A stretch of 64,000 bases of DNA from Rubrivivax sp. (GTDB taxonomy: Bacteria; Pseudomonadota; Gammaproteobacteria; Burkholderiales; Burkholderiaceae_C): positions 186,001 through 250,000 of the forward strand of contig JAIXSE010000015.1 of NCBI GenBank assembly GCA_027484825.1. The letters are read 5' to 3'. Positions within the stretch are counted from its first letter, which is position 1. Each line of letters opens with the position of its first letter. This document shows positions 1 to 64,000 of this stretch, piece after piece. The position numbers and the translations under genes are program-made. The notes beneath the pieces were generated by a model, which searched no databases, was not told the origin of the DNA, and saw only the letters and a program-made list of their open reading frames with translations.

Positions 1-40
1 TCCTTCCACTGCCACCGTCGCCCGGTGGCCGCGCGCCCGC

Positions 41-1018
41 ATGTCCACGTCTTACGATCGGCCCCCACGCCAGCGGCGTCACGCTGCTGTGCACTCTTCC
101 GCACGGGATGAAGCCACATCCACGAGGCCTTCGGCAAGGCAGGGCGAGCCCCGCCAGGTCAGCGAAGTCCCAATGCAGCGGGTGCAGGCCATGGTGGACG
201 ACAGCGCTCGATCCGCCGATCTGCGCCGCTGGCAGCAGGCCGCCGACCGACATGTCGCCAGCACGCCATCGGGGGAGGTGGCCAGCGGCCGGGCGCCGGT
301 GCAGCGCATGCGCATGTCCCAGTCCAACAGCTTCTACGGCAAACCGCGCGACTCGTCCGAGTTCCCGCTGTTCTACCGCGCGTCGATCCTTCGGCATCTT
401 GCCCAGCAAAACATCGCGGTAGCGGAAGACACGCCGCAGGTCCTGTGCGTGCCCATCGTCTACGGCCAGACGGTGGAGATCCGATGGTTCGAAGTCACCG
501 CCGAAGATGTGCGGGACATGCAGCGAGCGGTGAATGCCCTCACCCCGGAAGCCCGCGAAGCGGCCCGGCTCGATGCCAACGCCCGCGGCGACGACACCGG
601 GGACGTCAACCCGTCCGCCTTCCAGGACAACTGCGGCTACTGCGTGCTCACCCGCTTGCTGGGCAAGGACGACGCCGACCAGTTGGTCAAGGAGATGGAA
701 GAGGCGGACCTGAGTGACGGCATGGCCAACCATTGGCTGAGCCTGGACAGCATTGCAGACACCTTGCGTCGCTACGGTCGATTCGTCGGCTTCCCCGCGA
801 CCAACATGAACCGCGATCAGCTGCGCGAATGGATCCTGGGCATCAGCCAGGGAAGTGACCAGGTGGCTTTCGTGGTGCACTTCCCCAGCCATTTCATCAT
901 TGCCTATCCACAGTCGGACGGCTCGATCCTGATCGAGGATCCGCAGACCACGGACTTCTTCGACTTCGACGCGCTGCCGGACACGGCCTTCAAGACGTTT
1001 GCGGTGGACCGTCCGTGA
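41..1018 (+). CDS. Putative papain-fold effector/toxin with N-terminal PVQR leader
   Basis: A 325-residue protein with no signal peptide. Residues 1-90 are disordered and Arg/Ser-rich and contain VDDSAR (52-57), an RR pair, and PVQR at 86-89. The C-terminal half has Cys198 in DNCGYC, His284 in SHFIIAY and Asp300 followed by Pro-Gln, the order and spacing expected of a papain-like Cys-His-Asp protease or deamidase of the polymorphic-toxin kind (Tox-PL-like). That function is inferred from the triad only. No immunity gene is seen beside it. The same VDxSxR...APxQR leader occurs in the protein encoded at 7894-8892. The gene converges on czcA and overlaps its 3' end by 29 bases. No clear Shine-Dalgarno site precedes the start, so an upstream or internal start is possible. 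Confidence 0.7.
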   Translation: MSTSYDRPPRQRRHAAVHSSARDEATSTRPSARQGEPRQVSEVPMQRVQAMVDDSARSADLRRWQQAADRHVASTPSGEVASGRAPVQRMRMSQSNSFYGKPRDSSEFPLFYRASILRHLAQQNIAVAEDTPQVLCVPIVYGQTVEIRWFEVTAEDVRDMQRAVNALTPEAREAARLDANARGDDTGDVNPSAFQDNCGYCVLTRLLGKDDADQLVKEMEEADLSDGMANHWLSLDSIADTLRRYGRFVGFPATNMNRDQLREWILGISQGSDQVAFVVHFPSHFIIAYPQSDGSILIEDPQTTDFFDFDALPDTAFKTFAVDRP

Positions 1019-4000
1019 AGCGGCGGCGGCCCCCATGCGCCAGCCGGTAGAGCACCGGCAGCACCAGCAGCGTGAGCGCCGTGGAGGACAGGATGCCGCC
1101 AATGACCACTGTGGCCAGCGGGCGCTGCACCTCCGCGCCCGTGCCGGTAGCCAGCGCCATGGGCACGAAACCCAGCGACGCGACCAGGGCGGTCATGAGC
1201 ACCGGGCGAAGACGGGTCAATGCCCCTTCGTGAATGGCCGTGTCCAGCGCCATGCCCGACTCTCTCAGGTTGCGGATGAACGAGATCATCACCAAGCCGT
1301 TGAGCACCGCCACGCCCGACAGCGCAATGAAGCCCACCGCCGCTGAGATGGACAACGGAATGTCCCGCAGCCACAGGGCCACGATGCCACCGGTCAGTGC
1401 GAACGGAATGCCGGTGAACACGATCAGGCCGTCCTTCAGGTTGCCGAACATCGCGAACAGCAGCACAAACACCAGCAGCAGCGAGACCGGCACCACCACC
1501 TGCAGACGCTCGGTGGCGGACTGCAGGTTTTCGTACTGGCCGCCCCAGGCCAGCCAATAACCGGTCGGCAGGCGGACCTGGGTCCCAATGAGCTGCTGCG
1601 CCTCCGCCACAAAGCCGCCCAGATCCCGGCCGCGCACATTGGCGCTGATGACCACACGGCGCTTGCCGTTCTCACGGCTGACCTGATTGGGACCCGGCGT
1701 GGTGGTGAAATCCGCCACCTCGCTGAGCGGAATGAAGCGGCGTGGGCCGTCCGCCCCTACGCCCTGCGGTGGCGGCAGGGGAATGGGCAGGCGCTTGATC
1801 GCCTCCACGTCCGAGCGCAGGACCTCTGGCAGCCGCACCAGAATCCCGAAGCGCCGGTCGCCCTCGAACATCAGCCCGGCCTCGCGGCCGCCGACGGCGG
1901 TGGCCAGGGTGTCCTGCACCTCCTGCACATTCAGGCCGTAACGGGCCGTCCGTTCCCGGTCCACCGTCACGTTCAGCATCGGCAGACCGGTGGTCTGCTC
2001 CACATTGACCTCCGAGGCGCCGTCCAGGCCCTGCAGCAGGGACTGGATCTTCTGGGCCGAGGCATTGAGGACGTCCATGTCGTCCCCGAACACCTTCACC
2101 GCCACATCGGCGCGCACGCCGGAGATCAGCTCATTAAAGCGCAGCTGGATGGGCTGCGAAAACTCATAGTTCTGCCCGGGCAGCCGCGCCACCTCGGCCT
2201 GCACGGCGGCCAGCAGATCGTCCCGGGAGCGACCGGGATCGGGCCAATCCTTCTGCGGCTTGAGCATCACATAGCCGTCGGAGATGTTGGGCGGCATCGG
2301 GTCGGAGGCGATCTCGGCGGTGCCGGTGCGGGCGAAGACGCGTTCGATCTCGGGGAACTTCTCCTTCAGCGTGATCTCCAGCTGCTTCTGCATCTCCAGC
2401 GACTGGGTCAGACTGGTGCCCGGAATCCGCAGCGCCTGGATGGCGAAGTCGCCTTCATTCAGGCTGGGAATGAACTCGCTGCCCATGCGTGAGGCGAGCA
2501 GGCCGCTGAGCACCACCATGACGGCAGCCACCGTCAGCACCACCGGCTTGGCGCGCATCACCTGACTCAGCAGAGGCTCGTAGGCGCGGCGCGCCCAGCT
2601 CATCAGCCGGTTTTCTTTTTCATCGACCTTATTGCCGATGAACAGCGCCACGGCCGCCGGCACGAAGGTGATGGACAGGATCATGGCGCCCACCAGGGCA
2701 ATGACCACGGTGAAGGCCATCGGATGGAACATCTTGCCCTCCACACCGGCCAGGGCAAAGATCGGCAGGTAGACGATCATGATGATCAGCTGCCCGAACA
2801 GCAGCGGCCGACGCGCTTCCTGCGAGGCCAGGAAGACCTCCTCGAAGCGCTCCGCCGGCGTCAGCGCACGGCCCTTGAGCTGCTGCGCATGCGCCAGGCG
2901 CCGCACGCAGTTCTCCACGATCACCACCGCGCCGTCGATGATGATGCCGAAGTCCAGCGCGCCCAGGCTCATCAGGTTGGCGCTGATCTTCTGGTTCACC
3001 ATCCCGGTGAAGGTGAACAGCATGGACAGCGGAATCACCATCGCGGTGAGGACGGCCGCTCGCAGGTTGCCCAGGAACAGGAACAGGATGGCGATGACCA
3101 GCACCGCCCCCTCGACCAGATTCTTCTTGACGGTGGCGATCGCCTTGTCCACCAGCTGCGTGCGGTCATACACGGTCACCGCATGCACGCCCTTGGGCAG
3201 GTTGGCATTGATCTCCGCCATCTTGCGGGCCACCGCCTGGGACACCGTGCGGCTGTTCTCGCCGATCAGCATGAAGACGGTGCCCAGCACCACCTCGCGA
3301 CCGTTGTCGGTGGCCGCGCCAGTGCGCAGCTCCCGTCCGATCTCGACGGTGGCCACATCCCGCACCCGCACCGGCAGGCTGCCGTCATTGCGCAGCACGA
3401 CGTTGCCGATGTCGGCCATGGAGCGGACCTGGCCCGGCGCGCGGATCAGGTATTGCTCGCCGCGACGTTCGATATAGCCCGCACCGACATTGGCATTGTT
3501 GCGGTCCAGGGCGGTGACCACGTCGCTCAGCGTCAGGCCGTAGGACGACAGCTTGGACGGATCCGGCGCGACGTGATACTCCTTGGCAAAGCCGCCGATG
3601 GAGTTGATCTCGGTCACCCCGCCCACCTGACGCAATTGCGGCTTGATGACCCAGTCCTGGATCTCTCGCAGATCGGTCGGTGTGTAGGGCTCGCCGTTGG
3701 GCTTGCGGGCGTCCGGCTCGCTCTCCACCGTCCACAGGAAGATCTCACCCAAGCCTGTGGAGATGGGACCGATGGCCGGTGTCACGCCGTCGGGCAATTG
3801 GTCCCGCGCGGATTGGATGCGCTCGTTCACCAGCTGACGGGCGAAGTAGACATCGGTGCCATCCTTGAAGATAACCGTCACCTGCGACAGGCCGTAGCGT
3901 GACAGGGACCGGGTCTGCTGCAGCCCGGGCAGCCCGGCCATCACCGTCTCGATCGGATAGGTGATGCGCTGCTCGGTCTCCAGTGGCGAATAGCCCGGGG

Positions 4001-4157
4001 CCTGCGTGTTGATCTGGACCTGCACATTGGTGATGTCCGGCACGGCGTCGATCGGCAGCTTCTGATAGCTGAAGACCCCCAGCCCGGCCATGGCGACCAC
4101 GGCGATCAGGACCAGCCACCGATGATCGATGGCAAAGCGGATGATGCGTTCAAACAT
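990..4157 (-). CDS. czcA: CzcA-type heavy-metal efflux RND pump
   Basis: A 1055-residue inner-membrane RND permease that would drive metal-ion export from periplasm or cytoplasm using proton motive force. It begins MFERIIRFAIDHRW, typical of the HME family, and carries the membrane motif DFGIIIDGAVVIVEN near residue 400. The Asp and Glu residues of this motif are the proton-relay signature of CzcA-type pumps for Zn/Co/Cd rather than the monovalent Cus pumps. Full length for the family (about 1040-1060 aa). It is the last gene of the czcI-czcC-czcB-czcA operon, starting 14 bases after czcB. Its 3' end overlaps the convergent gene at 41-1018. The exact metal cannot be read from sequence. Confidence 0.95.
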   Translation of the reverse strand: MFERIIRFAIDHRWLVLIAVVAMAGLGVFSYQKLPIDAVPDITNVQVQINTQAPGYSPLETEQRITYPIETVMAGLPGLQQTRSLSRYGLSQVTVIFKDGTDVYFARQLVNERIQSARDQLPDGVTPAIGPISTGLGEIFLWTVESEPDARKPNGEPYTPTDLREIQDWVIKPQLRQVGGVTEINSIGGFAKEYHVAPDPSKLSSYGLTLSDVVTALDRNNANVGAGYIERRGEQYLIRAPGQVRSMADIGNVVLRNDGSLPVRVRDVATVEIGRELRTGAATDNGREVVLGTVFMLIGENSRTVSQAVARKMAEINANLPKGVHAVTVYDRTQLVDKAIATVKKNLVEGAVLVIAILFLFLGNLRAAVLTAMVIPLSMLFTFTGMVNQKISANLMSLGALDFGIIIDGAVVIVENCVRRLAHAQQLKGRALTPAERFEEVFLASQEARRPLLFGQLIIMIVYLPIFALAGVEGKMFHPMAFTVVIALVGAMILSITFVPAAVALFIGNKVDEKENRLMSWARRAYEPLLSQVMRAKPVVLTVAAVMVVLSGLLASRMGSEFIPSLNEGDFAIQALRIPGTSLTQSLEMQKQLEITLKEKFPEIERVFARTGTAEIASDPMPPNISDGYVMLKPQKDWPDPGRSRDDLLAAVQAEVARLPGQNYEFSQPIQLRFNELISGVRADVAVKVFGDDMDVLNASAQKIQSLLQGLDGASEVNVEQTTGLPMLNVTVDRERTARYGLNVQEVQDTLATAVGGREAGLMFEGDRRFGILVRLPEVLRSDVEAIKRLPIPLPPPQGVGADGPRRFIPLSEVADFTTTPGPNQVSRENGKRRVVISANVRGRDLGGFVAEAQQLIGTQVRLPTGYWLAWGGQYENLQSATERLQVVVPVSLLLVFVLLFAMFGNLKDGLIVFTGIPFALTGGIVALWLRDIPLSISAAVGFIALSGVAVLNGLVMISFIRNLRESGMALDTAIHEGALTRLRPVLMTALVASLGFVPMALATGTGAEVQRPLATVVIGGILSSTALTLLVLPVLYRLAHGGRRRFTDGPPQTS

Positions 4158-4171
4158 GAGGCGTCATCCCT

Positions 4172-5521
4172 TCAGTGCGCGTGAGACGCGGTGGACTTGC
4201 CCAGCTCGGCCTTGGCGATGAAGCTGCCGGCAGCGATATAGCGGGTGCCCGCCTTGAGCCCCTGGACGATCTCGGTCCGCTGGCCATCGGTGCGACCGAC
4301 TGCCACCGGCTGCGCCTGAAATCCGCCCGCTGTCTGGACAAACACCACGGGCCGGTCTTCCAGCGTCTGGACGGCGTCCGCGGCGACCGTCACCGGCACC
4401 TCGACCGCATCCCCCTTCATCTCCACATTCACGAACAGGCCCGGCCGCCAGAGAGTCTTCGGGTTCTCCAGCGTCACGCGGGCCTGCGCCGTGCGGGTGG
4501 ACTCACCGATCAGCGAGCCCACGTAGGCCACCTTGCCCACAGCGCTTTGCTCGAAGGCAGTGGCCCGCACCGTCACACGGTCTCCCACGCGCACCAGGGG
4601 CAGGTCCTTGGCGGGCACGCTGATCTGCGCCCAGACGGTGCGCAGGTCGGCGACGGTGAAGACATTGGCATCCTCCCGCACCTGCTCGCCCAGGGCGATG
4701 TGCTTGGCGACGATGGTGCCGTCAAAAGGCGCACGCAGCTCGAAGCGGTTGAGGGCGCTGCTGTCCGGCGCAGCGCCGACCGCCAGAAGCTTCTGCCGCG
4801 CATTGGTGACGGCAATCTCGGCCTCCCGCATGGCCTGCTCCGCCACCTGCACATCCTGCTGCGGCGAGATCCTGGCCTCGAAGAGACTCTTTTCGCGCTC
4901 GTAGGTGGTGCGGGCCAGTTGCAAGCGCTTTTGCGCTGCTTGCAGATCCGCGCGCTGGTCGGACATGGCGGGACTGCTCAGCACGGCCAGCACCTGTCCG
5001 CGGCGCACGAACTGCCCGAGCGCAGCGGGCACCGACTCCACCACGCCGACCACCCGCGGCACGACGTGGGCGGTGGTGTCCTCATTGAAGGTCACCTCGC
5101 CAGGCAGTTGATAGGTGGACGTGAGCGTGGCGGGCTTGGCGGCGTCCACCACGATGCCGGCCGCTTTTTGCTGGTCGGGCGTCAGGGTGATGAGGCCTTC
5201 CGGCGCTTGCGCGTCGTCGTGGCCTTTGTCCGCGCCGGACTTGGTATCGGAGCCGTTCTTGGCGTGGGCGCCGCTCTTGGCATGGGCGCTGCCGTTGGCC
5301 TTGGCGCTGCTGTCGGCATCGGCGTGATGCTCGCCATCATCGTGGCCAGCGGGCTCGTCATGGCCGTGCGCGGACTCGCCGCCGGCGTCGGAACGACCGC
5401 CCAGGCTGAGGATGCCGATGCCGGCCATCAGACCCAGGGCGAGCACCACGGCGATGGCGATGGCCTGCTTGCGTCCGGCCACAGCCGGGGCGCCGTTCTT
5501 CGATTCGTGTTGGGAATTCAT
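4172..5521 (-). CDS. czcB: CzcB-type periplasmic adaptor (membrane fusion protein)
   Basis: A 449-residue efflux adaptor linking the RND pump to the outer-membrane channel. One N-terminal hydrophobic segment (about residues 19-38) is followed by a His/Asp-rich stretch (HGHDEPAGHDDGEHHADAD) likely to bind metal in the periplasm. A low-complexity Ala/Lys/Ser linker built on repeated AKSGA/AKNGS words comes next. The barrel-sandwich and alpha-hairpin part follows (VVPRVVGVVESVPAALGQFVRRGQ; LFEARISPQQDVQVAEQAMREAE). It lies between czcC and czcA, separated by 23 and 14 bases. The His-rich insert supports a Zn/Co/Cd or Cu role. Confidence 0.93.
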   Translation of the reverse strand: MNSQHESKNGAPAVAGRKQAIAIAVVLALGLMAGIGILSLGGRSDAGGESAHGHDEPAGHDDGEHHADADSSAKANGSAHAKSGAHAKNGSDTKSGADKGHDDAQAPEGLITLTPDQQKAAGIVVDAAKPATLTSTYQLPGEVTFNEDTTAHVVPRVVGVVESVPAALGQFVRRGQVLAVLSSPAMSDQRADLQAAQKRLQLARTTYEREKSLFEARISPQQDVQVAEQAMREAEIAVTNARQKLLAVGAAPDSSALNRFELRAPFDGTIVAKHIALGEQVREDANVFTVADLRTVWAQISVPAKDLPLVRVGDRVTVRATAFEQSAVGKVAYVGSLIGESTRTAQARVTLENPKTLWRPGLFVNVEMKGDAVEVPVTVAADAVQTLEDRPVVFVQTAGGFQAQPVAVGRTDGQRTEIVQGLKAGTRYIAAGSFIAKAELGKSTASHAH

Positions 5522-5544
5522 GGAAAGCTCTCAAAGAGTTTGGG

Positions 5545-6762
5545 TCAGGGCCGGGCGTCCGGGGCGCCAAGGCGGCGGTCGAGGTCGGCGGACAGCCGAT
5601 GGGCCTGAGACAGCGCGACGAAGTACTGGCCGCGCGCCTGAAGGAAGGTGCGCTGGGCATCCAGCACGTCGAGGAAGCTGAACTTGCCCAGCTCAAAGCC
5701 GCGTCGGGCGGCGTCGTAGGCGGTCTGCGCGCCCGGGAGCACCTCGCGCTGCAGCAGCGCGATTTCTTCGGTGCGAGCCTGGAGCTGGTCCATGGCCTGC
5801 AGAACTTCGGCGCGCAGCCGCTCGGCCTGCGCCTGCGCCAGGGCCTGCGCTGCTTCCCGCTTGCGATGCGCCTGCAGTTGGGCGCCTTGATTCCGATCGA
5901 AGAGCGGGAGGGGGATGGACACGCTGATCAGAGGCTGCGTCCGGCCCACGTCGGGCGCGCGCTGGGCCCCCAGCCCGACGGTGATGTCGGGCACCGCCCG
6001 GGCCCGCTCCAGGTTGAAGGCGGCCTCGGCCCGCAGCACGTCCATCTGCGCGCGGCGCAGGCTGGGAGCGTTCTCGAGACGGCTGGTCAGCGTCGCGCTG
6101 TCAGGCAGGGACGGGAGCGCATCCGGACGGCCGTCCACCGGGCCGATCGCCCCCTGCGCGTCGCCGATCACGGCACTGAGCGAGCGCTGGGCGGCCGCCA
6201 GGTCCGCCTGGGCCAGCCGCAGCTCGATGCGCGCGGTGGATTCGGCCACGCGGGCGCGGGTCTCCTCGATGGGAGAGACCTTGCCGGCCGTCACCCGGCG
6301 GGAGGCCGCCTGCGCGCCGCTGGCCGCAATCTCCAGCGACTGCTGCGCGACCTCGACCCGTTCCTGCGCAATCAACACCTCAAAGAAGGCCTGGATGGTG
6401 GTGGCGCGCACATCGGCGCGGACCGTCTCCAGGTCCATGGCCGCGACCGCCCGCTCGCGCTGCGCCAGATCCACCCGGGCCGAGCGTTTGCCGCCCAGCT
6501 CGATCGTCTGGCTCAGTGTGAGCTGGGTGGTGCGGGTGGCCGCGCGGGTGTCCTCGGCGCTAAGGCCCAAGGTCGGATTGGGGCTCAGGCCGGCCTGCCG
6601 GATGGCGCCTTCATGCGCCTCCAGCTCATGGCCGGAGGCTTTCAGGGTCGGGTTCTGCTTGAGCGCGGCCTCAAGGGCACGCTCCAGGGTCAGGCCGCTC
6701 TGGGCCTGGGCTTGAAAGGGGATCAGTGCCGCGCAAGCCAGCGGCACAAGGAATCTGCGCAT
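5545..6762 (-). CDS. czcC: CzcC-type outer-membrane efflux channel (TolC family)
   Basis: A 405-residue outer-membrane factor with a signal peptide (MRRFLVPLACAALIPFQAQAQ). Two long helical repeats typical of the OEP/TolC fold follow, rich in Ala, Gln, Arg and Glu (for example LAQRERAVAAMDLETVRADVRATTIQAFFEVLIAQERVEVAQQSLEIA). Length matches CzcC/CusC relatives. Together with the downstream adaptor and pump it completes a tripartite exporter spanning both membranes. It sits second in the operon, 109 bases after czcI. Confidence 0.9.
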   Translation of the reverse strand: MRRFLVPLACAALIPFQAQAQSGLTLERALEAALKQNPTLKASGHELEAHEGAIRQAGLSPNPTLGLSAEDTRAATRTTQLTLSQTIELGGKRSARVDLAQRERAVAAMDLETVRADVRATTIQAFFEVLIAQERVEVAQQSLEIAASGAQAASRRVTAGKVSPIEETRARVAESTARIELRLAQADLAAAQRSLSAVIGDAQGAIGPVDGRPDALPSLPDSATLTSRLENAPSLRRAQMDVLRAEAAFNLERARAVPDITVGLGAQRAPDVGRTQPLISVSIPLPLFDRNQGAQLQAHRKREAAQALAQAQAERLRAEVLQAMDQLQARTEEIALLQREVLPGAQTAYDAARRGFELGKFSFLDVLDAQRTFLQARGQYFVALSQAHRLSADLDRRLGAPDARP

Positions 6763-6871
6763 CGAATACTCCAGGGTTGTGGAAACCGCTCGAAGGATTC
6801 GACGAAGGCAGCGCGGCGCAGGCCGCTACAAAGGGATGACGGACCGGGTCCCGCCCGCTGCAATCGCCGAA

Positions 6872-7216
6872 TCAGGCGATGCGCCAGTTGGGGCGATCAG
6901 GATGGTCGGGGGCGCGGGAAGAAAAGCGCGGCGCCATACCGGTGTCCAGCACCTGCGCGGCGGGCGCGTTCAGCGCCACCGCCTTCGCCGGCACGGATTG
7001 GGTGGCGCTCAGGTGGCAGGTGCCGCAGTCGGTGTCCGGGGCCAGCTTGGAGGGCGCTTCGGACTTGTCGGCGCTGCCATCGGTGTGCTGGTGCACGTGA
7101 TGGCCGATGTGCTGCACGCTGGGGCTGCTCTCATGCCCGCAATAGCCGGCAGCCACGCTCCAGGAGAACTGGAAGGGCAGCAGAACCAGCAAAAGGATGG
7201 AGAGCCAGCGGCGCAT
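6872..7216 (-). CDS. czcI: CzcI-like small periplasmic metal-resistance protein
   Basis: A 114-residue protein starting MRRWLSILLLVLLPFQFSWSVAAGYCGHE, a clear signal peptide. The mature part is short and His/Cys-rich (IGHHVHQHTD, CGTCHLS). This matches the CzcI family, which sits first in czcICBA operons and is thought to modulate efflux. The longer frame upstream of 7216 lacks a leader and was rejected as the start. The C-terminus (SSRAPDHPDRPNWRIA) is typical of the family. Expected location: periplasm. Confidence 0.82.
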   Translation of the reverse strand: MRRWLSILLLVLLPFQFSWSVAAGYCGHESSPSVQHIGHHVHQHTDGSADKSEAPSKLAPDTDCGTCHLSATQSVPAKAVALNAPAAQVLDTGMAPRFSSRAPDHPDRPNWRIA

Positions 7217-7434
7217 GGGTGCGGATTCTAGGGATTTCGCCAAGACCCGCAATCGGGCGGGTGTGACGCTGCTCACGGGTTTCGCGAACACAGCAAGCCG
7301 CCGGACACCCGCTTCTAGGGGTGGAAGTGTGTGCGTCGCTCCGGCGCCGGGCCAGGAGCGGGGATTCGGGAGCGGGATGTGTTGATGAAACATTGGCCAG
7401 CGTCTGGGGCGCTGGCGCAGCTTTGGGTGGCGCC

Positions 7435-7840
7435 ATGACGCTCTACAGCACCCTCTGGTGCCAGGAGAAGCCCGGCGTGCCCGACGAGGTGACGGTGCTC
7501 CACCGCCACCAACTGGGCCGACGCGGAGTGTTCCGTGCGGTCAGGCGCCTGCAGCGCGGCGACGCGATCCTGCTCAACGGGGCTCTGGGCGCCCGTGACC
7601 TCTGGTTCGATCTGCTGCTGGCCATCCCCGACGGGTCACCACGACTTCTTCCGCGCGATGGCGCGATGCGACGTGATGGTGGTGCCGGCGCGGGAGGAGA
7701 TGGCGCGAAAGGGCAAGGCCCTGGCGGAGGGCATGACCTTTGCGCATTACATCCATCAGCTGTGCGGGCGGCTGGGCAGCATCCATGAGGAGCTGGCGCA
7801 GCGGGTGGCTCCAGAGGATGTGCCGGCGAGATCGGCCTGA
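7435..7840 (+). pseudogene. Remnant of a glycosyltransferase gene
   Basis: The frame from 7435 reads MTLYSTLWCQEKPGVPDEVTVLHRHQLGRRG...GDAILLNGALGARDLWFDLLLAIP, which looks like the N-terminus of a group 4-type glycosyltransferase. Near 7625 the similarity jumps to another frame reading HHDFFRAMARCDVMVVP...GMTFAHYIHQLCGRLGSIHEEL up to a stop at 7838-7840. That resembles the C-terminal part of such enzymes. About 200 residues between the two halves are missing and the frame changes at the junction, so the gene is a deletion remnant and should not make a working enzyme. Family assignment rests on recalled sequence character, not a search. Confidence 0.5.
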
Positions 7841-7893
7841 AAAGCCTGAAAGGCTCGAGCAGATCGGCGCTTCGTCGGACGCGCCTGCGACCC

Positions 7894-8892
7894 TCACACG
7901 AAGCCAGCTTTCCTCATGGCCTCGGTCTCAGCGGTGCTCGCATCACGCCGGGTCCCTGGCCCGGTGTTGGTCTTGTCCGCCTTCCACTTGAAGCCAGGCT
8001 TCGCCGCACCGTCGCGCAAGGTCGAGTGCACATGCCACTCCGGGTCGATGCGGTACTGGGATTTTCCGTTCGCGTAGAACGTGTAGGCCTTGTCTTGGGT
8101 GCCGGTGAGCGTGGGCACCTTATAGGTCCCACCTTCATAAACCACTGCCTTTTGTTCAATGAGCCGGATCAGGTCGACCACGACGATGTCGTCCCGGCTG
8201 TTGAAGGTGTCCCAGCCGACGGCGAGGTCGATCACGGCCGTTGAGGAGATCACCTCTCCCTTCGCGCACACGGAGAGTGCAATCTCCCTGGCCCTTGCTG
8301 AGGCGCCCGCAAGATTCGTCAGCATCGCCACGATGTCCCAGCCGTTGACCTTCATATGTGCGGCGGCCTCGCGGATGAGCCTGTCCTCGGTCGTCGTGGT
8401 CTCGAACAGCTGCAGTTCCGCCTCGCTAACACCGAGCTCCAGCAGTCGCTGTTGCCTGGCGGCTTGCTTCTTGGCCTCCGAGCGGAGGTGCTTGATGCGC
8501 TCGTCGATCCGCTTCTTCTGTTTTTCATTGGGAACAAGTTCGAGCGCGGGGTCATCCCAGCCGGCGTCATCCGGGACCTGTCGGCCGAACCATTCCAGAA
8601 GCGTGTCCAATTCGGCCGCCTCGATTTGCTCCGCGGTGACCTCCACGGCGTCCTTCTCGGCGTCCTTGAATCGTTGGATCGGGGCGCCGGGATCGCTGGC
8701 ACTTGACTGGGCAATCGACGTGCTGTCACCCCTTGCGCAGAGATGGTCAATGGAGCGCCGCTGCGCCAGCATTCGGGGAGAACGATCCACGAAGGCCTGG
8801 TAGTCGAACGCCTGTGATGGCGGACCGCTCCCCGTCCGCTCCGCGGCGGCCGGCCGTGCCTGTACATCAGCGGACTGTTTGACGTGGCGCAT
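7894..8892 (-). CDS. Orphan protein with N-terminal PIQR leader, possible secreted effector
   Basis: A 332-residue protein of unknown function. The chosen ATG at 8892 is preceded by GGAG seven bases upstream; a longer frame reaching 9141 would collide with the divergent gene at 9140. Residues 35-46 read VDRSPRMLAQRR and residues 70-74 APIQR, the same signature and spacing as in the protein at 41-1018. Then comes a charged helical region rich in Lys, Arg and Glu (about 105-150), a central helical domain, and a C-terminal part with aromatic and His residues (TFYANGKSQYRIDPEWHVHS). No membrane segment. The tail could be a toxin or enzyme domain, but no family is recognised. Base composition is slightly lower in GC than its neighbours. 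Confidence 0.6.
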   Translation of the reverse strand: MRHVKQSADVQARPAAAERTGSGPPSQAFDYQAFVDRSPRMLAQRRSIDHLCARGDSTSIAQSSASDPGAPIQRFKDAEKDAVEVTAEQIEAAELDTLLEWFGRQVPDDAGWDDPALELVPNEKQKKRIDERIKHLRSEAKKQAARQQRLLELGVSEAELQLFETTTTEDRLIREAAAHMKVNGWDIVAMLTNLAGASARAREIALSVCAKGEVISSTAVIDLAVGWDTFNSRDDIVVVDLIRLIEQKAVVYEGGTYKVPTLTGTQDKAYTFYANGKSQYRIDPEWHVHSTLRDGAAKPGFKWKADKTNTGPGTRRDASTAETEAMRKAGFV

Positions 8893-9139
8893 GAGTGAGC
8901 TCCGGTGCAATCCTCGGCTGCTGAGGCTATTGCGGACGCTGGCCCCGTCACCATCGGCATCTTGCCTAGATGGGTGGTGCAGCATGCTGATCTTTTGATG
9001 CGCAGACCCGAATCCGCCCGGGCGCGGTTCAAACCTCCGAGGGGCTCGCCGAGCTTTCGCCAACTTTTGGCCCGGAACCGCTGAGTTTTGTTCTATGTTC
9101 TCGGTTTCAAATCGCTGTTGAGAGAAAACATCCGCCCCC

Positions 9140-9787
9140 ATGCCCCTGCACTACCGCACCCTCCCCGTCACCCCCTTCCGACAAAACTGCTCCATCGTCT
9201 GGTGCGACGCCACCATGGATGCGGCGGTCATTGACCCCGGCGGGGACCTGCCGCGACTCAAGGCCCTGGCGCAGTCGCTGGGCGTGACGATCAAGGCACT
9301 CTGGCTCACCCACGCCCACATCGACCATGCGGGCGGCGCCGGCCAATGGGCACGCGAGGACGGGCTGCCCATCATCGGGCCGCATCAGGGCGACCTGTTC
9401 TGGATCACCGGCCTGGCGCAGCAATCGGCCATGTTCGGCTTCCCGCCGGCGGAGCCGTTCACGCCCACCCGGTGGCTGGAGGACGGGGACACGGTCACCA
9501 TCGGCCAGGAGACCCTGACCGTGCGCCACTGCCCCGGCCACACGCCCGGCCATGTGGTGTTTCACTCTGCCGGCGCCCAGCGATGCTTCGTCGGGGACGT
9601 GCTATTTGCGGGCAGCATCGGCCGCACGGACTTTCCCGGCGGCCATCACGACACCCTCATCCGCTCCATCACCGAGCGGCTCTGGCCGATGGGTGACGAG
9701 ACCGTCTTCATCCCCGGGCATGGCCCGGAGAGCACGTTCGGCGAAGAAAAGCGCAGCAACCCGTTTGTCGGCGGCCGATACGGTTGA
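9140..9787 (+). CDS. Metallo-beta-lactamase-fold hydrolase (glyoxalase II-like)
   Basis: A 215-residue cytoplasmic hydrolase. The zinc-binding motif HAHIDHAGG is at residues 58-66. Further metal ligands sit in CPGHTPGHVVF, VGDVLFAGSIGRTDFPGG and FIPGHGPEST, the order seen in the YcbL/glyoxalase II-like group. Substrate is probably a thioester or similar small metabolite; the family is broad and this cannot be narrowed from sequence. It is monocistronic: its neighbours lie on the opposite strand and the next gene converges on it 30 bases downstream. Confidence 0.9.
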   Translation: MPLHYRTLPVTPFRQNCSIVWCDATMDAAVIDPGGDLPRLKALAQSLGVTIKALWLTHAHIDHAGGAGQWAREDGLPIIGPHQGDLFWITGLAQQSAMFGFPPAEPFTPTRWLEDGDTVTIGQETLTVRHCPGHTPGHVVFHSAGAQRCFVGDVLFAGSIGRTDFPGGHHDTLIRSITERLWPMGDETVFIPGHGPESTFGEEKRSNPFVGGRYG

Positions 9788-9817
9788 CCTGTCCGTCCGC
9801 TGCGGTCGCGTCTGCGG

Positions 9818-10819
9818 TCAGCGGTTCTGGGCGCTGCCCTGGGGCGGCGAGAACCGCTGGGACGGCCGCTCCGCCCGCTGGTAGAGCCCTTCCACCTTGG
9901 GCAGATTGCGGCGGATGTCTTCAATCCGCGTGGGGCCGGACGGGTGGGTGGACATGAACTGCGGCGGCGCGCCCTGCGACGCCTTGGCCATCTTCTCCCA
10001 CAGCGAGATGCCCGCCTCCGGGTTGTAGCCGGCGCGTGCGGCCAGCTCCATGCCCACCAGGTCGGCCTCGGACTCGTCCTCCCGGCTGAAACGCAGCTTC
10101 AGCAGTTGCCCGCCGATGCCCATCGCCGCGCGGCCCATGTCGCCCAGCCCCAGCACCGAGGACAGGAGATCGGCCCCGATGTTGGTCGCGGCCGACTTGC
10201 CCATCCGCTCGCGGGCATGCTCCCGCAGTGCGTGGGCGATCTCGTGACCCATCACCATCGCGACTTCGTCGTCGCTGAGCTGGAGCTTGCGCAGGATGCC
10301 GTCGTAGAACGCGATCTTGCCGCCGGGCATGCAGAAGGCATTCACCTCCGCCGTCATCAGCAGGTTCACTTCCCAGCGCCATTGGTCGGCACGACGGTTC
10401 CAGGTGCCAGTCAGCGGAATGATCCGCTGGGCGATGAAACGAAGGCGCTGCACTTGCGGGTCATTGGTCGGCGCCAGGACACGCTTTTGCTGCGCCTCCT
10501 TCATCATGGCGGCGTATTGCTGCTGGCCGGCGGTCTCGACCTGTTCTGCCGACACGAGGCGGGTGGCCCAGCTTTCCTTGCCGACATCCACGCCTTCACG
10601 TGCCCAGGCGGGCACCAGCGCAAGGCCGCCGGCGGCGCCGAGCAGCCGTGTGAACAGCCGACGCGAGGTCGGCCTGGACGCCGGCGCTTTGGCAGCGTTG
10701 GCAGCGTTGGCAGCGTTGGCAGCGGAGGCAGCGCCACCGCAGTTGCAGTGACCAAACCCGTGTGCGGGTGCGCATGTCAGGGACGGCTGACCGTCCGGGC
10801 GGAAATCAACTTCATCCAT
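9818..10819 (-). CDS. M48-family zinc metallopeptidase, Tat-exported
   Basis: A 333-residue protein with the start placed at MDEVDFRPDG (10819), because the frame upstream has no coding character. Residues 53-73 (SRRLFTRLLGAAGGLALVPAWA) form a twin-arginine signal, so the mature protein is probably periplasmic. HEIAH at 192-196 is the zinc motif; the downstream EDESEADLVGMELAARAGYNP holds the third ligand Glu, as in M48 peptidases of the BepA/LoiP type that act in outer-membrane protein quality control. A nine-base tandem repeat encodes an Ala-Ala-Asn tract before the signal. Other M48 roles are possible. Confidence 0.88.
   Translation of the reverse strand: MDEVDFRPDGQPSLTCAPAHGFGHCNCGGAASAANAANAANAAKAPASRPTSRRLFTRLLGAAGGLALVPAWAREGVDVGKESWATRLVSAEQVETAGQQQYAAMMKEAQQKRVLAPTNDPQVQRLRFIAQRIIPLTGTWNRRADQWRWEVNLLMTAEVNAFCMPGGKIAFYDGILRKLQLSDDEVAMVMGHEIAHALREHARERMGKSAATNIGADLLSSVLGLGDMGRAAMGIGGQLLKLRFSREDESEADLVGMELAARAGYNPEAGISLWEKMAKASQGAPPQFMSTHPSGPTRIEDIRRNLPKVEGLYQRAERPSQRFSPPQGSAQNR
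10691..10735. repeat. Nine-base tandem repeat inside the M48 peptidase gene
   Basis: Five head-to-tail copies of a nine-base unit, the first three identical (GGCAGCGTT) and the last two degenerate (GGCAGCGGA, GGCAGCGCC). Because the unit is three codons, copy changes keep the frame; on the coding strand it gives Ala-Ala-Asn repeats just before the twin-arginine signal. Confidence 0.9.
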
Positions 10820-10995
10820 GGGCCACATTCTAGGGAGGGTCCAGGACCGGTCGACCCGTCCGCCGATGCCCGGATGCCGGTTTCCTCTGTAGGACGGCGC
10901 CCTGGATGACAAGAAGTGGGGACGCCGTGACTCATTGGCAATAGTGCCCCGGCCCACAGATGCAGGGGTTTTGCGGGGAGGCGACAATACGCGCC

Positions 10996-11541
10996 ATGTC
11001 CCTGCCGCCTTCCTCCTCCCCCATTCACATCGACAACAGCCCCGTGGTGGCGGTTGCGTCTCCGTTGGACAGCCAGCAGTTCCGGGCCGCGCTTGGCATG
11101 TTTGCCACCGGCGTCACCATCGTGACGGCTCGAGCGGATGACGGCACTTTGGTGGGACTCACCGCCAATTCCTTCAATTCCGTGTCGCTGACACCGCCGC
11201 TGGTGCTGTGGAGCCTGGCCAAGCGCGCCGGCTCCATGCCGGTGTTCAGCCGCGGGTCGCATTACGCCATCAACATCCTGGCGGCTGATCAGAAAGACCT
11301 GGCCCAGCGATTTGCCACCCGGGACATCGACCGCTTTGCCGGCGTGCGCTGGCGCGAAGGCTGCGGCGGTGCACCGGTGCTGGAAGGCTGTGCGGCGGTG
11401 TTTGAGTGCGCCAACCGTAGCCAGTATGAGGAAGGCGACCACGTCATCTTCGTGGGCGAGGTGGAGGCCTGCTCGCGGGTGGAGATGGCCCAGCCGCTGA
11501 TCTTCCACGGCGGGCGCTACTACACCGAACTGCCGATCTGA
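10996..11541 (+). CDS. Flavin reductase family protein
   Basis: A 181-residue FMN-binding split-barrel protein. FRAALGMFATGVTIVTAR...LVGLTANSFNSVSLTPPLVLWSL is the signature of flavin reductases that hand reduced FMN/FAD to a partner monooxygenase; GRYY near the C-terminus is also typical. The start at 10996 was preferred to an upstream in-frame ATG at 10960 because the family core begins close to it; both are possible. No monooxygenase gene is adjacent, so the partner is unknown. Confidence 0.88.
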   Translation: MSLPPSSSPIHIDNSPVVAVASPLDSQQFRAALGMFATGVTIVTARADDGTLVGLTANSFNSVSLTPPLVLWSLAKRAGSMPVFSRGSHYAINILAADQKDLAQRFATRDIDRFAGVRWREGCGGAPVLEGCAAVFECANRSQYEEGDHVIFVGEVEACSRVEMAQPLIFHGGRYYTELPI

Positions 11542-11578
11542 GCGGGCCGCATCAAGCCGGCTGCATCGACCGGAAGAA

Positions 11579-13078
11579 TCAGGCGTGCCGGCCGACCGGC
11601 CAGAAGCTGGGGTAGCGGCTGATGCTTGGCCAGCGCAGCGCTGCCAGGACCGCGGTGACCAGGACAGACCCGCCGATCAGGGGCACTGGCATCAGAGCAG
11701 GACGTTCGCCGATCACAACGGTCAGGCTCACTGTGCCGACCAACAACAGCATCGTCAGCAGCAGCGTCCACGCGGGGCGGGTCTCCCGCTCGACGGACCA
11801 GTTGCGCCACTGCAAAAGGCCCATCGGCAGCACCAGCAACGCCAAGCTCACCGCTGCCCGCCCCAAGAGGGACAAAGACATGTCGGCGCCCTTGAGGTGG
11901 CTGGCGAGCGCTTGCATCCCGCCCATAAACGCCAGCGCGAGCGTCCAGTTCACCACGTGGGCGCCCATCTGCCGACCGGCCAGTTGGCGGTTCAAGGCCG
12001 GTCCGCGCGGCACGCCGGGCAGCAACACCAGCACCGACTGTTCACGCCGACCGCGCAGCACCGCGCCGGGGGCGGCAATCAACGGATTGACCAGCATGCC
12101 GAGATAGGAAAAGGCGAACGCCAGCGCCATGCTGCCGCCAAGCTCCGCGCCGTCCGGAGTGACCAGCAGGAGGACGAACAATCCTGCGCCCATCGCGCCG
12201 GAAGTGAGCAGCAGAGCGCCGATGGTCGCCGCCCAGTGCGTGCGGGGATTGGACGCCAGTTCCACCCGCGCCATCACCGAGTGGACCGAAGGACGGGCGC
12301 GGCGAATCAGGACGTCCAGATAGACATTGCGCAGCCATGCAAAGGCTTGGCCCACCCAATCCAGCAGGATGGCAAGCCGCCCTTCCAGCGACGGCGCAAT
12401 CGCGGCCTGCTCGCCGCTGGACTTCAACAGGTCGCGCACCTGGGAGTCGCTACGCCAACTCTTGACGTGCCCGGGCCCCCCGGCCTGGAACAGGTGCCAC
12501 AGCGCCAGGGCGGACAGGACAAAGACGACAGCCGTCATCGACACCGGTTGATGGGTGTAGCTCTCCACCACCCGGGCCCTGACCGCCAGACGCATGGGCC
12601 CTGACACCGCAGCGCCCGCCAGCGAGACCACGACCCATCCCACAATCCAGATCCAGGGCCAGCGCACGATCACGGCCAAGCCCACGCAGGCCAGCATGGA
12701 CAAGATCAGCGCAGCAGGGCCGGGGATTTGCAGCGGTGAATAAGCCAGCAGCCCGGCGCTGGGCAAGGCCGTGACCAGGAGGCCCAGCACGGCCAGTTCC
12801 CGCAGGCGGCGAAGCTGAGCCGGCAGCAAGCGCGCCGTCAGAGGATGATTCTGGCGTTGCACGGCAGCGAAAAATCCTGCCCACAGGCACACCATGCAGG
12901 CGACCGTGCAGAACTGCGCCACGGGCACCACCCACCGGGGCTCGGAAAACGAGGCCACCAGGGCCACGATGACCGCCACCAGCATCACCAAAGACGGCGC
13001 GGTAATGCGGATGCCGCGCAGCCACACGCTCAGGATGGCGCCGTAAGCCGCCCGCCGCTGCGCGCCAGCCGGGTCCAT
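11579..13078 (-). CDS. ABC transporter permease partner of the GntR-linked exporter
   Basis: A 499-residue hydrophobic protein with about ten to twelve membrane segments (for example ITAPSLVMLVAVIVALVAS, AAVSLALLVLPMGLL, LLLTMLLLVGTVSLTVVIG). No family is recognised with confidence, but it directly follows the ABC ATPase (stop at 13090, this start at 13078), so it is the likely membrane half of that exporter. The longer frame would overlap the ATPase gene by about 100 bases and was rejected. Substrate unknown; the YtrA-type context suggests export of an antibiotic-like or cell-envelope-active compound. Confidence 0.75.
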   Translation of the reverse strand: MDPAGAQRRAAYGAILSVWLRGIRITAPSLVMLVAVIVALVASFSEPRWVVPVAQFCTVACMVCLWAGFFAAVQRQNHPLTARLLPAQLRRLRELAVLGLLVTALPSAGLLAYSPLQIPGPAALILSMLACVGLAVIVRWPWIWIVGWVVVSLAGAAVSGPMRLAVRARVVESYTHQPVSMTAVVFVLSALALWHLFQAGGPGHVKSWRSDSQVRDLLKSSGEQAAIAPSLEGRLAILLDWVGQAFAWLRNVYLDVLIRRARPSVHSVMARVELASNPRTHWAATIGALLLTSGAMGAGLFVLLLVTPDGAELGGSMALAFAFSYLGMLVNPLIAAPGAVLRGRREQSVLVLLPGVPRGPALNRQLAGRQMGAHVVNWTLALAFMGGMQALASHLKGADMSLSLLGRAAVSLALLVLPMGLLQWRNWSVERETRPAWTLLLTMLLLVGTVSLTVVIGERPALMPVPLIGGSVLVTAVLAALRWPSISRYPSFWPVGRHA

Positions 13079-13089
13079 GGCCTGCGCGC

Positions 13090-14007
13090 TCACTGGGCCA
13101 ACTCCACGAACAGGTCTTCGAGACTCAACGCCTCGCATTGCAGGCCGGCCTGGGGCGGCGGAAGATTCCCGTCGGGGAAGCGAACGAGCCATCGTTGCGA
13201 CGAAGGACTGGTGCGCTGATGAAGCACCTGGCCATTGCCCGCCTTCACTGCGGACCTCAGCACCGGCTCGCTGCCCACCAAGAGGCGCACTTCGTCCGCC
13301 AACTGGTCCTGCGGCGCTTGCAAGGCAATCTTGCCGCCGCTCAGGAACGCGATGTTGAAGGCGACCCGCTCCAGGTCGGACAGGATGTGGGTGGAAAAGA
13401 CCACCGTGGTGCCGCGGTCCAGCACCTGCTCCACCAGCTCGCGCAGAAAGTCCCGTCGGCCCACCGGATCGAGACTGGCCACCGGTTCATCCAGCACCAG
13501 CAGGTCGGGGTCATGCGCCAGCGCACGGATGATGGAAAGCCGCTGCTGCTGCCCCTGCGACAAGCGCGAGATGCGCCGGTTGACCGGGATCTCCCAGCGC
13601 GACAGCAGGCCGTCCACCTTGGCGGCGTTCCAGCGGGGATAGAAGCTGCGGAAGTAGCGCAGCAGCTGCTCCGGCGTGAAGTCATGGAACAGGTCGGATT
13701 GCTGGGGGACATAGCCGAGCCGAGCGCGCAGGGCGTCGGAGGGCTGCAGCGCAGGCTCGCCAAACAGCTGCACCTGGCCCAGGGACGGTTCGCGCAGGCC
13801 CAGGAGCGTCTCGAGCAGCGTGGTCTTGCCAGCGCCGTTGCGTCCAAGCAGACCCACCACCTGGCCGGGCTGGATCTGCCAATCGAGACCGTCGAGCACC
13901 GGGCCATGGCCCTTGAAATGCAGATGCAGCCCCATGGCTCGCACCGGTGGAGGTGCCAGCGAGCCAAGGGTGGCGTCGGCGGCATCGAGCATCAGGGTCT
14001 GTGTCAT
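13090..14007 (-). CDS. ABC transporter ATP-binding protein
   Basis: A 305-residue ATPase subunit. Walker A (GRNGAGKTT) lies near residues 55-63, followed by the Q-loop region, the signature LSQGQQQRLS, Walker B (DLLVLDEPVASLDP) and the switch His (VVFSTHILSDLERV). The C-terminal extension resembles multidrug-type exporters of the CcmA/YtrB group. Its start codon overlaps the stop of the GntR gene (ATGA), so the two are translationally coupled. It works with the permease that follows. Confidence 0.92.
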   Translation of the reverse strand: MTQTLMLDAADATLGSLAPPPVRAMGLHLHFKGHGPVLDGLDWQIQPGQVVGLLGRNGAGKTTLLETLLGLREPSLGQVQLFGEPALQPSDALRARLGYVPQQSDLFHDFTPEQLLRYFRSFYPRWNAAKVDGLLSRWEIPVNRRISRLSQGQQQRLSIIRALAHDPDLLVLDEPVASLDPVGRRDFLRELVEQVLDRGTTVVFSTHILSDLERVAFNIAFLSGGKIALQAPQDQLADEVRLLVGSEPVLRSAVKAGNGQVLHQRTSPSSQRWLVRFPDGNLPPPQAGLQCEALSLEDLFVELAQ

Positions 14008-14405
14008 GAGGTCTCTCCGGGATCCTTCAACAGGCTCTTGAACAGTGCCATCACCTGGTCGGGCGGCACCTCCAGCTGGCGGGCTTCGGCGGCTGCCTTC
14101 TCGAGGATGGGGCGCAGCAGCTCCACGCGGGAGCGGGTGCGCAGCGGCTTCTGGTGATGGGCGGCGACGACCATCGGAAGACCGCGGCGACGCTCCACCA
14201 GGCCTTCGGCCTCCATCAGGCCGAAGGCCTTGGACACGGTCATGGGATTGACCGCCAAGGTCTGGGCCAGCTCACGCACCGAAGGGATCTCCTGACCAGC
14301 CACCAATTGGCCGCTGGCGATGCGGCGGCGCATCTGATCGACCAGTTGGCGATAGATGGGCTCGGGGGAGCCGGGGTTGACGGTGAAGAGGAGGTCGGGG
14401 GGCAT
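14004..14405 (-). CDS. GntR-family (YtrA subfamily) transcriptional regulator
   Basis: A 133-residue repressor. A winged helix-turn-helix fills residues 15-80 (EPIYRQLVDQMRRRIASGQLVAGQEIPSVRELAQTLAVNPMTVSKAFGLMEAEGLVERRRG), with a short helical tail instead of a large effector domain, as in the YtrA group. Such regulators sit first in operons with ABC exporters, as here. Start at MPPDLLFTVN (14405) was chosen because the upstream part has no domain character and contains the operator palindrome. Likely autoregulated through the inverted repeat at 14417-14438. Confidence 0.9.
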   Translation of the reverse strand: MPPDLLFTVNPGSPEPIYRQLVDQMRRRIASGQLVAGQEIPSVRELAQTLAVNPMTVSKAFGLMEAEGLVERRRGLPMVVAAHHQKPLRTRSRVELLRPILEKAAAEARQLEVPPDQVMALFKSLLKDPGETS

Positions 14406-14416
14406 GGGTCGTCTGT

Positions 14417-14438
14417 GTGTATTAGTACGGTAATACAC
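14417..14438 (-). promoter_or_regulatory. Operator palindrome for the GntR regulator
   Basis: A perfect inverted repeat, GTGTATTA and TAATACAC separated by six bases, begins 12 bases upstream of the GntR start codon. It is the only strongly AT-rich palindrome in this region. YtrA-type regulators bind such sites over their own promoters, so this is the probable autoregulatory operator. The assignment is by position and symmetry only. Confidence 0.75.
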
Positions 14439-15104
14439 GTGGAGACGGAGGTCAAGGGGCTGTTGAAGTGACGGGGGGTGGATGGTCGGCGAAGCGTGAC
14501 GGCTGTCGAAAACCATTCAGTTCTGAACTTTGTTCATTGAGTTCTGAACTTTTCGGATGGGACGGAGCACGGTGCCCGCACTCGCAAGACTGCCCGCGAT
14601 CTCCGGGGGGCGGCACAGGGATGCACCGACGACTGCCTCTGGGCGGGCGCTGAAGCCGCCTGCAGGGCCGTTCGCGCGGATGTCGAGGCCTCCGCGTTGT
14701 GCGCCAACAGAAACGCCTCGGTGCTACATGGCCTCACTCACCCGGCGGCGAGCTTTCGCTGCAAAAGGTGCACTGGGCGGAGTTGATCCCCTTCATGTCC
14801 GTCATTCTCCTGATTGACGGACTTCACTGCTGAAGTTGTACGGCTGGAAGGGGGCAGGTCATGGGGCTTTTGTTGATCAATGAACTCGTGTTTGGGCAGC
14901 CGTCTGGGAAGGATGTGCACAGTTCGAGATCGTGCCTCAGATTCGGGAGGACGTGCCCCCCTAGCAGAGGGAAAGTGCGTGTCCGTCCAGCCGCACACGA
15001 TGATCGATTGACCCCTGCTCGGTCGTCACGCCGCCCTCTGTGCCCAAGGATGGCTCCGGCCCCAAAGAACGATCCGCTTGTGCTTGGAGCTTTTGCGTTG
15101 AGCG
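14439..15104. other. Intergenic stretch between GntR operon and insertion sequence
   Basis: About 670 bases with no open frame of convincing coding character. It contains the left pair of GTTCTGAAC-core repeats (14515-14553). The rest looks like eroded or foreign intergenic DNA; no tRNA, terminator with a T-run or known RNA motif was recognised. Confidence 0.6.
14515..14553 (-). repeat. Left copies of GTTCAGAAC-core repeat (two, minus orientation)
   Basis: Two copies of a short repeat whose minus-strand core reads AAAAGTTCAGAACT at 14540-14553 and AAGTTCAGAACT ending at 14518. Read on the minus strand, the 23 bases at 14531-14553 match the plus-strand copy at 16936-16958 at 22 of 23 positions. 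The two sites therefore form an inverted pair about 2.4 kb apart, outside the IS1182-type element. Confidence 0.85.
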
Positions 15105-15132
15105 CAGCTTTAGGCTGAGGCCGTGTGGAAAC
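15105..15132 (+). repeat. Left terminal inverted repeat of the IS
   Basis: Reads inward as CAGCTTTAGGC...GTGTGGAAAC and pairs with 16786-16813 with five mismatches over 28 bases. It lies about 140 bases beyond the transposase stop codon. Confidence 0.7.
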
Positions 15133-15271
15133 GCAGTTTGACTGAGGCCCACCAAGAGCACGGGCCACGCACGGTCCCTGCGAAGCGCCAACGGGCACCC
15201 CGAGGGCTCGTCTGAGCTTGAGGAGTGCTCCACCCGGGCATCCGAGCTGCGATGCGAGGTTTAAAGGGCGC

Positions 15272-16720
15272 TCACGCGCCCACCAGCCTCATCGCCTGCG
15301 CTGCCTTCTTGATGCCCAAGATCTGCATCACTCGTTTGAGGTTGTAGGCCAGGACCTGCAAGCTCATCTCGGTGCTGACATTGCCGAGCCTGCGCGTCAG
15401 GAAGTGCGTGCTGCCCATCCAGTGCTTGAGCGTGCCGAAGACATGCTCCACGGTCCTTCGCCGGATCATCATCGCGTCGGTGTCTCGGTCCAGTCGTCGC
15501 TGCATGGCATCGAGCACTTCTTGATGCTCCCAGCGGGAAATCCGTCGATGCTTGGAAGGCGTGCGCTCAGGCTTCATGGAGCATCCGGGACAGGCGCTGC
15601 TCCAGTAGCGACGGATCTGCAGCCCGTCTTCATCGCGCGTGAATCGATAGGTGGCTCGCTCGCCCGCTGGACATCGGTACTCGTCGTCCTTGGCGATGTA
15701 GATGAAGTCCGTCTTGTCGAAGCGGCCCTCGGCCTTCGCATTCGAAGTCATCGGCTTGGGTACGAAGGGCTTCATGCCGTCATCCGTGCAGCGCTTGATC
15801 TGCGAGGCGTTGAAGTAGCCCCGGTCGGCGTAGACCTTCAGGTTTAGCTTGTTCATCGCCTCTTGGGCCGCGCGCGCCATGCCACTGAGTTGGCCTCTGT
15901 CACTGCCGATGTTGGTGACTTCGTGGGCTACGACCAGGTGGTGCTTGGTGTCGACCGCGGCCTGCACGTTGTAGCCCACGACCCCGCTGCCTGCAGCCTG
16001 AGTCGCCATGGCGCGTGAATCCGGATCCGTAAACGACACCTGCTTGTCTGGCTGCCGCTGGAGGTGTTGCTCCATCTGGTCCAGACGCTGCATCTGCTCG
16101 CGTAACGCGTCGAGCTTGTGACTGAGCTCGGCATACCTCGGACCGAACTCCATGAGCGGCAACGTCCTGTCCGCCGTGTCGAGCGCCGCGAGGTAGCGCT
16201 GGATGCTCTCCTCGATTTGCTGGCGCCGCTTCTCGATCTTGGTGGCGGTGAAGTTCTGGTCGCGGCTGTTGACTGCCTTGAACTTGCTGCCGTCGACCGC
16301 CACACCGTCACCGCTCAGCAGCTTCAGCTGCCGGCACAGCTCGACGAAGCGACGGCAGACGTTGCGGATGCCCTGTCCGTTGTCACGGCGGAAGTCGGCG
16401 ATGGTCTTGAAGTCCGGAGCCAGGCGCTCGGTCAGCCACATCAGCTCGATGTTGCGCTGTGCTTCGCGCTCCAGGCGCCGGCTCGACTGGATGCGGTTGA
16501 GATAGCCGTAGATGTAGATTTTGAGCAGAACCGCCGGGTGGTAGGCCGGGCGTCCCGTCGCCGCGGGGGTGGCCCTCGAGAAACCAAGCGCGTCGAGATC
16601 AAGCTCTTCAACGTAGGCATCGATGACGCGCACAGGGTTATCTTCAGCGACGAAGTCATCCAGGCACTCGGGCAGCAGCGTCACTTGATATCGCCCCTGA
16701 CCTTCGACGAATCGCGCCAT
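15272..16720 (-). CDS. IS1182-family transposase
   Basis: A 482-residue DDE transposase. Start MARFVEGQGRYQVTLLPECLDDFV at 16720 was chosen because GGAGGTG lies just upstream; an ATG at 16741 is also in frame. The N-terminal domain of IS5/IS1182-like transposases is present (GRPAYHPAVLLKIYIYGYLNRIQSSRRLEREAQRNIELMWLTERLAPDFKTIADFR). Catalytic regions follow: VAVDGSKFKAVNS, VYADRGYFN and the C-terminal RRRTVEHVFGTLKHWMG segment with the Glu. No frameshift or internal stop, so it may be active. Confidence 0.95.
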   Translation of the reverse strand: MARFVEGQGRYQVTLLPECLDDFVAEDNPVRVIDAYVEELDLDALGFSRATPAATGRPAYHPAVLLKIYIYGYLNRIQSSRRLEREAQRNIELMWLTERLAPDFKTIADFRRDNGQGIRNVCRRFVELCRQLKLLSGDGVAVDGSKFKAVNSRDQNFTATKIEKRRQQIEESIQRYLAALDTADRTLPLMEFGPRYAELSHKLDALREQMQRLDQMEQHLQRQPDKQVSFTDPDSRAMATQAAGSGVVGYNVQAAVDTKHHLVVAHEVTNIGSDRGQLSGMARAAQEAMNKLNLKVYADRGYFNASQIKRCTDDGMKPFVPKPMTSNAKAEGRFDKTDFIYIAKDDEYRCPAGERATYRFTRDEDGLQIRRYWSSACPGCSMKPERTPSKHRRISRWEHQEVLDAMQRRLDRDTDAMMIRRRTVEHVFGTLKHWMGSTHFLTRRLGNVSTEMSLQVLAYNLKRVMQILGIKKAAQAMRLVGA

Positions 16721-16785
16721 CGTCACCTCCACGTTGTCCATTCGACACAATGAATCTAGGCAGCGTCGGTCAGATCGCAAGGAGG

Positions 16786-16813
16786 GTTTTCACACAGCCT
16801 CGGCCGAGAGCTG
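16786..16813 (-). repeat. Right terminal inverted repeat of the IS
   Basis: Inverted partner of 15105-15132, containing GTTTTCACACAGCCTCGGCC at 16786-16805. It lies about 65 bases upstream of the transposase start codon. Confidence 0.7.
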
Positions 16814-17486
16814 ACTTCCGGTGCTAGCAAGGCGAAAGGCCGCTTCCGCTTCAAAGCCGCCCTTCATGACGGATGGTTGGGCATTCGCAGTCCCACTGAG
16901 CATCCTCGGCGCGAGTCGCCACAGCCGGCTTCCGGAAAAGTTCAGAACTGAATGAACAAAACCCTCGAAAGTTCAGAACTGAACGAGCAAGCAGTTCAGA
17001 AGTCGCCGAGCAAGGTCCTCGTAAGTACTTGATCCGACGTTGAGAAAAGTTCAGAACTCGTTGAACTTCGACATCTGCATCAATCTTGGTATCCAAACCA
17101 AATCTGTCTGCCACCTCAAGCATTTCATGCTCCTGACGGCTGCGGCGTGCGTCTTCAAGCACCATGGCGGCCGTGACGACCACGCCCAGCGCGCCAGGGC
17201 CGCGCGTCGTTGCCCCGGTAGGCCGAGCGATACCTTGAAGGAGACGAAGCGCCAGAGCCACAGCCCCTTTGGCGGCGGCTTGCGTCCGCACTGGATGTGC
17301 GGGGGGATTACCGGTCGTTATGCCCCCCATTCCAGGGGGGGCAGGTTTTGCAGCTGGGAAACTGCAGAAGAATGCATCACGTTTGTAAACAAGGCCAGTT
17401 GCCACGTTCTGCTCCCGAAGCGGGATGAAAGGTGGGTCCAGCGCGGTGCGCGGAGACCCGATCAACGGCCGCGAGGGAGCTCCTTG
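16814..17486. other. Non-coding stretch between IS and surface lipoprotein gene
   Basis: About 670 bases without a convincing gene. The left part carries the right-hand group of GTTCAGAAC-core repeats (16936-17066). Near 17300-17340 are G-run and C-run segments that could pair into a hairpin. A minus-strand open frame across 16851-17465 exists, but its product is partly the translation of the repeats and has no recognisable domain. Confidence 0.5.
16936..17066 (+). repeat. Right copies of GTTCAGAAC-core repeat (three plus a partial)
   Basis: Copies at 16936-16958, 16968-16986 and 17045-17066 with consensus AAAAGTTCAGAACT followed by a variable doublet and TGAAC; a partial copy (GCAGTTCAGAAG) is at 16991-17002. 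All are in plus orientation, opposite to the left pair at 14515-14553. Each contains the near-palindrome GTTCAGAAC. The repeats lie outside the IS terminal repeats, about 120 bases from its right end. Confidence 0.85.
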
Positions 17487-20018
17487 ATGCGATTGACCCA
17501 GTGGACCGGTCTGGTCCTGACCTGCCTTGTCCTGACAGCCTGTGGTGGCGGTGGCGGCGGGAACTCCGGTTCCGATTCCGGCAACAGTGGCACCCCCACC
17601 CCGACGACTCCCACACCCATCTCACCAACCTACTCGGTCGGCGGCACGGTCAACGGTTTGACCGGTGGGGAGTTAGTGTTGACGCTCAATGGCATGCAGC
17701 CCCTGGTCGTTCGTTCCGACGGCGCCTTCGTTTTCCCGCAGGGTTTGAACAACGGCTCCGCGTTCACGATTGGCATTCAGGCTCAGCCCACCTTGCCGTC
17801 GCAAACCTGCGTGCTTGCGTCCGACTTCGCCCAAGGGCAGGTGAACGGCGCAGACATGCGTCGAGCGACCGTGCAATGCAGTGTCAACCGTTTCGGCATT
17901 GGCGGGCAGGTGGTGGGTCTCAAGGGCCAGGGTCTGACGCTTCAACTCAATGGCGGCACGGCGTTGCCCATGGCCTCGGATGGCACCTTCCGATTTCCTG
18001 ATGCCTTGCCCAGCGGCACAGGCTATCAGGTCGTGGTGGCAAGCCAGCCTGGATCGCCGTCCCAGACCTGCTCCATCGGCGGCGGTGCTGCCGCCGGTAC
18101 GGTGGTCAATCAGGATGTTTCGGATCTGTTGGTGCAATGCTCGACGAATCGGTACGCCGTGACCGCACATGTCGAAGGACTGACTGGATCGGGACTCGTG
18201 CTGCGCAACAACGGAGCGGACGACCTCGCCGTGGCGGCCAATGGCCCCGTCACTTTCTCCGCGTCGGTGGCGTCGGATGCCGGTTATGCCGTCACGGTCC
18301 AACGGCAGCCCACGGCACCGACGCAGACATGCAGTGTGGTCAATGGGACCGGCACATCAGGACTGACTTCAGCCAATGTGGATAGCGTCCGCGTGGTCTG
18401 CGCAACGCGCAGTTTCTCCGTGAGCGGCCAGGTCACTGGGCTGGTCGGGACCGGGCTGGTACTGCGCAATAACGGTGGTGACGATGCCGTACCCGAGAGC
18501 ACAGGGCGCTTCAAGTTCTCCACGCCCGTAGCCAGCGGGGGCCGTTATCTCGTCTCTGTGCGGTCACAACCGACCCATCCTTCACAGACCTGTACTGTGA
18601 ATGCCGGCACGGAAGGCGGCCCGATCACAGATGCGGACGTTGCCAACGTGAGCGTGTCCTGCGCCACCAATGCCTATAAGGTTGGCGGGCAGATGCGCGG
18701 GCTTTGGTCCCCTTTCGTCACCTTGCAGTTGAATGGTGCGGAGGACCTTGAAGTGCGGGCGGATGGCCGCTTTGAATTCGCACGCGCATTGGCCAGTGGT
18801 TCCACTTACCGTATCAGCGTCAAAGCCCAGCCCCGCAGGCCGATGATGCAATGCGATGTGGCAGCTGAGTTCGGCACCCTCACCAGTGGGGATGTGTACA
18901 CGTCGGAGGTGCGTTGCACACCGGTGACTGGACGGGTGGCCTATCTGCTTGACAGCTATGGCAGCTACGGTGGCGGGCTCCAGCTCTACGACATTGATCC
19001 CGGCACGGGCGCGATGACGGCGGCGACCGGCGACGGCGCGTTCGGCTCTGGCAGCAGTTCCTCCACGCTGGTCGGCCCTTCGTTCTCTGCCGACGGCCGT
19101 CTGGCCGCCATTTCAGGGATGGTTCGCGGCTGGCCCTATCCGGGCAGCGTAGACGTGATGCGCCTGGATCCACAAACGGGGCGGATAAGCCGGCTCGCCA
19201 CCCGTGCCTTGTCCATAGGCGGCCCCGCCAGCGCCATCCTTCATCCCTCGGGACAGTTTGTATACACGCCAACCATCTCGGGCACCATTGCGGTGTACAA
19301 GGTGGATGAGGCTGCGGCAACTCTCACACAGACAAGCGTCGCGCAGTCCATGATCGGAGAGGGTAACGGTGGATTTGTTGATGCTGCCGGTCGGTTCCTC
19401 TACGTCTACTCGGCATACGGAGGCGTCAGTGTGCTGAGCATCGACCCCACAGACGGGTCGCTCACCTACGTGCAAGACCTTCGTCCCGCGGAGAATCCCG
19501 CCAGCATTCGCGTGAAGATGCACCCTTCCGGACGCTTCATCTATGTGATGACTGGAGGCGGGCCTGGCCGGGAGTTCTATTCAGGGTCCATCATCACGCT
19601 CGCCGTGGATCCGGTCAGCGGCAAGCTCACCCGTGTGGGCGCGACCAGTGACATGGGGCCCAACACGCGGGACTTTGACATTCACCCATCGGGCAAATTC
19701 CTCTACATCAATAGCGCGGGGCACTATGACCTCGGCTACCTCTCGCCCACGGTGTACGGATCGGTCACCGCAATGGCCATCAACCCTCTCACGGGGCTGC
19801 CTTCCCGACTTCAAGCTGACGTGACGAACAATTTCCCGGTGGGATATTGCGTGAGCGTGGAACCCTCTGGCCGTTATCTGTACGCCGATGCAGCGTCCGA
19901 AGACACATCAACCCGTGTGATCCGGGTGTTCCGGATTGATTCGGCGTCTGGCCAGCTCAGTCTGGAGCGGACTTTGCCGACGGGCACGGCCTGCATGCGT
20001 TTTCGGGAAGGGGGTTGA
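17487..20018 (+). CDS. Large surface lipoprotein: five tandem repeats plus beta-propeller
   Basis: An 843-residue lipoprotein. Start ATG at 17487 follows GAGGGAGC; the signal peptide ends in the lipobox LVLTAC with Cys19, then a Gly/Ser/Thr/Pro linker. Residues of about 50-475 form five tandem units of roughly 85 residues, each beginning like VGGxVxGLxGxGLxLxxNG and ending QPxxPxQTCxV...VxVxC, with conserved Cys that may pair. The C-terminal 360 residues carry repeated HPSGRFxYV / VDPxTGxLT motifs of a seven-bladed propeller of the YncE/6-phosphogluconolactonase type. Probably outer-membrane-anchored and surface or periplasm facing; ligand unknown. It lies in an accessory patch near an IS, so horizontal gain is plausible. 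Confidence 0.88.
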   Translation: MRLTQWTGLVLTCLVLTACGGGGGGNSGSDSGNSGTPTPTTPTPISPTYSVGGTVNGLTGGELVLTLNGMQPLVVRSDGAFVFPQGLNNGSAFTIGIQAQPTLPSQTCVLASDFAQGQVNGADMRRATVQCSVNRFGIGGQVVGLKGQGLTLQLNGGTALPMASDGTFRFPDALPSGTGYQVVVASQPGSPSQTCSIGGGAAAGTVVNQDVSDLLVQCSTNRYAVTAHVEGLTGSGLVLRNNGADDLAVAANGPVTFSASVASDAGYAVTVQRQPTAPTQTCSVVNGTGTSGLTSANVDSVRVVCATRSFSVSGQVTGLVGTGLVLRNNGGDDAVPESTGRFKFSTPVASGGRYLVSVRSQPTHPSQTCTVNAGTEGGPITDADVANVSVSCATNAYKVGGQMRGLWSPFVTLQLNGAEDLEVRADGRFEFARALASGSTYRISVKAQPRRPMMQCDVAAEFGTLTSGDVYTSEVRCTPVTGRVAYLLDSYGSYGGGLQLYDIDPGTGAMTAATGDGAFGSGSSSSTLVGPSFSADGRLAAISGMVRGWPYPGSVDVMRLDPQTGRISRLATRALSIGGPASAILHPSGQFVYTPTISGTIAVYKVDEAAATLTQTSVAQSMIGEGNGGFVDAAGRFLYVYSAYGGVSVLSIDPTDGSLTYVQDLRPAENPASIRVKMHPSGRFIYVMTGGGPGREFYSGSIITLAVDPVSGKLTRVGATSDMGPNTRDFDIHPSGKFLYINSAGHYDLGYLSPTVYGSVTAMAINPLTGLPSRLQADVTNNFPVGYCVSVEPSGRYLYADAASEDTSTRVIRVFRIDSASGQLSLERTLPTGTACMRFREGG

Positions 20019-20207
20019 TGCGGCGTGCGGTGGGCTTCACCGTGACGTGCCAACGACGAACCCGTCGATTCGCGGGGCCCGCCCATCGAATCCGCTTCAT
20101 CGCACTCACCGGGAGAAGGTCCCGCCGCACCGCCCCCAGGCTCCCATGAACTGTCAGGCCTGACCGGGGCCGCCAGTCGCAGACCATCCGTCTACAGCCA
20201 TTGCTCC

Positions 20208-20621
20208 TTATGCAGGTCCGATTCGGCTTGTTGCGACTGCACGCTCAAACTCGCACCTCAAGGCTTCATCGCCAACGATCATCTCAGCGGCTTTTATCCC
20301 TAGATACATCCGACGATCAGGGTCCGCGCCCTTTTTCAGAAGAAAGACAAAGTTGTCCAATCTCTTCGATGAGGCCGCGCAATGCAGCGGCGTGGCGCCA
20401 AATTCCCCTGCCAGATTCACATCTGCACCGTTCTCCAGAAGCAGCGCAATTTCCTCCGGACCAAATGAACGTGCTGCCACATGAATTGCCGCATCGCCAC
20501 TCGTATTCGGTTGATTGATGTGGGAAGGCAACTCCAGCTCACGCCATTCTTCAACGTAGTAGTCTTGAATGGCGGTGATCTTTGCCAACAATTCTCTCAG
20601 CGCGGAATGATTGAAGTCCAC
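20208..20621 (-). CDS. Small ankyrin-repeat protein with a non-ATG start
   Basis: A 137-residue protein. AAAGGAG lies six bases before a TTG (20624) and nine before a GTG (20621), and the conserved part begins there (VDFNHSALRELLAKITAIQDYYVEEWREL). The frame from an ATG at 20687 lacks coding character, so GTG was chosen. Residues 55-120 contain two ankyrin repeats (NTSGDAAIHVAARSFGPEEIALLLENGADVNLAGEFGATPLHCAASSKRLDNFVFLLKKGAD). Such proteins mediate protein contacts and are sometimes immunity or effector partners. Lower GC than the surrounding genes. Confidence 0.75.
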   Translation of the reverse strand: MDFNHSALRELLAKITAIQDYYVEEWRELELPSHINQPNTSGDAAIHVAARSFGPEEIALLLENGADVNLAGEFGATPLHCAASSKRLDNFVFLLKKGADPDRRMYLGIKAAEMIVGDEALRCEFERAVATSRIGPA

Positions 20622-20724
20622 CAAGAGAATCTCCTTTGCGCTGCTTTTCCCAGGCGCTTGCGACCTTCTGCAGGGTAGCTGACCCATCCATGCTCCCGCA
20701 CCCACTCTGCCCCGCCAAACCCCT

Positions 20725-21168
20725 TCACTCCGCCCGACACTGCGACGACGTGTTCGACGCCACCGAATACGCGAAATCCATCTCGAGCGACAGGCACGCC
20801 GACTCCGGCGCTTCGGGCCTGACCCACGCCACCACCGTGGCCCCGCCCCGGGCATCTTCGAAGAACCGGGCCACCTTCGACCAATTCAGCGTCACCGTCT
20901 GCCCCGCCTGGCAGAACATCCTGTTGCTGGTGTAGGTCTTGCCGGCGACGACATAGCTGTACTCCACCACTGGAAATTGGTAGGTCCTCCGATGTGTCTC
21001 CACCCCGACGCTATCGATCCGCGTGAAACGCACTGGCGTGCTGAGATAGGCGCATGGCGTGACAGCGGGCTTCAGAAACACGGGGGCCACGGCGGCACCC
21101 AGCGTGATCACCAAGACGGTGACGAGTGCAATGGCAAGAATGGGACGGTTCAAAGGGGGGCCTGACAT
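20725..21168 (-). CDS. Single-pass membrane protein, DUF3592-like
   Basis: A 147-residue protein with one N-terminal membrane segment (ILAIALVTVLVITLGAAVAPVFL). A beta-rich exported domain follows (YQFPVVEYSYVVAGKTYTSNRMFCQAGQTVTLNWSKVARFFEDARGGATVVAWVRPEAPESACL), which fits the DUF3592 pattern, a family of unknown function. It is transcribed toward the ankyrin gene on the same strand with about 100 bases between them, so they could share a transcript. Confidence 0.7.
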   Translation of the reverse strand: MSGPPLNRPILAIALVTVLVITLGAAVAPVFLKPAVTPCAYLSTPVRFTRIDSVGVETHRRTYQFPVVEYSYVVAGKTYTSNRMFCQAGQTVTLNWSKVARFFEDARGGATVVAWVRPEAPESACLSLEMDFAYSVASNTSSQCRAE

Positions 21169-21249
21169 CTCTCAATTGGCGGCGGAGATTACAACTCACT
21201 CATGGGCCCACAACAAGAAGGCAAAACCGCCGACTTCGACTTTCGATAC

Positions 21250-21284
21250 GATCGCTCCTGATCGCTCCTGATCGTTCCTGATCA
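21250..21284. repeat. Ten-base tandem repeat
   Basis: Three and a half copies of GATCGCTCCT-like units (third copy GATCGTTCCT) in the intergenic space upstream of the small gene at 21335. Short tandem repeat with no evident function. Confidence 0.85.
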
Positions 21285-21334
21285 CGCGGTGCCATCCCCA
21301 CGCTCCGCCGCCGCGCCCATTCCCCGCTTCCCCC

Positions 21335-21646
21335 ATGACCGCCCCTCTGCGCTACCTCACCCTCGACCTGTCCGACAGCTCAGACGACATCTTCACCGTC
21401 GAAGCCATGGCCTCCACTCGCGAGGCCCAGCATGCGGAAGTGCTGGCCGAGGTCCACACACTTCTCACATGGGCCAAAGCCGAGTTCAGCGGCCGCCAAG
21501 GTCCTGTAGAAGACGGCTACGCGTGGGACGACGAGTTGCTCATCCAACGCGAAGCGGACGGCTGGATCACCGTCACCCTGACGCTCAGCACCAATGAGGA
21601 ATTCGCGCAGGCCTTCATGGCCGCGTTCGGCGACCCCGAGGACTGA
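21335..21646 (+). CDS. Small hypothetical acidic protein
   Basis: A 103-residue soluble, acidic protein (MTAPLRYLTLDLSDSSDDIFTVEAMASTREAQHAEVLAEVHTLLTWAK...). No known family is recognised. The alternating hydrophobic pattern near the end (DGWITVTLTLSTNEEFAQAFMAAFG) suggests a mixed alpha/beta fold. It converges on the CapA-family gene. Confidence 0.6.
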   Translation: MTAPLRYLTLDLSDSSDDIFTVEAMASTREAQHAEVLAEVHTLLTWAKAEFSGRQGPVEDGYAWDDELLIQREADGWITVTLTLSTNEEFAQAFMAAFGDPED

Positions 21647-21712
21647 GCGCCCCTCTCCGCCTCACTCGCCCGCATCACGCATCACGCACCACACGGAACG
21701 CGGTCCGCAGCG

Positions 21713-23044
21713 TCAAGGCTTGGCGCGCGAAGCCTGGGGCAAACACGCCGAGACCTGCGCCTCCCCACGTTTCCAGCACGGCGCCGCCACCTGCGGCTGC
21801 GGATGCGGCACGCCGTCCCGGTCAATGTGGCCACTGACCACCTGCATCTGTTTCACCCCCTCGCCATCCACCGTGAGGTCCAGCATCCAGGCCGTGTTGT
21901 TGTCCTCGTCGCGGAACCCGTCGAACAGGAAGTTGCCCAGGCTGTAGACAATCGGCCGCCCCCGGTAGACCTCCACATCCTGCGTCACATGCGGATGGCC
22001 GCCCACCACAGCGGTGGCGCCGGCATCGATCATGAGACGGGCCAGTGCACGCTGGCGCTCGCTGGCCAGCGGCTCATGCTCCTGGCCCCAGTGCATCATT
22101 GGAATGACCAGATCCGCCTGCTGCCGTGCACGCTGGATGTCCAGCCGCACCTGCTCATCGTCGCTCCAGGCAATGCCAGGTCGGTCCACGGCCGCCTCGA
22201 AGCGCCGCGGCATGAACTCGTTGTAGCCCAGCAGCGCAATCCGAAGTCCCTGGCGTTCGATGATCAGCGCCTGATGCGCCTGCGCCAGGTTCTTGCCGCC
22301 ACCGAAGAAGCCAATGTCCTCAGCCTGCAAGCGGTCCAGCATCTCACTGAACGCGACGGGCCCGAAGTCGCCGGAATGATTGTTGGCCAGTGCCACGACA
22401 TCCATGTGCTTGCGCAGCACCGGCAACACCCTCGGATGAGCCCGGAAGGTGAAGGGCTTGAAGGGATCTTTCACGCCGCTGGTGGCCACCACGCATTCCA
22501 GATTGCCGATCCGCACATCCGCCTGCGCCAGCCAGTCCTTGAACGGTGCAAAGGGGTCGATCCCGCGGCGGATCACGCGCCCGGGGCCGTCATCCAACTG
22601 CATGTCGCCGACAAAGGCCAGCCGCACCGGGCCACCCGTGGTGCGGGGTGCAGAAGCTGGTGCGGCCTGGAAGGCACAGCGGTAGCGCAGGTCCTGACCG
22701 GTCCCGGATGCAAGCACCCGCTGCCAGTCAGCACCGCCCACCGGCGCACCAGCTTCCGGCACGGCCGGGACCGCATGCAGGGCCTGATGCACCAGGTCCT
22801 GGCCGACATAGGTGCTCAGCTTGAGGTAGGGCGGCTGCGTGCCGTCCTCCACCCAGGCCGCCTGGAAGCTGAACCGGCCGATCGGCACCCGCGACACGCC
22901 ATAAGGATCGGACGTGGGCCGGACCGTCACCCGGACCTGGCTGGTGCCCTGCACCAGTTCACACTCCAGCAGCGGCGCCGCCCGCACAGCGACGCAGAGG
23001 CCACCCGCAACCAGCGTGACCGCAATCCGGATCAGCCGGCCCAT
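21713..23044 (-). CDS. CapA-family metallophosphatase-like exported protein
   Basis: A 443-residue protein with the start placed at MGRLIRIAVTLVAGGLCVAVRAAPLLECE, a clear signal peptide, rather than at an ATG 37 codons upstream. After a variable N-terminal domain (about residues 20-140), VRLAFVGDMQLDDGPG...WLAQADVRIGNLECVVA...VVALANNHSGDFG...VVGGHPHVTQDVEVYRGRPIVYSLGNFLFDG gives the CapA/PGA_cap motif series with metal-binding Asp, Asn and His residues. CapA relatives act in poly-gamma-glutamate export or as envelope phosphoesterases; no pgs genes are nearby, so the role here is open. Confidence 0.85.
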   Translation of the reverse strand: MGRLIRIAVTLVAGGLCVAVRAAPLLECELVQGTSQVRVTVRPTSDPYGVSRVPIGRFSFQAAWVEDGTQPPYLKLSTYVGQDLVHQALHAVPAVPEAGAPVGGADWQRVLASGTGQDLRYRCAFQAAPASAPRTTGGPVRLAFVGDMQLDDGPGRVIRRGIDPFAPFKDWLAQADVRIGNLECVVATSGVKDPFKPFTFRAHPRVLPVLRKHMDVVALANNHSGDFGPVAFSEMLDRLQAEDIGFFGGGKNLAQAHQALIIERQGLRIALLGYNEFMPRRFEAAVDRPGIAWSDDEQVRLDIQRARQQADLVIPMMHWGQEHEPLASERQRALARLMIDAGATAVVGGHPHVTQDVEVYRGRPIVYSLGNFLFDGFRDEDNNTAWMLDLTVDGEGVKQMQVVSGHIDRDGVPHPQPQVAAPCWKRGEAQVSACLPQASRAKP

Positions 23045-23357
23045 CAAGAAGCGTCCAGCCGCATGGCGCGCCCGCACGGTCCCACGCGAGCCATCAGCAA
23101 CGTCCTGCAGGCCCTCGAAGCCACCTTCGCGGCCGCCTCTATCATTCATCCACATGTGTGTTCCCTCGACTAAAAACGCGCTCTGCGGCGCTCAGCGGCG
23201 CTCAACGACATGAGCGACCTCAACGACATCCACGCGATTGGACGGTCAATCGCGTCAAGGGGGATCCCCCCCCATTTAAAGTGGCGCCACCCGCAAATCC
23301 CCGGACGCCCCGAAAGCCCCGGACCCGGCCCTGACCTCTGGAGCCCAGCGCACGATC
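23045..23357. other. Intergenic region between CapA-like and LysR genes
   Basis: 313 bases with the divergent promoters of the CapA-like and LysR genes expected inside. It contains two palindromes, at 23233-23254 and 23259-23270; no small gene is supported. Confidence 0.6.
23233..23254. promoter_or_regulatory. Perfect inverted repeat upstream of LysR gene
   Basis: CGCGATTG and CAATCGCG, exact inverted complements with a six-base spacer, about 100 bases upstream of the LysR start. Position and symmetry suit a regulator binding site, possibly for the LysR protein itself, though it is not a classic T-N11-A box. The neighbouring palindrome GGGGGATCCCCC (23259-23270) may be part of the same control region. 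Confidence 0.5.
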
Positions 23358-24248
23358 ATGCGAGAGAACCTTCAAGACCTGCTGTACCTGATCGCCGTGG
23401 CCCGCGAGCGCAGCTTCACCCGTGCCGCCGCCAAGCTGGGCATCTCCCAGTCGGCCCTCAGCCACTCGATGAAGGCGCTGGAAACGCGCATGGGCGTGCG
23501 GCTGCTCACCCGCACCACCCGAAGCGTCGCCCCCACGGAGGCGGGTGAGCGCCTGCTGCGCACCATCACGCCCCGCTTCGAGGAAATCGAGGCGGAGGTT
23601 CATGCGGTCGGTGAGCTGCGGGACAAACCCGCCGGCACCATCCGCATCACCGCCATCGACTTCGCCATCGACCACTACATCTGGCCGCGGCTGGCGAAGA
23701 TCCTGCCCGACTATCCCGACCTGAAAGTCGAGCTGATCGTCGACTACGGGCTCTCCGACATTGTCGCGGACCGGTTCGACATCGGTGTGCGACATGGCGA
23801 CCAGGTGGAGAAGGACATGGTCGCGGTGCGCATCAGCCCCGACGTGAAGATGTGCATCGTGGCCCATCCGGACCATCTGCGCGTCCACGGCATTCCCAAA
23901 ACCCCGCAGGACCTGCTCGCCCACAACTGCATCACGCTGCGTCTGACCTCCAGCGGCGGCCTCTACGCCTGGGAGTTGCAAAAGGGCAAACGCAGCCTGC
24001 AGGCCCGTGTGGAGGGCCGCAGCATCTTCAACGGCGTCTATCAGATGATCCACGCCGCCCTCAGCGGCGCGGGCCTGGCCTTTGTGCCGCTGGAGCTGGT
24101 CCAGTCGCATCTGGACGCCGGCACGCTGGTCAGCGTGATGGAGGACTGGTGCCCGACCTTCCCCGGTCTGCATGCCTACTATCCCAGCCGCCGCGCGTCC
24201 TCGCGGGCCATGACCGTCGTCGTGGATGCGCTGCGCCAGCGCAGCTGA
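23358..24248 (+). CDS. LysR-family transcriptional regulator
   Basis: A 296-residue LysR regulator. The N-terminal winged helix (ENLQDLLYLIAVARERSFTRAAAKLGISQSALSHSMKALETRMGVRLLTRTTRSVAPTEAGERLL) is intact, followed by the periplasmic-binding-like effector domain (about 90-290). The sequence resembles the subgroup that controls neighbouring oxidoreductase or efflux genes. It lies 212 bases upstream of and co-oriented with the molybdenum hydroxylase genes, so it is a good candidate for their regulator. A GC-rich hairpin-forming stretch (about 24366-24393) lies in the gap. Confidence 0.93.
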   Translation: MRENLQDLLYLIAVARERSFTRAAAKLGISQSALSHSMKALETRMGVRLLTRTTRSVAPTEAGERLLRTITPRFEEIEAEVHAVGELRDKPAGTIRITAIDFAIDHYIWPRLAKILPDYPDLKVELIVDYGLSDIVADRFDIGVRHGDQVEKDMVAVRISPDVKMCIVAHPDHLRVHGIPKTPQDLLAHNCITLRLTSSGGLYAWELQKGKRSLQARVEGRSIFNGVYQMIHAALSGAGLAFVPLELVQSHLDAGTLVSVMEDWCPTFPGLHAYYPSRRASSRAMTVVVDALRQRS

Positions 24249-24460
24249 CAGGCGCAGAAATCACCGGGCACCGCCGACCGCATCGGGCGAGACTCATGAA
24301 TGCCGCTCATAAACCCATGCGGCGGCAGAGGCTTTATCGATCTTCCCCTCCCTCGTAGATTCGCACGCGGCGGCGGCGCCGTGGCGCGCCGCCGATTCGA
24401 ATCAGTCAGAAGGGGCACGCCGCGCCATCGTCAGCGCTGCCCGTCAACCCGAGGGTGCAG

Positions 24461-24940
24461 ATGAGTTTCACCATTCAGATCAACGGCCAGAAGCGGACCG
24501 TGGACGTCGATGCCGACACCCCGCTGCTGTGGGTCGTCCGCGATGTGCTGGGCATGACCGGCACCAAGTTCGGCTGCGGCATGGGCCTGTGCGGCGCCTG
24601 CACCGTGCATGTGGACGGCCAGGCCACCCGCTCCTGCATCACGCCGGTGGAATCGGTCGCCGGCAAGTCGGTGACCACCATCGAGGGCATCGGCGACACG
24701 CCTGCCGGCCGCGCGGTGCGCCATGCCTGGCTGAAGCTGGATGTCGTGCAATGCGGCTACTGTCAGCCGGGCCAGATCATGTCCGCCTGCTCGCTGCTCA
24801 AGTCCACCCCCAAGCCCAGCGACGACGACATCCGCAACGGCATGGCCGGCAACATCTGCCGCTGCGGCACCTACGCCCGCATCCATCAAGCCGTGCGCGA
24901 AGCCTCGGTCACGCTCACCGCAACGAAGCAGGAGGGCTGA
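24461..24940 (+). CDS. Molybdenum hydroxylase 2Fe-2S subunit (IorA type), copy 1
   Basis: A 159-residue electron-transfer subunit with two [2Fe-2S] clusters. The plant-type cluster Cys are in FGCGMGLCGACTVHVDGQATRSC; the second cluster is in CGYCQPGQIMSAC and [11 protein letters not shown]. It starts at MSFTIQING after GAGGGTG. It pairs with the catalytic subunit one base downstream of its stop. No FAD subunit is present, as in isoquinoline 1-oxidoreductase-like enzymes that pass electrons to cytochrome c or another carrier rather than NAD. Confidence 0.93.
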   Translation: MSFTIQINGQKRTVDVDADTPLLWVVRDVLGMTGTKFGCGMGLCGACTVHVDGQATRSCITPVESVAGKSVTTIEGIGDTPAGRAVRHAWLKLDVVQCGYCQPGQIMSACSLLKSTPKPSDDDIRNGMAGNICRCGTYARIHQAVREASVTLTATKQEG

Positions 24941-24941
24941 C

Positions 24942-27182
24942 ATGAGCACGCGCTTCGACCTGGACCGCGACACGCCGTCCCCCACCCTCTCCCGCCGCAC
25001 GATCCTCAAGGCCAGCGCCTCCGCTGGTGCCCTGATGCTGACCGTGGGCCTGCCCGCCGCGGACGCGGACGCGGCGACTTCCACCACCGGCGCCAAACCC
25101 GGTCGGGCAGCAGTTGCCGGATCCCTCAGTGACGCTGGCATCGGCCTGAACGCGATGGTGCAAGTGGGCCCCGGTGACGCCGTCACGCTGGTGATGCCTC
25201 GTGTGGAAATGGGCCAGGGCACCTACACCGCGCTCTCGCAGCTGATCGCCGAAGAGCTGGAGATCGATCCGACCCACGTGACCCTGCGTCACGCGCCTGC
25301 CGATGACCGGCTGTATGCCAACCCCGCGCTCGGCGCCCAGGTGACTGGCGGCTCCACCTCGGTGGCCACCGCCTGGCTGCCGATGCGACAGGCCGGTGCC
25401 GCCGCGCGAACGCTGCTGGTCCAGGCCGCCGCGGCGCAGTGGGGTGTGGCAGCCGAGGCCTGCCGCGCCGAGAACGGGCGCGTGCTGCATCCGCAGACCG
25501 GTCGGACCCTGGCCTATGGCGACCTGGCCGCAGCCGCAGCGCGTCTGCCGGTCCCGGCGCTTGATCAGCTCAAGCTCAAGGACCCGCGCAACTTCCGCTA
25601 TGTCGGCCAGCCGCTGCTGCGCCTGGACGCGCCAGCGAAGGTCGAAGGCCGCGCCCAATTCGGCATCGACGTCCACATCCCCGGCATGCTGATTGCGGCC
25701 GTGGCGGCGAGTCCCTACTTCGGCGGCAAGGTCAAGTCGCTGGACACCGCTGCGGCCCGCCGCGTGCGCGGCGTGCGCCAGGTACTGAACCTGGGCGACC
25801 TGGTGGCCGTGCTGGCGGACCACAACGGCGCGGCCCGCAAGGGTCTGGCGGCGGCCAACATCCAGTGGGACACCGGCCCGGCTTCGAGCTATTCCACCGC
25901 GACCATGGAGGCGGAACTGGAAGCGGCGTCCCATCGCGACGGCGCCACCGCCCGGACGCAGGGGGACGTGGCCGCGGCCCGCTCCTCCGGCGCACGCACG
26001 CTGGACGCCATCTACCAGCAGCCACTGATGGCGCATGCGGCGATGGAGCCGATGAACTGCACGGTCCGCCTGAGCAAGGACCGCTGCGAAGTCTGGACCG
26101 GCACCCAGGTGCCCACCCGGGCCCAGGCCGCGGCCGCTGAGGTGGCCGGACTCAAGCCGGAGCAGGTCGAGATCCACAACCAGTATCTGGGGGGCGGCTT
26201 CGGCCGGCGTCTGGATGCGGATGTGGTGCCCCAGGCGGTGCGCATCGCCAAGGCTGCGCGGGTGCCGGTCAAGGTGGTGTGGAGCCGGGAGGAAGACATC
26301 CAGCACGACGTCTACCGCCCCTATCACTACAACCGGATCAGCGCGACGCTCGATGCCCAGGGGCATCCCGTGGCCTGGCAGCACCGGGTCACCGGCTCGT
26401 CGATCATGGCCCGCTTCGCGCCGGCCTTCTTCAAGGACAACATCGACGGCGATGCGATCCGGGATGCGGCCGGCCCCTACGACTTCGCCAATGTGCTGGT
26501 CCAGTATGTGCGGCAGGAACCGCCAGCCGGCCTGACCACCGGATGGTGGCGCGGCGTCGGCCACATGCAGAACGCCTTCCCGGTGGAGTGCTTCCTCGAC
26601 GAACTCGCGCACGACACACGCCAGGACCCGCTGCAGCTGCGCCTGAGCCTGCTGAGCAAGCATCCGCGTGCCCAGCACGTGCTGAAGCTGCTGGCCGAGA
26701 AGGCCCAGTGGGGCCAGACGCGCACCGCCGGTCAGGACCAGCGATACGGCCGAGGTCTGGCACTGACGCAGGCTTTCGGCACCTACGCCGCACAGGTCAC
26801 CGACGTGGCGGTGGCGGCGGACGGCACGGTGCAGGTGCTCCGGGTGATCACGGTGGTCGACTGCGGCATGGTGGTGACGCCCAGCACGGTTGAGGCCCAG
26901 GTGCAGGGTGGCAATGTGTTTGGCCTGTCCGCCGCGCTGTTCGGCAACATCACCGTCAAGGACGGACGCATTGAGCAGTCCAACTTCCATGACTTCCGCG
27001 TGATGCGGATGAACGAAGTGCCGGTGATGGAGACCCACATCGTGCCCAGCGCCGAAGCGCCCACCGGCATCGGCGAGATCGCCACCGTGCTGACGGCACC
27101 GTCGGTGGTCAACGCGGTGTTTGCAGCCACCGGTCGCCGGGTGCGCAAGCTGCCGCTGGACTCGGAGACGCTGCGGGCGTGA
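24942..27182 (+). CDS. Molybdenum hydroxylase catalytic subunit (IorB type), copy 1
   Basis: A 746-residue xanthine dehydrogenase-family protein binding a molybdopterin cofactor. Start ATG at 24942 lies just past the stop of the 2Fe-2S gene, with GGAGGG upstream. SRRTILKASASAGALMLTVGLPAADA is a twin-arginine signal, so the folded complex is exported to the periplasm. Cofactor-binding segments include [32 protein letters not shown] and TGWWRGVGHMQNAFPVECFLDELA. The active-site Glu is in PTGIGEIATVLTAPSVVNAVFAATG. Substrate is probably an aldehyde or N-heterocycle; not determinable here. A near-paralogue is at 35688-37904. Confidence 0.94.
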   Translation: MSTRFDLDRDTPSPTLSRRTILKASASAGALMLTVGLPAADADAATSTTGAKPGRAAVAGSLSDAGIGLNAMVQVGPGDAVTLVMPRVEMGQGTYTALSQLIAEELEIDPTHVTLRHAPADDRLYANPALGAQVTGGSTSVATAWLPMRQAGAAARTLLVQAAAAQWGVAAEACRAENGRVLHPQTGRTLAYGDLAAAAARLPVPALDQLKLKDPRNFRYVGQPLLRLDAPAKVEGRAQFGIDVHIPGMLIAAVAASPYFGGKVKSLDTAAARRVRGVRQVLNLGDLVAVLADHNGAARKGLAAANIQWDTGPASSYSTATMEAELEAASHRDGATARTQGDVAAARSSGARTLDAIYQQPLMAHAAMEPMNCTVRLSKDRCEVWTGTQVPTRAQAAAAEVAGLKPEQVEIHNQYLGGGFGRRLDADVVPQAVRIAKAARVPVKVVWSREEDIQHDVYRPYHYNRISATLDAQGHPVAWQHRVTGSSIMARFAPAFFKDNIDGDAIRDAAGPYDFANVLVQYVRQEPPAGLTTGWWRGVGHMQNAFPVECFLDELAHDTRQDPLQLRLSLLSKHPRAQHVLKLLAEKAQWGQTRTAGQDQRYGRGLALTQAFGTYAAQVTDVAVAADGTVQVLRVITVVDCGMVVTPSTVEAQVQGGNVFGLSAALFGNITVKDGRIEQSNFHDFRVMRMNEVPVMETHIVPSAEAPTGIGEIATVLTAPSVVNAVFAATGRRVRKLPLDSETLRA

Positions 27183-27187
27183 TGTGC

Positions 27188-27229
27188 GGCCCACCGCGGC
27201 GTGTCCTGACCGGACCGCCGCGGTGGGCC
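27188..27229. terminator. Strong hairpin between convergent genes
   Basis: A perfect 14-base stem (GGCCCACCGCGGCG paired with its complement at 27216-27229) around a loop that can itself pair (GTCC/GGAC). It starts six bases after the hydroxylase stop and ends before the 3' end of the convergent MFS gene. There is no T-run, so termination on either strand is probable but not certain. Confidence 0.65.
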
Positions 27230-27254
27230 CCCGGTGCAATCGGGTCGCTGCCCC

Positions 27255-28472
27255 TCAGCGGCCCGATCTCAAGCGAGCGGGACTCGCCGCCAGCATCGCT
27301 GCCGCCAGCAGCAGCACGGTGCCGCCCACAAACGTCGCGTCGATGCTGAGGTGATCCAGCAACGAGCCGCCCAGACCGGCGCCCGCCATGATGGCCAGCT
27401 GAATCGCCGCCACCATCAGGCTGCCCCCCGCTTCGGGTTCGTCCGGGACCTCGCGTGCCAGCCAGTTGAACCACGCCACAGGCGCCGCCGCATTCAGAGC
27501 GCCCCACAGGGCCAGCATCCCCGCCGCCAACAGCAAGTGCGGCGCCAGGCCCACCAGCATCAAGGTCACCAGGCCCAGCGCCAGCGGCACGCTCCACAGC
27601 AAACGGAAGAGATGCCGCGCAAGCAGGGCCGTCGCCGCCGAGGTGCCGACAAATCCCGCCACCCCCAGGGCCAGCAGCAGCAGCGACAGCACGCCCACCG
27701 ACGCATGGCTGCGCATCTCCAGGAACGGCCGCAGATAGGTGAAGGCCGCAAAAGCCCCGGCAAAGCCCAGCATGCAAGCCAGCACGGCACGGCGGATGTG
27801 GGGTCGCCCCAGCAGCCCGAGCACGCGGGAGGCCGGTATGGCACGCCGGGGCGGCAGCGACGGCAAGCTGGTCCACAGCCAAACCACGTTGATCAACGCC
27901 AGCGGCACCAGGGCCCAGAACACCCCCCGCCAGCCGATCCATCCGCCCAGGTAGCTGCCGATGGGCGCGGCAAACGCTGTGGCGGCGGCATTGCCCATGT
28001 ACATCACCCCCAGCGCACGACTCACCTGAGACGCCGCCACCAGCCGCATCAGGGTGGCCGTTGCCAGCGACCAGAAGCCGCCGATGGTGATGCCCAGCAG
28101 ACCACGGGCCACCATCAGCACACCAAAGCTGCGGGACTCTGCCACCAGCACCAGCGACAGCAGCATCGTGGTGGCCAGCACCACCAGCACGTGACGCAGG
28201 TTGAAGCGACTGGCCAGTGTGGCCACGACCAAGCTGGTGGCCACCGCCAGCAAGCCCGACACCGAGATCGCCTGCCCGGCCTGACCCTGGGTGGCGTGGA
28301 GATCGCTGGCCATTGGTGTGAGCAGACTCACCGGCATGAATTCGGCGGCAATGAGCATCGCCACGCACAGCGTCATGGCGGCGACGGCGCTCCAGGCGTC
28401 GGGCTTGGTGGCGTTTGAGGCGACGGAGCAAGCATCCGGAGAAGCGGTGGCTGAAGAGGCGGGTGAAGGCAT
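27255..28472 (-). CDS. MFS transporter, drug/sugar efflux type
   Basis: A 405-residue transporter with twelve predicted membrane helices. The N-terminal half carries AAEFMPVSLLTPMASDLHATQGQAGQAISVSGLLAVATSLVVATLASRFNLRHVLVVLATTMLLSLVLVAESRSFGVLMVARGLLGITIGGFWSLATATLMRLV, the pattern of the DHA1 group that includes AraJ/YdhP-like exporters. Substrate unknown. It converges on the molybdenum hydroxylase operon. The first 30 residues are soluble and Ser/Ala-rich, so translation may start further in. Confidence 0.88.
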   Translation of the reverse strand: MPSPASSATASPDACSVASNATKPDAWSAVAAMTLCVAMLIAAEFMPVSLLTPMASDLHATQGQAGQAISVSGLLAVATSLVVATLASRFNLRHVLVVLATTMLLSLVLVAESRSFGVLMVARGLLGITIGGFWSLATATLMRLVAASQVSRALGVMYMGNAAATAFAAPIGSYLGGWIGWRGVFWALVPLALINVVWLWTSLPSLPPRRAIPASRVLGLLGRPHIRRAVLACMLGFAGAFAAFTYLRPFLEMRSHASVGVLSLLLLALGVAGFVGTSAATALLARHLFRLLWSVPLALGLVTLMLVGLAPHLLLAAGMLALWGALNAAAPVAWFNWLAREVPDEPEAGGSLMVAAIQLAIMAGAGLGGSLLDHLSIDATFVGGTVLLLAAAMLAASPARLRSGR

Positions 28473-28769
28473 TGAGGGCGAGGGGGGTTCGGAGGGGTCA
28501 CGGCAGAAGGCCCGATGGGTCGAAGCGCCGCAGAGGCAGCGTCACTTTATGGACGAGCCGCCTGTCGGCCTAGCGGGCACGGACGCAAGGGCCTATGAGT
28601 CGCTGTCATCAGTCCGGCTTCACGGCGACGGGCCGAGTCGTCGTGCGGCGGATCCTGGCGCGCAGGCCATTCATGAGCAGGATTGAAAGGGGCATGCGCG
28701 CTGCCAGTCTGGTGCTCGGGCGCTGCAGGCCATAGATTCAATGCATCTCCTCTTTGCCTTGCTCCCGCC

Positions 28770-29261
28770 ATGAAAGCCTCGACCGCTTCCGCATTGCTTG
28801 CCCTGTCGGCGACAGGTCTGTACGCCTCCGCTGACGCCGCCAGCCCCAACGCCTCAACCGCCGCACTGACGGTCACGCCTGTCGGCACCGCTCCCTCGAT
28901 GAACGGGGCACCCGAGAACTTCACCGGCCATGTGCGGGTGGAGATGCTGCACGTGCCCACCGCACCGTGGCGCTCGTCCAGCGCTTCGGTCACCTTTGAG
29001 CCGGGCGCCCGCACGGTCTGGCACACCCATCCGGTGGGACAGACGCTGATCGTCACCGCCGGCGCCGGTCAGGTGCAGCGTTGGGGCGGACCGCTGGAGT
29101 CGATTCGGGCCGGTGACGTGGTGTGGATTCCCGCCGGCGTCAAACACTGGCACGGCGCCACTGCCACGGCCGCCATGACGCACATCGCCATCACCGAATC
29201 GCTGGAAGGCAAGGCCGTTGATTGGCTCGAGCCCGTCACCAACGAGCAGATCGGCCGTTGA
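28770..29261 (+). CDS. Exported cupin-domain protein
   Basis: A 163-residue protein with a signal peptide ([26 protein letters not shown]). It has one cupin barrel: [58 protein letters not shown], with the metal-binding His pair HTH, a Gln in place of the usual Glu, and the distal His of KHWHGA. Such single-domain cupins include hydroxynitrile lyases and small isomerases or dioxygenases; the reaction is unknown. It is followed 41 bases later by the cyclophilin-like gene and probably co-transcribed with it. Confidence 0.88.
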
Positions 29262-29302
29262 GGTCGATTCCCCTGCCAATGCCAGTGCCCAAGGTGCCTG
29301 CG

Positions 29303-29764
29303 ATGTCTCGTCGGGACGCACTGACAGCCGTGGCCGCGCTGTCGCTCGGCGCACGAATGAATGCTGCCCCCGCCATGACCTTTCTTCAGCTCCAGATCGG
29401 AGAACATCTCATCGGCATCGATCTTGAATCGTCGCCGACCACCCGCGACCTGCTCTCCCTGCTGCCGCTGTCGCTGGCCTGGGAGGACTACGCCGCCACA
29501 GAGAAGATCGCATATCTGCCGCGCAAGCTGGTCACCACGCAGGCGCCGTCCGGCGTGCAACCCCAAGCGGGCGACTTGGCTTATTACGCGCCGTGGGGCA
29601 ATCTGGCGCTGTTCCACCAGGACTTCCGCTATTCGGCAGGGCTGATCCGCCTGGGCCGTATTCGTGGCGGATTGACCCTGGTGGCGCGCGGCGGTGCCTT
29701 CAACGGGCGATTGGCCCTGGCATCGCCACCGGGCACCGCGTCGGCGGGCAGGTCGCCGGGTTGA
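29303..29764 (+). CDS. Exported cyclophilin-like fold protein
   Basis: A 153-residue protein. The start MSRRDALTAVAALSLGARMNAAPA (29303) was chosen because it gives a twin-arginine-like signal and follows AAGGTG; an ATG at 29279 is also in frame. The domain (LIGIDLESSPTTRDLLSLLPLSLAWEDYAATEKIAYLPRKL...AYYAPWGNLALFHQDFRYSAGLIRLGRI) matches the cyclophilin-like barrel family found near cupin and flavodoxin genes. That family is not a proven prolyl isomerase. It is probably functionally tied to the upstream cupin. Confidence 0.8.
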   Translation: MSRRDALTAVAALSLGARMNAAPAMTFLQLQIGEHLIGIDLESSPTTRDLLSLLPLSLAWEDYAATEKIAYLPRKLVTTQAPSGVQPQAGDLAYYAPWGNLALFHQDFRYSAGLIRLGRIRGGLTLVARGGAFNGRLALASPPGTASAGRSPG

Positions 29765-29767
29765 CGA

Positions 29768-29785
29768 GCAGGCCGCCCGGCCTGC
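29768..29785. terminator. Short hairpin between convergent genes
   Basis: GCAGGCC and GGCCTGC around a four-base loop, located between the ends of the cyclophilin-like gene and the convergent C13 peptidase gene. No T-run; weak bidirectional terminator candidate. Confidence 0.4.
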
Positions 29786-29791
29786 CCCTCA

Positions 29792-31297
29792 CTACTTGGC
29801 CAGTGAGGCCTGCTGCTCCGCCAGCCGCTCCAGCACGGGCCGGATGGCCGTCCCCATGCGCAGCTGGGGATTGGAATAACCGTCCGTCTTGCCGACGTCT
29901 TTCTCCCGGGTCTCAATCAGCTGGCGGGCCTGCGCATGCGCGGCCTCGAAAGACCAGGTGCTGGCCAGCGCGTCCACATACATCGCCTGTCCGAAGAAGG
30001 TCAGCGGCGACTTCGAGCCACATCCGTAGGAGGTGTGGTCAGCATCTGCCGCGGTCATCAGCAGCGTCTCGTCGCTCACCAGCGCATCGATCCAGCTGCC
30101 CGAATAACAGGCCGAAATCGAGATCACCCGCCAGCGGATGCCGGCCTCATCCAGCCATTGCCTGAGCAGGGCCGGCGTCACCGGTTCACTCTTCATCGGC
30201 CATGCATTGACGGCAAGTTCCCCCGAGCGGGCGCCATGCGAGGTCAGATGCAGGAACAGCACATCCCGGTCGCGGTCCATGACGGCGGCCATCCGCTGGA
30301 TGGACTTGCGCAGCGCGATGGGCACAGCCCAGGGCAGCGTCGTGCCCGTGGCGGGATTCAACACCAGCTGCACGGTGTGGCCCTGCGCACTGAAGCGCTT
30401 TTCGAGGGTCTCGGTGACCACACGGCTTTCGTTCATGAACACGTCTTGCGACGCATAAGGCGCGTAGGTGATCGAGTAGAGATTCACCCGGTCCGCATGC
30501 GGCGCCTGCACGGCTTCCAGTGTCCGTGCGAGCAGGGCCGGCTGCTCGAAGACCACCTCGTCGTCCAGCGAGATGCCCTGATAGCGGGGCTTGGGTTCCG
30601 CGCTCGACTCCCACCAGAACACCACCGGCTGCAGGGACAAGGCGATCCACAGGCTCAGCGGCAATAGCACCAACGGCGACACGCGCCCCAGCAGATTGCC
30701 CGCCGTCCCCACGAGCGTCCGCAGTTGTGCCAGGCCCAACCATCCCGTCATCGCGATATAGAAGGCCCAGCTGACGTCGTCCCGCCACTGGGCGATCGGC
30801 GTGATCCACCAATGCGTCACGAGCAGCAGGGCAGACTCCATCAGCGCATGCAGGACACCGGCCACCGAAATGGCCATGAACAGGTTGGCGGTTGACGCTT
30901 TGGGCGCATCGCCCTCTCGGACGGAGCGGATCACCACCCAGCAGAGCCACAGCATCACGGCTTGACTGGCCCAACCCTCCAGCCAGGCACTTGGATAGAA
31001 CTCGGCCTGGCCGCTGATCAATCCTCGTTGCACGCCCAGCACTGTCAGATAACCCAGGGCCAGCACTGCAGCCACCGCCAGCGGATGAGCATCAAGGCCC
31101 TGCCAACTAGGCATGCGGAAGGTCAGCACCCGCCAGCCCGCGAACAGCCAGAGCCGCGTGGCTTGCGTGAGGCGATGTCCCCACGAGAGCGGCTGAGGTG
31201 TGTCCGGTGTGTCCGGGTTCAGCGGGGCTGCCGGGGTCTCGACAACGGCAGCAGGCGGCACCAGCGCCGCGTTTTCGGCGTATTCGTTTTCTGTCAC
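29792..31297 (-). CDS. Membrane-bound C13 (legumain/caspase-like) peptidase
   Basis: A 501-residue protein starting at a GTG (31297) with GGAGGGAG just upstream; the longer open frame beyond it runs antisense to another gene. The N-terminal half (about 30-245) has four to six membrane helices. The C-terminal half is a peptidase C13 domain with His354 in LHLTSHGARSG and Cys397 in ISISACYSGSWIDAL, the catalytic dyad of the clan CD caspase/legumain fold. The active site probably faces the periplasm. Bacterial C13 proteins are poorly characterised; substrate unknown. Confidence 0.85.
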   Translation of the reverse strand: MTENEYAENAALVPPAAVVETPAAPLNPDTPDTPQPLSWGHRLTQATRLWLFAGWRVLTFRMPSWQGLDAHPLAVAAVLALGYLTVLGVQRGLISGQAEFYPSAWLEGWASQAVMLWLCWVVIRSVREGDAPKASTANLFMAISVAGVLHALMESALLLVTHWWITPIAQWRDDVSWAFYIAMTGWLGLAQLRTLVGTAGNLLGRVSPLVLLPLSLWIALSLQPVVFWWESSAEPKPRYQGISLDDEVVFEQPALLARTLEAVQAPHADRVNLYSITYAPYASQDVFMNESRVVTETLEKRFSAQGHTVQLVLNPATGTTLPWAVPIALRKSIQRMAAVMDRDRDVLFLHLTSHGARSGELAVNAWPMKSEPVTPALLRQWLDEAGIRWRVISISACYSGSWIDALVSDETLLMTAADADHTSYGCGSKSPLTFFGQAMYVDALASTWSFEAAHAQARQLIETREKDVGKTDGYSNPQLRMGTAIRPVLERLAEQQASLAK

Positions 31298-31468
31298 AAC
31301 TTCTCCCTCCGCCTGGATGAATCGACAGGCGCATTCTTGTGCCCGGGATGGTAGCCGGACCGCCGTGAGTGACAGGAATCGTCGCTGCGATTCAAGCGGA
31401 ACATTGTGCAAAGTCGTCAGTCGTGGCGTCTCTAGAATCGTTAAAAGACTTCGAGTGAACCTCCCGCA

Positions 31469-32533
31469 ATGACCGCTGCATTCGGACGCTACGCCCTCAC
31501 CCCGGTCGTCGGCACTGACAGCCGGTTCGCCGACTTCAAACCCTATGTGCCGTCCATCCAGGACGACGGGCTGATCTGTTTCCAGGCGGGTCTGCGGGAC
31601 GGACGGACCGGGGTGTTCACCGCCGATGGCGAGACGGTCATGGACCTCGCTGTGACCGCCACCGAGTCCTGCCCGCTCGCCGCCTTCACGAGTCACCCGG
31701 ACCTCAACGGGCAAGGGCATGTGACGGTGTATGGACGGCTGGCGTCGGGCGAAGAGGTCCTGGCCTTGCTGAAGCCCGGCACCGGCTGGGAGATCGTCGG
31801 CCCCGAACAAGGGCTGTATGGGATTGGCCCGTTGGGCCCGACGATGAATGCGCGCGGAGAGGTTGCGTTCCGCGCCACCACGCGCCGCGGGACGGCCAGT
31901 CTTCAGCTCTGGCGGGACGGGCAGCTCATCACAGTGGCGGAGGCCGATGACCGCTTCGGCGGTTTTGCGGGATTGCCGGTGGTCAACGGCGCTGGCGATG
32001 TGACCTTCCGCGCCAGCTTGCGTGACGGGCGAGAAGCTGTGTTCGTGCGTCGGGTGGACGGCACCTGCGTCGCAGTGGCTGCAACGGGTGGCGTGGAGGG
32101 TGGCATGACGGCCGAGGATGGCGGCCACGCCTTCGACGACATCGCCCCGTTCCCCACCATGAACGATCTCGGCCACGTGGCCTTTGTCGCCCGACTGCGG
32201 GGCGCATCCGGATGGGGCGTTTTCATCGCGAAGGCGGGCGGCCTCCACTGCTGGGCCGGTCCGGACCCCGCTTTCGAGAGTTACCGCGGCATTCTCCTGA
32301 ACAGCGCCGGACCGGTGGTGTTCTACGGCACACCGGCCGGCGGCCGGCTGGGGATCTACAGCGGCCCGGACCCAGCGCGCCATCGCATCGTCGGACTCGG
32401 CGATCCCCTGCTGGGATCCACCGTCACCGACTTCGCCCTGAATCCGGTGTCGGTCAACGAGCGGGGCCAATTCGCGGTGCGCGTGGCGCTCCAGAACGGC
32501 CAGCAATGGGTGCTTCGCGGCGACCCAACCTGA
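31469..32533 (+). CDS. Hypothetical protein with NxxGxVxFxAxL tandem repeats
   Basis: A 354-residue soluble protein with no signal peptide. It contains about six irregular repeats with motifs such as DLNGQGHVTVYGRLASG, TMNARGEVAFRATTRRG, VVNGAGDVTFRASLRDG, TMNDLGHVAFVARLRGASG and SVNERGQFAVRVALQNG, alternating with beta-strand segments, which suggests a beta-propeller-like or repetitive beta fold. Similar repeats occur in surface proteins of many bacteria, but no function is known. It diverges from the C13 peptidase gene. Confidence 0.7.
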   Translation: MTAAFGRYALTPVVGTDSRFADFKPYVPSIQDDGLICFQAGLRDGRTGVFTADGETVMDLAVTATESCPLAAFTSHPDLNGQGHVTVYGRLASGEEVLALLKPGTGWEIVGPEQGLYGIGPLGPTMNARGEVAFRATTRRGTASLQLWRDGQLITVAEADDRFGGFAGLPVVNGAGDVTFRASLRDGREAVFVRRVDGTCVAVAATGGVEGGMTAEDGGHAFDDIAPFPTMNDLGHVAFVARLRGASGWGVFIAKAGGLHCWAGPDPAFESYRGILLNSAGPVVFYGTPAGGRLGIYSGPDPARHRIVGLGDPLLGSTVTDFALNPVSVNERGQFAVRVALQNGQQWVLRGDPT

Positions 32534-32662
32534 GTCGCCCGCACGGTCTGACAGGGGTCGTGAGCGTTGCCGGCACAGGTTTTTGAGTCGACAACCGCTA
32601 GCCTTCTCTGAGCGTACAGCGCACCGCGCCCGCTAGCATCGCGGCGGCTCTCACACGATTCC

Positions 32663-34309
32663 ATGCTCAAACGTCTTTTGCCGGCCACCGGCCTTCGCCT
32701 GAGTCCGCCCGTCGCCGCCCTGTTGCTTGGGCTGACGCTGCTGACCGCCCTCGTTCTCGCCTACGACCGCCACCGGGTCGCCCAGGTGTTCATACTGGCG
32801 CTTGCGCCGCTGCTGTGGCTGCGCTGGCCGGTACGGTCCGAGGGCATCGCCCGGGTGCGTGTCGCCGTCGTGACCACGCTGCTCGCGCTGTTCCTGATCG
32901 ATGCCGCCGCCCGTGTGCACCTGCAGCAGGCCTACCAGGCGGCCCCGGACAGTGCGCTCGTGGTGGCGGCCATCGCCAACACCACGCCGCAGGAAGCCCG
33001 CGAGTACCTCCTGGCCCATGGACGCGATCTCTGGCCGCTGGCCCTGGGCCTGCTGATCGGACTCGTCGCCATCACCGCGCTGGTGCGTCGCAGCGGCAAC
33101 CATCAGTCCGCCTTGCCGCCCTGGCGGAGCTGGCAGCGCTGGAGTCTGGCCCTGCTGGTGCTGCTGTGCCTGACGGCCCTGCTGATCAAGCCCTGGCGGC
33201 GTCACCATCCCCTGCTGTTCTGGCCGCAGTGGGCGCAGTCCGTGGTCCAGTTGCAGCAAGGCTGGAGCGACCAGCGGCTGGAGCGAGACCGATTGATGGC
33301 CAATGCCCGCGCCCAGGCGCCGGTGCTCACCGTGGACGGCCCCTCAACCGTCGTGCTGGTGCTGACCGACAGCGTCAACCGGGACAACATGAGCCTGTAC
33401 GGCTATCCGCGCCCCACCACGCCGGAGCTGGAAGCGCTGCGGACGCAGGAGCAGGGCCGTCTGCTGGCCATTCGCCATGCCTGGTCGGCCGAGTCCGGCA
33501 CGGTGGCCTCCCTCAGCGGCCTGTTCAGCTTTGGGGAGCGGGAGGTGGGCGAACCTGCCGGCGACACCCAGCACATCCTGGCGCTGGCACGCGCGGCGGG
33601 CTACCGGGTCTGGTGGATGAGCAACCACGACGACCTGGCCATTGAACAGCAGCACGCCCGCCTGGCCGATGAGGTGGAGATGATCAACCGCGCCCCGGGC
33701 CGATCAACCGTCAGCCTGGACGGGGAACTGCTGGACTGCCTGGAAGAAGCGCTGACCGACCCCGCCCCGCGCAAGCTGATCGTGGTGCATCTGCTGGGCG
33801 CGCATCCCCACTACGCCCTGCGGGCGCCGCAGCACTTCAAGCCCTTTGCGGACGGGGACGATGCGGTGGAGCAGCACCTGCAGCGCGACGGACAGCCGCC
33901 CTGGATCCGCGCCGCCCGGCGCACCTACGACACGGCCATCGCCTATCACGACACCGTCGTGGCCCAGTCCCTGCGCCTGACCCGCCAGCACACACCGGCC
34001 AGCGGCCACGCCGCCTGGATGTTCCTGTCGGACCATGGGCAGGAGGTGGGGCACGAAGTGGCCCGTGCGGGCCACAGTCCCGGCACCCGCGCCGGTTATC
34101 GCGTGCCTGCGGTGGTGTGGCGCAGCGACGCGGCGTTCGACCCCGCGCTGGCTGAGGCCAGGTTCCGGGTGGACTGGAGCGCCTGGACCCTTGCGTCGCT
34201 GATGCACCTGCGTTGGCGGGACGACCGTCCGGAACGCGACGTGCTCGATCCATCCTATGCCTGGTCACCGCCCATGTTGCCGGTGCGGGTGGCGCGGTAC
34301 GACCGCTAG
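32663..34309 (+). CDS. EptA-like phosphoethanolamine transferase/sulfatase-family enzyme
   Basis: A 548-residue inner-membrane protein. Five N-terminal membrane helices (to about residue 190) precede an alkaline-phosphatase-fold domain in the periplasm. Signature segments are VVLVLTDSVNRDNMSLYGYPRPTTPELEAL, the nucleophile region HAWSAESGTVASLSGLFSFG with a Thr in the position used by EptA, and the metal site FLSDHGQEVGHEVARAGHSP. Such enzymes add phosphoethanolamine to lipid A or other envelope glycans. Specificity cannot be assigned; close homologues include opgE-type enzymes. Confidence 0.85.
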   Translation: MLKRLLPATGLRLSPPVAALLLGLTLLTALVLAYDRHRVAQVFILALAPLLWLRWPVRSEGIARVRVAVVTTLLALFLIDAAARVHLQQAYQAAPDSALVVAAIANTTPQEAREYLLAHGRDLWPLALGLLIGLVAITALVRRSGNHQSALPPWRSWQRWSLALLVLLCLTALLIKPWRRHHPLLFWPQWAQSVVQLQQGWSDQRLERDRLMANARAQAPVLTVDGPSTVVLVLTDSVNRDNMSLYGYPRPTTPELEALRTQEQGRLLAIRHAWSAESGTVASLSGLFSFGEREVGEPAGDTQHILALARAAGYRVWWMSNHDDLAIEQQHARLADEVEMINRAPGRSTVSLDGELLDCLEEALTDPAPRKLIVVHLLGAHPHYALRAPQHFKPFADGDDAVEQHLQRDGQPPWIRAARRTYDTAIAYHDTVVAQSLRLTRQHTPASGHAAWMFLSDHGQEVGHEVARAGHSPGTRAGYRVPAVVWRSDAAFDPALAEARFRVDWSAWTLASLMHLRWRDDRPERDVLDPSYAWSPPMLPVRVARYDR

Positions 34310-34422
34310 GGTCGCTGCCGTCGCTGCGGTCTTGGCGGCCGGTGGAGCACGTCAAATGCACTGGGCATCGCGCTTGCCCGCTGTCTCCAACGCAATCCTG
34401 CACATCCGCAAGGAGTTCCTAC

Positions 34423-34968
34423 ATGCCCACGCAAGCCACGACCGCCAGCCGCAAGTCCACCGCCCGCAGCGCTGCCACCACGACCCGTCGTGTGGCGGTC
34501 AAGAAGACGCCGGACGCCATTGCGTTGCTGCGCGCCGACCACAAGAAGGTGAACGACCTGTTCGAGCAGTTCAAGAAGACCCGGTCCGCCGCCAAGAAGA
34601 AGCAGATCGTGTCCGAGATCTGCCTGGAGCTGACCGTTCACGCCCAGATCGAGGAAGAGATCCTCTATCCGGAAGTGCAGGCCGCACTGAAGGACAAGGA
34701 AATGGTGCCCGAAGCCCGCGTCGAGCATCAGAGCGTCAAGGACCTGATCGCCGCTGTGGAAGGCGTCGAGCCGGACGGCGAGGACTACGACGCCAAGGTC
34801 ACCGTGATGGGGGAATGGGTGAAGCACCACGTCAAGGAAGAACAGAACGAGATGTTCCCCAAGGTGAAGAAGTCCAAGCTGGACCTGGTGGACATGGGCG
34901 AACGCCTCCAGCAGCGCAAGGAGGAATTGATGGCCGAGAAGATGAGCGGCGAGGCCCTGCCGCACTGA
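34423..34968 (+). CDS. Hemerythrin-domain protein
   Basis: A 181-residue cytoplasmic protein. Start ATG at 34423 follows AAGGAG at a good distance. A basic Ala/Thr/Lys-rich N-terminus (1-40) precedes a hemerythrin HHE four-helix domain: LLRADHKKVNDLFEQF, LTVHAQIEEEILYPEV, EARVEHQSVKDLI, WVKHHVKEEQNEMFPKV. The His and Glu residues would bind a di-iron centre for oxygen or NO sensing or iron handling. It is monocistronic and ends in a clear intrinsic terminator. Confidence 0.92.
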   Translation: MPTQATTASRKSTARSAATTTRRVAVKKTPDAIALLRADHKKVNDLFEQFKKTRSAAKKKQIVSEICLELTVHAQIEEEILYPEVQAALKDKEMVPEARVEHQSVKDLIAAVEGVEPDGEDYDAKVTVMGEWVKHHVKEEQNEMFPKVKKSKLDLVDMGERLQQRKEELMAEKMSGEALPH

Positions 34969-34992
34969 CCCTCGATTGACCCCAATGCCGCA

Positions 34993-35029
34993 GGGGCGGC
35001 CTTCTCCGGAAGGTCGCCCCTTGCTTTTT
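34993..35029 (+). terminator. Intrinsic terminator after hemerythrin gene
   Basis: A twelve-pair GC-rich stem (GGGGCGGCCTTC at 34993-35004 with GAAGGTCGCCCC at 35009-35020, one G-T wobble), four-base loop, followed by TTGCTTTTT. Classic Rho-independent structure, 25 bases after the stop codon. Confidence 0.93.
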
Positions 35030-35187
35030 GAGCGGCGCCGTTCCGCGAAACCACCGGCCCGCTCGGCCCCTCTCCGCGAAATCCCGAACGCCGCCAGCGG
35101 GTCGGCTCGCTACAGTGGCTCCTTCACTGGCTGCCCGCGCCAGGCGGCTGACCCGCACCGCGGGCCCACCGCATTCAGGGAGACGAC

Positions 35188-35691
35188 ATGGCTCAGCTGC
35201 AAGTCAATGGCAAGACGGTGGAGGTGGATGCCGACGGCGACACCCCCCTCCTGTGGGCGCTGCGGGAGCAGCTGGGCCTGACGGGCACCAAATACGGCTG
35301 CGGGCTCGCGCAATGCGGCGCCTGCACCGTCCACCTCAATGGCGAAGCGGTACGCAGTTGCGTGCGGCCGCTCTCGAGCGTGGCGCCGACGGACCGCATC
35401 ACCACCATCGAAGGCCTGTCCCGGGATGCCAGCCATCCGGTGCAGCAGGCCTGGGCCGCGCTGGACGTGCCGCAATGCGGCTTCTGCCAGAGCGGCATGA
35501 TCATGGCCGCCGCGGCGCTGCTCAAGTCCAAGCCCAAACCGACCGATGCGGACATCGACAGCGCCATGACCAACATCTGTCGATGCGGCACCTACAACCG
35601 GGTGCGGGCGGCGATTCATCTCGCGGCGGGCCAGGTGCCCCGCAAGTCCATCGCCATCCGCCTGCTGGATCCGAACGGGAGCGAAGCATGA
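35188..35691 (+). CDS. Molybdenum hydroxylase 2Fe-2S subunit, copy 2
   Basis: A 167-residue paralogue of the subunit at 24461. Cluster motifs: [35 protein letters not shown] and [11 protein letters not shown]. The start follows CAGGGAGACGAC. It differs by a longer C-terminal tail ([24 protein letters not shown]). Its stop overlaps the start of the catalytic subunit (ATGA), giving translational coupling. It is the first gene of a run that continues into soxXYZA. Confidence 0.93.
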
Positions 35692-37904
35692 ACGCGCCGC
35701 ACAAGACCGATGTCCTGACGGCCGCCGCCCCTGTGGATACCGGACGGCGTCTGTTTCTGCAGTCCAGCGCGGCGGCGGGTGGGCTGATGCTGGGCTTTCA
35801 TGTGCCGGGCCTGGCGTCGGACGCCCCGGCCGCCGGTGCGCTGCCGGAGCTCAATGTCTGGGTGGTGGTGCAGCCGGACGACACGGTGACCATCCGCATC
35901 GCCCGCTCCGAAATGGGCCAGGGCACCCTGACCGGGCTGGCGCAGTTGGTGGCCGAGGAGCTGGATTGCGACTGGGCGCGGGTGCGCACCGAATACCCGA
36001 CCCCGGGCCAGAACCTCGCCCGTAATCGCGCCTGGGGCAGTTTTTCCACCGGCGGCAGCCGGGGCGTGCGTGAATCCCACGACTATGTGCGCAAGGGCGG
36101 CGCCAGTGCCCGGGCCATGCTGATGCAGGCCGCTGCGGCGCAGTGGCAGGTGCCGGTCAGTGAACTCAGCACGGATCGGGGTGTGGTGCGCCATGCGGCG
36201 AGCGGCCGCACCGTGCGCTATGGCCAGTTGGCCGCCGCGGCGGTGTCACAGACGCCGCCCACCGACATCGTCCTCAAGGCCCCGAAGGACTGGAAGATCG
36301 CCGGCAAGCCCTACAAGCGGCTGGACACCCGCGGCAAGCTCGATGGCAGCCAGGTCTACGGCATGGACCTGAAGATGCCTGGGCTGCTGAATGCGGCCAT
36401 CAAGGACTGCCCGGTGTTTGGCGGCAAGGTCAAGCGCTTTGATGCGGCAGCGATTGCCGGTCGGCCCGGCGTGAAGAAGGTGGTGCCGGTCGGTGAGACC
36501 GCCGTGGCCGTGGTGGCCGACACCTGGTGGCAGGCCAAGACCGCGCTGGATGCCCTGCCCATCGAATGGGACGAAGGCCCCAATGCCAAGCTGGACAGCG
36601 CGCAGATCGCCGCCATGCTCAAGGCCGGTCTGGACGCGCCCGAGGCGGCGGTGGGCCAGCGGCAGGGCGATGTGACGGCCGCGTTGGCGGGCGCCGCCCG
36701 CAAGATCGAGGCGGTCTACAGCTACCCGCATCAGAACCACGCCACGATGGAGACGATGAACGCGACCGCGCGCTGGACGCCGGAGCGTTGCGAAGTCTGG
36801 ACGCCCACCCAGAATGGCGAAGCAGCCCTGGCGGCGACGGCTGAAGCGGCCGGCCTGTCGCCGGCCCAGTGCGAGGTCTACAAGCTCCATCTGGGCGGCG
36901 GTTTTGGCCGGCGCGGGGCGGTGCATGACTGGGTGCGCCAGGCGGTGGCCATCGCCCGCGCCCTGCCCGGCACCCCGGTCAAGCTGATCTGGAGCCGGGA
37001 AGAGGACATGCTGCATGGCCGCTATCACCCCATCACCCAGTGCAAGTTCATCGCTGGCCTGGATGCGAAGGGACAGCTGCAGGCGCTGCACATGCGCATC
37101 TCCGGGCAGTCCATCGTGGCCGACCTGTTCCCGCAGAACATCAAGAACGGGCTGGATCCGGTGGTGTTCCAGGGGCTGAACCAGGGCGGCACCGAGGGCG
37201 CCTTCGGCTATGCGGTGCCCCACCTGCTGATCGACCATGCGATGCGCAATCCGCCGGTCCCGCCCGGCTTTTGGCGCGGTGTGAACCTCAACCAGAATGC
37301 CATCTACGTCGAGAGCTTCATCGACGAGGTGGCCCATGCCACCGGCAAGGACCCGCTGGCCCTGCGCCGCGAGCTGCTGGCCCAGTCGCCCAAGCATCTG
37401 GCGGTGCTCAATGCAGTGGCGGAGAAGGCGGGCTGGGGCAAGCCGGCGCCCAAGGGCCACTATCGAGGGCTGGCGCAGATCATGGGCTTTGGCAGCTATG
37501 TGGCGGCGTGCGCCGAGGTGTCCGTGGCCAAGGACGGCACGCTGAAGATCCACAAGATCATCGCGGCCACCGATCCCGGCCATGCAGTGAATCCGCAGCA
37601 GATCCAGGCGCAGGTGGAGGGCAGCTTCGTCTACGGGCTGTCGGCGGCGCTGTTCGGCGAGATCACGCTGAAGGACGGGCGCGTGCAGCAGGACAACTTC
37701 CACACCTATCCGGTGGTGAAGATGGAGCACATGCCGCAGGTGGAATCGATCGTGATGCCGTCCGGCGGTTTCTGGGGCGGGGTGGGCGAGCCCACCATTG
37801 CCGTGGCGGCGCCCGCAGTGCTCAATGCGATCTTCGCCGCGACCGGGCAACGCATCCGCGAGCTGCCGCTGTCCCGTCATACGCTCAAGCCCAAGGTGGC
37901 CTGA
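35688..37904 (+). CDS. Molybdenum hydroxylase catalytic subunit, copy 2
   Basis: A 738-residue xanthine dehydrogenase-family molybdopterin protein. N-terminal [26 protein letters not shown] is a twin-arginine-like signal. Cofactor segments include [40 protein letters not shown] and [23 protein letters not shown]; the active-site Glu lies in [32 protein letters not shown]. Full length compared with IorB. It is followed after 32 bases by soxX, so its electrons may go to the encoded cytochromes. Substrate unknown. Confidence 0.94.
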
Positions 37905-37936
37905 CGGCAGCGGGTGCTTCCTCCGACCCGACCGCC

Positions 37937-38356
37937 ATGCCGCTGCTTGAGTTGATGCTGGCCACCAGTCTTCTGGCGCCCTTCCAGGTGGAGGGCGATG
38001 CCATCCCGGAGCCCCTGGAGGGGCGCGCGGGGGATGCGGCGCGCGGACGTGCCATCGTGGCGCAGCGGTCCCAGGGCCTGTGCCTGCTGTGCCATGCCGC
38101 TCCCATTCCGGAAGAGCGGCAGCAAGGCAACCTTGCACCGGATCTGGCGGGGGTGGGCCGGCGCCTGTCGGAGGGGCAGTTGCGCTTGCGCCTGGTGGCG
38201 CCGCAGCGGGTGAATCCGCCATCGATCATGCCGGCCTACTACCGCGCCGGGCCGGATTCGGGCTTGCAGCGGGTCGCGCGGGATTTCGACAACAAGCCGG
38301 TGCTGGAGGCACAGCAGATCGAGGACATCGTGGCCTACCTGAGGACCTTGAAGTGA
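37937..38356 (+). CDS. soxX: Sulfur-oxidation cytochrome c SoxX
   Basis: A 139-residue monohaem cytochrome with CLLCH at 49-53 and the conserved tail NLAPDLAGVGRRLSEGQLRLRLVAPQRVNPPSIMPAYYRAG...PVLEAQQIEDIVAYLRTLK, including the Met ligand region (SIMPAYYR). SoxX pairs with SoxA to attach thiosulfate to SoxY. The N-terminus (MPLLELMLATSLLAPFQVEGDA) is a poor signal peptide, so the start may differ. Its stop overlaps the soxY start (GTGA). Confidence 0.9.
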   Translation: MPLLELMLATSLLAPFQVEGDAIPEPLEGRAGDAARGRAIVAQRSQGLCLLCHAAPIPEERQQGNLAPDLAGVGRRLSEGQLRLRLVAPQRVNPPSIMPAYYRAGPDSGLQRVARDFDNKPVLEAQQIEDIVAYLRTLK

Positions 38357-38781
38357 GCCGCCCTACGCGTCGTCGGGTGCTCCAAGCACTGTCCCTGGCG
38401 GCGCTGCTGCCCCGGCCGGCCGTGGCCAGCCGCGCCGAGTTGGAGCAGGCCCTGCGGACCTTCACGCAAGGGCAGCCCCTGAGCGCCGGTGAGGTGCAAT
38501 TGGACATTGCGCCGCTGATCGAGAACGGCAATGCGGTGCCGGTGACCCTGTCCACGCGCCAGCCGGTGAAGGTGCTTGCGCTGTTCAATGAACTCAATCC
38601 GCAGCGCGAAGTGCTGCAGGCGCAGTTGCGGCCGAATCCCGCCGGCGCGCGGCTCTCCACACGCATTCGCCTGGCCACCAGCCAGCAACTGGTCGCCGTG
38701 GCGCAGACGACGGACGGTCGATGGTGGGAACACCGGGTCGATGTCATCGTGACCTTGGCCGCCTGCATCGAAGGGGGCTGA
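38353..38781 (+). CDS. soxY: Sulfur carrier SoxY with variant C-terminus
   Basis: A 142-residue protein starting at a GTG that overlaps the soxX stop. RPTRRRVLQALSLAALLPRPAVA is a Tat-type signal. The Ig-like domain (VQLDIAPLIENGNAVPVTLSTRQPVKVLALFNELNPQREVLQAQL...SQQLVAVAQTTDGRWWEHRVDVIVTLAACIEGG) matches SoxY. The carrier Cys is at 138, but the usual GGCGG swinging arm is replaced by AACIEGG with Cys four residues from the end instead of two. Function as substrate carrier is likely but the arm is atypical. Confidence 0.88.
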   Translation: MSRPTRRRVLQALSLAALLPRPAVASRAELEQALRTFTQGQPLSAGEVQLDIAPLIENGNAVPVTLSTRQPVKVLALFNELNPQREVLQAQLRPNPAGARLSTRIRLATSQQLVAVAQTTDGRWWEHRVDVIVTLAACIEGG

Positions 38782-38785
38782 GGCC

Positions 38786-39109
38786 ATGGCCATCACGCGC
38801 ATCACCCTGCCGGCCACGGCCCACCGCGGCGAGACGGTGGAGGTGCAGTGGCTCATTGCCCATCCGATGGAGACCGGCCACCGCAGCGACGACCAGGGCC
38901 GCGTGCTGCCGCGCGACATCATCACCCGCTTCGAATGCCGGTATCTGGGGGAACTGGTGATCGCGCTGGACTTGTTCCCGGCCATCGCTGCGAATCCGTA
39001 TGTGGCGTTCACTCTGGTGGCCGATCGCAGCGGTGATCTGGAGTTCCGGTGGACCGGGGACCGGGGGTTTGAGCAGCGGGAAGTGCGACCGCTGGTGGTG
39101 ACGGGGTGA
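38786..39109 (+). CDS. soxZ: Sulfur carrier partner SoxZ
   Basis: A 107-residue beta-sandwich protein (ITRITLPATAHRGETVEVQWLIAHPMETGHRSDDQGRVLPRDIITRFECRYLGELVIALDLFPAIAANPYVAFTLVADRSGDLEFRWTGDRG), full-length for SoxZ and with no signal. It forms the periplasmic SoxYZ heterodimer and is co-exported with SoxY. Four bases separate it from soxY; its stop overlaps the soxA start. Confidence 0.95.
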   Translation: MAITRITLPATAHRGETVEVQWLIAHPMETGHRSDDQGRVLPRDIITRFECRYLGELVIALDLFPAIAANPYVAFTLVADRSGDLEFRWTGDRGFEQREVRPLVVTG

Positions 39110-40146
39110 GGCGACCGATCGCCGGGAGCGTGAGGCCGTCGCGGATGATGGCCAAGGTCAGCCTGGGCCCGTGCCTGCGCCTGCGCCTGCGCCTCTGCGT
39201 CAGGCGTGGAGCTGTCCGAGTTCTCCGGGCTTTGGGGGGTTTAGGGCGTCTTGAGGCTTTTGCGGCTGGCAGTGCTGGCAGTGCGATCGTTGCAGCCATT
39301 GCGGTGGCGGTAGCAGGTGCAGCCCTGGCAGCAGATGCGGTCGCTACACCGATCTCATCCGTCATACACGCGGCTTTGACCGCGCCCACATCCGTCCCGC
39401 CCGCCCCTCCCACCTCCGCCGCTCAGCCTGCATCGACAGGCCCATCCCCGGAGCCTTCGCCCTCCGCCCGCTCGGGCTTCGATTTCATGACCCCGGCCCT
39501 TCAGGCGATGCAGCGCAGCGACGCCCAGAACCCTGCGATGCTGTGGGTCGCGCAGGGCCAAGCGCTGTGGAAGACCGCGCCCGGCAATGGCAAACCGGCC
39601 TGCGCCGGCTGTCATGCCAACGGCATGGCCGGTGTTGCCGCACGCTATCCCGCGTTTTCAGAGCCCATGAAGCGGCCGGTGACCCTGATCGAGCAGATCA
39701 ACCGGTGCCGCACGACCCACCAGTCACAGCCCGCCTGGCGCAGCGAAAGCGAAGCGCTGTTGTCCCTGGCGGCCTCCATCGGCCAGCAGTCGCGCGGCAT
39801 GCCCATCCAGCCGCCGGCGGACAAGCGCTTGGCGGCGTGGCAACAAGCCGGTGAAGCGCTGTACCGGATGCGTATGGGGCAGTTGAACCTGTCCTGCGCC
39901 CAATGCCATGAGGAGCGGGCGGGAGGACGATTGGCCGGCGCGGTGATCCCCTCCGGCCTGGCCACCGGCTACCCGATCTACCGGCTGGAGTGGCAGGGCA
40001 TGGGGAGCCTTCCGCGGCGCCTGCTCAACTGCACCACCGGTGTCCGCGCCGCGCCGCTCAATGAAGACGAACTCACGCAGCTGGAGCTCTACTTGATGCA
40101 GCGCGCCACCGGCCTGCGGGTGGAAACACCGGCCGTCCGGCCATGA
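39106..40146 (+). CDS. soxA: Dihaem cytochrome c SoxA
   Basis: A 346-residue protein from a GTG overlapping the soxZ stop. Residues 1-120 are Arg/Ala-rich then a Pro/Ser linker; the true signal peptide may begin at ATG 39145 or later. Two haem sites are present: CAGCH (166-170) and CAQCH (264-268). Cys201 (INRC) and Cys309 (LLNC) sit where SoxA uses cysteine as axial ligand and catalytic residue. The end (GYPIYRLEWQGMGSLPRRLLNCTTGVRAAPLNEDELTQLELYLMQRATG) is diagnostic. SoxA partners SoxX to load substrates onto SoxYZ. No soxB or soxCD follows. Confidence 0.9.
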   Translation: MRRPIAGSVRPSRMMAKVSLGPCLRLRLRLCVRRGAVRVLRALGGLGRLEAFAAGSAGSAIVAAIAVAVAGAALAADAVATPISSVIHAALTAPTSVPPAPPTSAAQPASTGPSPEPSPSARSGFDFMTPALQAMQRSDAQNPAMLWVAQGQALWKTAPGNGKPACAGCHANGMAGVAARYPAFSEPMKRPVTLIEQINRCRTTHQSQPAWRSESEALLSLAASIGQQSRGMPIQPPADKRLAAWQQAGEALYRMRMGQLNLSCAQCHEERAGGRLAGAVIPSGLATGYPIYRLEWQGMGSLPRRLLNCTTGVRAAPLNEDELTQLELYLMQRATGLRVETPAVRP

Positions 40147-40212
40147 CGCCGTCGCGCCGATACCGATGCGCGCGAATCCCCATTCACAGTGAAGCGCCGC
40201 CCCAATGAGAAA

Positions 40213-40252
40213 CGCGGGTCGGGTGCCACCGAAGTAGACACCACGACCCGCG
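40213..40252. terminator. Hairpin between convergent soxA and opgH
   Basis: CGCGGGTCG pairs with CGACCCGCG, extended by GGTG/CACC, around an internal loop. Located between the convergent 3' ends; no T-run. Probable bidirectional terminator. Confidence 0.6.
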
Positions 40253-40277
40253 CCGGAGCAACGGGAGGCAGCCGGGA

Positions 40278-42404
40278 TCAGGCGGCCTTGAGCTGGCTCA
40301 GTCGCAGCAAATGGCCCGGCTCGCTCAGGAAGCGCATGCGCTCATTGGCCGCCATGCTGTGCAGCGCCCCCGGCAGCATCGCGATGCGCGACAGATGCAG
40401 GTCCCGCACATGCGCCCGCAGGCCGCGACCGGTATCGCGACGACCCATGGCCTGGCAGGCCAGCGCCAGAAGGTGGCGGTTCTTGAGCATGTCCGCCCAA
40501 CCCGGCAAACTGCGGCTCTGTTGGCCGTAGGCCCAGGCATGACGCAGCACGGTCGGCGTGCGGCTCTCCTCGGGAATCAGCAGCAGCCCGATCTGACGCA
40601 CTCGCGCACCCAGTCGCGCCCGGCTGGTCAGCACCGTAATGGGCGCGGCCAGCATCAGCGGCAGCGCGATCGGCGCGATCCACAGCAGCGTGGACGGACG
40701 CAGCACCGCCAGCACCACAGCCACCGCCAGAGCGGCCAGACCCGGACGACCGAAGGCCGCAAAAGCTTCCTTCCAGGACACGTCCTCGGCAGCTCGCGGG
40801 GGCGACTTCCACTCCAGCGAAATGCCGGTCACCGCCACCAGGCAGAAGATGCTGTGCGCGACCATCCGCAGCGGGGCCTGCAGCAGCGCCATCATCGCTT
40901 CCACCGCACTGCTGCCCAGCAGCTTGAGGGCGCCACCATACTGACCTTGCTCGCCGCGCAGCAGCACGGCACCGACAGACAGCACCCGCGGCAGCGTCAG
41001 CATGCCGATGGTGCCCACCCACAGGGCCAGCACGCCCGGGGCGAGTGTGCCTTCCGGGGTGAACGGGTGGAAGGCGTCATTGCCGCCCACATTCCACATC
41101 AGCGCGCCCAGGCACACATACAGCAGCCACAGCGGCGCCGTGAAGTAGGACAGCGCACCCGTCACCAGCATGGCGCGGTGGACCGAATGCAGGCCCGGCT
41201 CCGCCACCAGACGCAGGTTCTGCAGGTTGCCCTGGCACCAGCGGCGGTCGCGTTGCAGTTCAGCCAGCAGATGCGGCGGCTGCTGTTCGTAGCTGCCCAC
41301 CAGGTCGTGCACCAGCCAGACCTGATAGCCGGCACGGCGCATCAGGGCCGCTTCGACGAAGTCGTGCGACATGATGTCCTTGCCATGCAGCGGCGCCAGC
41401 GCGCAATGCTTCATGAAAGGCTCGACGCGGATGATCGCGTTGTGGCCCCAATAGTGGGCCTCACCCAGCTGCCAGTACTGCATGCCGGCTGCGAACAGAC
41501 GACCGGTGACGCGGCTGGCGAACTGCTGGGCGCGGGCATGCAGCGTCTCGTGGCCGCAGACCTGGTTGGCCGCTTGCAGAATGCCGGCGCGCGGATGGGC
41601 TTCCATCAGACGCACCAGAGTCAGCAGGCAATCGCCGCTCATCACGCTGTCGGCATCCAGCACCACCATGTAGCGGTAGTTGCGGCCCCAGCGGCGGCAG
41701 AAGTCGGCGACGTTACCGGCCTTCTTCTTCACCCGGCGCTGACGCCAGCGGTAGTGGATGCGGCCCTGGCCGGCGAACTGCTCGCGCAGTTCAGCCCAGG
41801 CGGCCAGCTCGGCCGTACGGCATTCCGGATCGCTGCTGTCCGACAGGATGTACACGTCGAACAGACGCAGCGCACCTGCCGCCGCCAAGGATTCGCAGCT
41901 GGCCCGCAGTCCGGCGAACACCGTGGTCACGTCCTCATTGCAGATGGGCATGACCAGGGCGGTCCGCGCGTCCGCGCTGATCGGGCCGTTGCCGGCCGAA
42001 TGGGCCGACAAGGCATGCCGATCCCCGCGCAGCTGGACCCAGAAGCCCATCACCGCGGTGACGCAGCCGGCGCTGACCCAGGCGAACAGCAACACGAACA
42101 GGCTCAGGTGCAGGCACTGCAGCATCAGCGGCAGGCCGGGCTGCGCCCAGCCGCCCTGCGTGTGCACCAGGACGCTGGTGGCCAGCGCCGTGGCGGCGCC
42201 GATGGACAGCATCAAGGCCTGGCGCCGACGTCGGGCGGCGCGTTCCCAGGGAGCCAGTTGCGGCGCCGCAGGCAGCGCACCCTCGATGGGCGCGCGGCTG
42301 AACCACGGACGCGGCACCATGGCACCACGGTTGACCGGCGGAGCGCTGGCGCCCGCCGGGCCGGCGAGGCCGGCACTCATTGGGGAGGAAGTACGAGGCT
42401 CCAT
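40278..42404 (-). CDS. opgH: Periplasmic glucan glucosyltransferase OpgH
   Basis: A 708-residue inner-membrane glycosyltransferase that builds beta-1,2 glucan backbones from UDP-glucose. Membrane helices at both ends surround a GT2 domain with MVVLDADSVMSGDCLL (DxD), KKKAGNVADFCRRWG and the QRDRRWCQGNLQN (QxxRW) motif. Usually about 700-850 aa. It overlaps the opgG end by 28 bases; an alternative ATG at 42380 would give a four-base overlap, but the ATG at 42404 has a better ribosome site (ACGGAA). Operon opgGH. Confidence 0.95.
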   Translation of the reverse strand: MEPRTSSPMSAGLAGPAGASAPPVNRGAMVPRPWFSRAPIEGALPAAPQLAPWERAARRRRQALMLSIGAATALATSVLVHTQGGWAQPGLPLMLQCLHLSLFVLLFAWVSAGCVTAVMGFWVQLRGDRHALSAHSAGNGPISADARTALVMPICNEDVTTVFAGLRASCESLAAAGALRLFDVYILSDSSDPECRTAELAAWAELREQFAGQGRIHYRWRQRRVKKKAGNVADFCRRWGRNYRYMVVLDADSVMSGDCLLTLVRLMEAHPRAGILQAANQVCGHETLHARAQQFASRVTGRLFAAGMQYWQLGEAHYWGHNAIIRVEPFMKHCALAPLHGKDIMSHDFVEAALMRRAGYQVWLVHDLVGSYEQQPPHLLAELQRDRRWCQGNLQNLRLVAEPGLHSVHRAMLVTGALSYFTAPLWLLYVCLGALMWNVGGNDAFHPFTPEGTLAPGVLALWVGTIGMLTLPRVLSVGAVLLRGEQGQYGGALKLLGSSAVEAMMALLQAPLRMVAHSIFCLVAVTGISLEWKSPPRAAEDVSWKEAFAAFGRPGLAALAVAVVLAVLRPSTLLWIAPIALPLMLAAPITVLTSRARLGARVRQIGLLLIPEESRTPTVLRHAWAYGQQSRSLPGWADMLKNRHLLALACQAMGRRDTGRGLRAHVRDLHLSRIAMLPGALHSMAANERMRFLSEPGHLLRLSQLKAA

Positions 42405-43909
42405 GTTTCCGTCAGAACGTTGTTGTCGTGTTGCAGGAAGCCGCGCAGCTCAAGAGGCTGCCCGGGGCGAAGTTGTTGGGCCCGAACCGTCATGCGCCAT
42501 CCGCCAGTGGCCGGATTCGGATAGGCGTTGGCTTCGGTGATCCGGCCGTTGCTGTTGGTGCTGAGCTGCGCCTTGACCTCTGCGCCGGCCGGCAGGGACT
42601 TCAGGGAAGGGCCTTCGAAATCGACGATGTACTGGACCTCGTTGGCGGCCAGCTTGGCGTAGCTGTAGCCAGTGCGGGTCTGCACGGCCCAGGCGCCGGG
42701 GGGACGCTGCTGCGGCTCATCGCCCTGCTGGTGCAGCTTGTAGGCGAAGTCCAGCGGCTGGCCCGGCGCCGGCTGCTGGGCGGGCACCCAGTAGGCAACG
42801 ATGTTGTCGTGGGTCTCGTCGGGCGTGTGCAGCTGCATCAGCTCCACGCGGCCCGGGCCCCAGTCGCCCACCGGCTCGATCCAGGTGGAGGGCCGCTTGT
42901 CGTAGCGGGCTTCCACGTCCTCATAGCTGGCGAAGCGGCGGTCGCGCTGCATCAGGCCGAAGCCCTTCACGCCCGGCAGACCGAAGGAGGTGGTGAAGAT
43001 GCCCTTGGGATTCATCAGCGGGCGCCAGATCCATTCACCGGTGCTGCTGTTGACCATCAGGCCGTCGGAGTCATGCACCTCGGGGCGGAAGTCCCCCAAC
43101 TGCGGCTGGTTCTCGCCGAACAGGTACATGCTGGTCAGCGGGGCCAGGCCCAGGGTGGCCACCGGGTTACGCAGGAAGATGCGGGCCTTCACGTCCACCA
43201 CCGTCTCGCTGCCCGGCTGGACCACGAAGCGGTAAGCCCCGCTCACGCTCTTGGAGTCCAGCAGCGCGTAGACGGTCAGCGACTTGGCATCGGCGGCCGG
43301 CCGTTCAATCCAGAATTCGGTGAAGCGCGGGAATTCCTCGCCCTTGCCGCCCACCGTGTCGATGGCCAGGCCCCGGGCCGACAGGCCGTAATGCTGCCCC
43401 GCGCCCAGCACACGGAAGTAGGACGCGCCCTGGAAGACGACCAGTTCATCCTTGTAGCCGTTGTTGTTCAGCGGGTAGTGGACGCGGAAGCCGGCAAAGC
43501 CCAGGTCGCCCCATTTCTTGGGGGACAGCTTGTTCTTGCCGTAGTCGAAGTCTTCGGTACGGTAGGGAATCGGCTGGTCGTTGCCGCCCTTGATCTCATG
43601 GATGCGCACGCCCTCGGTCTGATAGTGACCCAGGTGGAAGAACATCACCTCGAAGGGCAGCTTGTCTTCACGCCACAGCGCACGGGCGGGCTTGAAGCGG
43701 ATGTCGCGGGCGCCGTCGTAGTCGAGATTCTTGAGCTCGGCCGGCAGGCTTTGCGCGGACGGTTGATAGGGCTTGGCCGCGAGGGCCCGTGCACGCTCGG
43801 CCACATCATCGAAGCCGAACGCCTGTGCTGCGGCGCAGCGAAGCATGAGCGCCAGACCCATCAGAAGGCCGGCGTATCGGGGGGTGAGGGTGGGGGCTGG
43901 AGTACGCAT
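42377..43909 (-). CDS. opgG: Periplasmic glucan biosynthesis protein OpgG
   Basis: A 510-residue periplasmic protein with signal peptide MRTPAPTLTPRYAGLLMGLALMLRCAAAQA. The family begins FGFDDVAERARALAAKPYQP and contains DYDGARDIRFKPARALWREDKLPFEVMFFHLGHYQ and GEWIWRPLMNPKGIFTTSFG, all diagnostic. OpgG is needed for release or branching of osmoregulated periplasmic glucans made by OpgH. First gene of opgGH. Confidence 0.95.
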   Translation of the reverse strand: MRTPAPTLTPRYAGLLMGLALMLRCAAAQAFGFDDVAERARALAAKPYQPSAQSLPAELKNLDYDGARDIRFKPARALWREDKLPFEVMFFHLGHYQTEGVRIHEIKGGNDQPIPYRTEDFDYGKNKLSPKKWGDLGFAGFRVHYPLNNNGYKDELVVFQGASYFRVLGAGQHYGLSARGLAIDTVGGKGEEFPRFTEFWIERPAADAKSLTVYALLDSKSVSGAYRFVVQPGSETVVDVKARIFLRNPVATLGLAPLTSMYLFGENQPQLGDFRPEVHDSDGLMVNSSTGEWIWRPLMNPKGIFTTSFGLPGVKGFGLMQRDRRFASYEDVEARYDKRPSTWIEPVGDWGPGRVELMQLHTPDETHDNIVAYWVPAQQPAPGQPLDFAYKLHQQGDEPQQRPPGAWAVQTRTGYSYAKLAANEVQYIVDFEGPSLKSLPAGAEVKAQLSTNSNGRITEANAYPNPATGGWRMTVRAQQLRPGQPLELRGFLQHDNNVLTETWSLVLPPQ

Positions 43910-44071
43910 GTACCGGGGTTAAAGCAACCCCCGTGCCACGCTACTTAACCCTTATAAATCAACCACTTACGTTTGCAGACGGCAATTTTGCCGGTTCATG
44001 TGTCGCCGGACAGCGACGGATCTGCGGCCGAATGTTCCAAGTGATTGATTTGATTGAGTTTTTCCTTGTCG

Positions 44072-45436
44072 CTATTCAGCGACAGGCGGATCAGCCCGGA
44101 AAAGCCCCGGATTCAGGCCATTGCGCTGCAGCAACCGGTAAAACTCTGTGCGGTTGCGATCGGCCAGGCGCGCCGCGTCCGCCACATTGCCGTCGGTCAG
44201 CTTGAGCAGGCCCACCAGGTATTCGCGCTCGAACCGTTCGCGGGCCTGGGCATAGCTCAGCACTTCCATGCTGGGCACCCGCAGCGCGCGCTGCACCAGC
44301 GAGAGCGGAATCAGGGGCGAGGTCGCCAGCGCGCAGACCTGTTCCACCACGTTGTGCAGTTGGCGGACATTGCCCGGCCAGGTCGCCATGCTCAGCGCCT
44401 TCATCGCTTCCGGGGCGAAGCCGTTGAGCCGCTTGTTGTACTTCTCCGCCAGGCGGGTCAGCAGATGCTGGGCCAGCAACGGGATGTCCTCCCGGCGCTC
44501 GCTGAGGCTGGGCAATGTGAGGCTCACCACATTCAGCCGGTAATAAAGATCCTCCCGGAACAGGCCTTCGGCCATGGCGACGTCCAGGTCGCGATGGGTG
44601 GCCGAGAGGATGCGAACATCGATGGGCACGGACTCGCTGGAGCCCACCGGCCGCACCTGCTGTTCCTGCAGAACCCGCAGCAGCTTGACCTGCAGCGGCA
44701 GCGGCATGTCGCCGATCTCATCGAGCAGCAGCGTGCCGCCGTCGGCGGCCTGGAACAGGCCCCGGTGATGGCTGACCGCACCGGTGAACGCGCCCTTCAC
44801 ATGGCCGAAGAGTTCGGACTCCAGCAGCGCTTCCGGAATCGCGCCGCAGTTCACCGCCACAAACGGCTTGCCGGCGCGCGGGCTGGCAGCGTGGATGGCG
44901 CGGGCGAGCAGCTCCTTGCCGGTGCCGCTCTCGCCGCGGATCAGCACGCTGGCCTGCGAGGCCGCCACCAGCTTGGCTTCGGCCAGCACCTCGGCCATCA
45001 CATTGGAGCGGCTGACGATGCCCTGGCGCCAGGCCGTGTCACCGGTCTCTTCCGAGTCGCCCTGCGGAGCGGTCAAGGCCAGGGCCTGGCTGATGGTGTC
45101 CAGCAGCGCGCGGCCGTCGAAGGGTTTGGTGAGATAGGTGTAGACGCCTCGGGCGGTGGCGGCCACCGCGTCGGGAATGGTGCCGTGAGCGGTGAGCAGG
45201 ATCACCGGCAGGGCGGGATGACGTTCGCGGATGGCATCGAACAGCGCCAGACCGTCCATGCCGGGCAACTGCACATCGCTGAGCACCAGGGCCGGACGCT
45301 GAACGGCCAGGTGGGTCAGCGCGGCCTCGGCCGACGCCACGGCGGTGACCTCGTAGCCGGCCGCATCCAGCCGCATCGACAGCAGCTTGAGCAGGTCGGC
45401 GTCGTCATCGACCACCAGCAGGCGAGGTCCGCTCAT
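44072..45436 (-). CDS. glrR: Sigma54-type response regulator GlrR/QseF
   Basis: A 454-residue regulator. Receiver domain 1-120 with phospho-acceptor Asp54 ([13 protein letters not shown]) and the conserved KPFDG; AAA+ domain with Walker A GESGTGKE (168-175) and the sigma54-contact loop GAFTGA (215-220); C-terminal Fis-type helix-turn-helix ([31 protein letters not shown]). In enterobacteria GlrR activates the small-RNA gene glmY. Its start overlaps the stop of the QseG-like gene (ATGA). Regulated by the kinase upstream. Confidence 0.93.
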
Positions 45437-46047
45437 TTGGAGGCCCCATTGGCCGGCGCGCTGGCGGCAGGCGACGGTGTAGGCGATGCGGGCCGCGGTG
45501 CCACCAGGCTGCGTTCAATGGCCTTGAGAGCCTCGAGTTTCTGGTTGGCCTGGTCCAGGCGCTGCTGAAGGCTGCTGCGCTGCTGATTGAGCTTGTCGGC
45601 CTGGTCTTCCAGACGGCGCTGCTCGACCAGACGATCCAGCAGCAGCTGGGTGATCGGCTTCCAGTCGGCGGTGTCGGGCTGGCGCAGCACCTGCTCCAGC
45701 AGCGTCTGGGCACGGGCCAGTTCACCGGGGGCATGGTTGGTCATCAAGGCCAGCGCCAGCGGCACGGCATTGGCGGCGGCCAGGTTGGCATCGTCGCGCG
45801 GCAGCACTTCCTGCGCGAGCTCGGCCGTGCCCATCTGCCGGATGCGGTCGTGATAGGCCAGCAGGCTGCGCGCGGCGGCATCGGCAGGACTGACGGTGGG
45901 CACCTGCACCGGCACTTCCACGCGTACCTCGCGCACCACCGTCTTGGGCGGCAGCGGCGCGCAGCCGGCCGCCAGCAGCAGGAACAGGCTGGCAGCGACC
46001 GGGGTCAGCGTCAGGCGTGGGCGGGAGGAAGGTGCGTGTGGCTGCAT
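45433..46047 (-). CDS. QseG-like lipoprotein between kinase and regulator
   Basis: A 204-residue lipoprotein with lipobox LLLAAGC (Cys29). A Val-rich segment (VVREVRVEVPVQVPTVSP), a helical middle and a C-terminal coiled coil (LVEQRRLEDQADKLNQQRSSLQQRLDQANQKLEALKAIERSL) follow. The QseG/YfhG family lies between glrK and glrR in many Proteobacteria and supports kinase signalling at the outer membrane. The position matches; sequence similarity beyond architecture is not claimed. Its start lies inside the kinase 3' end (37 bases overlap). Confidence 0.8.
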   Translation of the reverse strand: MQPHAPSSRPRLTLTPVAASLFLLLAAGCAPLPPKTVVREVRVEVPVQVPTVSPADAAARSLLAYHDRIRQMGTAELAQEVLPRDDANLAAANAVPLALALMTNHAPGELARAQTLLEQVLRQPDTADWKPITQLLLDRLVEQRRLEDQADKLNQQRSSLQQRLDQANQKLEALKAIERSLVAPRPASPTPSPAASAPANGASK

Positions 46048-47462
46048 GGCAGGCTGATTCTGAAATGGGCACCCCGCTCGGAGGGCAGCAACTGGATCTG
46101 CCCGCCGTGCGCGGCGATGTACTCCTTGACGATGGACAGGCCGATGCCGGTGCCGCGCAGGGCGTCCTCCGGCTGGCGTTCGCCTCGGTAGAAGGGTTCG
46201 AAGATGCGAGCCTGGTCGGCAGGCGCCACACCGGGACCGTCATCGCTCAGGTCGATGAGCAAATGGCCGTCCCGTCGCGACAGGTCGAAACGAATTCCAC
46301 CGCCGGGCGGGGCGAAGCGTATCGCGTTCGAGAGCAGATTGCCGAAGGCGGCGCCGAGCTTGTCGGGATCGACCTCGATCTCCTGCGGGCCGCCCTCCAC
46401 GCTGATGCGCAGGTGGCGGGCCTGCCATTGCAGACGCTGCGCCTGAATGGACCCCTGGATCAGCGAGGCCAGCTCGGTCGGCTGACGCTGCAGGCGGCGG
46501 GCTTCGAAGGCGGCGGCATTGAAGCGCAGCAGGTCTTCGATTTGGCGCTGCAGCACGGCGGTGTTGTCGCGCAGGATGCGGGCCACCTCACGCTGCTTGT
46601 CGTTGAGGGCGCCGGCCACTTCATCTTCCAGCAGCGACACGCCTTCCCGCAGCGCCGCCAGCGGTGTTTTCAGTTCATGCGAGATGTGGCGCAGGAAGCG
46701 CGCCTTGTCGGCGTCGAGCTCGCCCAGGCGAAGGCGCAGCCAGTCCAGGCGTTGTCCGAGCGACTGCAGGTCGGCGGGGCCGCGGAAATCGATCGGTTCC
46801 TCCAGGCGGTTTTCGCCCAGGCGCACGATGGCCTGTTCCAGCCGACGCAGCGGGCGGGTGAGCCAGAAGCCGAAGGCCATGGCCAGCAGCACCGACAGCA
46901 CGATGGCGCCCAGCACCTGCTGGCCCAGTTTGACGCGGCCGCTTTCCAGCTGATCCTGCAGCGAGCCGTTACTCTGCTGTGTGTGCTGGCGCACCATGTC
47001 ACCGAGCTGGGAGGTCAGTGCGCTGAGTTCGCGGAACTTGGCGGTGAGGTCGGCTTCCTTGCGGCGAGCGGGTCCGGGCTTGACGGCTTGGTCGAGCAGG
47101 TTGCGGATCTCGGCCAGCTTGGTGGTCCAGGCATCCAGGGCGGCGGGGGGCAGGGACTGTTCCCGCAGTTGCTGCAAAAGACGCTCGGCGTCCTCGGCAT
47201 CGTCCTCGAAGCGTTGACGCAGGCTGCGGTCTTCCAGCACGAGGTACTGACGCGCCGCGCGCTCCATGCCGACGCTGCGCTCGGCCAATTGCTGCACCTC
47301 CGTGCCCATGCGGGCAGCGCGCAGCACGGCTTCGCGGCCCTGCACGGTCAACCGCTCCAGGGTGAGCAGGGCCCCCAGCGATGCGGCCGACAGCAGGCCG
47401 GCGATCAGCAGGAAGCCGATCAGCAGGACCTGCCGGAAGGAAATGCGGAAGAAGCCGAACAT
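46011..47462 (-). CDS. glrK: Sensor histidine kinase GlrK/QseE
   Basis: A 483-residue membrane kinase; the start MFGFFRISFRQVLLIGFLL (47462) was chosen over a frame extending to 47522 because the family begins there. Two membrane helices (about 11-33 and 181-203) bracket a helical periplasmic sensor. A HAMP-like linker (RPLRRLEQAIVRLGENRLEEPIDF), phospho-acceptor His262 in HISHELKTPLAALREG and the ATPase domain (NLLSNAIRFAP, DDGPGV, GTGIGLSIVKEYI) follow. First gene of the glrK-qseG-glrR operon. Confidence 0.93.
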   Translation of the reverse strand: MFGFFRISFRQVLLIGFLLIAGLLSAASLGALLTLERLTVQGREAVLRAARMGTEVQQLAERSVGMERAARQYLVLEDRSLRQRFEDDAEDAERLLQQLREQSLPPAALDAWTTKLAEIRNLLDQAVKPGPARRKEADLTAKFRELSALTSQLGDMVRQHTQQSNGSLQDQLESGRVKLGQQVLGAIVLSVLLAMAFGFWLTRPLRRLEQAIVRLGENRLEEPIDFRGPADLQSLGQRLDWLRLRLGELDADKARFLRHISHELKTPLAALREGVSLLEDEVAGALNDKQREVARILRDNTAVLQRQIEDLLRFNAAAFEARRLQRQPTELASLIQGSIQAQRLQWQARHLRISVEGGPQEIEVDPDKLGAAFGNLLSNAIRFAPPGGGIRFDLSRRDGHLLIDLSDDGPGVAPADQARIFEPFYRGERQPEDALRGTGIGLSIVKEYIAAHGGQIQLLPSERGAHFRISLPCSHTHLPPAHA

Positions 47463-47715
47463 CAGGCCGTGTTGCTGCGCCGTGCCGGCCCACGCGGGGT
47501 CGCGTCTGCGACGCAGCGGCACAACGGCGCCATCGGCTCCTGCGGGGAGCGTGGCATGGCAAGGGGGGTGGACATGGCGGGCAGTGTAGCCCTGGTGAGG
47601 CGACGAGGTCGTGCCAGGGTGTCAGTTGGCGACCTGCGTGGACTTTGCGGGAAACGGGGTTCGCGTGGAAGCGGCGTGACTAGACTTTTCCGCCTCTCGA
47701 CGCGAAGGCGCTTCC

Positions 47716-48312
47716 ATGAACTGCATTCCCCCTTTAACCCCTGATTCCATCACGCTGCGGATATGTGATGTCCGTGGCCAACGTGTCATCGTTGATGCCG
47801 ATCTTGCTGCGCTATATGGCGTGGAGACGAAGCGCTTCAACGAGGCTGTCAAACGCAACCTGGCGAGGTTCCCCGTCGACTTCATGTTTACGCTCACCGC
47901 CGAAGAGTTTGAGGCTTTGAGGTCGCAAATTGCGACCTCAAACACACCGGCGGTTCCTGCCCGAGGAGGACGACGCTACGCGCCGCGTGTATTCACTGAA
48001 CACGGGGCCTTGATGGCAGCAACCATTCTGAACAGTCCGCGGGCAGTCGAAGTTGCGCTTTACGTGGTCCGGGCCTTCGTCCGCCTGCGCGAGTTGGCAG
48101 TGACCCATGGCGACCTGGCCAAGCGGCTCGACGAGCTTGAGCGCAAGACGGAAGCGCTGTCCCTCAGTCACGACGCTTTCAGCCGCACCACCCGCCATCA
48201 ACTCAAGCAAGTGTTCGATGCCTTGCGCCAACTGATGGCGCCCCCGGATCCCCCCAAGCGACCCATCGGCTTCGTGACGCACGGGGATTCGGATGACCGG
48301 GCGGCGCAATGA
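47716..48312 (+). CDS. ORF6N-domain protein
   Basis: A 198-residue protein. Residues 10-95 form an ORF6N (KilA-N-like) DNA-binding domain: RVIVDADLAALYGVETKRFNEAVKRNLARFPVDFMFTLTAEEF...RRYAPRVFTEHGALMAATIL. A helical C-terminus follows (FVRLRELAVTHGDLAKRLDELERKTEALS). The family is common in prophages and mobile or defence loci. Its last 20 bases overlap the PIN-domain gene, so the two are co-expressed. Somewhat lower GC than its neighbours. Confidence 0.88.
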   Translation: MNCIPPLTPDSITLRICDVRGQRVIVDADLAALYGVETKRFNEAVKRNLARFPVDFMFTLTAEEFEALRSQIATSNTPAVPARGGRRYAPRVFTEHGALMAATILNSPRAVEVALYVVRAFVRLRELAVTHGDLAKRLDELERKTEALSLSHDAFSRTTRHQLKQVFDALRQLMAPPDPPKRPIGFVTHGDSDDRAAQ

Positions 48313-48979
48313 CACCCCCGCCGAACCTGGACATACGCCGGTCGCAGGGAAGCCGCGCATTCTGCTGGTGGACACCAACTGCTTCGTCCGCTTGTACTGT
48401 TCGCCGCTGCGGCCGCTGCTGGGTCGAACTGTCAGGGCGCATCAGCTGATGACGCTGCGCGAACTGGCCGATGAGACCCGGCAGCGTTCGGGCCTCACCC
48501 TCAGGCACCCGTGGCTTGGCTTGCAGGATGTTCAGGCAGATCTGTCGTCCGCCATCCTGACGCTGACGCCGGAGGAGGATCATCGGTACGAGGAGGACGC
48601 TCTTTACTATCGGCAGGAGGCGGATGACTTTCTATTGCGACTGTGCATGGCCCGCGGCTTGACTGCACGACGTCAACTCTCCCATGCCGACGCCAAAGCC
48701 CTCGCCGTCGCCCTCGACCGCGGCTATGCATTGGCTACCGATGAATGGCCACTGCGGGAGTTCTCGCAATTCGTCGAGCCAGATGAACACGGAGAGCGGC
48801 TGAGCCTCTTCACGAGTCTCGACCTGCTGAAGCTGTTTCTCGATGCTGGCAGGCTGAGCACTGCGGCGATCCGGGCGACCGTCCGCCAGTGGGTGCTCAG
48901 CGCAGAGCGGCTCCCCCAGGACTGGCGCGGCGACTATCGACGGCTGTTCGGAAACGAAGCGCCCGATGCTCAGGGCTGA
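48293..48979 (+). CDS. PIN-like nuclease domain protein, putative toxin
   Basis: A 228-residue protein. LLVDTNCFVRLY (Asp27), an acidic ELADE (58-61), HADAKALAVAL (Asp133) and YALATDEWPL (Asp150) give the acidic residues of a PIN-fold RNase in the correct order. Family membership is inferred from these motifs. Upstream it overlaps the ORF6N gene; downstream it converges with, and overlaps by ten bases, the XRE/ImmA gene. Could be the toxin of a toxin-antitoxin or defence module. Confidence 0.65.
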   Translation: MTGRRNDTPAEPGHTPVAGKPRILLVDTNCFVRLYCSPLRPLLGRTVRAHQLMTLRELADETRQRSGLTLRHPWLGLQDVQADLSSAILTLTPEEDHRYEEDALYYRQEADDFLLRLCMARGLTARRQLSHADAKALAVALDRGYALATDEWPLREFSQFVEPDEHGERLSLFTSLDLLKLFLDAGRLSTAAIRATVRQWVLSAERLPQDWRGDYRRLFGNEAPDAQG

Positions 48980-50094
48980 GACCGGCTGAGATACATGGAC
49001 AACTCTCGCGCTTGCGGAAGGTCGATATTGAGCAGGGCGCTGACGAAGGCCGGCGAGTGCCCCCCTTGCTCCGCCTGCAGCCGACCGATGGCGTCAAACA
49101 CGGCGGTCTTGAAGAAGGTGGACGACTTCTGCACAAACAGGTCGACCGTCGGCGCATCGGTGCCGAACAGTTGGGACGCAACCGTGGGCTGCCTCAGACG
49201 TTCCCGGCTCCAGGCTTCATAAAACGCCTCACTGGCCATCCCCGTCGCTGCCTCGCCGCGCGCTTGCGCGAGCCGGTCCGCCGACTTCACCACGCTGACC
49301 ACGGACACGCCGTGCAGGCCCGCATAGTCACGCGCCTTCGCCAACGGATCCGGTGACTGGCGGAGCTCTTGCAGACAGCGATCCGCCAACGCATCCGGAA
49401 ACACCATCAACTGCGCAAACCGCTCAGCGAATCGTTCACCAGCCTCCTCCGCCAGACGATGCAAAGACAGGCAATGCCCCAGCTCATGGGCAAGCCAATA
49501 CTTGAAGTCATCCGTGCAAGCCGACAGGCTGATGACCACCCAGGTGTGCGGCCCGTCCGGCAAGTGAATGGTCAAGGCGTTCTCGTGGCCGACTTTCTCC
49601 CGACCCCAGAGCACCGGCGCGATCTGGGCCCCGGTCAGTTGCAACTGTTCGATCAGTTGCAGCCAGGTGGGTGACTCGTCCGCGGCCAGACCCATGGTGG
49701 CGCGAAGGGCGTCCACCGTGCGCCGCACCGCGCCTTCATCGTCGCTCGGGTTCTCAAGCACTCTGGCCGTAAACAGCCGGGGTTCCATGAAGGCTTGCAG
49801 TTGCCGAAAGTGCCGCCCCATTTCCAACGCGGCGGCGCGCGCTCGCTCGCTGGGCGCCTCCCGCAGATGCGTTCGGTAGGCAATGACCGGCTCGCTCGCG
49901 ACGCTGACCTGCAGCGCTGCCAGGTCCAGCCCCAGCGCTTGCGCCAGCGTCTTCAGTTTGGCGGGCCGAGGCAGCGACTCGCCCGCGAACCACTTGGACA
50001 CCGCCTCACGGCTGACACCGCAGGCTTGCGCCAATGCGGCCTGATTCAGGCCACGCATTGCCATGGCCTCCTGGACAAGATCGAAGTTCAGCAT
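48970..50094 (-). CDS. XRE regulator fused to ImmA/IrrE-type zinc peptidase
   Basis: A 374-residue protein. Residues 5-60 form an XRE helix-turn-helix (LVQEAMAMRGLNQAALAQACGVSREAVSKWFAGESLPRPAKLKTLAQALG). HELGH at 203-207 with a following ERFAE gives an ImmA/IrrE (COG2856) zinc peptidase. Such fusions act as antitoxins or switches that cleave repressors. It faces the PIN gene tail-to-tail instead of lying in one operon with it, which is unusual. The C-terminal 100 residues are of unknown role. Confidence 0.85.
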   Translation of the reverse strand: MLNFDLVQEAMAMRGLNQAALAQACGVSREAVSKWFAGESLPRPAKLKTLAQALGLDLAALQVSVASEPVIAYRTHLREAPSERARAAALEMGRHFRQLQAFMEPRLFTARVLENPSDDEGAVRRTVDALRATMGLAADESPTWLQLIEQLQLTGAQIAPVLWGREKVGHENALTIHLPDGPHTWVVISLSACTDDFKYWLAHELGHCLSLHRLAEEAGERFAERFAQLMVFPDALADRCLQELRQSPDPLAKARDYAGLHGVSVVSVVKSADRLAQARGEAATGMASEAFYEAWSRERLRQPTVASQLFGTDAPTVDLFVQKSSTFFKTAVFDAIGRLQAEQGGHSPAFVSALLNIDLPQARELSMYLSRSQP

Positions 50095-50174
50095 AGGTCC
50101 GCCACTCTAGGCGCCGTGTCAACTTTCGTCAACAATCGGACCTCAAATCTTGACCGTTCCGGCCCCGCCCCTGC

Positions 50175-52133
50175 TCAGAACTTCGGCTGCCGCTCCACAT
50201 CAATGTCCACGTACTGCCAGAACATCTGATTGAAAAACGGTCGGCGATACCCGACCACCCAAGGCTGGGTGATGTCGATCACCATGCGGTGCACCCGGTA
50301 CTTCTGCGGCATGTAGGCCGTGACCAGCCGCTGCGCTTCCCGCAGCAGCGCCAGGCGCTCCGGGCCGTCCGGCAGCACCAGCATCTGCCGGTAGAGCTCG
50401 TCGAACCGGTCCAGCTTGAAGCGGCCCAGGTTCTGGCCGCCGGACGCCGGTCCGTAGAGCAGCTCCAGGCTCAGTTGCGCATCCGGCGTCGAGTTGTTGA
50501 AGCCCAGTTGCCAGATCTGCAACTGCCCCGCCCGCGCCGACTTGAGGTTCTCCGGCCAGCGCGCCAGTCGGATCTTCAAGCGGATGCCCAGCCGGTCCAT
50601 GTCCCGCTTCCACAGTTCGTCGTAGGGCTTGGACCGGGAGTCCGGCGTCGACGCCACCTCCAGCACCAGGGGACGCCCATCAGGCAGGTCGCGCCAGCCG
50701 TCCCCGTCCTTGTCGACATAGCCGAACACGTCCAGCAGCGCCTTGGCCCGGGCCAGGTCCGTCTCGCCGTTCTCGGACCGATAGTGCTCGTCATAGCCCC
50801 AGCTCATCGGGCTCACCACCGACTGTGCCGGAATGGCCTGATGCTTGCGCGCAATGGCGATTTCCGCGCCCACGTCGGTGGCCAGCGCAATCGCCCGGCG
50901 CAGTGCCACCTTCTCCGGCGTGTAGCCGCCCACCACCGAGTCTTCCATGTTGAAGTAGTAGAGATACCGGTCGCTGGCCAGCACCCGATGAAGATGCATG
51001 CCCTGCTTGGCAAGATTGGGCGCCAGCTTGCCGCGAGGCAGCGCGATGTCCGCGTATTCCTCCGGCAAGGTGTACATCAGGTCGAATTCGCGATTCAGAA
51101 AGGACAGCCAACGCGGCTGGCTTTCTTCGATGATGCTGATCTCCACCGCATCCACCAGCGGCAGCCGACGCCCCTGGAAGCGGGCCTTCAGCGCCTGGCC
51201 CTCGGCGTCATCGGCGTTGGGCTGCACCTCATACAGCACCTCGCGGAACTGCGGGTTGCGCACCAGGCGGATGAAGGAACTGCGCCGCCATTTGTCCAGC
51301 ACAAAGGGCCCGGTGCCCACCGGGTGTTCGCCGATGCTGCTGCCGTAATGCTCCACCACCTCGCGGGCCACGGCCCCGTAGGTATCGCCGCCCGCCAGGT
51401 TGTAGAGGAAGCGCGGCCGCGGGGATTCGAGATTGAACTGCAGCGTGTAGCGGTCCAGCGCCTTCACGCCTTCCACCGGCTTGTCGTAGTTGAAGGGCTT
51501 CTTCGTTGTCAGCGCCTCCTCGCGCAGCGCCTCCAGACCCTTGATGCCTTCCTGCCGGAAGCTCGAATACAGCGGCGACTTCACCGCCGGATCGAAGAAG
51601 CGCTTGAGGCTGTAGACGTAGTCCTGCGCAGTGAGTTCCCGGCGCTGGCCCTTGAAGGCGGGATCGTCCGAGAAGTAGGTGCGCGGCCTCAGACGGATGG
51701 TCCAGGTGCGGTATTGGTCCGTCACCTCCGGCATGGCCGCCGCGGTGTTGGGCTTGAGTTGGTAGGGCCGCGCGAGGTAGTCGTAGTTGTAGAGCGACTC
51801 GAAGATGTGGGCCGTGATGACCCGCGAATACAAGTCGCTGATCTGGGCCGGGTCGAAGGTGCTTTCGGCGACCAGGAAGGCGTAGCGCAGGACCTTCTCC
51901 CGCTCCGCCACGACCGGCATGCCCGCTGGCGACGACGCATTCCCGGCGACGGGGGGCACGGCGCTCGCGGCCTCAGAAGACGCGGGCGAGGATGGGGATG
52001 GAGATGAGGGTGGGAATGGCGAACCCGAAGCCGCCCAGGTTGAGACGCTCACCGCCAGCAGGGCGGCAAGGCCGCACCTCCAGCGCCAACCCGTGCTTCG
52101 CCCGGTCCCGCAGTGGCCAGAGACTGTCATCAT
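50175..52133 (-). CDS. Peptide ABC transporter substrate-binding protein, paralogue 1
   Basis: A 652-residue SBP_bac_5 (DppA/OppA class) protein. Start ATG at 52133 has GGAGGGCA before it and overlaps the stop of paralogue 2. A signal peptide is followed by a Pro/Ser/Ala linker (to about residue 70). The binding domain shows LYSRVITAHIFESLYNYDYLARPYQLKP, DYVYSLKRFFDP, EHPVGTGPFVLDKWRRSS, ALRRAIALATD and GYVDKDGDGWRDLPDGRPL. Periplasmic; would deliver peptides or related solutes to the permease encoded divergently at 56305. Confidence 0.93.
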   Translation of the reverse strand: MMTVSGHCGTGRSTGWRWRCGLAALLAVSVSTWAASGSPFPPSSPSPSSPASSEAASAVPPVAGNASSPAGMPVVAEREKVLRYAFLVAESTFDPAQISDLYSRVITAHIFESLYNYDYLARPYQLKPNTAAAMPEVTDQYRTWTIRLRPRTYFSDDPAFKGQRRELTAQDYVYSLKRFFDPAVKSPLYSSFRQEGIKGLEALREEALTTKKPFNYDKPVEGVKALDRYTLQFNLESPRPRFLYNLAGGDTYGAVAREVVEHYGSSIGEHPVGTGPFVLDKWRRSSFIRLVRNPQFREVLYEVQPNADDAEGQALKARFQGRRLPLVDAVEISIIEESQPRWLSFLNREFDLMYTLPEEYADIALPRGKLAPNLAKQGMHLHRVLASDRYLYYFNMEDSVVGGYTPEKVALRRAIALATDVGAEIAIARKHQAIPAQSVVSPMSWGYDEHYRSENGETDLARAKALLDVFGYVDKDGDGWRDLPDGRPLVLEVASTPDSRSKPYDELWKRDMDRLGIRLKIRLARWPENLKSARAGQLQIWQLGFNNSTPDAQLSLELLYGPASGGQNLGRFKLDRFDELYRQMLVLPDGPERLALLREAQRLVTAYMPQKYRVHRMVIDITQPWVVGYRRPFFNQMFWQYVDIDVERQPKF

Positions 52134-54004
52134 TGCCCTCCACCGGGCGCCTGTGCCGTCACGGCAGGCGGGGCCTCGATGTCCACATACTCCCACCAGT
52201 TCTGCCAGAACGGCGCCCGGCGGTAGCCCACGACCTCGGGCCGCGCAAGGTCGGTGATGGTGCGATGCGCCCGGTACTTGTAGGGCATGTAGGCCGCCGC
52301 GATGCGCTTGGTCTCCAGGAACACCGCCTGGCGCTGCGGACCGTCCGGCAGATGGCTGGCCTCGTCGTAGAGCTTGTCCAGCGCCGGCATGGAGAAGCGC
52401 GCATAGTTCTGGCCGTTGATCTGGCCCGAGTACATGCGCGCCAGCGAGTCCTGCCCATCGGGCTTGGAGCCCGACGTCGCCAGGGACCAGATCGAGTACC
52501 GGCCCGCCCGCATCGCCTTGAGGTTCTCCGGCCACTTGCCGGTCTTGAACACCAGCTTCAGGCCCACCGCCGCCAGATTCTTCTGGTAGATCTCATCGAT
52601 CTGGCGCTGGAAGGCTTCCGGTGTGGTCAGGCTCTCCAGCACCAGCGGGCTGCCGTCGGGCTTGTCGCGCCAGCCGTCGCCGTCCTTGTCGACATAGCCG
52701 TAAAGATCGAGCAGTGCCTTGGCACGGGCAGGGTCGAAATCGCCGATCTCGCTCTTGAATTCCGGGTCAAAGCCGCTGGTGTTGGGCAGGTAGAGCGACT
52801 GCGCCACATACCCCTGTCCGCGACGCGCCACCCGCAGTTCCCGGCCCACATCCATGGCCAGGCCGATGGCGCGGCGCAGGGCCACCTTGTCCGGCGTATA
52901 GCCGCCCACCACCGGGTCCTCCATGTTGAAGGACGTGAACAGCACATCGGTTGCCGACACCCGATAGGCCTTCATGCCCTGCTTGGCCAGGTTGGGCGCC
53001 AGGATGCCGTTGGGCAGGACCTGGTTGATGTAGTCCTCCGGCACCCGCTCGATGAAGTTGAACTCTCCATTGAGGAAGGACAACCAGCGCGGCTGGTTCT
53101 CCTCGATGATGCTGATCTCCACCCGATCGATCATCGGCAGGCGGCGTCCCTTGAAGCGCGCCTTCAGCGCCTGCCCTTCGGCATCTGCGTCGGAGGGCTG
53201 CACTTCCTGGTCGTAGAAGCGGGGGCGGTAGTCGGGATTGCGCTCCAGCACCATGCGCGAGCTGCGGCGCCACTGCGTCAGCACAAACGGCCCGGTGCCC
53301 ACCGGATGGGCGGCGGATTGACCGGGATAGGCCTCGATGACTTCCCGCGCCACCGCGCCGTACAGATCACTCTGCGCGAAGTTCTCCATCAGCCGCGGCC
53401 GGGTTTCGGCGACCTTGAACTGGATCGTGTAGCGGTCCAGGGCGCGAAGGCCTTCGATCGGTTTGTCGTAGTCGAAGGGGATGCCGCGCTTGCGCACCTC
53501 CGCCCGGTAGTCGTTGAGCCCGAGCAGGCCCATCTCCTCGACCTCGCTCCAGCTGGGCGACAGCACGGCTGGGTCTGCGAACCGCTTGATGGTGTAGACG
53601 TAGTCCTGCGCGGTGAGCTCGCGGCGCCGGCCCTTGAAGGCGGGGTCGTCGGTGAAATAGATACCGGGGCGCAGGCGGACGGTCCAGACGCGGAAGTCGT
53701 CGCTGACCTCGGGCAGGGCCGCCGCGGTCAGCGGCTTCATGCGCGCCGGGCGGGCCAGGTGATCGTAGGTGTAGAGCCCCTCGAAGATATGGGGCGTGAT
53801 CATGCGCGAATAGAGGTCGCTGACCTTGGCCGGATCAAAGCCGGTCTCAGCCACCCGCAGTGCAAAACGCAGCACCTTGGGCGGGCTGCCGTCCGGCGGG
53901 GCCGATTGGGCCAGCGCGCCGCTGCTGGCCATGGGGCCGGCCAGCCCCGCTGTCAGCAGCAGCGGGATGGCAGCCGCCGCCCATCGGCGGACCGCGCCCT
54001 GCAT
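52130..54004 (-). CDS. Peptide ABC transporter substrate-binding protein, paralogue 2
   Basis: A 624-residue SBP_bac_5 protein. The start MQGAVRRWAAAAIPLLLTAGLAGPMASSGALAQSA gives a signal peptide; the frame further upstream is antisense-like and was rejected. Same block order as its neighbours: LYSRMITPHIFEGLYTYDHLARPARMKP, DYVYTIKRFADP, AHPVGTGPFVLTQWRRSS, GYVDKDGDGWRDKPDGSPL. It lies 85 bases after paralogue 3. Confidence 0.92.
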   Translation of the reverse strand: MQGAVRRWAAAAIPLLLTAGLAGPMASSGALAQSAPPDGSPPKVLRFALRVAETGFDPAKVSDLYSRMITPHIFEGLYTYDHLARPARMKPLTAAALPEVSDDFRVWTVRLRPGIYFTDDPAFKGRRRELTAQDYVYTIKRFADPAVLSPSWSEVEEMGLLGLNDYRAEVRKRGIPFDYDKPIEGLRALDRYTIQFKVAETRPRLMENFAQSDLYGAVAREVIEAYPGQSAAHPVGTGPFVLTQWRRSSRMVLERNPDYRPRFYDQEVQPSDADAEGQALKARFKGRRLPMIDRVEISIIEENQPRWLSFLNGEFNFIERVPEDYINQVLPNGILAPNLAKQGMKAYRVSATDVLFTSFNMEDPVVGGYTPDKVALRRAIGLAMDVGRELRVARRGQGYVAQSLYLPNTSGFDPEFKSEIGDFDPARAKALLDLYGYVDKDGDGWRDKPDGSPLVLESLTTPEAFQRQIDEIYQKNLAAVGLKLVFKTGKWPENLKAMRAGRYSIWSLATSGSKPDGQDSLARMYSGQINGQNYARFSMPALDKLYDEASHLPDGPQRQAVFLETKRIAAAYMPYKYRAHRTITDLARPEVVGYRRAPFWQNWWEYVDIEAPPAVTAQAPGGGQ

Positions 54005-54089
54005 GCCGACCTGGGGCCTCGCGGGCGAGGGCGCGGGGGCTGTAGCAGCCCCCGTTGCGGTGGCCGTCGCTGCGGCCGTGGCGTTCAGG

Positions 54090-55940
54090 TCATTGCGTCT
54101 GCGACTTGCGCAGCACATCGGTATCGATATCGACATAGGCCCAGAAGTCGCGCTGATAAAGATGCTTGTCGTAGCCGAGCACCCACGGCTGCGTGATGTC
54201 GGTGAACACCCGGTGGGTTTCCGCCTTGAAGGGCATGTAGGCCACGGCCATGCGCTGCATTTTCTGCATGATGGCCAGGCGCTCCGGGCCGTCCGGCATC
54301 GAATGCTGCTGCTCGAAAAGGCGGTTGTATTCCGGCAGATCGAAGCGCGACTTGTTGGACTGGCCCTTGCTCGGCCCATAGGCCAGGCCCAGGAAATTCT
54401 CGCCGTCCGGCACGTCCGCGCTCCAGCCCAGGCCCCACATCTGCAGGCGTCCGGCGTTGGCCGCCTTCAGGTTCTCCGGCCACTTGCCGATCTTGAAGCG
54501 GATGCGCACCCCAATGGCCGTCATGTTCTTCTGCCACAGCTCGGCCAGTTGGCGTTTCTGGGCCTCGGGTTCGGTGGCGTATTCCAGGGTGAGCGGGCTG
54601 CCGTCGGGCAGGTCGCGCCAGCCGTCGCCGTCCTTGTCGACATAGCCGTAGAGGTCCAGCAGCGCCTTGGCCCGGGCCCGGTCGAACTGGCCCATCTCGG
54701 ACTTGAGCTGCGGGTCGTATCCGTACACGCCCGGGGAGATGATGCCCTGCGCCGGCTTGGCCTGACCGCGACGGGGCAGGCGCACCTGCTCGTCAAGATT
54801 GATGGCCAGTGCGATGGCGCGGCGCAGCGCGATCTTGTCCGGCGTGTAGCCGCCCACCACCGGATCTTCCATGTTGAAGTAGCTCAGGCTGATGTCCGCC
54901 CGCTCGTAGCGGACGGCCCGCTGCCCCTGCTTGGCCAGGTTGGGCGCCAGCTTGTTCTGCGGAATGGCGACCGGGGCGAATTCATTGGGCAGGTCGTCCA
55001 GCAGGTCGAACTCCCGGCGCAGGTAGGACAGCCAGCGCGGCTGGCTCTCCTCGATGATGGAGACCTCCACCCGGTCGACCATCGGCATGCGGCGGCCCTG
55101 CAGCTTCTTCACGTCCTCGGCGAGGTCCGGCCGATGGGCAGGGATCGGCTCGTGATAGTAGAGCTCACGGAAATTCGGATTGCGGGTCAGCACGATCAGC
55201 GAGGACCGCCGCCATTGCGACAGCAAATAGGCATTGGTGCCCACCGGATGCTCCCCGACGCGACCGGCATAGGCCTCCACCACTTCACGGGCCACCAGGC
55301 TGAGCATGGGATCGGCGAAGTGGTAGGTGAAGCGCGGGTCGCTGTTGCGCACGCGGATCTCAACGGTGTAGCGGTCCAGCAGCCGCAGCCCATCCACCGG
55401 CTTGTCGTAATCAAACGGCTTGCCGCCTTTGAGCGCGGCCTTGCGCACCTCGTCCAGCCCGAGGATGCCGGCGCCCTGCAGCCGGTAGAGATGGCCGCTC
55501 TTGACCAGCGGGTCGTAGTGGCGCTTGATGCTGTAGATGAGGTCGGCGCCGATCAGCTCGCGCTTTTGCCCCTTGAAGGCGGCATCGTCGGCGAAGTAGA
55601 TGCCGGGCTTGAGCTTGAAGACAAATCGCGTGGCGTTGTCCAGCACTTCGGGCAGCCCGTCGGTGACCGAGGGCTCGAGCTCGTAGGGCCGCTTGAGATA
55701 GCTGTAGCGCAGCGGCGTGTCGAAGATGTTGGCCAGGATGTTGCGTGAATACAGGTCGGTCACATAGGCCGGATCAAAACCGGTCTCCGCCTGCCGGTAG
55801 GCCACCCGCAGCACCTTCTCCGCCGCTGGAGCGGCTGCGCTGGCGGCAGCGGAAGGCCCCGCCACCTGGGCCAAGCAGGCGGAAACACCGAACAGCAGGG
55901 CCGTGGCCAGGCCTTGGGTCGTGGCCATCAAACGTCGCAT
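54090..55940 (-). CDS. Peptide ABC transporter substrate-binding protein, paralogue 3
   Basis: A 616-residue SBP_bac_5 protein, first of the three on its strand. Signal peptide MRRLMATTQGLATALLFGVSACLAQVAG includes a possible lipobox (VSAC), so it might be a lipoprotein. Conserved blocks: LYSRNILANIFDTPLRYSYLKRPYELEP, DLIYSIKRHYDP, EHPVGTNAYLLSQWRRSS, GYVDKDGDGWRDLPDGSPL. It diverges from the permease genes across a 364-base promoter region. Confidence 0.93.
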   Translation of the reverse strand: MRRLMATTQGLATALLFGVSACLAQVAGPSAAASAAAPAAEKVLRVAYRQAETGFDPAYVTDLYSRNILANIFDTPLRYSYLKRPYELEPSVTDGLPEVLDNATRFVFKLKPGIYFADDAAFKGQKRELIGADLIYSIKRHYDPLVKSGHLYRLQGAGILGLDEVRKAALKGGKPFDYDKPVDGLRLLDRYTVEIRVRNSDPRFTYHFADPMLSLVAREVVEAYAGRVGEHPVGTNAYLLSQWRRSSLIVLTRNPNFRELYYHEPIPAHRPDLAEDVKKLQGRRMPMVDRVEVSIIEESQPRWLSYLRREFDLLDDLPNEFAPVAIPQNKLAPNLAKQGQRAVRYERADISLSYFNMEDPVVGGYTPDKIALRRAIALAINLDEQVRLPRRGQAKPAQGIISPGVYGYDPQLKSEMGQFDRARAKALLDLYGYVDKDGDGWRDLPDGSPLTLEYATEPEAQKRQLAELWQKNMTAIGVRIRFKIGKWPENLKAANAGRLQMWGLGWSADVPDGENFLGLAYGPSKGQSNKSRFDLPEYNRLFEQQHSMPDGPERLAIMQKMQRMAVAYMPFKAETHRVFTDITQPWVLGYDKHLYQRDFWAYVDIDTDVLRKSQTQ

Positions 55941-56304
55941 CGAAACACCATCCTCAGAAGCAGACGCGCCGGGCTCGTGACCGGGCGCGATAAAACGCGC
56001 AGTCTAGGGGCGTGCACCGCCCTTGACCATGCCAACAACCCTCAACGGCGCTGCGGCGGGACGGCAGCCCATGCGGCCTGGGCGCTCCACGCCCATCACG
56101 AAGGAACAACCGAAGTTGCTTAGCCGTTTTTCTTCGATGCATTCAGGGCAAATGCCGGTGCGACCCCCATGAGCCCTGTCATAGACTCGCGCGTGATTCG
56201 CAGGCTCTCCTGCAAGGTCCCGAAGAGCCCTGGCCGTCACAAGCGTCCGGGGTTTTGCTTTTTCTGTCGCCCGAGCGGCGTCGCTTGAATGGAGTCCCCC
56301 AGCA
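55941..56304. other. Divergent promoter region of the peptide transporter locus
   Basis: 364 bases between the first substrate-binding gene and the first permease gene. It must hold both promoters, but no clear sigma70 box pair, operator palindrome or riboswitch could be identified by eye. Confidence 0.5.
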
Positions 56305-57243
56305 ATGGCGGCTTATCTGATCAGGCGCCTGTGGCAAATGATCCCCACCCTGCTGGGGGTCGTGCTGCTGGTGTTCTTCCTCTTCAAATTTTTTGGCGGG
56401 GATCCCGCTGAAGTGCTGGGCGGCCTCAATGCCAGCGCTGATCAGATCCAGGTCATTCGCGAGCAGTTGGGGCTCAACAAGCCGATCGCCGAACAGCTGC
56501 TGATCTTCATCAAGCAGATCGTGACCTTCGACTGGGGCAAGAGCTGGGCCACCAACGAATCGGTGGCCCACCTGTTTGCCACGCGGCTGCCGGCCACGCT
56601 GACGGTGATGATCCCCATCCTGCTGCTGGAAGTGCTGCTGCCGGTGCCGTTTGCGCTGGCGGTGGCCTACCTGCGCGGCCGGGCCGTGGACCGTGCGGTG
56701 ATGATGGGCACCACCATTGCGGTGTCGATCTCGCTGCTGGTCTATGTGATCGTCTTCCAGTATGTCTTCGCCTTCCAGCTGGGCTGGTTCCCGGTGCAGG
56801 GCTGGAGCGACAGTCTCTGGACCAACCTCACGACCTACGCGCCGCTGCCGGTCTTTGTGGCGGTGGCGGTGGCCCTGTCGCCCTACACCCGGCTCTACCG
56901 CACCTTCTTCCTGGACGAGATCGGCCATGAATATGTGCGCACCGCGCGGGCCAAGGGCCTGACCGAGCGGACCATCCTGCTCAAGCATGTGCTGCGCAAT
57001 GCGCTGATTCCCATCCTGACCAACATCTCGGTGGCGCTGCCCAGCCTCTTCGTCGGCTCCTTCCTGCTGGAGGTGTTCTTCTCGATCCCGGGCCTGGGCC
57101 GGGAGATCCTGCTGGCGGTGAACCGCAGCGACTATCCGGTGATCCAGGCCTTTGCCATCTACATCGCGGCGATGACCATGGTGGTCAACCTGATCACTGA
57201 CCTGCTCTATAAGTGGGTCGATCCCCGGGTGGTGCTGAAGTGA
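56305..57243 (+). CDS. Peptide ABC transporter permease, DppB/OppB type
   Basis: A 312-residue inner-membrane permease with six predicted helices. It begins AAYLIRRLWQMIPTLLGVVLLVFFLFKFFGGDPAEV, the OppB-type N-terminus. The EAA loop is EYVRTARAKGLTERTILLKHVLRNALIP. It forms the channel with the next gene (38 bases downstream). Confidence 0.94.
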   Translation: MAAYLIRRLWQMIPTLLGVVLLVFFLFKFFGGDPAEVLGGLNASADQIQVIREQLGLNKPIAEQLLIFIKQIVTFDWGKSWATNESVAHLFATRLPATLTVMIPILLLEVLLPVPFALAVAYLRGRAVDRAVMMGTTIAVSISLLVYVIVFQYVFAFQLGWFPVQGWSDSLWTNLTTYAPLPVFVAVAVALSPYTRLYRTFFLDEIGHEYVRTARAKGLTERTILLKHVLRNALIPILTNISVALPSLFVGSFLLEVFFSIPGLGREILLAVNRSDYPVIQAFAIYIAAMTMVVNLITDLLYKWVDPRVVLK

Positions 57244-57280
57244 AGGCGAACAAGACAGCGAACAGGACAGAGGGCGCAGC

Positions 57281-58327
57281 ATGAGCAGTGTGATCACAGC
57301 CCCGGGCACGAACAGCCCGAAGGCCCAGAAATCCGAAGGGGTGTGGGTGGCGTCCTGGCGACGCATGCGGGCGGACAAGGTGGGCATGACGGCCCTGGCC
57401 ATCGTGGCCTTGTCGCTGCTGCTGGTGTTGGCCGCGGGCCTGGGCCTGGTGGCCGGCGACTGGCAGAAGGAAACCGGCGTGCCCAATGCGCCGCCGACCT
57501 TCATGGGGCCGGCCGCAGCGGACACAACGGCCGCCGTCGCCACCGCCAAGGGCCCGAATGTGGACCTCAGCGACATCGACCCGCTGGCCCCCAAGTACGG
57601 TGAGTGGACCGAGCGGGCCAAGCAGTACAAGACCGATGAATCGCCCCGTGCGCAGACCCTGCCCTTCGGTGCCGACCGCCTGGGCCGCGACGTGCTGTCC
57701 AAGGCCATCAAGGGCGCCGAGATCTCCATCATGGTGGGCGTACTTGCCGCCGTGGTGGCCACGCTGATCGGCACGGTGCTGGGCGCCCTGTCCGGCTTTT
57801 ACGGCGGCAAGGTGGGCGACTTCCTGGAGTGGGTCTACAACGTCTTCACCGCCATGCCCAACATCCTGCTGATCTTCGCCTTCGCGGTGGTGTTCGGCCG
57901 CGGGGTGCTGCCGGTGGTGATGATCCTGGGCCTGGCCGGCTGGACCGGCATCTACCGTCTGGTGCGGGCCGAATTCATGAAGCATTCGGTGCGCGAGTAT
58001 GTGCGTTCGGCCGAGGCCATCGGCGCCAGCCGCACCTCGCGCATGTTCAAGCACATCCTGCCCAATGTCTCCCATGTGGCGCTGGTGCAGTTGTCGCTGC
58101 ATGTGGTGTCGTTCATCAAGAGCGAAGTGATCCTGTCCTATCTGGGCCTGGGCGTGAGCGTCGATCAGGTCTCCTGGGGCACGATGCTGTCCGAAGCCCA
58201 GAACGAGCTGATCCTCGGCTATTGGTGGCAACTGGCGGTGGTGACGGTGTTCATGGCGGTGTTCGTCACCGCCTTCTCGCTGTTCACCGATGCGCTGCGT
58301 GATGCGCTGGACCCCAAGCTGCGCTGA
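57281..58327 (+). CDS. Peptide ABC transporter permease, DppC/OppC type
   Basis: A 348-residue permease. WRRMRADKVGMTALAIVALSLLLVLAAGLGL is the OppC-type first helix. A larger than usual periplasmic loop (about residues 60-130, Ala/Asp/Lys-rich) precedes GADRLGRDVLSKAIKGAEISIMVGV and the EAA loop EYVRSAEAIGASRTSRMFKHILPN. Partner of the preceding permease. Confidence 0.94.
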   Translation: MSSVITAPGTNSPKAQKSEGVWVASWRRMRADKVGMTALAIVALSLLLVLAAGLGLVAGDWQKETGVPNAPPTFMGPAAADTTAAVATAKGPNVDLSDIDPLAPKYGEWTERAKQYKTDESPRAQTLPFGADRLGRDVLSKAIKGAEISIMVGVLAAVVATLIGTVLGALSGFYGGKVGDFLEWVYNVFTAMPNILLIFAFAVVFGRGVLPVVMILGLAGWTGIYRLVRAEFMKHSVREYVRSAEAIGASRTSRMFKHILPNVSHVALVQLSLHVVSFIKSEVILSYLGLGVSVDQVSWGTMLSEAQNELILGYWWQLAVVTVFMAVFVTAFSLFTDALRDALDPKLR

Positions 58328-58344
58328 AGCCAAGGAGAGACACC

Positions 58345-60072
<1,728 letters not shown>

Positions 60073-60073
60073 C

Positions 60074-60097
60074 CGCCAGGGATATCGCCAGGGATAT
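60074..60097. repeat. Twelve-base direct repeat
   Basis: Two exact tandem copies of CGCCAGGGATAT immediately after the ATPase stop codon, followed by a GC-only palindrome (60102-60113). No function evident. Confidence 0.85.
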
Positions 60098-60163
60098 GCC
60101 CGGGGCGCGCCCCTCGCCAGCCTCACTACACTCGGTGGCTGTTTCACTGAGGTAGACAACAAC

Positions 60164-61447
60164 ATGGGTTGGTTGATGCGCTGGCGCCCTGTGGCGGCCG
60201 GCCCCGAGACGGCGGTGGCTCCGGATGAGCGACTGTCCTGGCCGCAGACGACGATGCTGGGTCTCCAGCATGTGATCGCGATGTTCGGTGCCACCGTGCT
60301 GGCCCCGCTGCTGATGGGCTTTGACCCCAACGTGGCGGTGCTGATGAGCGGTGTGGGCACGCTGCTGTTCTTCTTCATCACCGGCGGACGGGTGCCCAGC
60401 TATCTGGGCTCCAGCTTCGCCTTCATCGGCGTGGTGATTGCGGCCACGGGCTACGGCGGCAGCGGCCCGAACGCCAACCTGCCGGCGGCCCTGGGCGGCA
60501 TCGTCATCTGCGGCCTGGTCTACACCGTCATCGGCGCGGTGGTGACGGCGGTGGGCGGCGGCTGGGTCGAGAAGCTGATGCCGCCGGTCGTCACCGGCGC
60601 CGTGGTGGCAGTGATCGGCCTGAACCTGGCGGCCGTCCCCATCAAGAACATGGCGCCCACGCCCTTCGATGCGTGGATGCAGGGCCTGACCTTTGTCTGC
60701 GTGGCCCTGGTGGCCGTGCATGGCCGCGGCATGATGCGCCGCCTGTTGATCCTGGCCGGGCTGATCGCCGCCAGCCTGCTTTATGCGCTGCTGACCAACG
60801 GCCTGGGCCTGGGCAAGCCGATCGACCTGAGCGGCGTGCAAGCCGCCGCCTGGCTCGGGCTGCCCACCTTCACCGCCCCCCGCTTCGAATCGCAGGCCAT
60901 CCTGATGATCGTGCCGGTGGCGCTGATCCTGGTGGCGGAAAACCTCGGCCACCTCAAGGCCGTCAGCGCCATGACCGGACGGGATATGTCGCCCTTCCTC
61001 GGACGGGCGTTCATCGGCGACGGCGTGGCCACCATGATCAGTGGCGCCTCCGGCGGGACCGGCGTCACCACCTATGCCGAGAACATCGGCGTCATGGCCG
61101 CCACCCGCATCTATTCCACCGCGGTGTTTGTTGTGGCCGCGCTCATGGCGCTGCTGCTGGGCTTCTCGCCGAAGTTCGGCGCGCTGATCCAGGCGATTCC
61201 GCTGGCGGTGATGGGCGGCGTGAGCATCGTCGTGTTCGGCCTCATCGCCGTGGCCGGAGCCCGGATCTGGGTCGAGCATCAGGTCGACTTCAAGGACCCG
61301 CGCAACCTGATGGTGGCGGCCATCACCCTGGTGATCGGCACCGGGGACTACACGCTGCATCTGGGCGGCATGTCCCTGGGCGGCATCGGCACGGCCACCT
61401 TCGGCGCCATCTTGTTGCATGCCGTTCTCAGGCGTGGCGGGCGCTGA
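60164..61447 (+). CDS. Nucleobase:cation symporter-2 family permease (UraA-like)
   Basis: A 427-residue transporter with about 14 membrane segments. WPQTTMLGLQHVIAMFGATVLAPLLMGFDPNVAVLMSGVGTLLFFFITGGRVPSYLGSSFAFIG closely follows the UraA start, and the substrate motif VAENLGHLKAVSAMTGRDM and GTGVTTYAENIGVMAATR are family signatures. Uracil/pyrimidine uptake by proton symport is the likely role; xanthine/urate is less likely. Confidence 0.92.
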   Translation: MGWLMRWRPVAAGPETAVAPDERLSWPQTTMLGLQHVIAMFGATVLAPLLMGFDPNVAVLMSGVGTLLFFFITGGRVPSYLGSSFAFIGVVIAATGYGGSGPNANLPAALGGIVICGLVYTVIGAVVTAVGGGWVEKLMPPVVTGAVVAVIGLNLAAVPIKNMAPTPFDAWMQGLTFVCVALVAVHGRGMMRRLLILAGLIAASLLYALLTNGLGLGKPIDLSGVQAAAWLGLPTFTAPRFESQAILMIVPVALILVAENLGHLKAVSAMTGRDMSPFLGRAFIGDGVATMISGASGGTGVTTYAENIGVMAATRIYSTAVFVVAALMALLLGFSPKFGALIQAIPLAVMGGVSIVVFGLIAVAGARIWVEHQVDFKDPRNLMVAAITLVIGTGDYTLHLGGMSLGGIGTATFGAILLHAVLRRGGR

Positions 61448-61594
61448 ACGCACACAGGGCCCGGCGGGCCCGATCTGGCCCCCACCGCGCACTAGTGCAC
61501 GATGGAGGGATGTGTGCTGCCGGGACAACCCGTAACAACACGTACAAACGTCGCCATTCAGCCGCCCTCCGCCGACCACGCCTGCACCACGCCC

Positions 61595-63730
61595 ATGTTC
61601 CGGACACCACGAGCCCTCGACGCCACGGCCCCACTGCCGATTGCGCCCGCCCGGTTCTCGCGGTGGTCGGGGCGCTCGGGTGGGGGTTGGCTGCTCGTGG
61701 CGGTGCTGGGCTCGGCGACCCTGCTGACCGGGTGTCCCGCTCGTGAGCCGGGGCCAGGAACCCCCTCCGGTGCTTCTGCGTCGCTGGACCGGGCCATGGC
61801 CCTGGAGCTGGAGCAGCAGGAACGCATCGGACTGGCGCAGCCGCAGGAACATGTGCGGCAGTTGCTGGACCTCGAAGCCCGCCTGCCTGCCGACAGCGCC
61901 GAGCGCATGGAGGCCATCAGCCAGCGGGCGGCGCTGCTGGCGCAGATCCGGGACCGGACCGCGCATGAGGCCGCCGTCGAGTCGCTCAAGACCTGGCCCG
62001 CCGATTCACCGTCCCGCGCGCAAGTGCCGCTGGCCCTGATGCTGGCCAAGGCCCAATGGCTCAAGAACAACGGTCAGCTGGGGGCCGGCATTCGGGTGTT
62101 GTCGGCCTTGTCCGACCTGGACCCGGCCGCCGCCGAGCCGCGCATGCTGTTCCGCGCGCTGCTGCTGCGCGGTTATCTGCAGAGCGACTATGGGGAGGTG
62201 GATGCGTCGGTTGAGAGCCTGGGCAAAGCCATCGACCTGGCGCGGGTCATGGGCTCGACCTGGCGGGCTGCGAGCGCTCAGACCACCCTGGCGATCTCCT
62301 ACTACCGAGCCCAGCAGGCGGACCATGCCCAGCAGATCGTGGACGAGGCACTGGAGGCGGCCCGGCGCGACCCGGACCCGGTGCTGCTCTACAGCGTCTA
62401 CACGATGATGGCCGTCGTGCACTCGCAAGATGCCGACCCCGTGCGCAACAAGCTGGGCAGCGAGCAGGCGCTGCGGTATGCGCAGGAAGCCCAGTCCCGC
62501 TATCTGGAAGCACTGGCACTGGGCAACCTGGCCGACGTCGAGCTGCGCCAGGAAAACTATTCGCGGGCCCTGGACTTGTCCCAGCGTGCCAACGTGCTGG
62601 CGCAGAGCCTGCGCGACATCCAGACCGAAATCCTGGCCCGCCACAACATGGGCATCGCCAAGATCGGCCTGCGGCGACTGGAAGAGGGCAAGCGCGACGT
62701 GCTGCAGGCCATCACCATGGATGCACAGCGCGAGGCCAGCAGCTCCACCGCCGAGTCCTGGCTGGAGCTGGGTCGTTATCTGGAGAAGGCGGACGACGTT
62801 GCCGGCGCTGTCGATGCGTATCACCGCTCGCGGCGGCTGTTCGATGCGGTGCTGCGGGACGAAACCCGCAAGGCCATGCTGGAGGCGCAGGCGCGTTTTG
62901 AAGACCAGCAGCGCCGACGCGAGATCCAGCTGCTGAACCAGGACAACAGCCTCAAGGCCGAACAGATCCGCAACCGTGACCTGCAGCTGAAGCTGTGGTC
63001 CGAGGTGGGCGTCGGCGTGCTGCTGTCCGGTGCGCTGCTGGCGCTGGCCTACCGACGGGTGCGCCGCACCAATGCGGCGCTGGCGCAGACCAATGAATCG
63101 CTGCGGGTGCAGAGCGAGCGCGACCCGCTCACCGGCCTTGCGAACCGGCGCCATTTCCAGAAGGACGTGGCCGCCCGCTGCGACGCCCAGCAGGGCCTGC
63201 GAGGCAGTCTGTTCCTGGTGGACATCGACCACTTCAAGCGCATCAACGACCAGTGGGGCCATGCCGCCGGCGATTCGGTGCTGGTGGAAGTGGCCCGCCG
63301 TCTGCGCAGTGTCTTGCGCGAGCAGGACCTGGTGGTGCGCTGGGGCGGCGAGGAGTTCCTCATCCTCGTGCGCTCGGAAAACACCGAGGACGCGCGGCTG
63401 CTGGCCCAGCGCCTGCTGGACCAGATCGGCGGCATGCCAGTGGACCACGGGCCGCTGTCGATTCCCATCAGCGCGTCCATCGGTTTTGCCAGCTTCCCGA
63501 TGGCGCCTGCGGGCCTGACGCTCGAATGGGAACGCGCCGTGGACATGGCCGACACCGTCATGTACCTGAGCAAGGCCCATGGCCGGAACAAGGCCTATGG
63601 CGTGTCGGCGGTTCATGCCGGCACCCGCGAGGAACTGCTGACACTGGCCAGCCGCTTGGAATCGGCATGGCACCAGGGGCAGGTGGACCTGATCAGCCTG
63701 CTGGGTCCGCAGATGGAGGACCGGTCGTGA
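61595..63730 (+). CDS. Lipoprotein TPR-GGDEF diguanylate cyclase
   Basis: A 711-residue protein. Start ATG at 61595 gives a signal ending in the lipobox LLTGC; an upstream in-frame start is less likely. The periplasmic part (about 60-440) is helical with TPR-like repeats (ALGNLADVELRQENYSRALDLSQRANVLAQ). One membrane helix (about 468-487) leads to a GGDEF domain with GGEEF at 584-588 and an inhibitory site REQD five residues before it, so it likely makes c-di-GMP and is product-inhibited. Its stop overlaps the next gene (GTGA). Confidence 0.9.
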   Translation: MFRTPRALDATAPLPIAPARFSRWSGRSGGGWLLVAVLGSATLLTGCPAREPGPGTPSGASASLDRAMALELEQQERIGLAQPQEHVRQLLDLEARLPADSAERMEAISQRAALLAQIRDRTAHEAAVESLKTWPADSPSRAQVPLALMLAKAQWLKNNGQLGAGIRVLSALSDLDPAAAEPRMLFRALLLRGYLQSDYGEVDASVESLGKAIDLARVMGSTWRAASAQTTLAISYYRAQQADHAQQIVDEALEAARRDPDPVLLYSVYTMMAVVHSQDADPVRNKLGSEQALRYAQEAQSRYLEALALGNLADVELRQENYSRALDLSQRANVLAQSLRDIQTEILARHNMGIAKIGLRRLEEGKRDVLQAITMDAQREASSSTAESWLELGRYLEKADDVAGAVDAYHRSRRLFDAVLRDETRKAMLEAQARFEDQQRRREIQLLNQDNSLKAEQIRNRDLQLKLWSEVGVGVLLSGALLALAYRRVRRTNAALAQTNESLRVQSERDPLTGLANRRHFQKDVAARCDAQQGLRGSLFLVDIDHFKRINDQWGHAAGDSVLVEVARRLRSVLREQDLVVRWGGEEFLILVRSENTEDARLLAQRLLDQIGGMPVDHGPLSIPISASIGFASFPMAPAGLTLEWERAVDMADTVMYLSKAHGRNKAYGVSAVHAGTREELLTLASRLESAWHQGQVDLISLLGPQMEDRS

Positions 63731-64000
63731 GCCGCCGCCTGTCCTGCGCGCCGCGCCGGGTCCTTGCGGCCTTGCTGCTGTCGGTCGGCCTGAGCGGCCC
63801 GGCCGTGGTGTCCGCCCACGAAAACCACGACAGCCACGACAACCACGACCGCCAGCTGGATGCCGAACTGGCCCAATGGGAACGCACCGGCTACAACGAT
63901 CCCAAAGAAGCCCTGAGGGGCCTGCAGGCGATGCGGGCCAACCGCGCCGAGGCCCATCGTCCGGCGCACGCCCTGCGCATCGACTACACCATCGCCCGTG
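63727..64000 (+). CDS. Exported protein, partial (cut by window end)
   Basis: Begins at a GTG overlapping the cyclase stop. Translation: signal peptide (SRRLSCAPRRVLAALLLSVGLSGPAVVSA), a His/Asp-rich stretch (HENHDSHDNHD), then a helical segment starting RQLDAELAQWERTGYNDPKEALRGLQAMRANRAEAHRP. The beginning resembles the periplasmic TPR sensor of its neighbour, so it may be a second TPR-containing signalling protein. Only 91 residues are visible. Confidence 0.7.
   Translation, partial: MSRRLSCAPRRVLAALLLSVGLSGPAVVSAHENHDSHDNHDRQLDAELAQWERTGYNDPKEALRGLQAMRANRAEAHRPAHALRIDYTIAR

Follow-up and report, generated by a model that had tools for sequence, protein, structure and literature searches.

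Gene Content of the Locus

The window, a stretch of 64,000 nucleotides from a Rubrivivax sp. assembly (GCA_027484825.1), carries six plus-strand genes at positions 35188-40146, which were assigned from open reading frames and family profiles to the small and large subunits of a molybdenum hydroxylase followed by soxX, soxY, soxZ, and soxA (Table 1). The two subunit genes overlap by 4 bases, the ATG start of soxX (read by eye) lies 32 bases past the large-subunit stop, and soxY, which starts with GTG, overlaps soxX by 4 bases; a 4-base gap separates soxY from soxZ, and soxZ and soxA again overlap by 4 bases. The start of soxA is uncertain and possibly lies further in, as the TIGR04484 match begins at residue 143. 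A preliminary description of this DNA had listed six co-directional, tightly spaced or overlapping genes, all of which were recovered at their places on the plus strand. It had also placed a hairpin after soxA. A perfect 9-bp inverted repeat (40213..40252) does exist between soxA and a convergent glycosyltransferase gene (40278-42404), but it has no T run and its fold is no better than those of shuffled sequences (z -1.3; 20 of 200 shuffles equally good). The sole terminator-like site found (34992-35021) lies upstream of the operon, with 1.8 such sites expected by chance in the scan, and a promoter scan found no promoter.

Table 1. Positions of the operon genes and the downstream repeat in the window.
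Feature	Position	Strand	Evidence
Hydroxylase small subunit, two [2Fe-2S] domains	35188..35691	+	Pfam Fer2_2 99.9 bits, Fer2 43.9 bits
Hydroxylase large subunit, molybdopterin, xanthine oxidase family	35688..37904	+	MoCoBD_1 112.8 bits, MoCoBD_2 108.6 bits
soxX, monoheme cytochrome c	37937..38356	+	TIGR04485 69.3 bits (cut-off 61); 1h31_B 66.8 bits
soxY, AACIE arm, RR at N-terminus	38353..38781	+	PF13501 81 bits; TIGR04487 141 bits
soxZ	38786..39109	+	TIGR04490 79.3 bits (cut-off 76); PF08770 89 bits
soxA, diheme	39106..40146	+	TIGR04484 189.6 bits (cut-off 110); aligned to 1h31_A, 134 bits
Perfect 9-bp inverted repeat	40213-40221/40244-40252	none	no T run

Conservation and Distribution of the Operon

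A survey for the six-gene order covered 80 named loci from Alpha- and Betaproteobacteria, with carriers including Oxalobacteraceae, Xanthobacteraceae, and Roseomonadaceae. The order small subunit, large subunit, soxX, soxY, soxZ, soxA was found in 80/80 as far as the contigs reach, and chance is therefore excluded. The block is complete in 70 loci, while eight of the remaining ten start inside the large subunit and two stop after soxY at a contig end. In 299 genomes of the family, the hydroxylase gave 49 matches scoring 1050 bits or more, and for 46 of these an AACIE-type SoxY gene is no further than about 1.2 kb away, as counted by comparing two match lists by eye. The combination that had been named as speaking against a functional link, a complete soxB/soxCD set elsewhere together with no conserved linkage in relatives, did not appear.

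Smaller units are also present. Two loci (L208 and L231) carry the hydroxylase and SoxYZ with no intact SoxXA alongside, which is the smallest unit seen, and a hydroxylase with SoxXA and no SoxYZ was not encountered in the loci examined. A decayed copy, in which soxX was not found and soxA is a remnant, occurs in one genome (G563).

The arrangement is already in print for one species. According to the accessible part of a 2013 report, Starkeya (now Ancylobacter) novella has a second sox cluster, soxX2Y2Z2A2F2 with Snov_1975/1976, which encodes a xanthine-oxidase-family molybdenum enzyme, a SoxF-like flavocytochrome c, and SoxXYZA, with no SoxB or SoxCD (PMC3797975). Like the window, it thus places such an enzyme next to soxXYZA, but the window operon has no flavocytochrome (SoxF) genes. 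The gene set of this cluster, and its block order as read from tag numbers (molybdenum enzyme, flavocytochrome, sox), are those of Ancylobacter defluvii L108, which has the eight-gene type of operon. Expression of the second cluster was described as very low on glucose, methanol, or thiosulfate, proteomes did not reveal its SoxAX and SoxYZ in any condition tested, and its authors, noting that a full sox cluster is also present, suggested that the second one has no function or serves other conditions (PMC3797975). Since it was barely expressed on thiosulfate, this compound is an unlikely substrate. In Bradyrhizobium diazoefficiens, with two soxY genes, the part of the report available states that only soxY1 is needed for thiosulfate (PMC5748708). 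Literature searches returned one direct report (PMC3797975), and the breadth of the arrangement, the arm rule described below, and the SoxB independence of the operon were not found in print.

The Molybdenum Hydroxylase

The hydroxylase fits the IorAB-type xanthine oxidase family, with MoCoBD domains, a catalytic Glu, and two [2Fe-2S] domains present, and no FAD-binding gene was found in the operon among its open reading frames and Pfam domains. Glu701 in the GVGEP motif of the large subunit, by alignment probably the catalytic Glu, is kept in 80/80 named loci. Seven of the eight Cys residues of the small subunit are kept in 72/72 named loci holding the gene, and the eighth in 71/72. The large subunit bears a Tat-type RR at residues 20-21, kept in 73/73 named loci, so the enzyme is probably Tat-exported; the small subunit has no signal of its own and would be exported together with the large one. 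The nearest solved chain to the large subunit is that of a membrane aldehyde dehydrogenase (8gy3_C, 227 bits), and a structure model of the subunit had a mean pLDDT of 66.8, with values below 50 in stretches including the catalytic Glu, and was set aside.

The sox-linked hydroxylases form one clade (SH-aLRT 100) with 29 signature positions, in which 47 of 49 tree rows are sox-linked, and none of the 25 rows outside the clade lies near a Sox gene. Isoquinoline 1-oxidoreductase and membrane aldehyde dehydrogenase (IorAB/AldFGH type) share the subunit make-up, Tat-type signal, and catalytic Glu, but the sox-linked members stand apart from them in their own clade. Two members of the clade, from G478 and G549, lack an adjoining Sox gene. 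In G549, the TGA was considered as a break in the hydroxylase gene and dismissed, because it ends an open frame of 733 codons. Moreover, the hydroxylases of three Sinorhizobium and Rhizobium plasmids group inside the sox-linked clade and share 28-29 of the 29 signature residues, with no Sox gene within 9 kb; two of these plasmids, searched as plasmid sequences only, gave no SoxY match. One of these solitary hydroxylases has a c-type cytochrome gene upstream. From these plasmids and genomes it follows that the hydroxylase can stand alone.

SoxXA Hemes and the SoxY Arm

SoxX carries a CLLCH heme motif and an MPAY Met, and the C, C, H, and Met are kept in 80/80 named loci. SoxA carries CAGCH and CAQCH hemes, with both CxxCH motifs kept in 78/78, and the Cys of its RRLLNC motif, kept in 76/76, lines up with a Cys that serves as a heme ligand in the solved SoxA structure (1h31_A).

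The soxXYZA identities proposed earlier held for SoxX, SoxZ, and SoxA, which score over curated cut-offs, while SoxY proved to be of a non-canonical kind. Its C-terminus, TLAACIEGG, is an AACIE arm and not GGCGG. The best-scoring family was TIGR04487, "SoxY-related AACIE arm protein" (141 bits, under the cut-off of 172), and the true GGCGG model TIGR04488 gave 72 bits (cut-off 125). The SoxY of L231, also adjoining a hydroxylase, reaches 200 bits with TIGR04487. The altered arm had escaped the preliminary description.

The SoxY of hydroxylase operons ends in C-x-E/D (AACIE and variants) in place of GGCGG, and the arm Cys and arm Glu are each kept in 79/79 named loci. Among 83 SoxY genes, C-x-E/D arms lie beside a hydroxylase in 20/20 cases and other arms in 0/63, under a rule that was written once the arms had been seen, includes the odd AACVIG of L218/L219, misses the VACIE and TACFD arms of L056, L057, L206, and L209 (all beside a hydroxylase), and leaves out six proteins that are fused or have no arm (L250, L252, L253, L261, L298, and L299). 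One set of the loci beyond the named ones was picked with the hydroxylase positions already seen, and 60 were picked on SoxY alone. The sequence of L098 stops short of the arm. The SoxB profile used in sorting the loci was built from three verified proteins. A SoxY tree built without the arms gave 2 label changes, so a single event, or a few, may underlie the rule. L225 and L220, which score 144 bits with TIGR04487, had seemed to place AACIE arms in SoxB clusters as well; this was rejected, since both carry GGCGG and clear the model for true SoxY.

The SoxY family has already been named by NCBI, which applies TIGR04487 to the SoxY of a Methylobacterium plasmid's eight-gene operon. The window SoxY shares the arm but falls under the curated cut-off, and the model entry as displayed says nothing on the hydroxylase. 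A comparable case is the quinoprotein-dehydrogenase-associated SoxYZ-like carrier (TIGR04557), whose partner, by the accessible part of its report, is a periplasmic dehydrogenase and not SoxB (PMC12997753). There, however, SoxYZ is fused and the partner is a PQQ enzyme, and the window SoxY scores 45 bits with that model (cut-off 140).

Occurrence without SoxB and SoxC

The preliminary description had noted the operon to be without soxB and soxCD. A genome-wide profile search agreed, with best matches of 55 bits for SoxB (cut-off 550) and 24 bits for SoxC (cut-off 420); one SoxZ copy is present. The assembly consists of 36 contigs and is 95.2% complete, so these absences are likely rather than proven. 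A second genome of the genus that carries the operon (G584, 100% complete) likewise shows neither SoxB nor SoxC. By SoxY score, 49 of the 299 family genomes have an AACIE-type SoxY, and 15 of them have no SoxB at E 1e-100; among these 15, 14 also have no SoxC at 1e-60 and 10 have no other SoxY match. The other 34 of the 49 have SoxB, and in these the operon could interact with canonical Sox.

Compared with canonical Sox (SoxXA, SoxYZ, SoxB, and SoxCD), SoxXA and SoxYZ of the window are homologous and keep the catalytic residues, hemes, and Cys, but the arm differs, neither SoxB nor SoxC is seen, and the operon holds a molybdenum hydroxylase of another family.

Flavocytochrome c Sulfide Dehydrogenase Genes

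The FccB proteins of 29 hydroxylase operons do not form one lineage (AU test, p-AU 3e-37; the tested group was first seen on the tree, and the distant second FccB-like copies of SGCGM loci were left out). Judged from this tree, flavocytochrome c sulfide dehydrogenase genes entered hydroxylase operons at least twice, and such recruitment lends support to sulfur chemistry. FccB is absent within 5 kb from 58 of the 80 named loci, and in L046 it is divergent and upstream. The window operon has none, and the FccAB pair of the same genome lies on another contig; the FccB of this pair groups with four FccBs from operons and has a long terminal branch.

Proposed Pathway and Alternatives

The conserved block in many proteobacteria points to uncharacterised sulfur handling outside the cell membrane. 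We propose, with a probability of about 45%, one periplasmic sulfur pathway separate from thiosulfate oxidation, in which the hydroxylase would oxidise a small organosulfur compound, the substrate we favour, and the Sox half would handle the sulfur. The Tat-exported hydroxylase would act on a carbon centre of the compound; SoxXA, with heme and Cys residues intact, would join the SoxY cysteine oxidatively to a thiol, sulfide, or persulfide; and released sulfide would be oxidised by flavocytochrome c sulfide dehydrogenase, encoded in the operon in some lineages and elsewhere in the window's genome. SoxB would go unused, the C-x-E/D end being fit for another partner than the GGCGG arm. That these parts act together, in this order, after export, and with a suitable electron acceptor is what we infer from the genes. 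The compound might be tethered to SoxY when the hydroxylase acts on it, or still be free, with SoxY receiving the sulfur afterwards. A specific form of the former is a SoxB-independent cycle, in which SoxXA loads the AACxE arm, the arm enters the hydroxylase, and the tethered compound is oxidised, returning a persulfide or free SoxY. It seems doubtful, and to our knowledge no earlier molybdenum hydroxylase acts on a protein-tethered periplasmic substrate; if true, it would explain the differing arm where SoxB is not part of the operon.

The idea that hydroxylase and Sox carrier form one periplasmic pathway had been raised in the preliminary description; the conserved, co-inherited unit lends it partial support, while its strict joint version is weakened by the solitary hydroxylases of Rhizobiaceae plasmids and of two other genomes. 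The description had offered that SoxYZ might carry an organosulfur or aldehyde-derived intermediate, or that SoxXA might receive the hydroxylase's electrons; the latter loses ground through L208 and L231. The same two loci suit an inorganic scheme, in which the hydroxylase would be an alternative sulfane dehydrogenase: flavocytochrome c sulfide dehydrogenase and SoxXA would charge SoxY with sulfide or polysulfide, and the molybdenum enzyme would oxidise the SoxY-bound sulfur as SoxCD does. The recruited dehydrogenase, the intact SoxXA residues, and an arm type that follows the partner enzyme fit this scheme too. Yet xanthine-oxidase-family enzymes hydroxylate carbon, and none that oxidises sulfur is known to us; a role confined to sulfur would also leave the Sox-less Rhizobiaceae hydroxylases unexplained, and, with the low expression of the S. 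novella cluster on thiosulfate in the available text (PMC3797975), we consider the scheme unlikely. No more probable is a hydroxylase that simply oxidises aldehydes or N-heterocycles, with the Sox proteins as an electron relay (SoxXA) or a separate, merely co-transcribed sulfur function. The nearest solved enzyme, which we take to feed cytochrome c, the cytochrome gene upstream of a solitary hydroxylase, and the operon's lack of an FAD-binding gene speak for it, but a relay has no need of SoxYZ, the smallest unit seen keeps SoxYZ without an intact SoxXA, the SoxY arm type tracks the linkage, and the block is kept in distant hosts, with L215 and L222 having nothing in common but the eight genes.

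Xanthine-oxidase-family enzymes require sulfurated molybdenum, and SoxXA/SoxYZ with the sulfide dehydrogenase might supply the sulfane sulfur with which the exported center regains its terminal sulfido ligand in the periplasm. A sulfur carrier and sulfide oxidase are indeed placed with an exported family member, and hydroxylase with SoxYZ is the minimal unit, but we regard such maintenance as improbable: a gene of the XdhC-MobA type, the usual cytoplasmic route, lies near the L218 operon, and neither the close solitary hydroxylases nor the 25 more distant ones have Sox alongside. Least credible of all is a leftover of duplicated Sox genes with no present function, as suggested for S. novella, where the second-cluster proteins went undetected in proteomes under the conditions tested, so far as the available text reports (PMC3797975). 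The decayed copy in G563 agrees with it, but the tested residues are invariant in 76/76 to 80/80 loci (one Cys in 71/72) across Alpha- and Betaproteobacteria, the operon's SoxY is the sole SoxY match in 10 of the 15 SoxB-less family genomes, and the operon is retained in three genomes from the same taxonomic order that measure no more than 1.7-2.1 Mb.

In metagenome surveys, soxX, soxY, soxZ, and soxA are read as marks of thiosulfate oxidation, and here all four occur in a unit that lacks SoxB, the thiosulfate hydrolase. With the arm motif, the two uses of SoxY can be told apart in a simple way. If the unit oxidises organic sulfur, it would be a widespread, so far unrecognised step of organosulfur breakdown.

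Other neighbours were considered as a clue to the carbon substrate and set aside, because the recurrence of pyruvate dehydrogenase and transporter genes is confined to related groups. The former lie near 8-13 of the 80 loci, of Comamonadaceae type, and an SsuABC/NMT1-type transporter, an amidase, and TauE occur in close Roseomonas-type loci only. L218 and L219 have TauE and molybdenum-cofactor genes nearby.

Organization and conservation of the hydroxylase-Sox operon

The window belongs to a Roseateles-type genome of 5.66 Mb (36 contigs), with Roseateles depolymerans and R. terrae as the nearest named relatives, and carries, as the preliminary description stated, six co-directional genes encoding the [2Fe-2S] and molybdopterin subunits of a xanthine-oxidase-family hydroxylase followed by SoxX, SoxY, SoxZ and SoxA. 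Three of the junctions are 4-base overlaps, soxY and soxZ are separated by 4 bases, and soxX starts 32 bases after the hydroxylase gene. The hairpin described after soxA holds as a 9-bp inverted repeat, which has no T run, and the next gene is a convergent glycosyltransferase. As well, the hemerythrin-domain protein encoded upstream scores 92 bits with its best NCBIfam match, the PA2171-type persister protein, whose cut-off is 190.

Features of the window and of one compared locus
Feature	Coordinates	Strand	Remark
Second IorB-type molybdopterin large subunit	24987-27179	+	45% identity to the operon's large subunit
Hemerythrin-domain gene	34348-34968	+	directly upstream of the operon
Terminator-like hairpin	34992-35021		upstream of the operon
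Hydroxylase-Sox operon	35188-40146	+	six genes
Genes downstream of the operon at locus L218	9859-15396 of L218		LysR-type HTH, XdhC-MobA type fusion, TauE/SafE transporter, MoaA- and MoaC-type genes

A SoxY alignment run against genome contigs confirmed at least 585 relatives, and the best 80 were taken as loci for comparison. The order large subunit, soxX, soxY was found in all of these 80, and the six-gene order, which the preliminary description proposed to survey, is complete in 70; eight of the others start within the large subunit and two stop after soxY. Their hosts include Roseateles, Polaromonas, Methylibium, Duganella, Massilia, Noviherbaspirillum, Undibacterium, Curvibacter, Roseomonas, Belnapia, Enterovirga, Xanthobacter, Azorhizobium and Ancylobacter. 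Neither SoxB (within 7 kb) nor SoxC (within 7.5 kb) was found at any of the 80 loci, some of which lie on short contigs.

Among 299 genomes of the family Burkholderiaceae_C, 49 possess a SoxY that scores 136 bits or more with that SoxY alignment, and 49 hydroxylases match at 1050 bits or more. The two lists were matched up by eye, and for 46 of the 49 hydroxylases such a SoxY is located no more than about 1.2 kb away; for genomes G478 and G526 the list has no SoxY of this score, and in G527 the contig stops 30 bases past the gene. At 30 loci from these genomes, soxY adjoins the hydroxylase in 30/30, soxX being lacking in one (L120, genome G563). Of 299 genomes sampled from the phylum, 15 have a SoxY match at 1e-35, including two with a GGCGG C-terminal arm and SoxB adjoining. 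Setting the window's own aside, the hydroxylase was seen in seven of the 12 other matches (L199, L215-L219, L222), the stretch being too short to show it in the remaining five.

The active-site residues are likewise conserved in the best 80 of at least 585 loci, with smaller totals for genes that a contig end cuts off. The two SoxA heme motifs are kept in 78/78 and the SoxA Cys in 76/76, the SoxX heme and Met in 80/80, the SoxY Cys with a Glu two residues further in 79/79, the catalytic Glu of the hydroxylase in 80/80 and its Tat arginines in 73/73, while seven [2Fe-2S] cluster Cys are kept in 72/72 and one in 71/72. Alignment to solved chains, together with established knowledge, served to assign the residue roles. 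The hydroxylase-Sox operon is probably functional.

Occurrence without canonical Sox

Neither SoxB nor SoxC was found in the genome of the window, whose assembly is 95% complete (top matches of 55 bits against a cut-off of 550 and 24 bits against 420, respectively); it also has no SorA match above cut-off and one SoxZ gene. An FCSD (flavocytochrome c sulfide dehydrogenase) gene pair is present on another contig; in the tree its FccB forms a long end branch grouped with four operon FccBs. SoxB matches at E 1e-100 in 34 of the 49 family genomes with an AACIE-type SoxY, versus 130 of the 250 others; of the 15 that lack it, 14 have no SoxC at 1e-60 and 10 have no further SoxY match. The hydroxylase-Sox unit persists where canonical Sox is absent.

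The SoxY arm and its partner

The SoxY of the window, which scores best with a family curated by NCBI as 'SoxY-related AACIE arm protein' (141 bits, under the cut-off of 172), ends in TLAACIEGG, versus GGCGG in canonical SoxY. Since the scan patterns took in the arm, the best 80 loci are no test of it. A further 100 loci, mostly of about 15 kb, were read. The arm count covers SoxY proteins with an arm at loci picked by SoxY match, with six armless fusions left out. C-x-E/D arms occurred as AACIE, AACVE, AACLE, AACTE, SACTE and AGCIE, with AACVIG in two close relatives. The hydroxylase adjoins in 20/20 with such an arm and in 0/63 with another one (GGCGG, other GGC, SGCGM), whereas SoxB is adjacent in 0/20 and 28/63, respectively; Fisher's test for hydroxylase linkage gave 1e-19 on sequences that are not independent. 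A SoxY tree made without the arm needs two label changes for the hydroxylase group, so the arm-partner rule may be the outcome of one or few switches.

Thirteen loci of the family (L245, L285-L296) carry a SoxYZ whose arm is SGCGM or GSCGL, with FccB within 5 kb of soxY in 12 and a second, distant FccB-like gene in all 13; SoxB, SoxXA and the hydroxylase were not found nearby. A study of SAR324 describes SoxYZ adjoining flavocytochrome c without other sox genes (PMC4782131).

Operon variants and sulfide dehydrogenase

Among the operon variants ARRANGEMENTS, type (a) is the layout of the window. In variant (b), fccA-fccB stand between the hydroxylase and soxX, in Alphaproteobacteria (L074, L082, L085, L092, L096, L101, L104, L105, L108 and the Methylobacterium plasmid L326) and in four genomes that belong to further classes of the phylum (L215, L218, L219, L222). 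Variant (c) has fccAB behind soxA, at 12 Oxalobacteraceae loci, or upstream in divergent orientation, at L046 and L232-L234, variant (d) a hydroxylase convergent with soxXYZA and SACFD/TACFD arms (L205-L207, L209, L224), and variant (e) the hydroxylase and soxYZ without intact soxXA (L208, L231). At L231 and L120 (genome G563), the hydroxylase, soxY and soxZ are intact, soxX was not found and soxA is a C-terminal remnant.

FccB is present in 22 of the best 80 of at least 585 loci. The 29 hydroxylase-operon FccBs do not form one clade in a tree with 16 others (p-AU 3e-37), so sulfide dehydrogenase joined hydroxylase operons at least twice. L215 and L222 have only the eight operon genes in common, as expected for a self-contained unit.

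The hydroxylase clade and possible function

In the first hydroxylase tree, 47 of the 49 rows of one clade (SH-aLRT 100) are sox-linked. The stretches read at L211 (genome G549) and L223 (G478), also in this clade, contain no Sox genes, nor were any found near 25 rows outside it; L208 is one sox-linked row outside. Twenty-nine positions distinguish the 47 linked rows from the 25 unlinked. The second large subunit in the window falls outside the clade and has 1/29 of these residues. A plasmid search gave Sinorhizobium and Rhizobium hydroxylases of about 66-67% identity. No Sox or FCSD gene lies closer than 9 kb to the three that were read (L325, L327, L328); in the tree these three branch from within the sox-linked clade, and they share 28-29 of its 29 residues. 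Two of the three plasmids read have no SoxY match; the third has a distant one with another arm and fccAB adjoining. A c-type cytochrome gene lies upstream of the L325 hydroxylase. The same hydroxylase can thus exist apart from Sox, and contact with Sox does not explain the 29 positions.

The operon is a real, conserved variant of the Sox kind and is partly known. According to a 2013 report on Starkeya (now Ancylobacter) novella, the hydroxylase-sox association occurs there, the matching cluster shows very low expression on glucose, methanol and thiosulfate, and it may be functionless or active under other conditions (PMC3797975). Beyond S. novella, no report of the operon was found in the literature searched, with most subscription journals outside its reach; nor were the operon's breadth, residue conservation, arm-partner rule, repeated FCSD recruitment, occurrence without SoxB or solitary Rhizobiaceae hydroxylases found in print.

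SoxXA and FCSD point to sulfur chemistry, and the xanthine-oxidase type Mo centre to carbon oxidation. Thiosulfate as the substrate is disfavoured by the lack of SoxB, and further by the low expression reported for S. novella (PMC3797975). The simplest account to give every part a role, and the most likely one, is a periplasmic organosulfur pathway: the hydroxylase would oxidise a carbon adjoining sulfur, the sulfur would be released or kept on SoxY, and SoxXA and FCSD would oxidise and couple it. That the hydroxylase acts on a compound already held by SoxY is rather unlikely, mainly because the same hydroxylase occurs without Sox.

Other neighbour genes

Homologues of the L218 downstream genes are also present at L219. 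A TauE/SafE transporter is convergent with the operon at 7 of the best 80 of at least 585 loci, of Roseomonas type (L114, L066, L078, L081 and others), and an SsuABC/NMT1-type ABC transporter, an amidase and a PuuE-like polysaccharide-deacetylase gene lie upstream at Roseomonas-type loci. Moreover, Comamonadaceae-type loci (L039, L052, L077 and others) carry pyruvate dehydrogenase complex genes beyond the end of soxA, encoded on the other strand (E1 in 8, E2 in 11 and lipoyl-E3 in 13 of the same 80), possibly mere synteny of related hosts.
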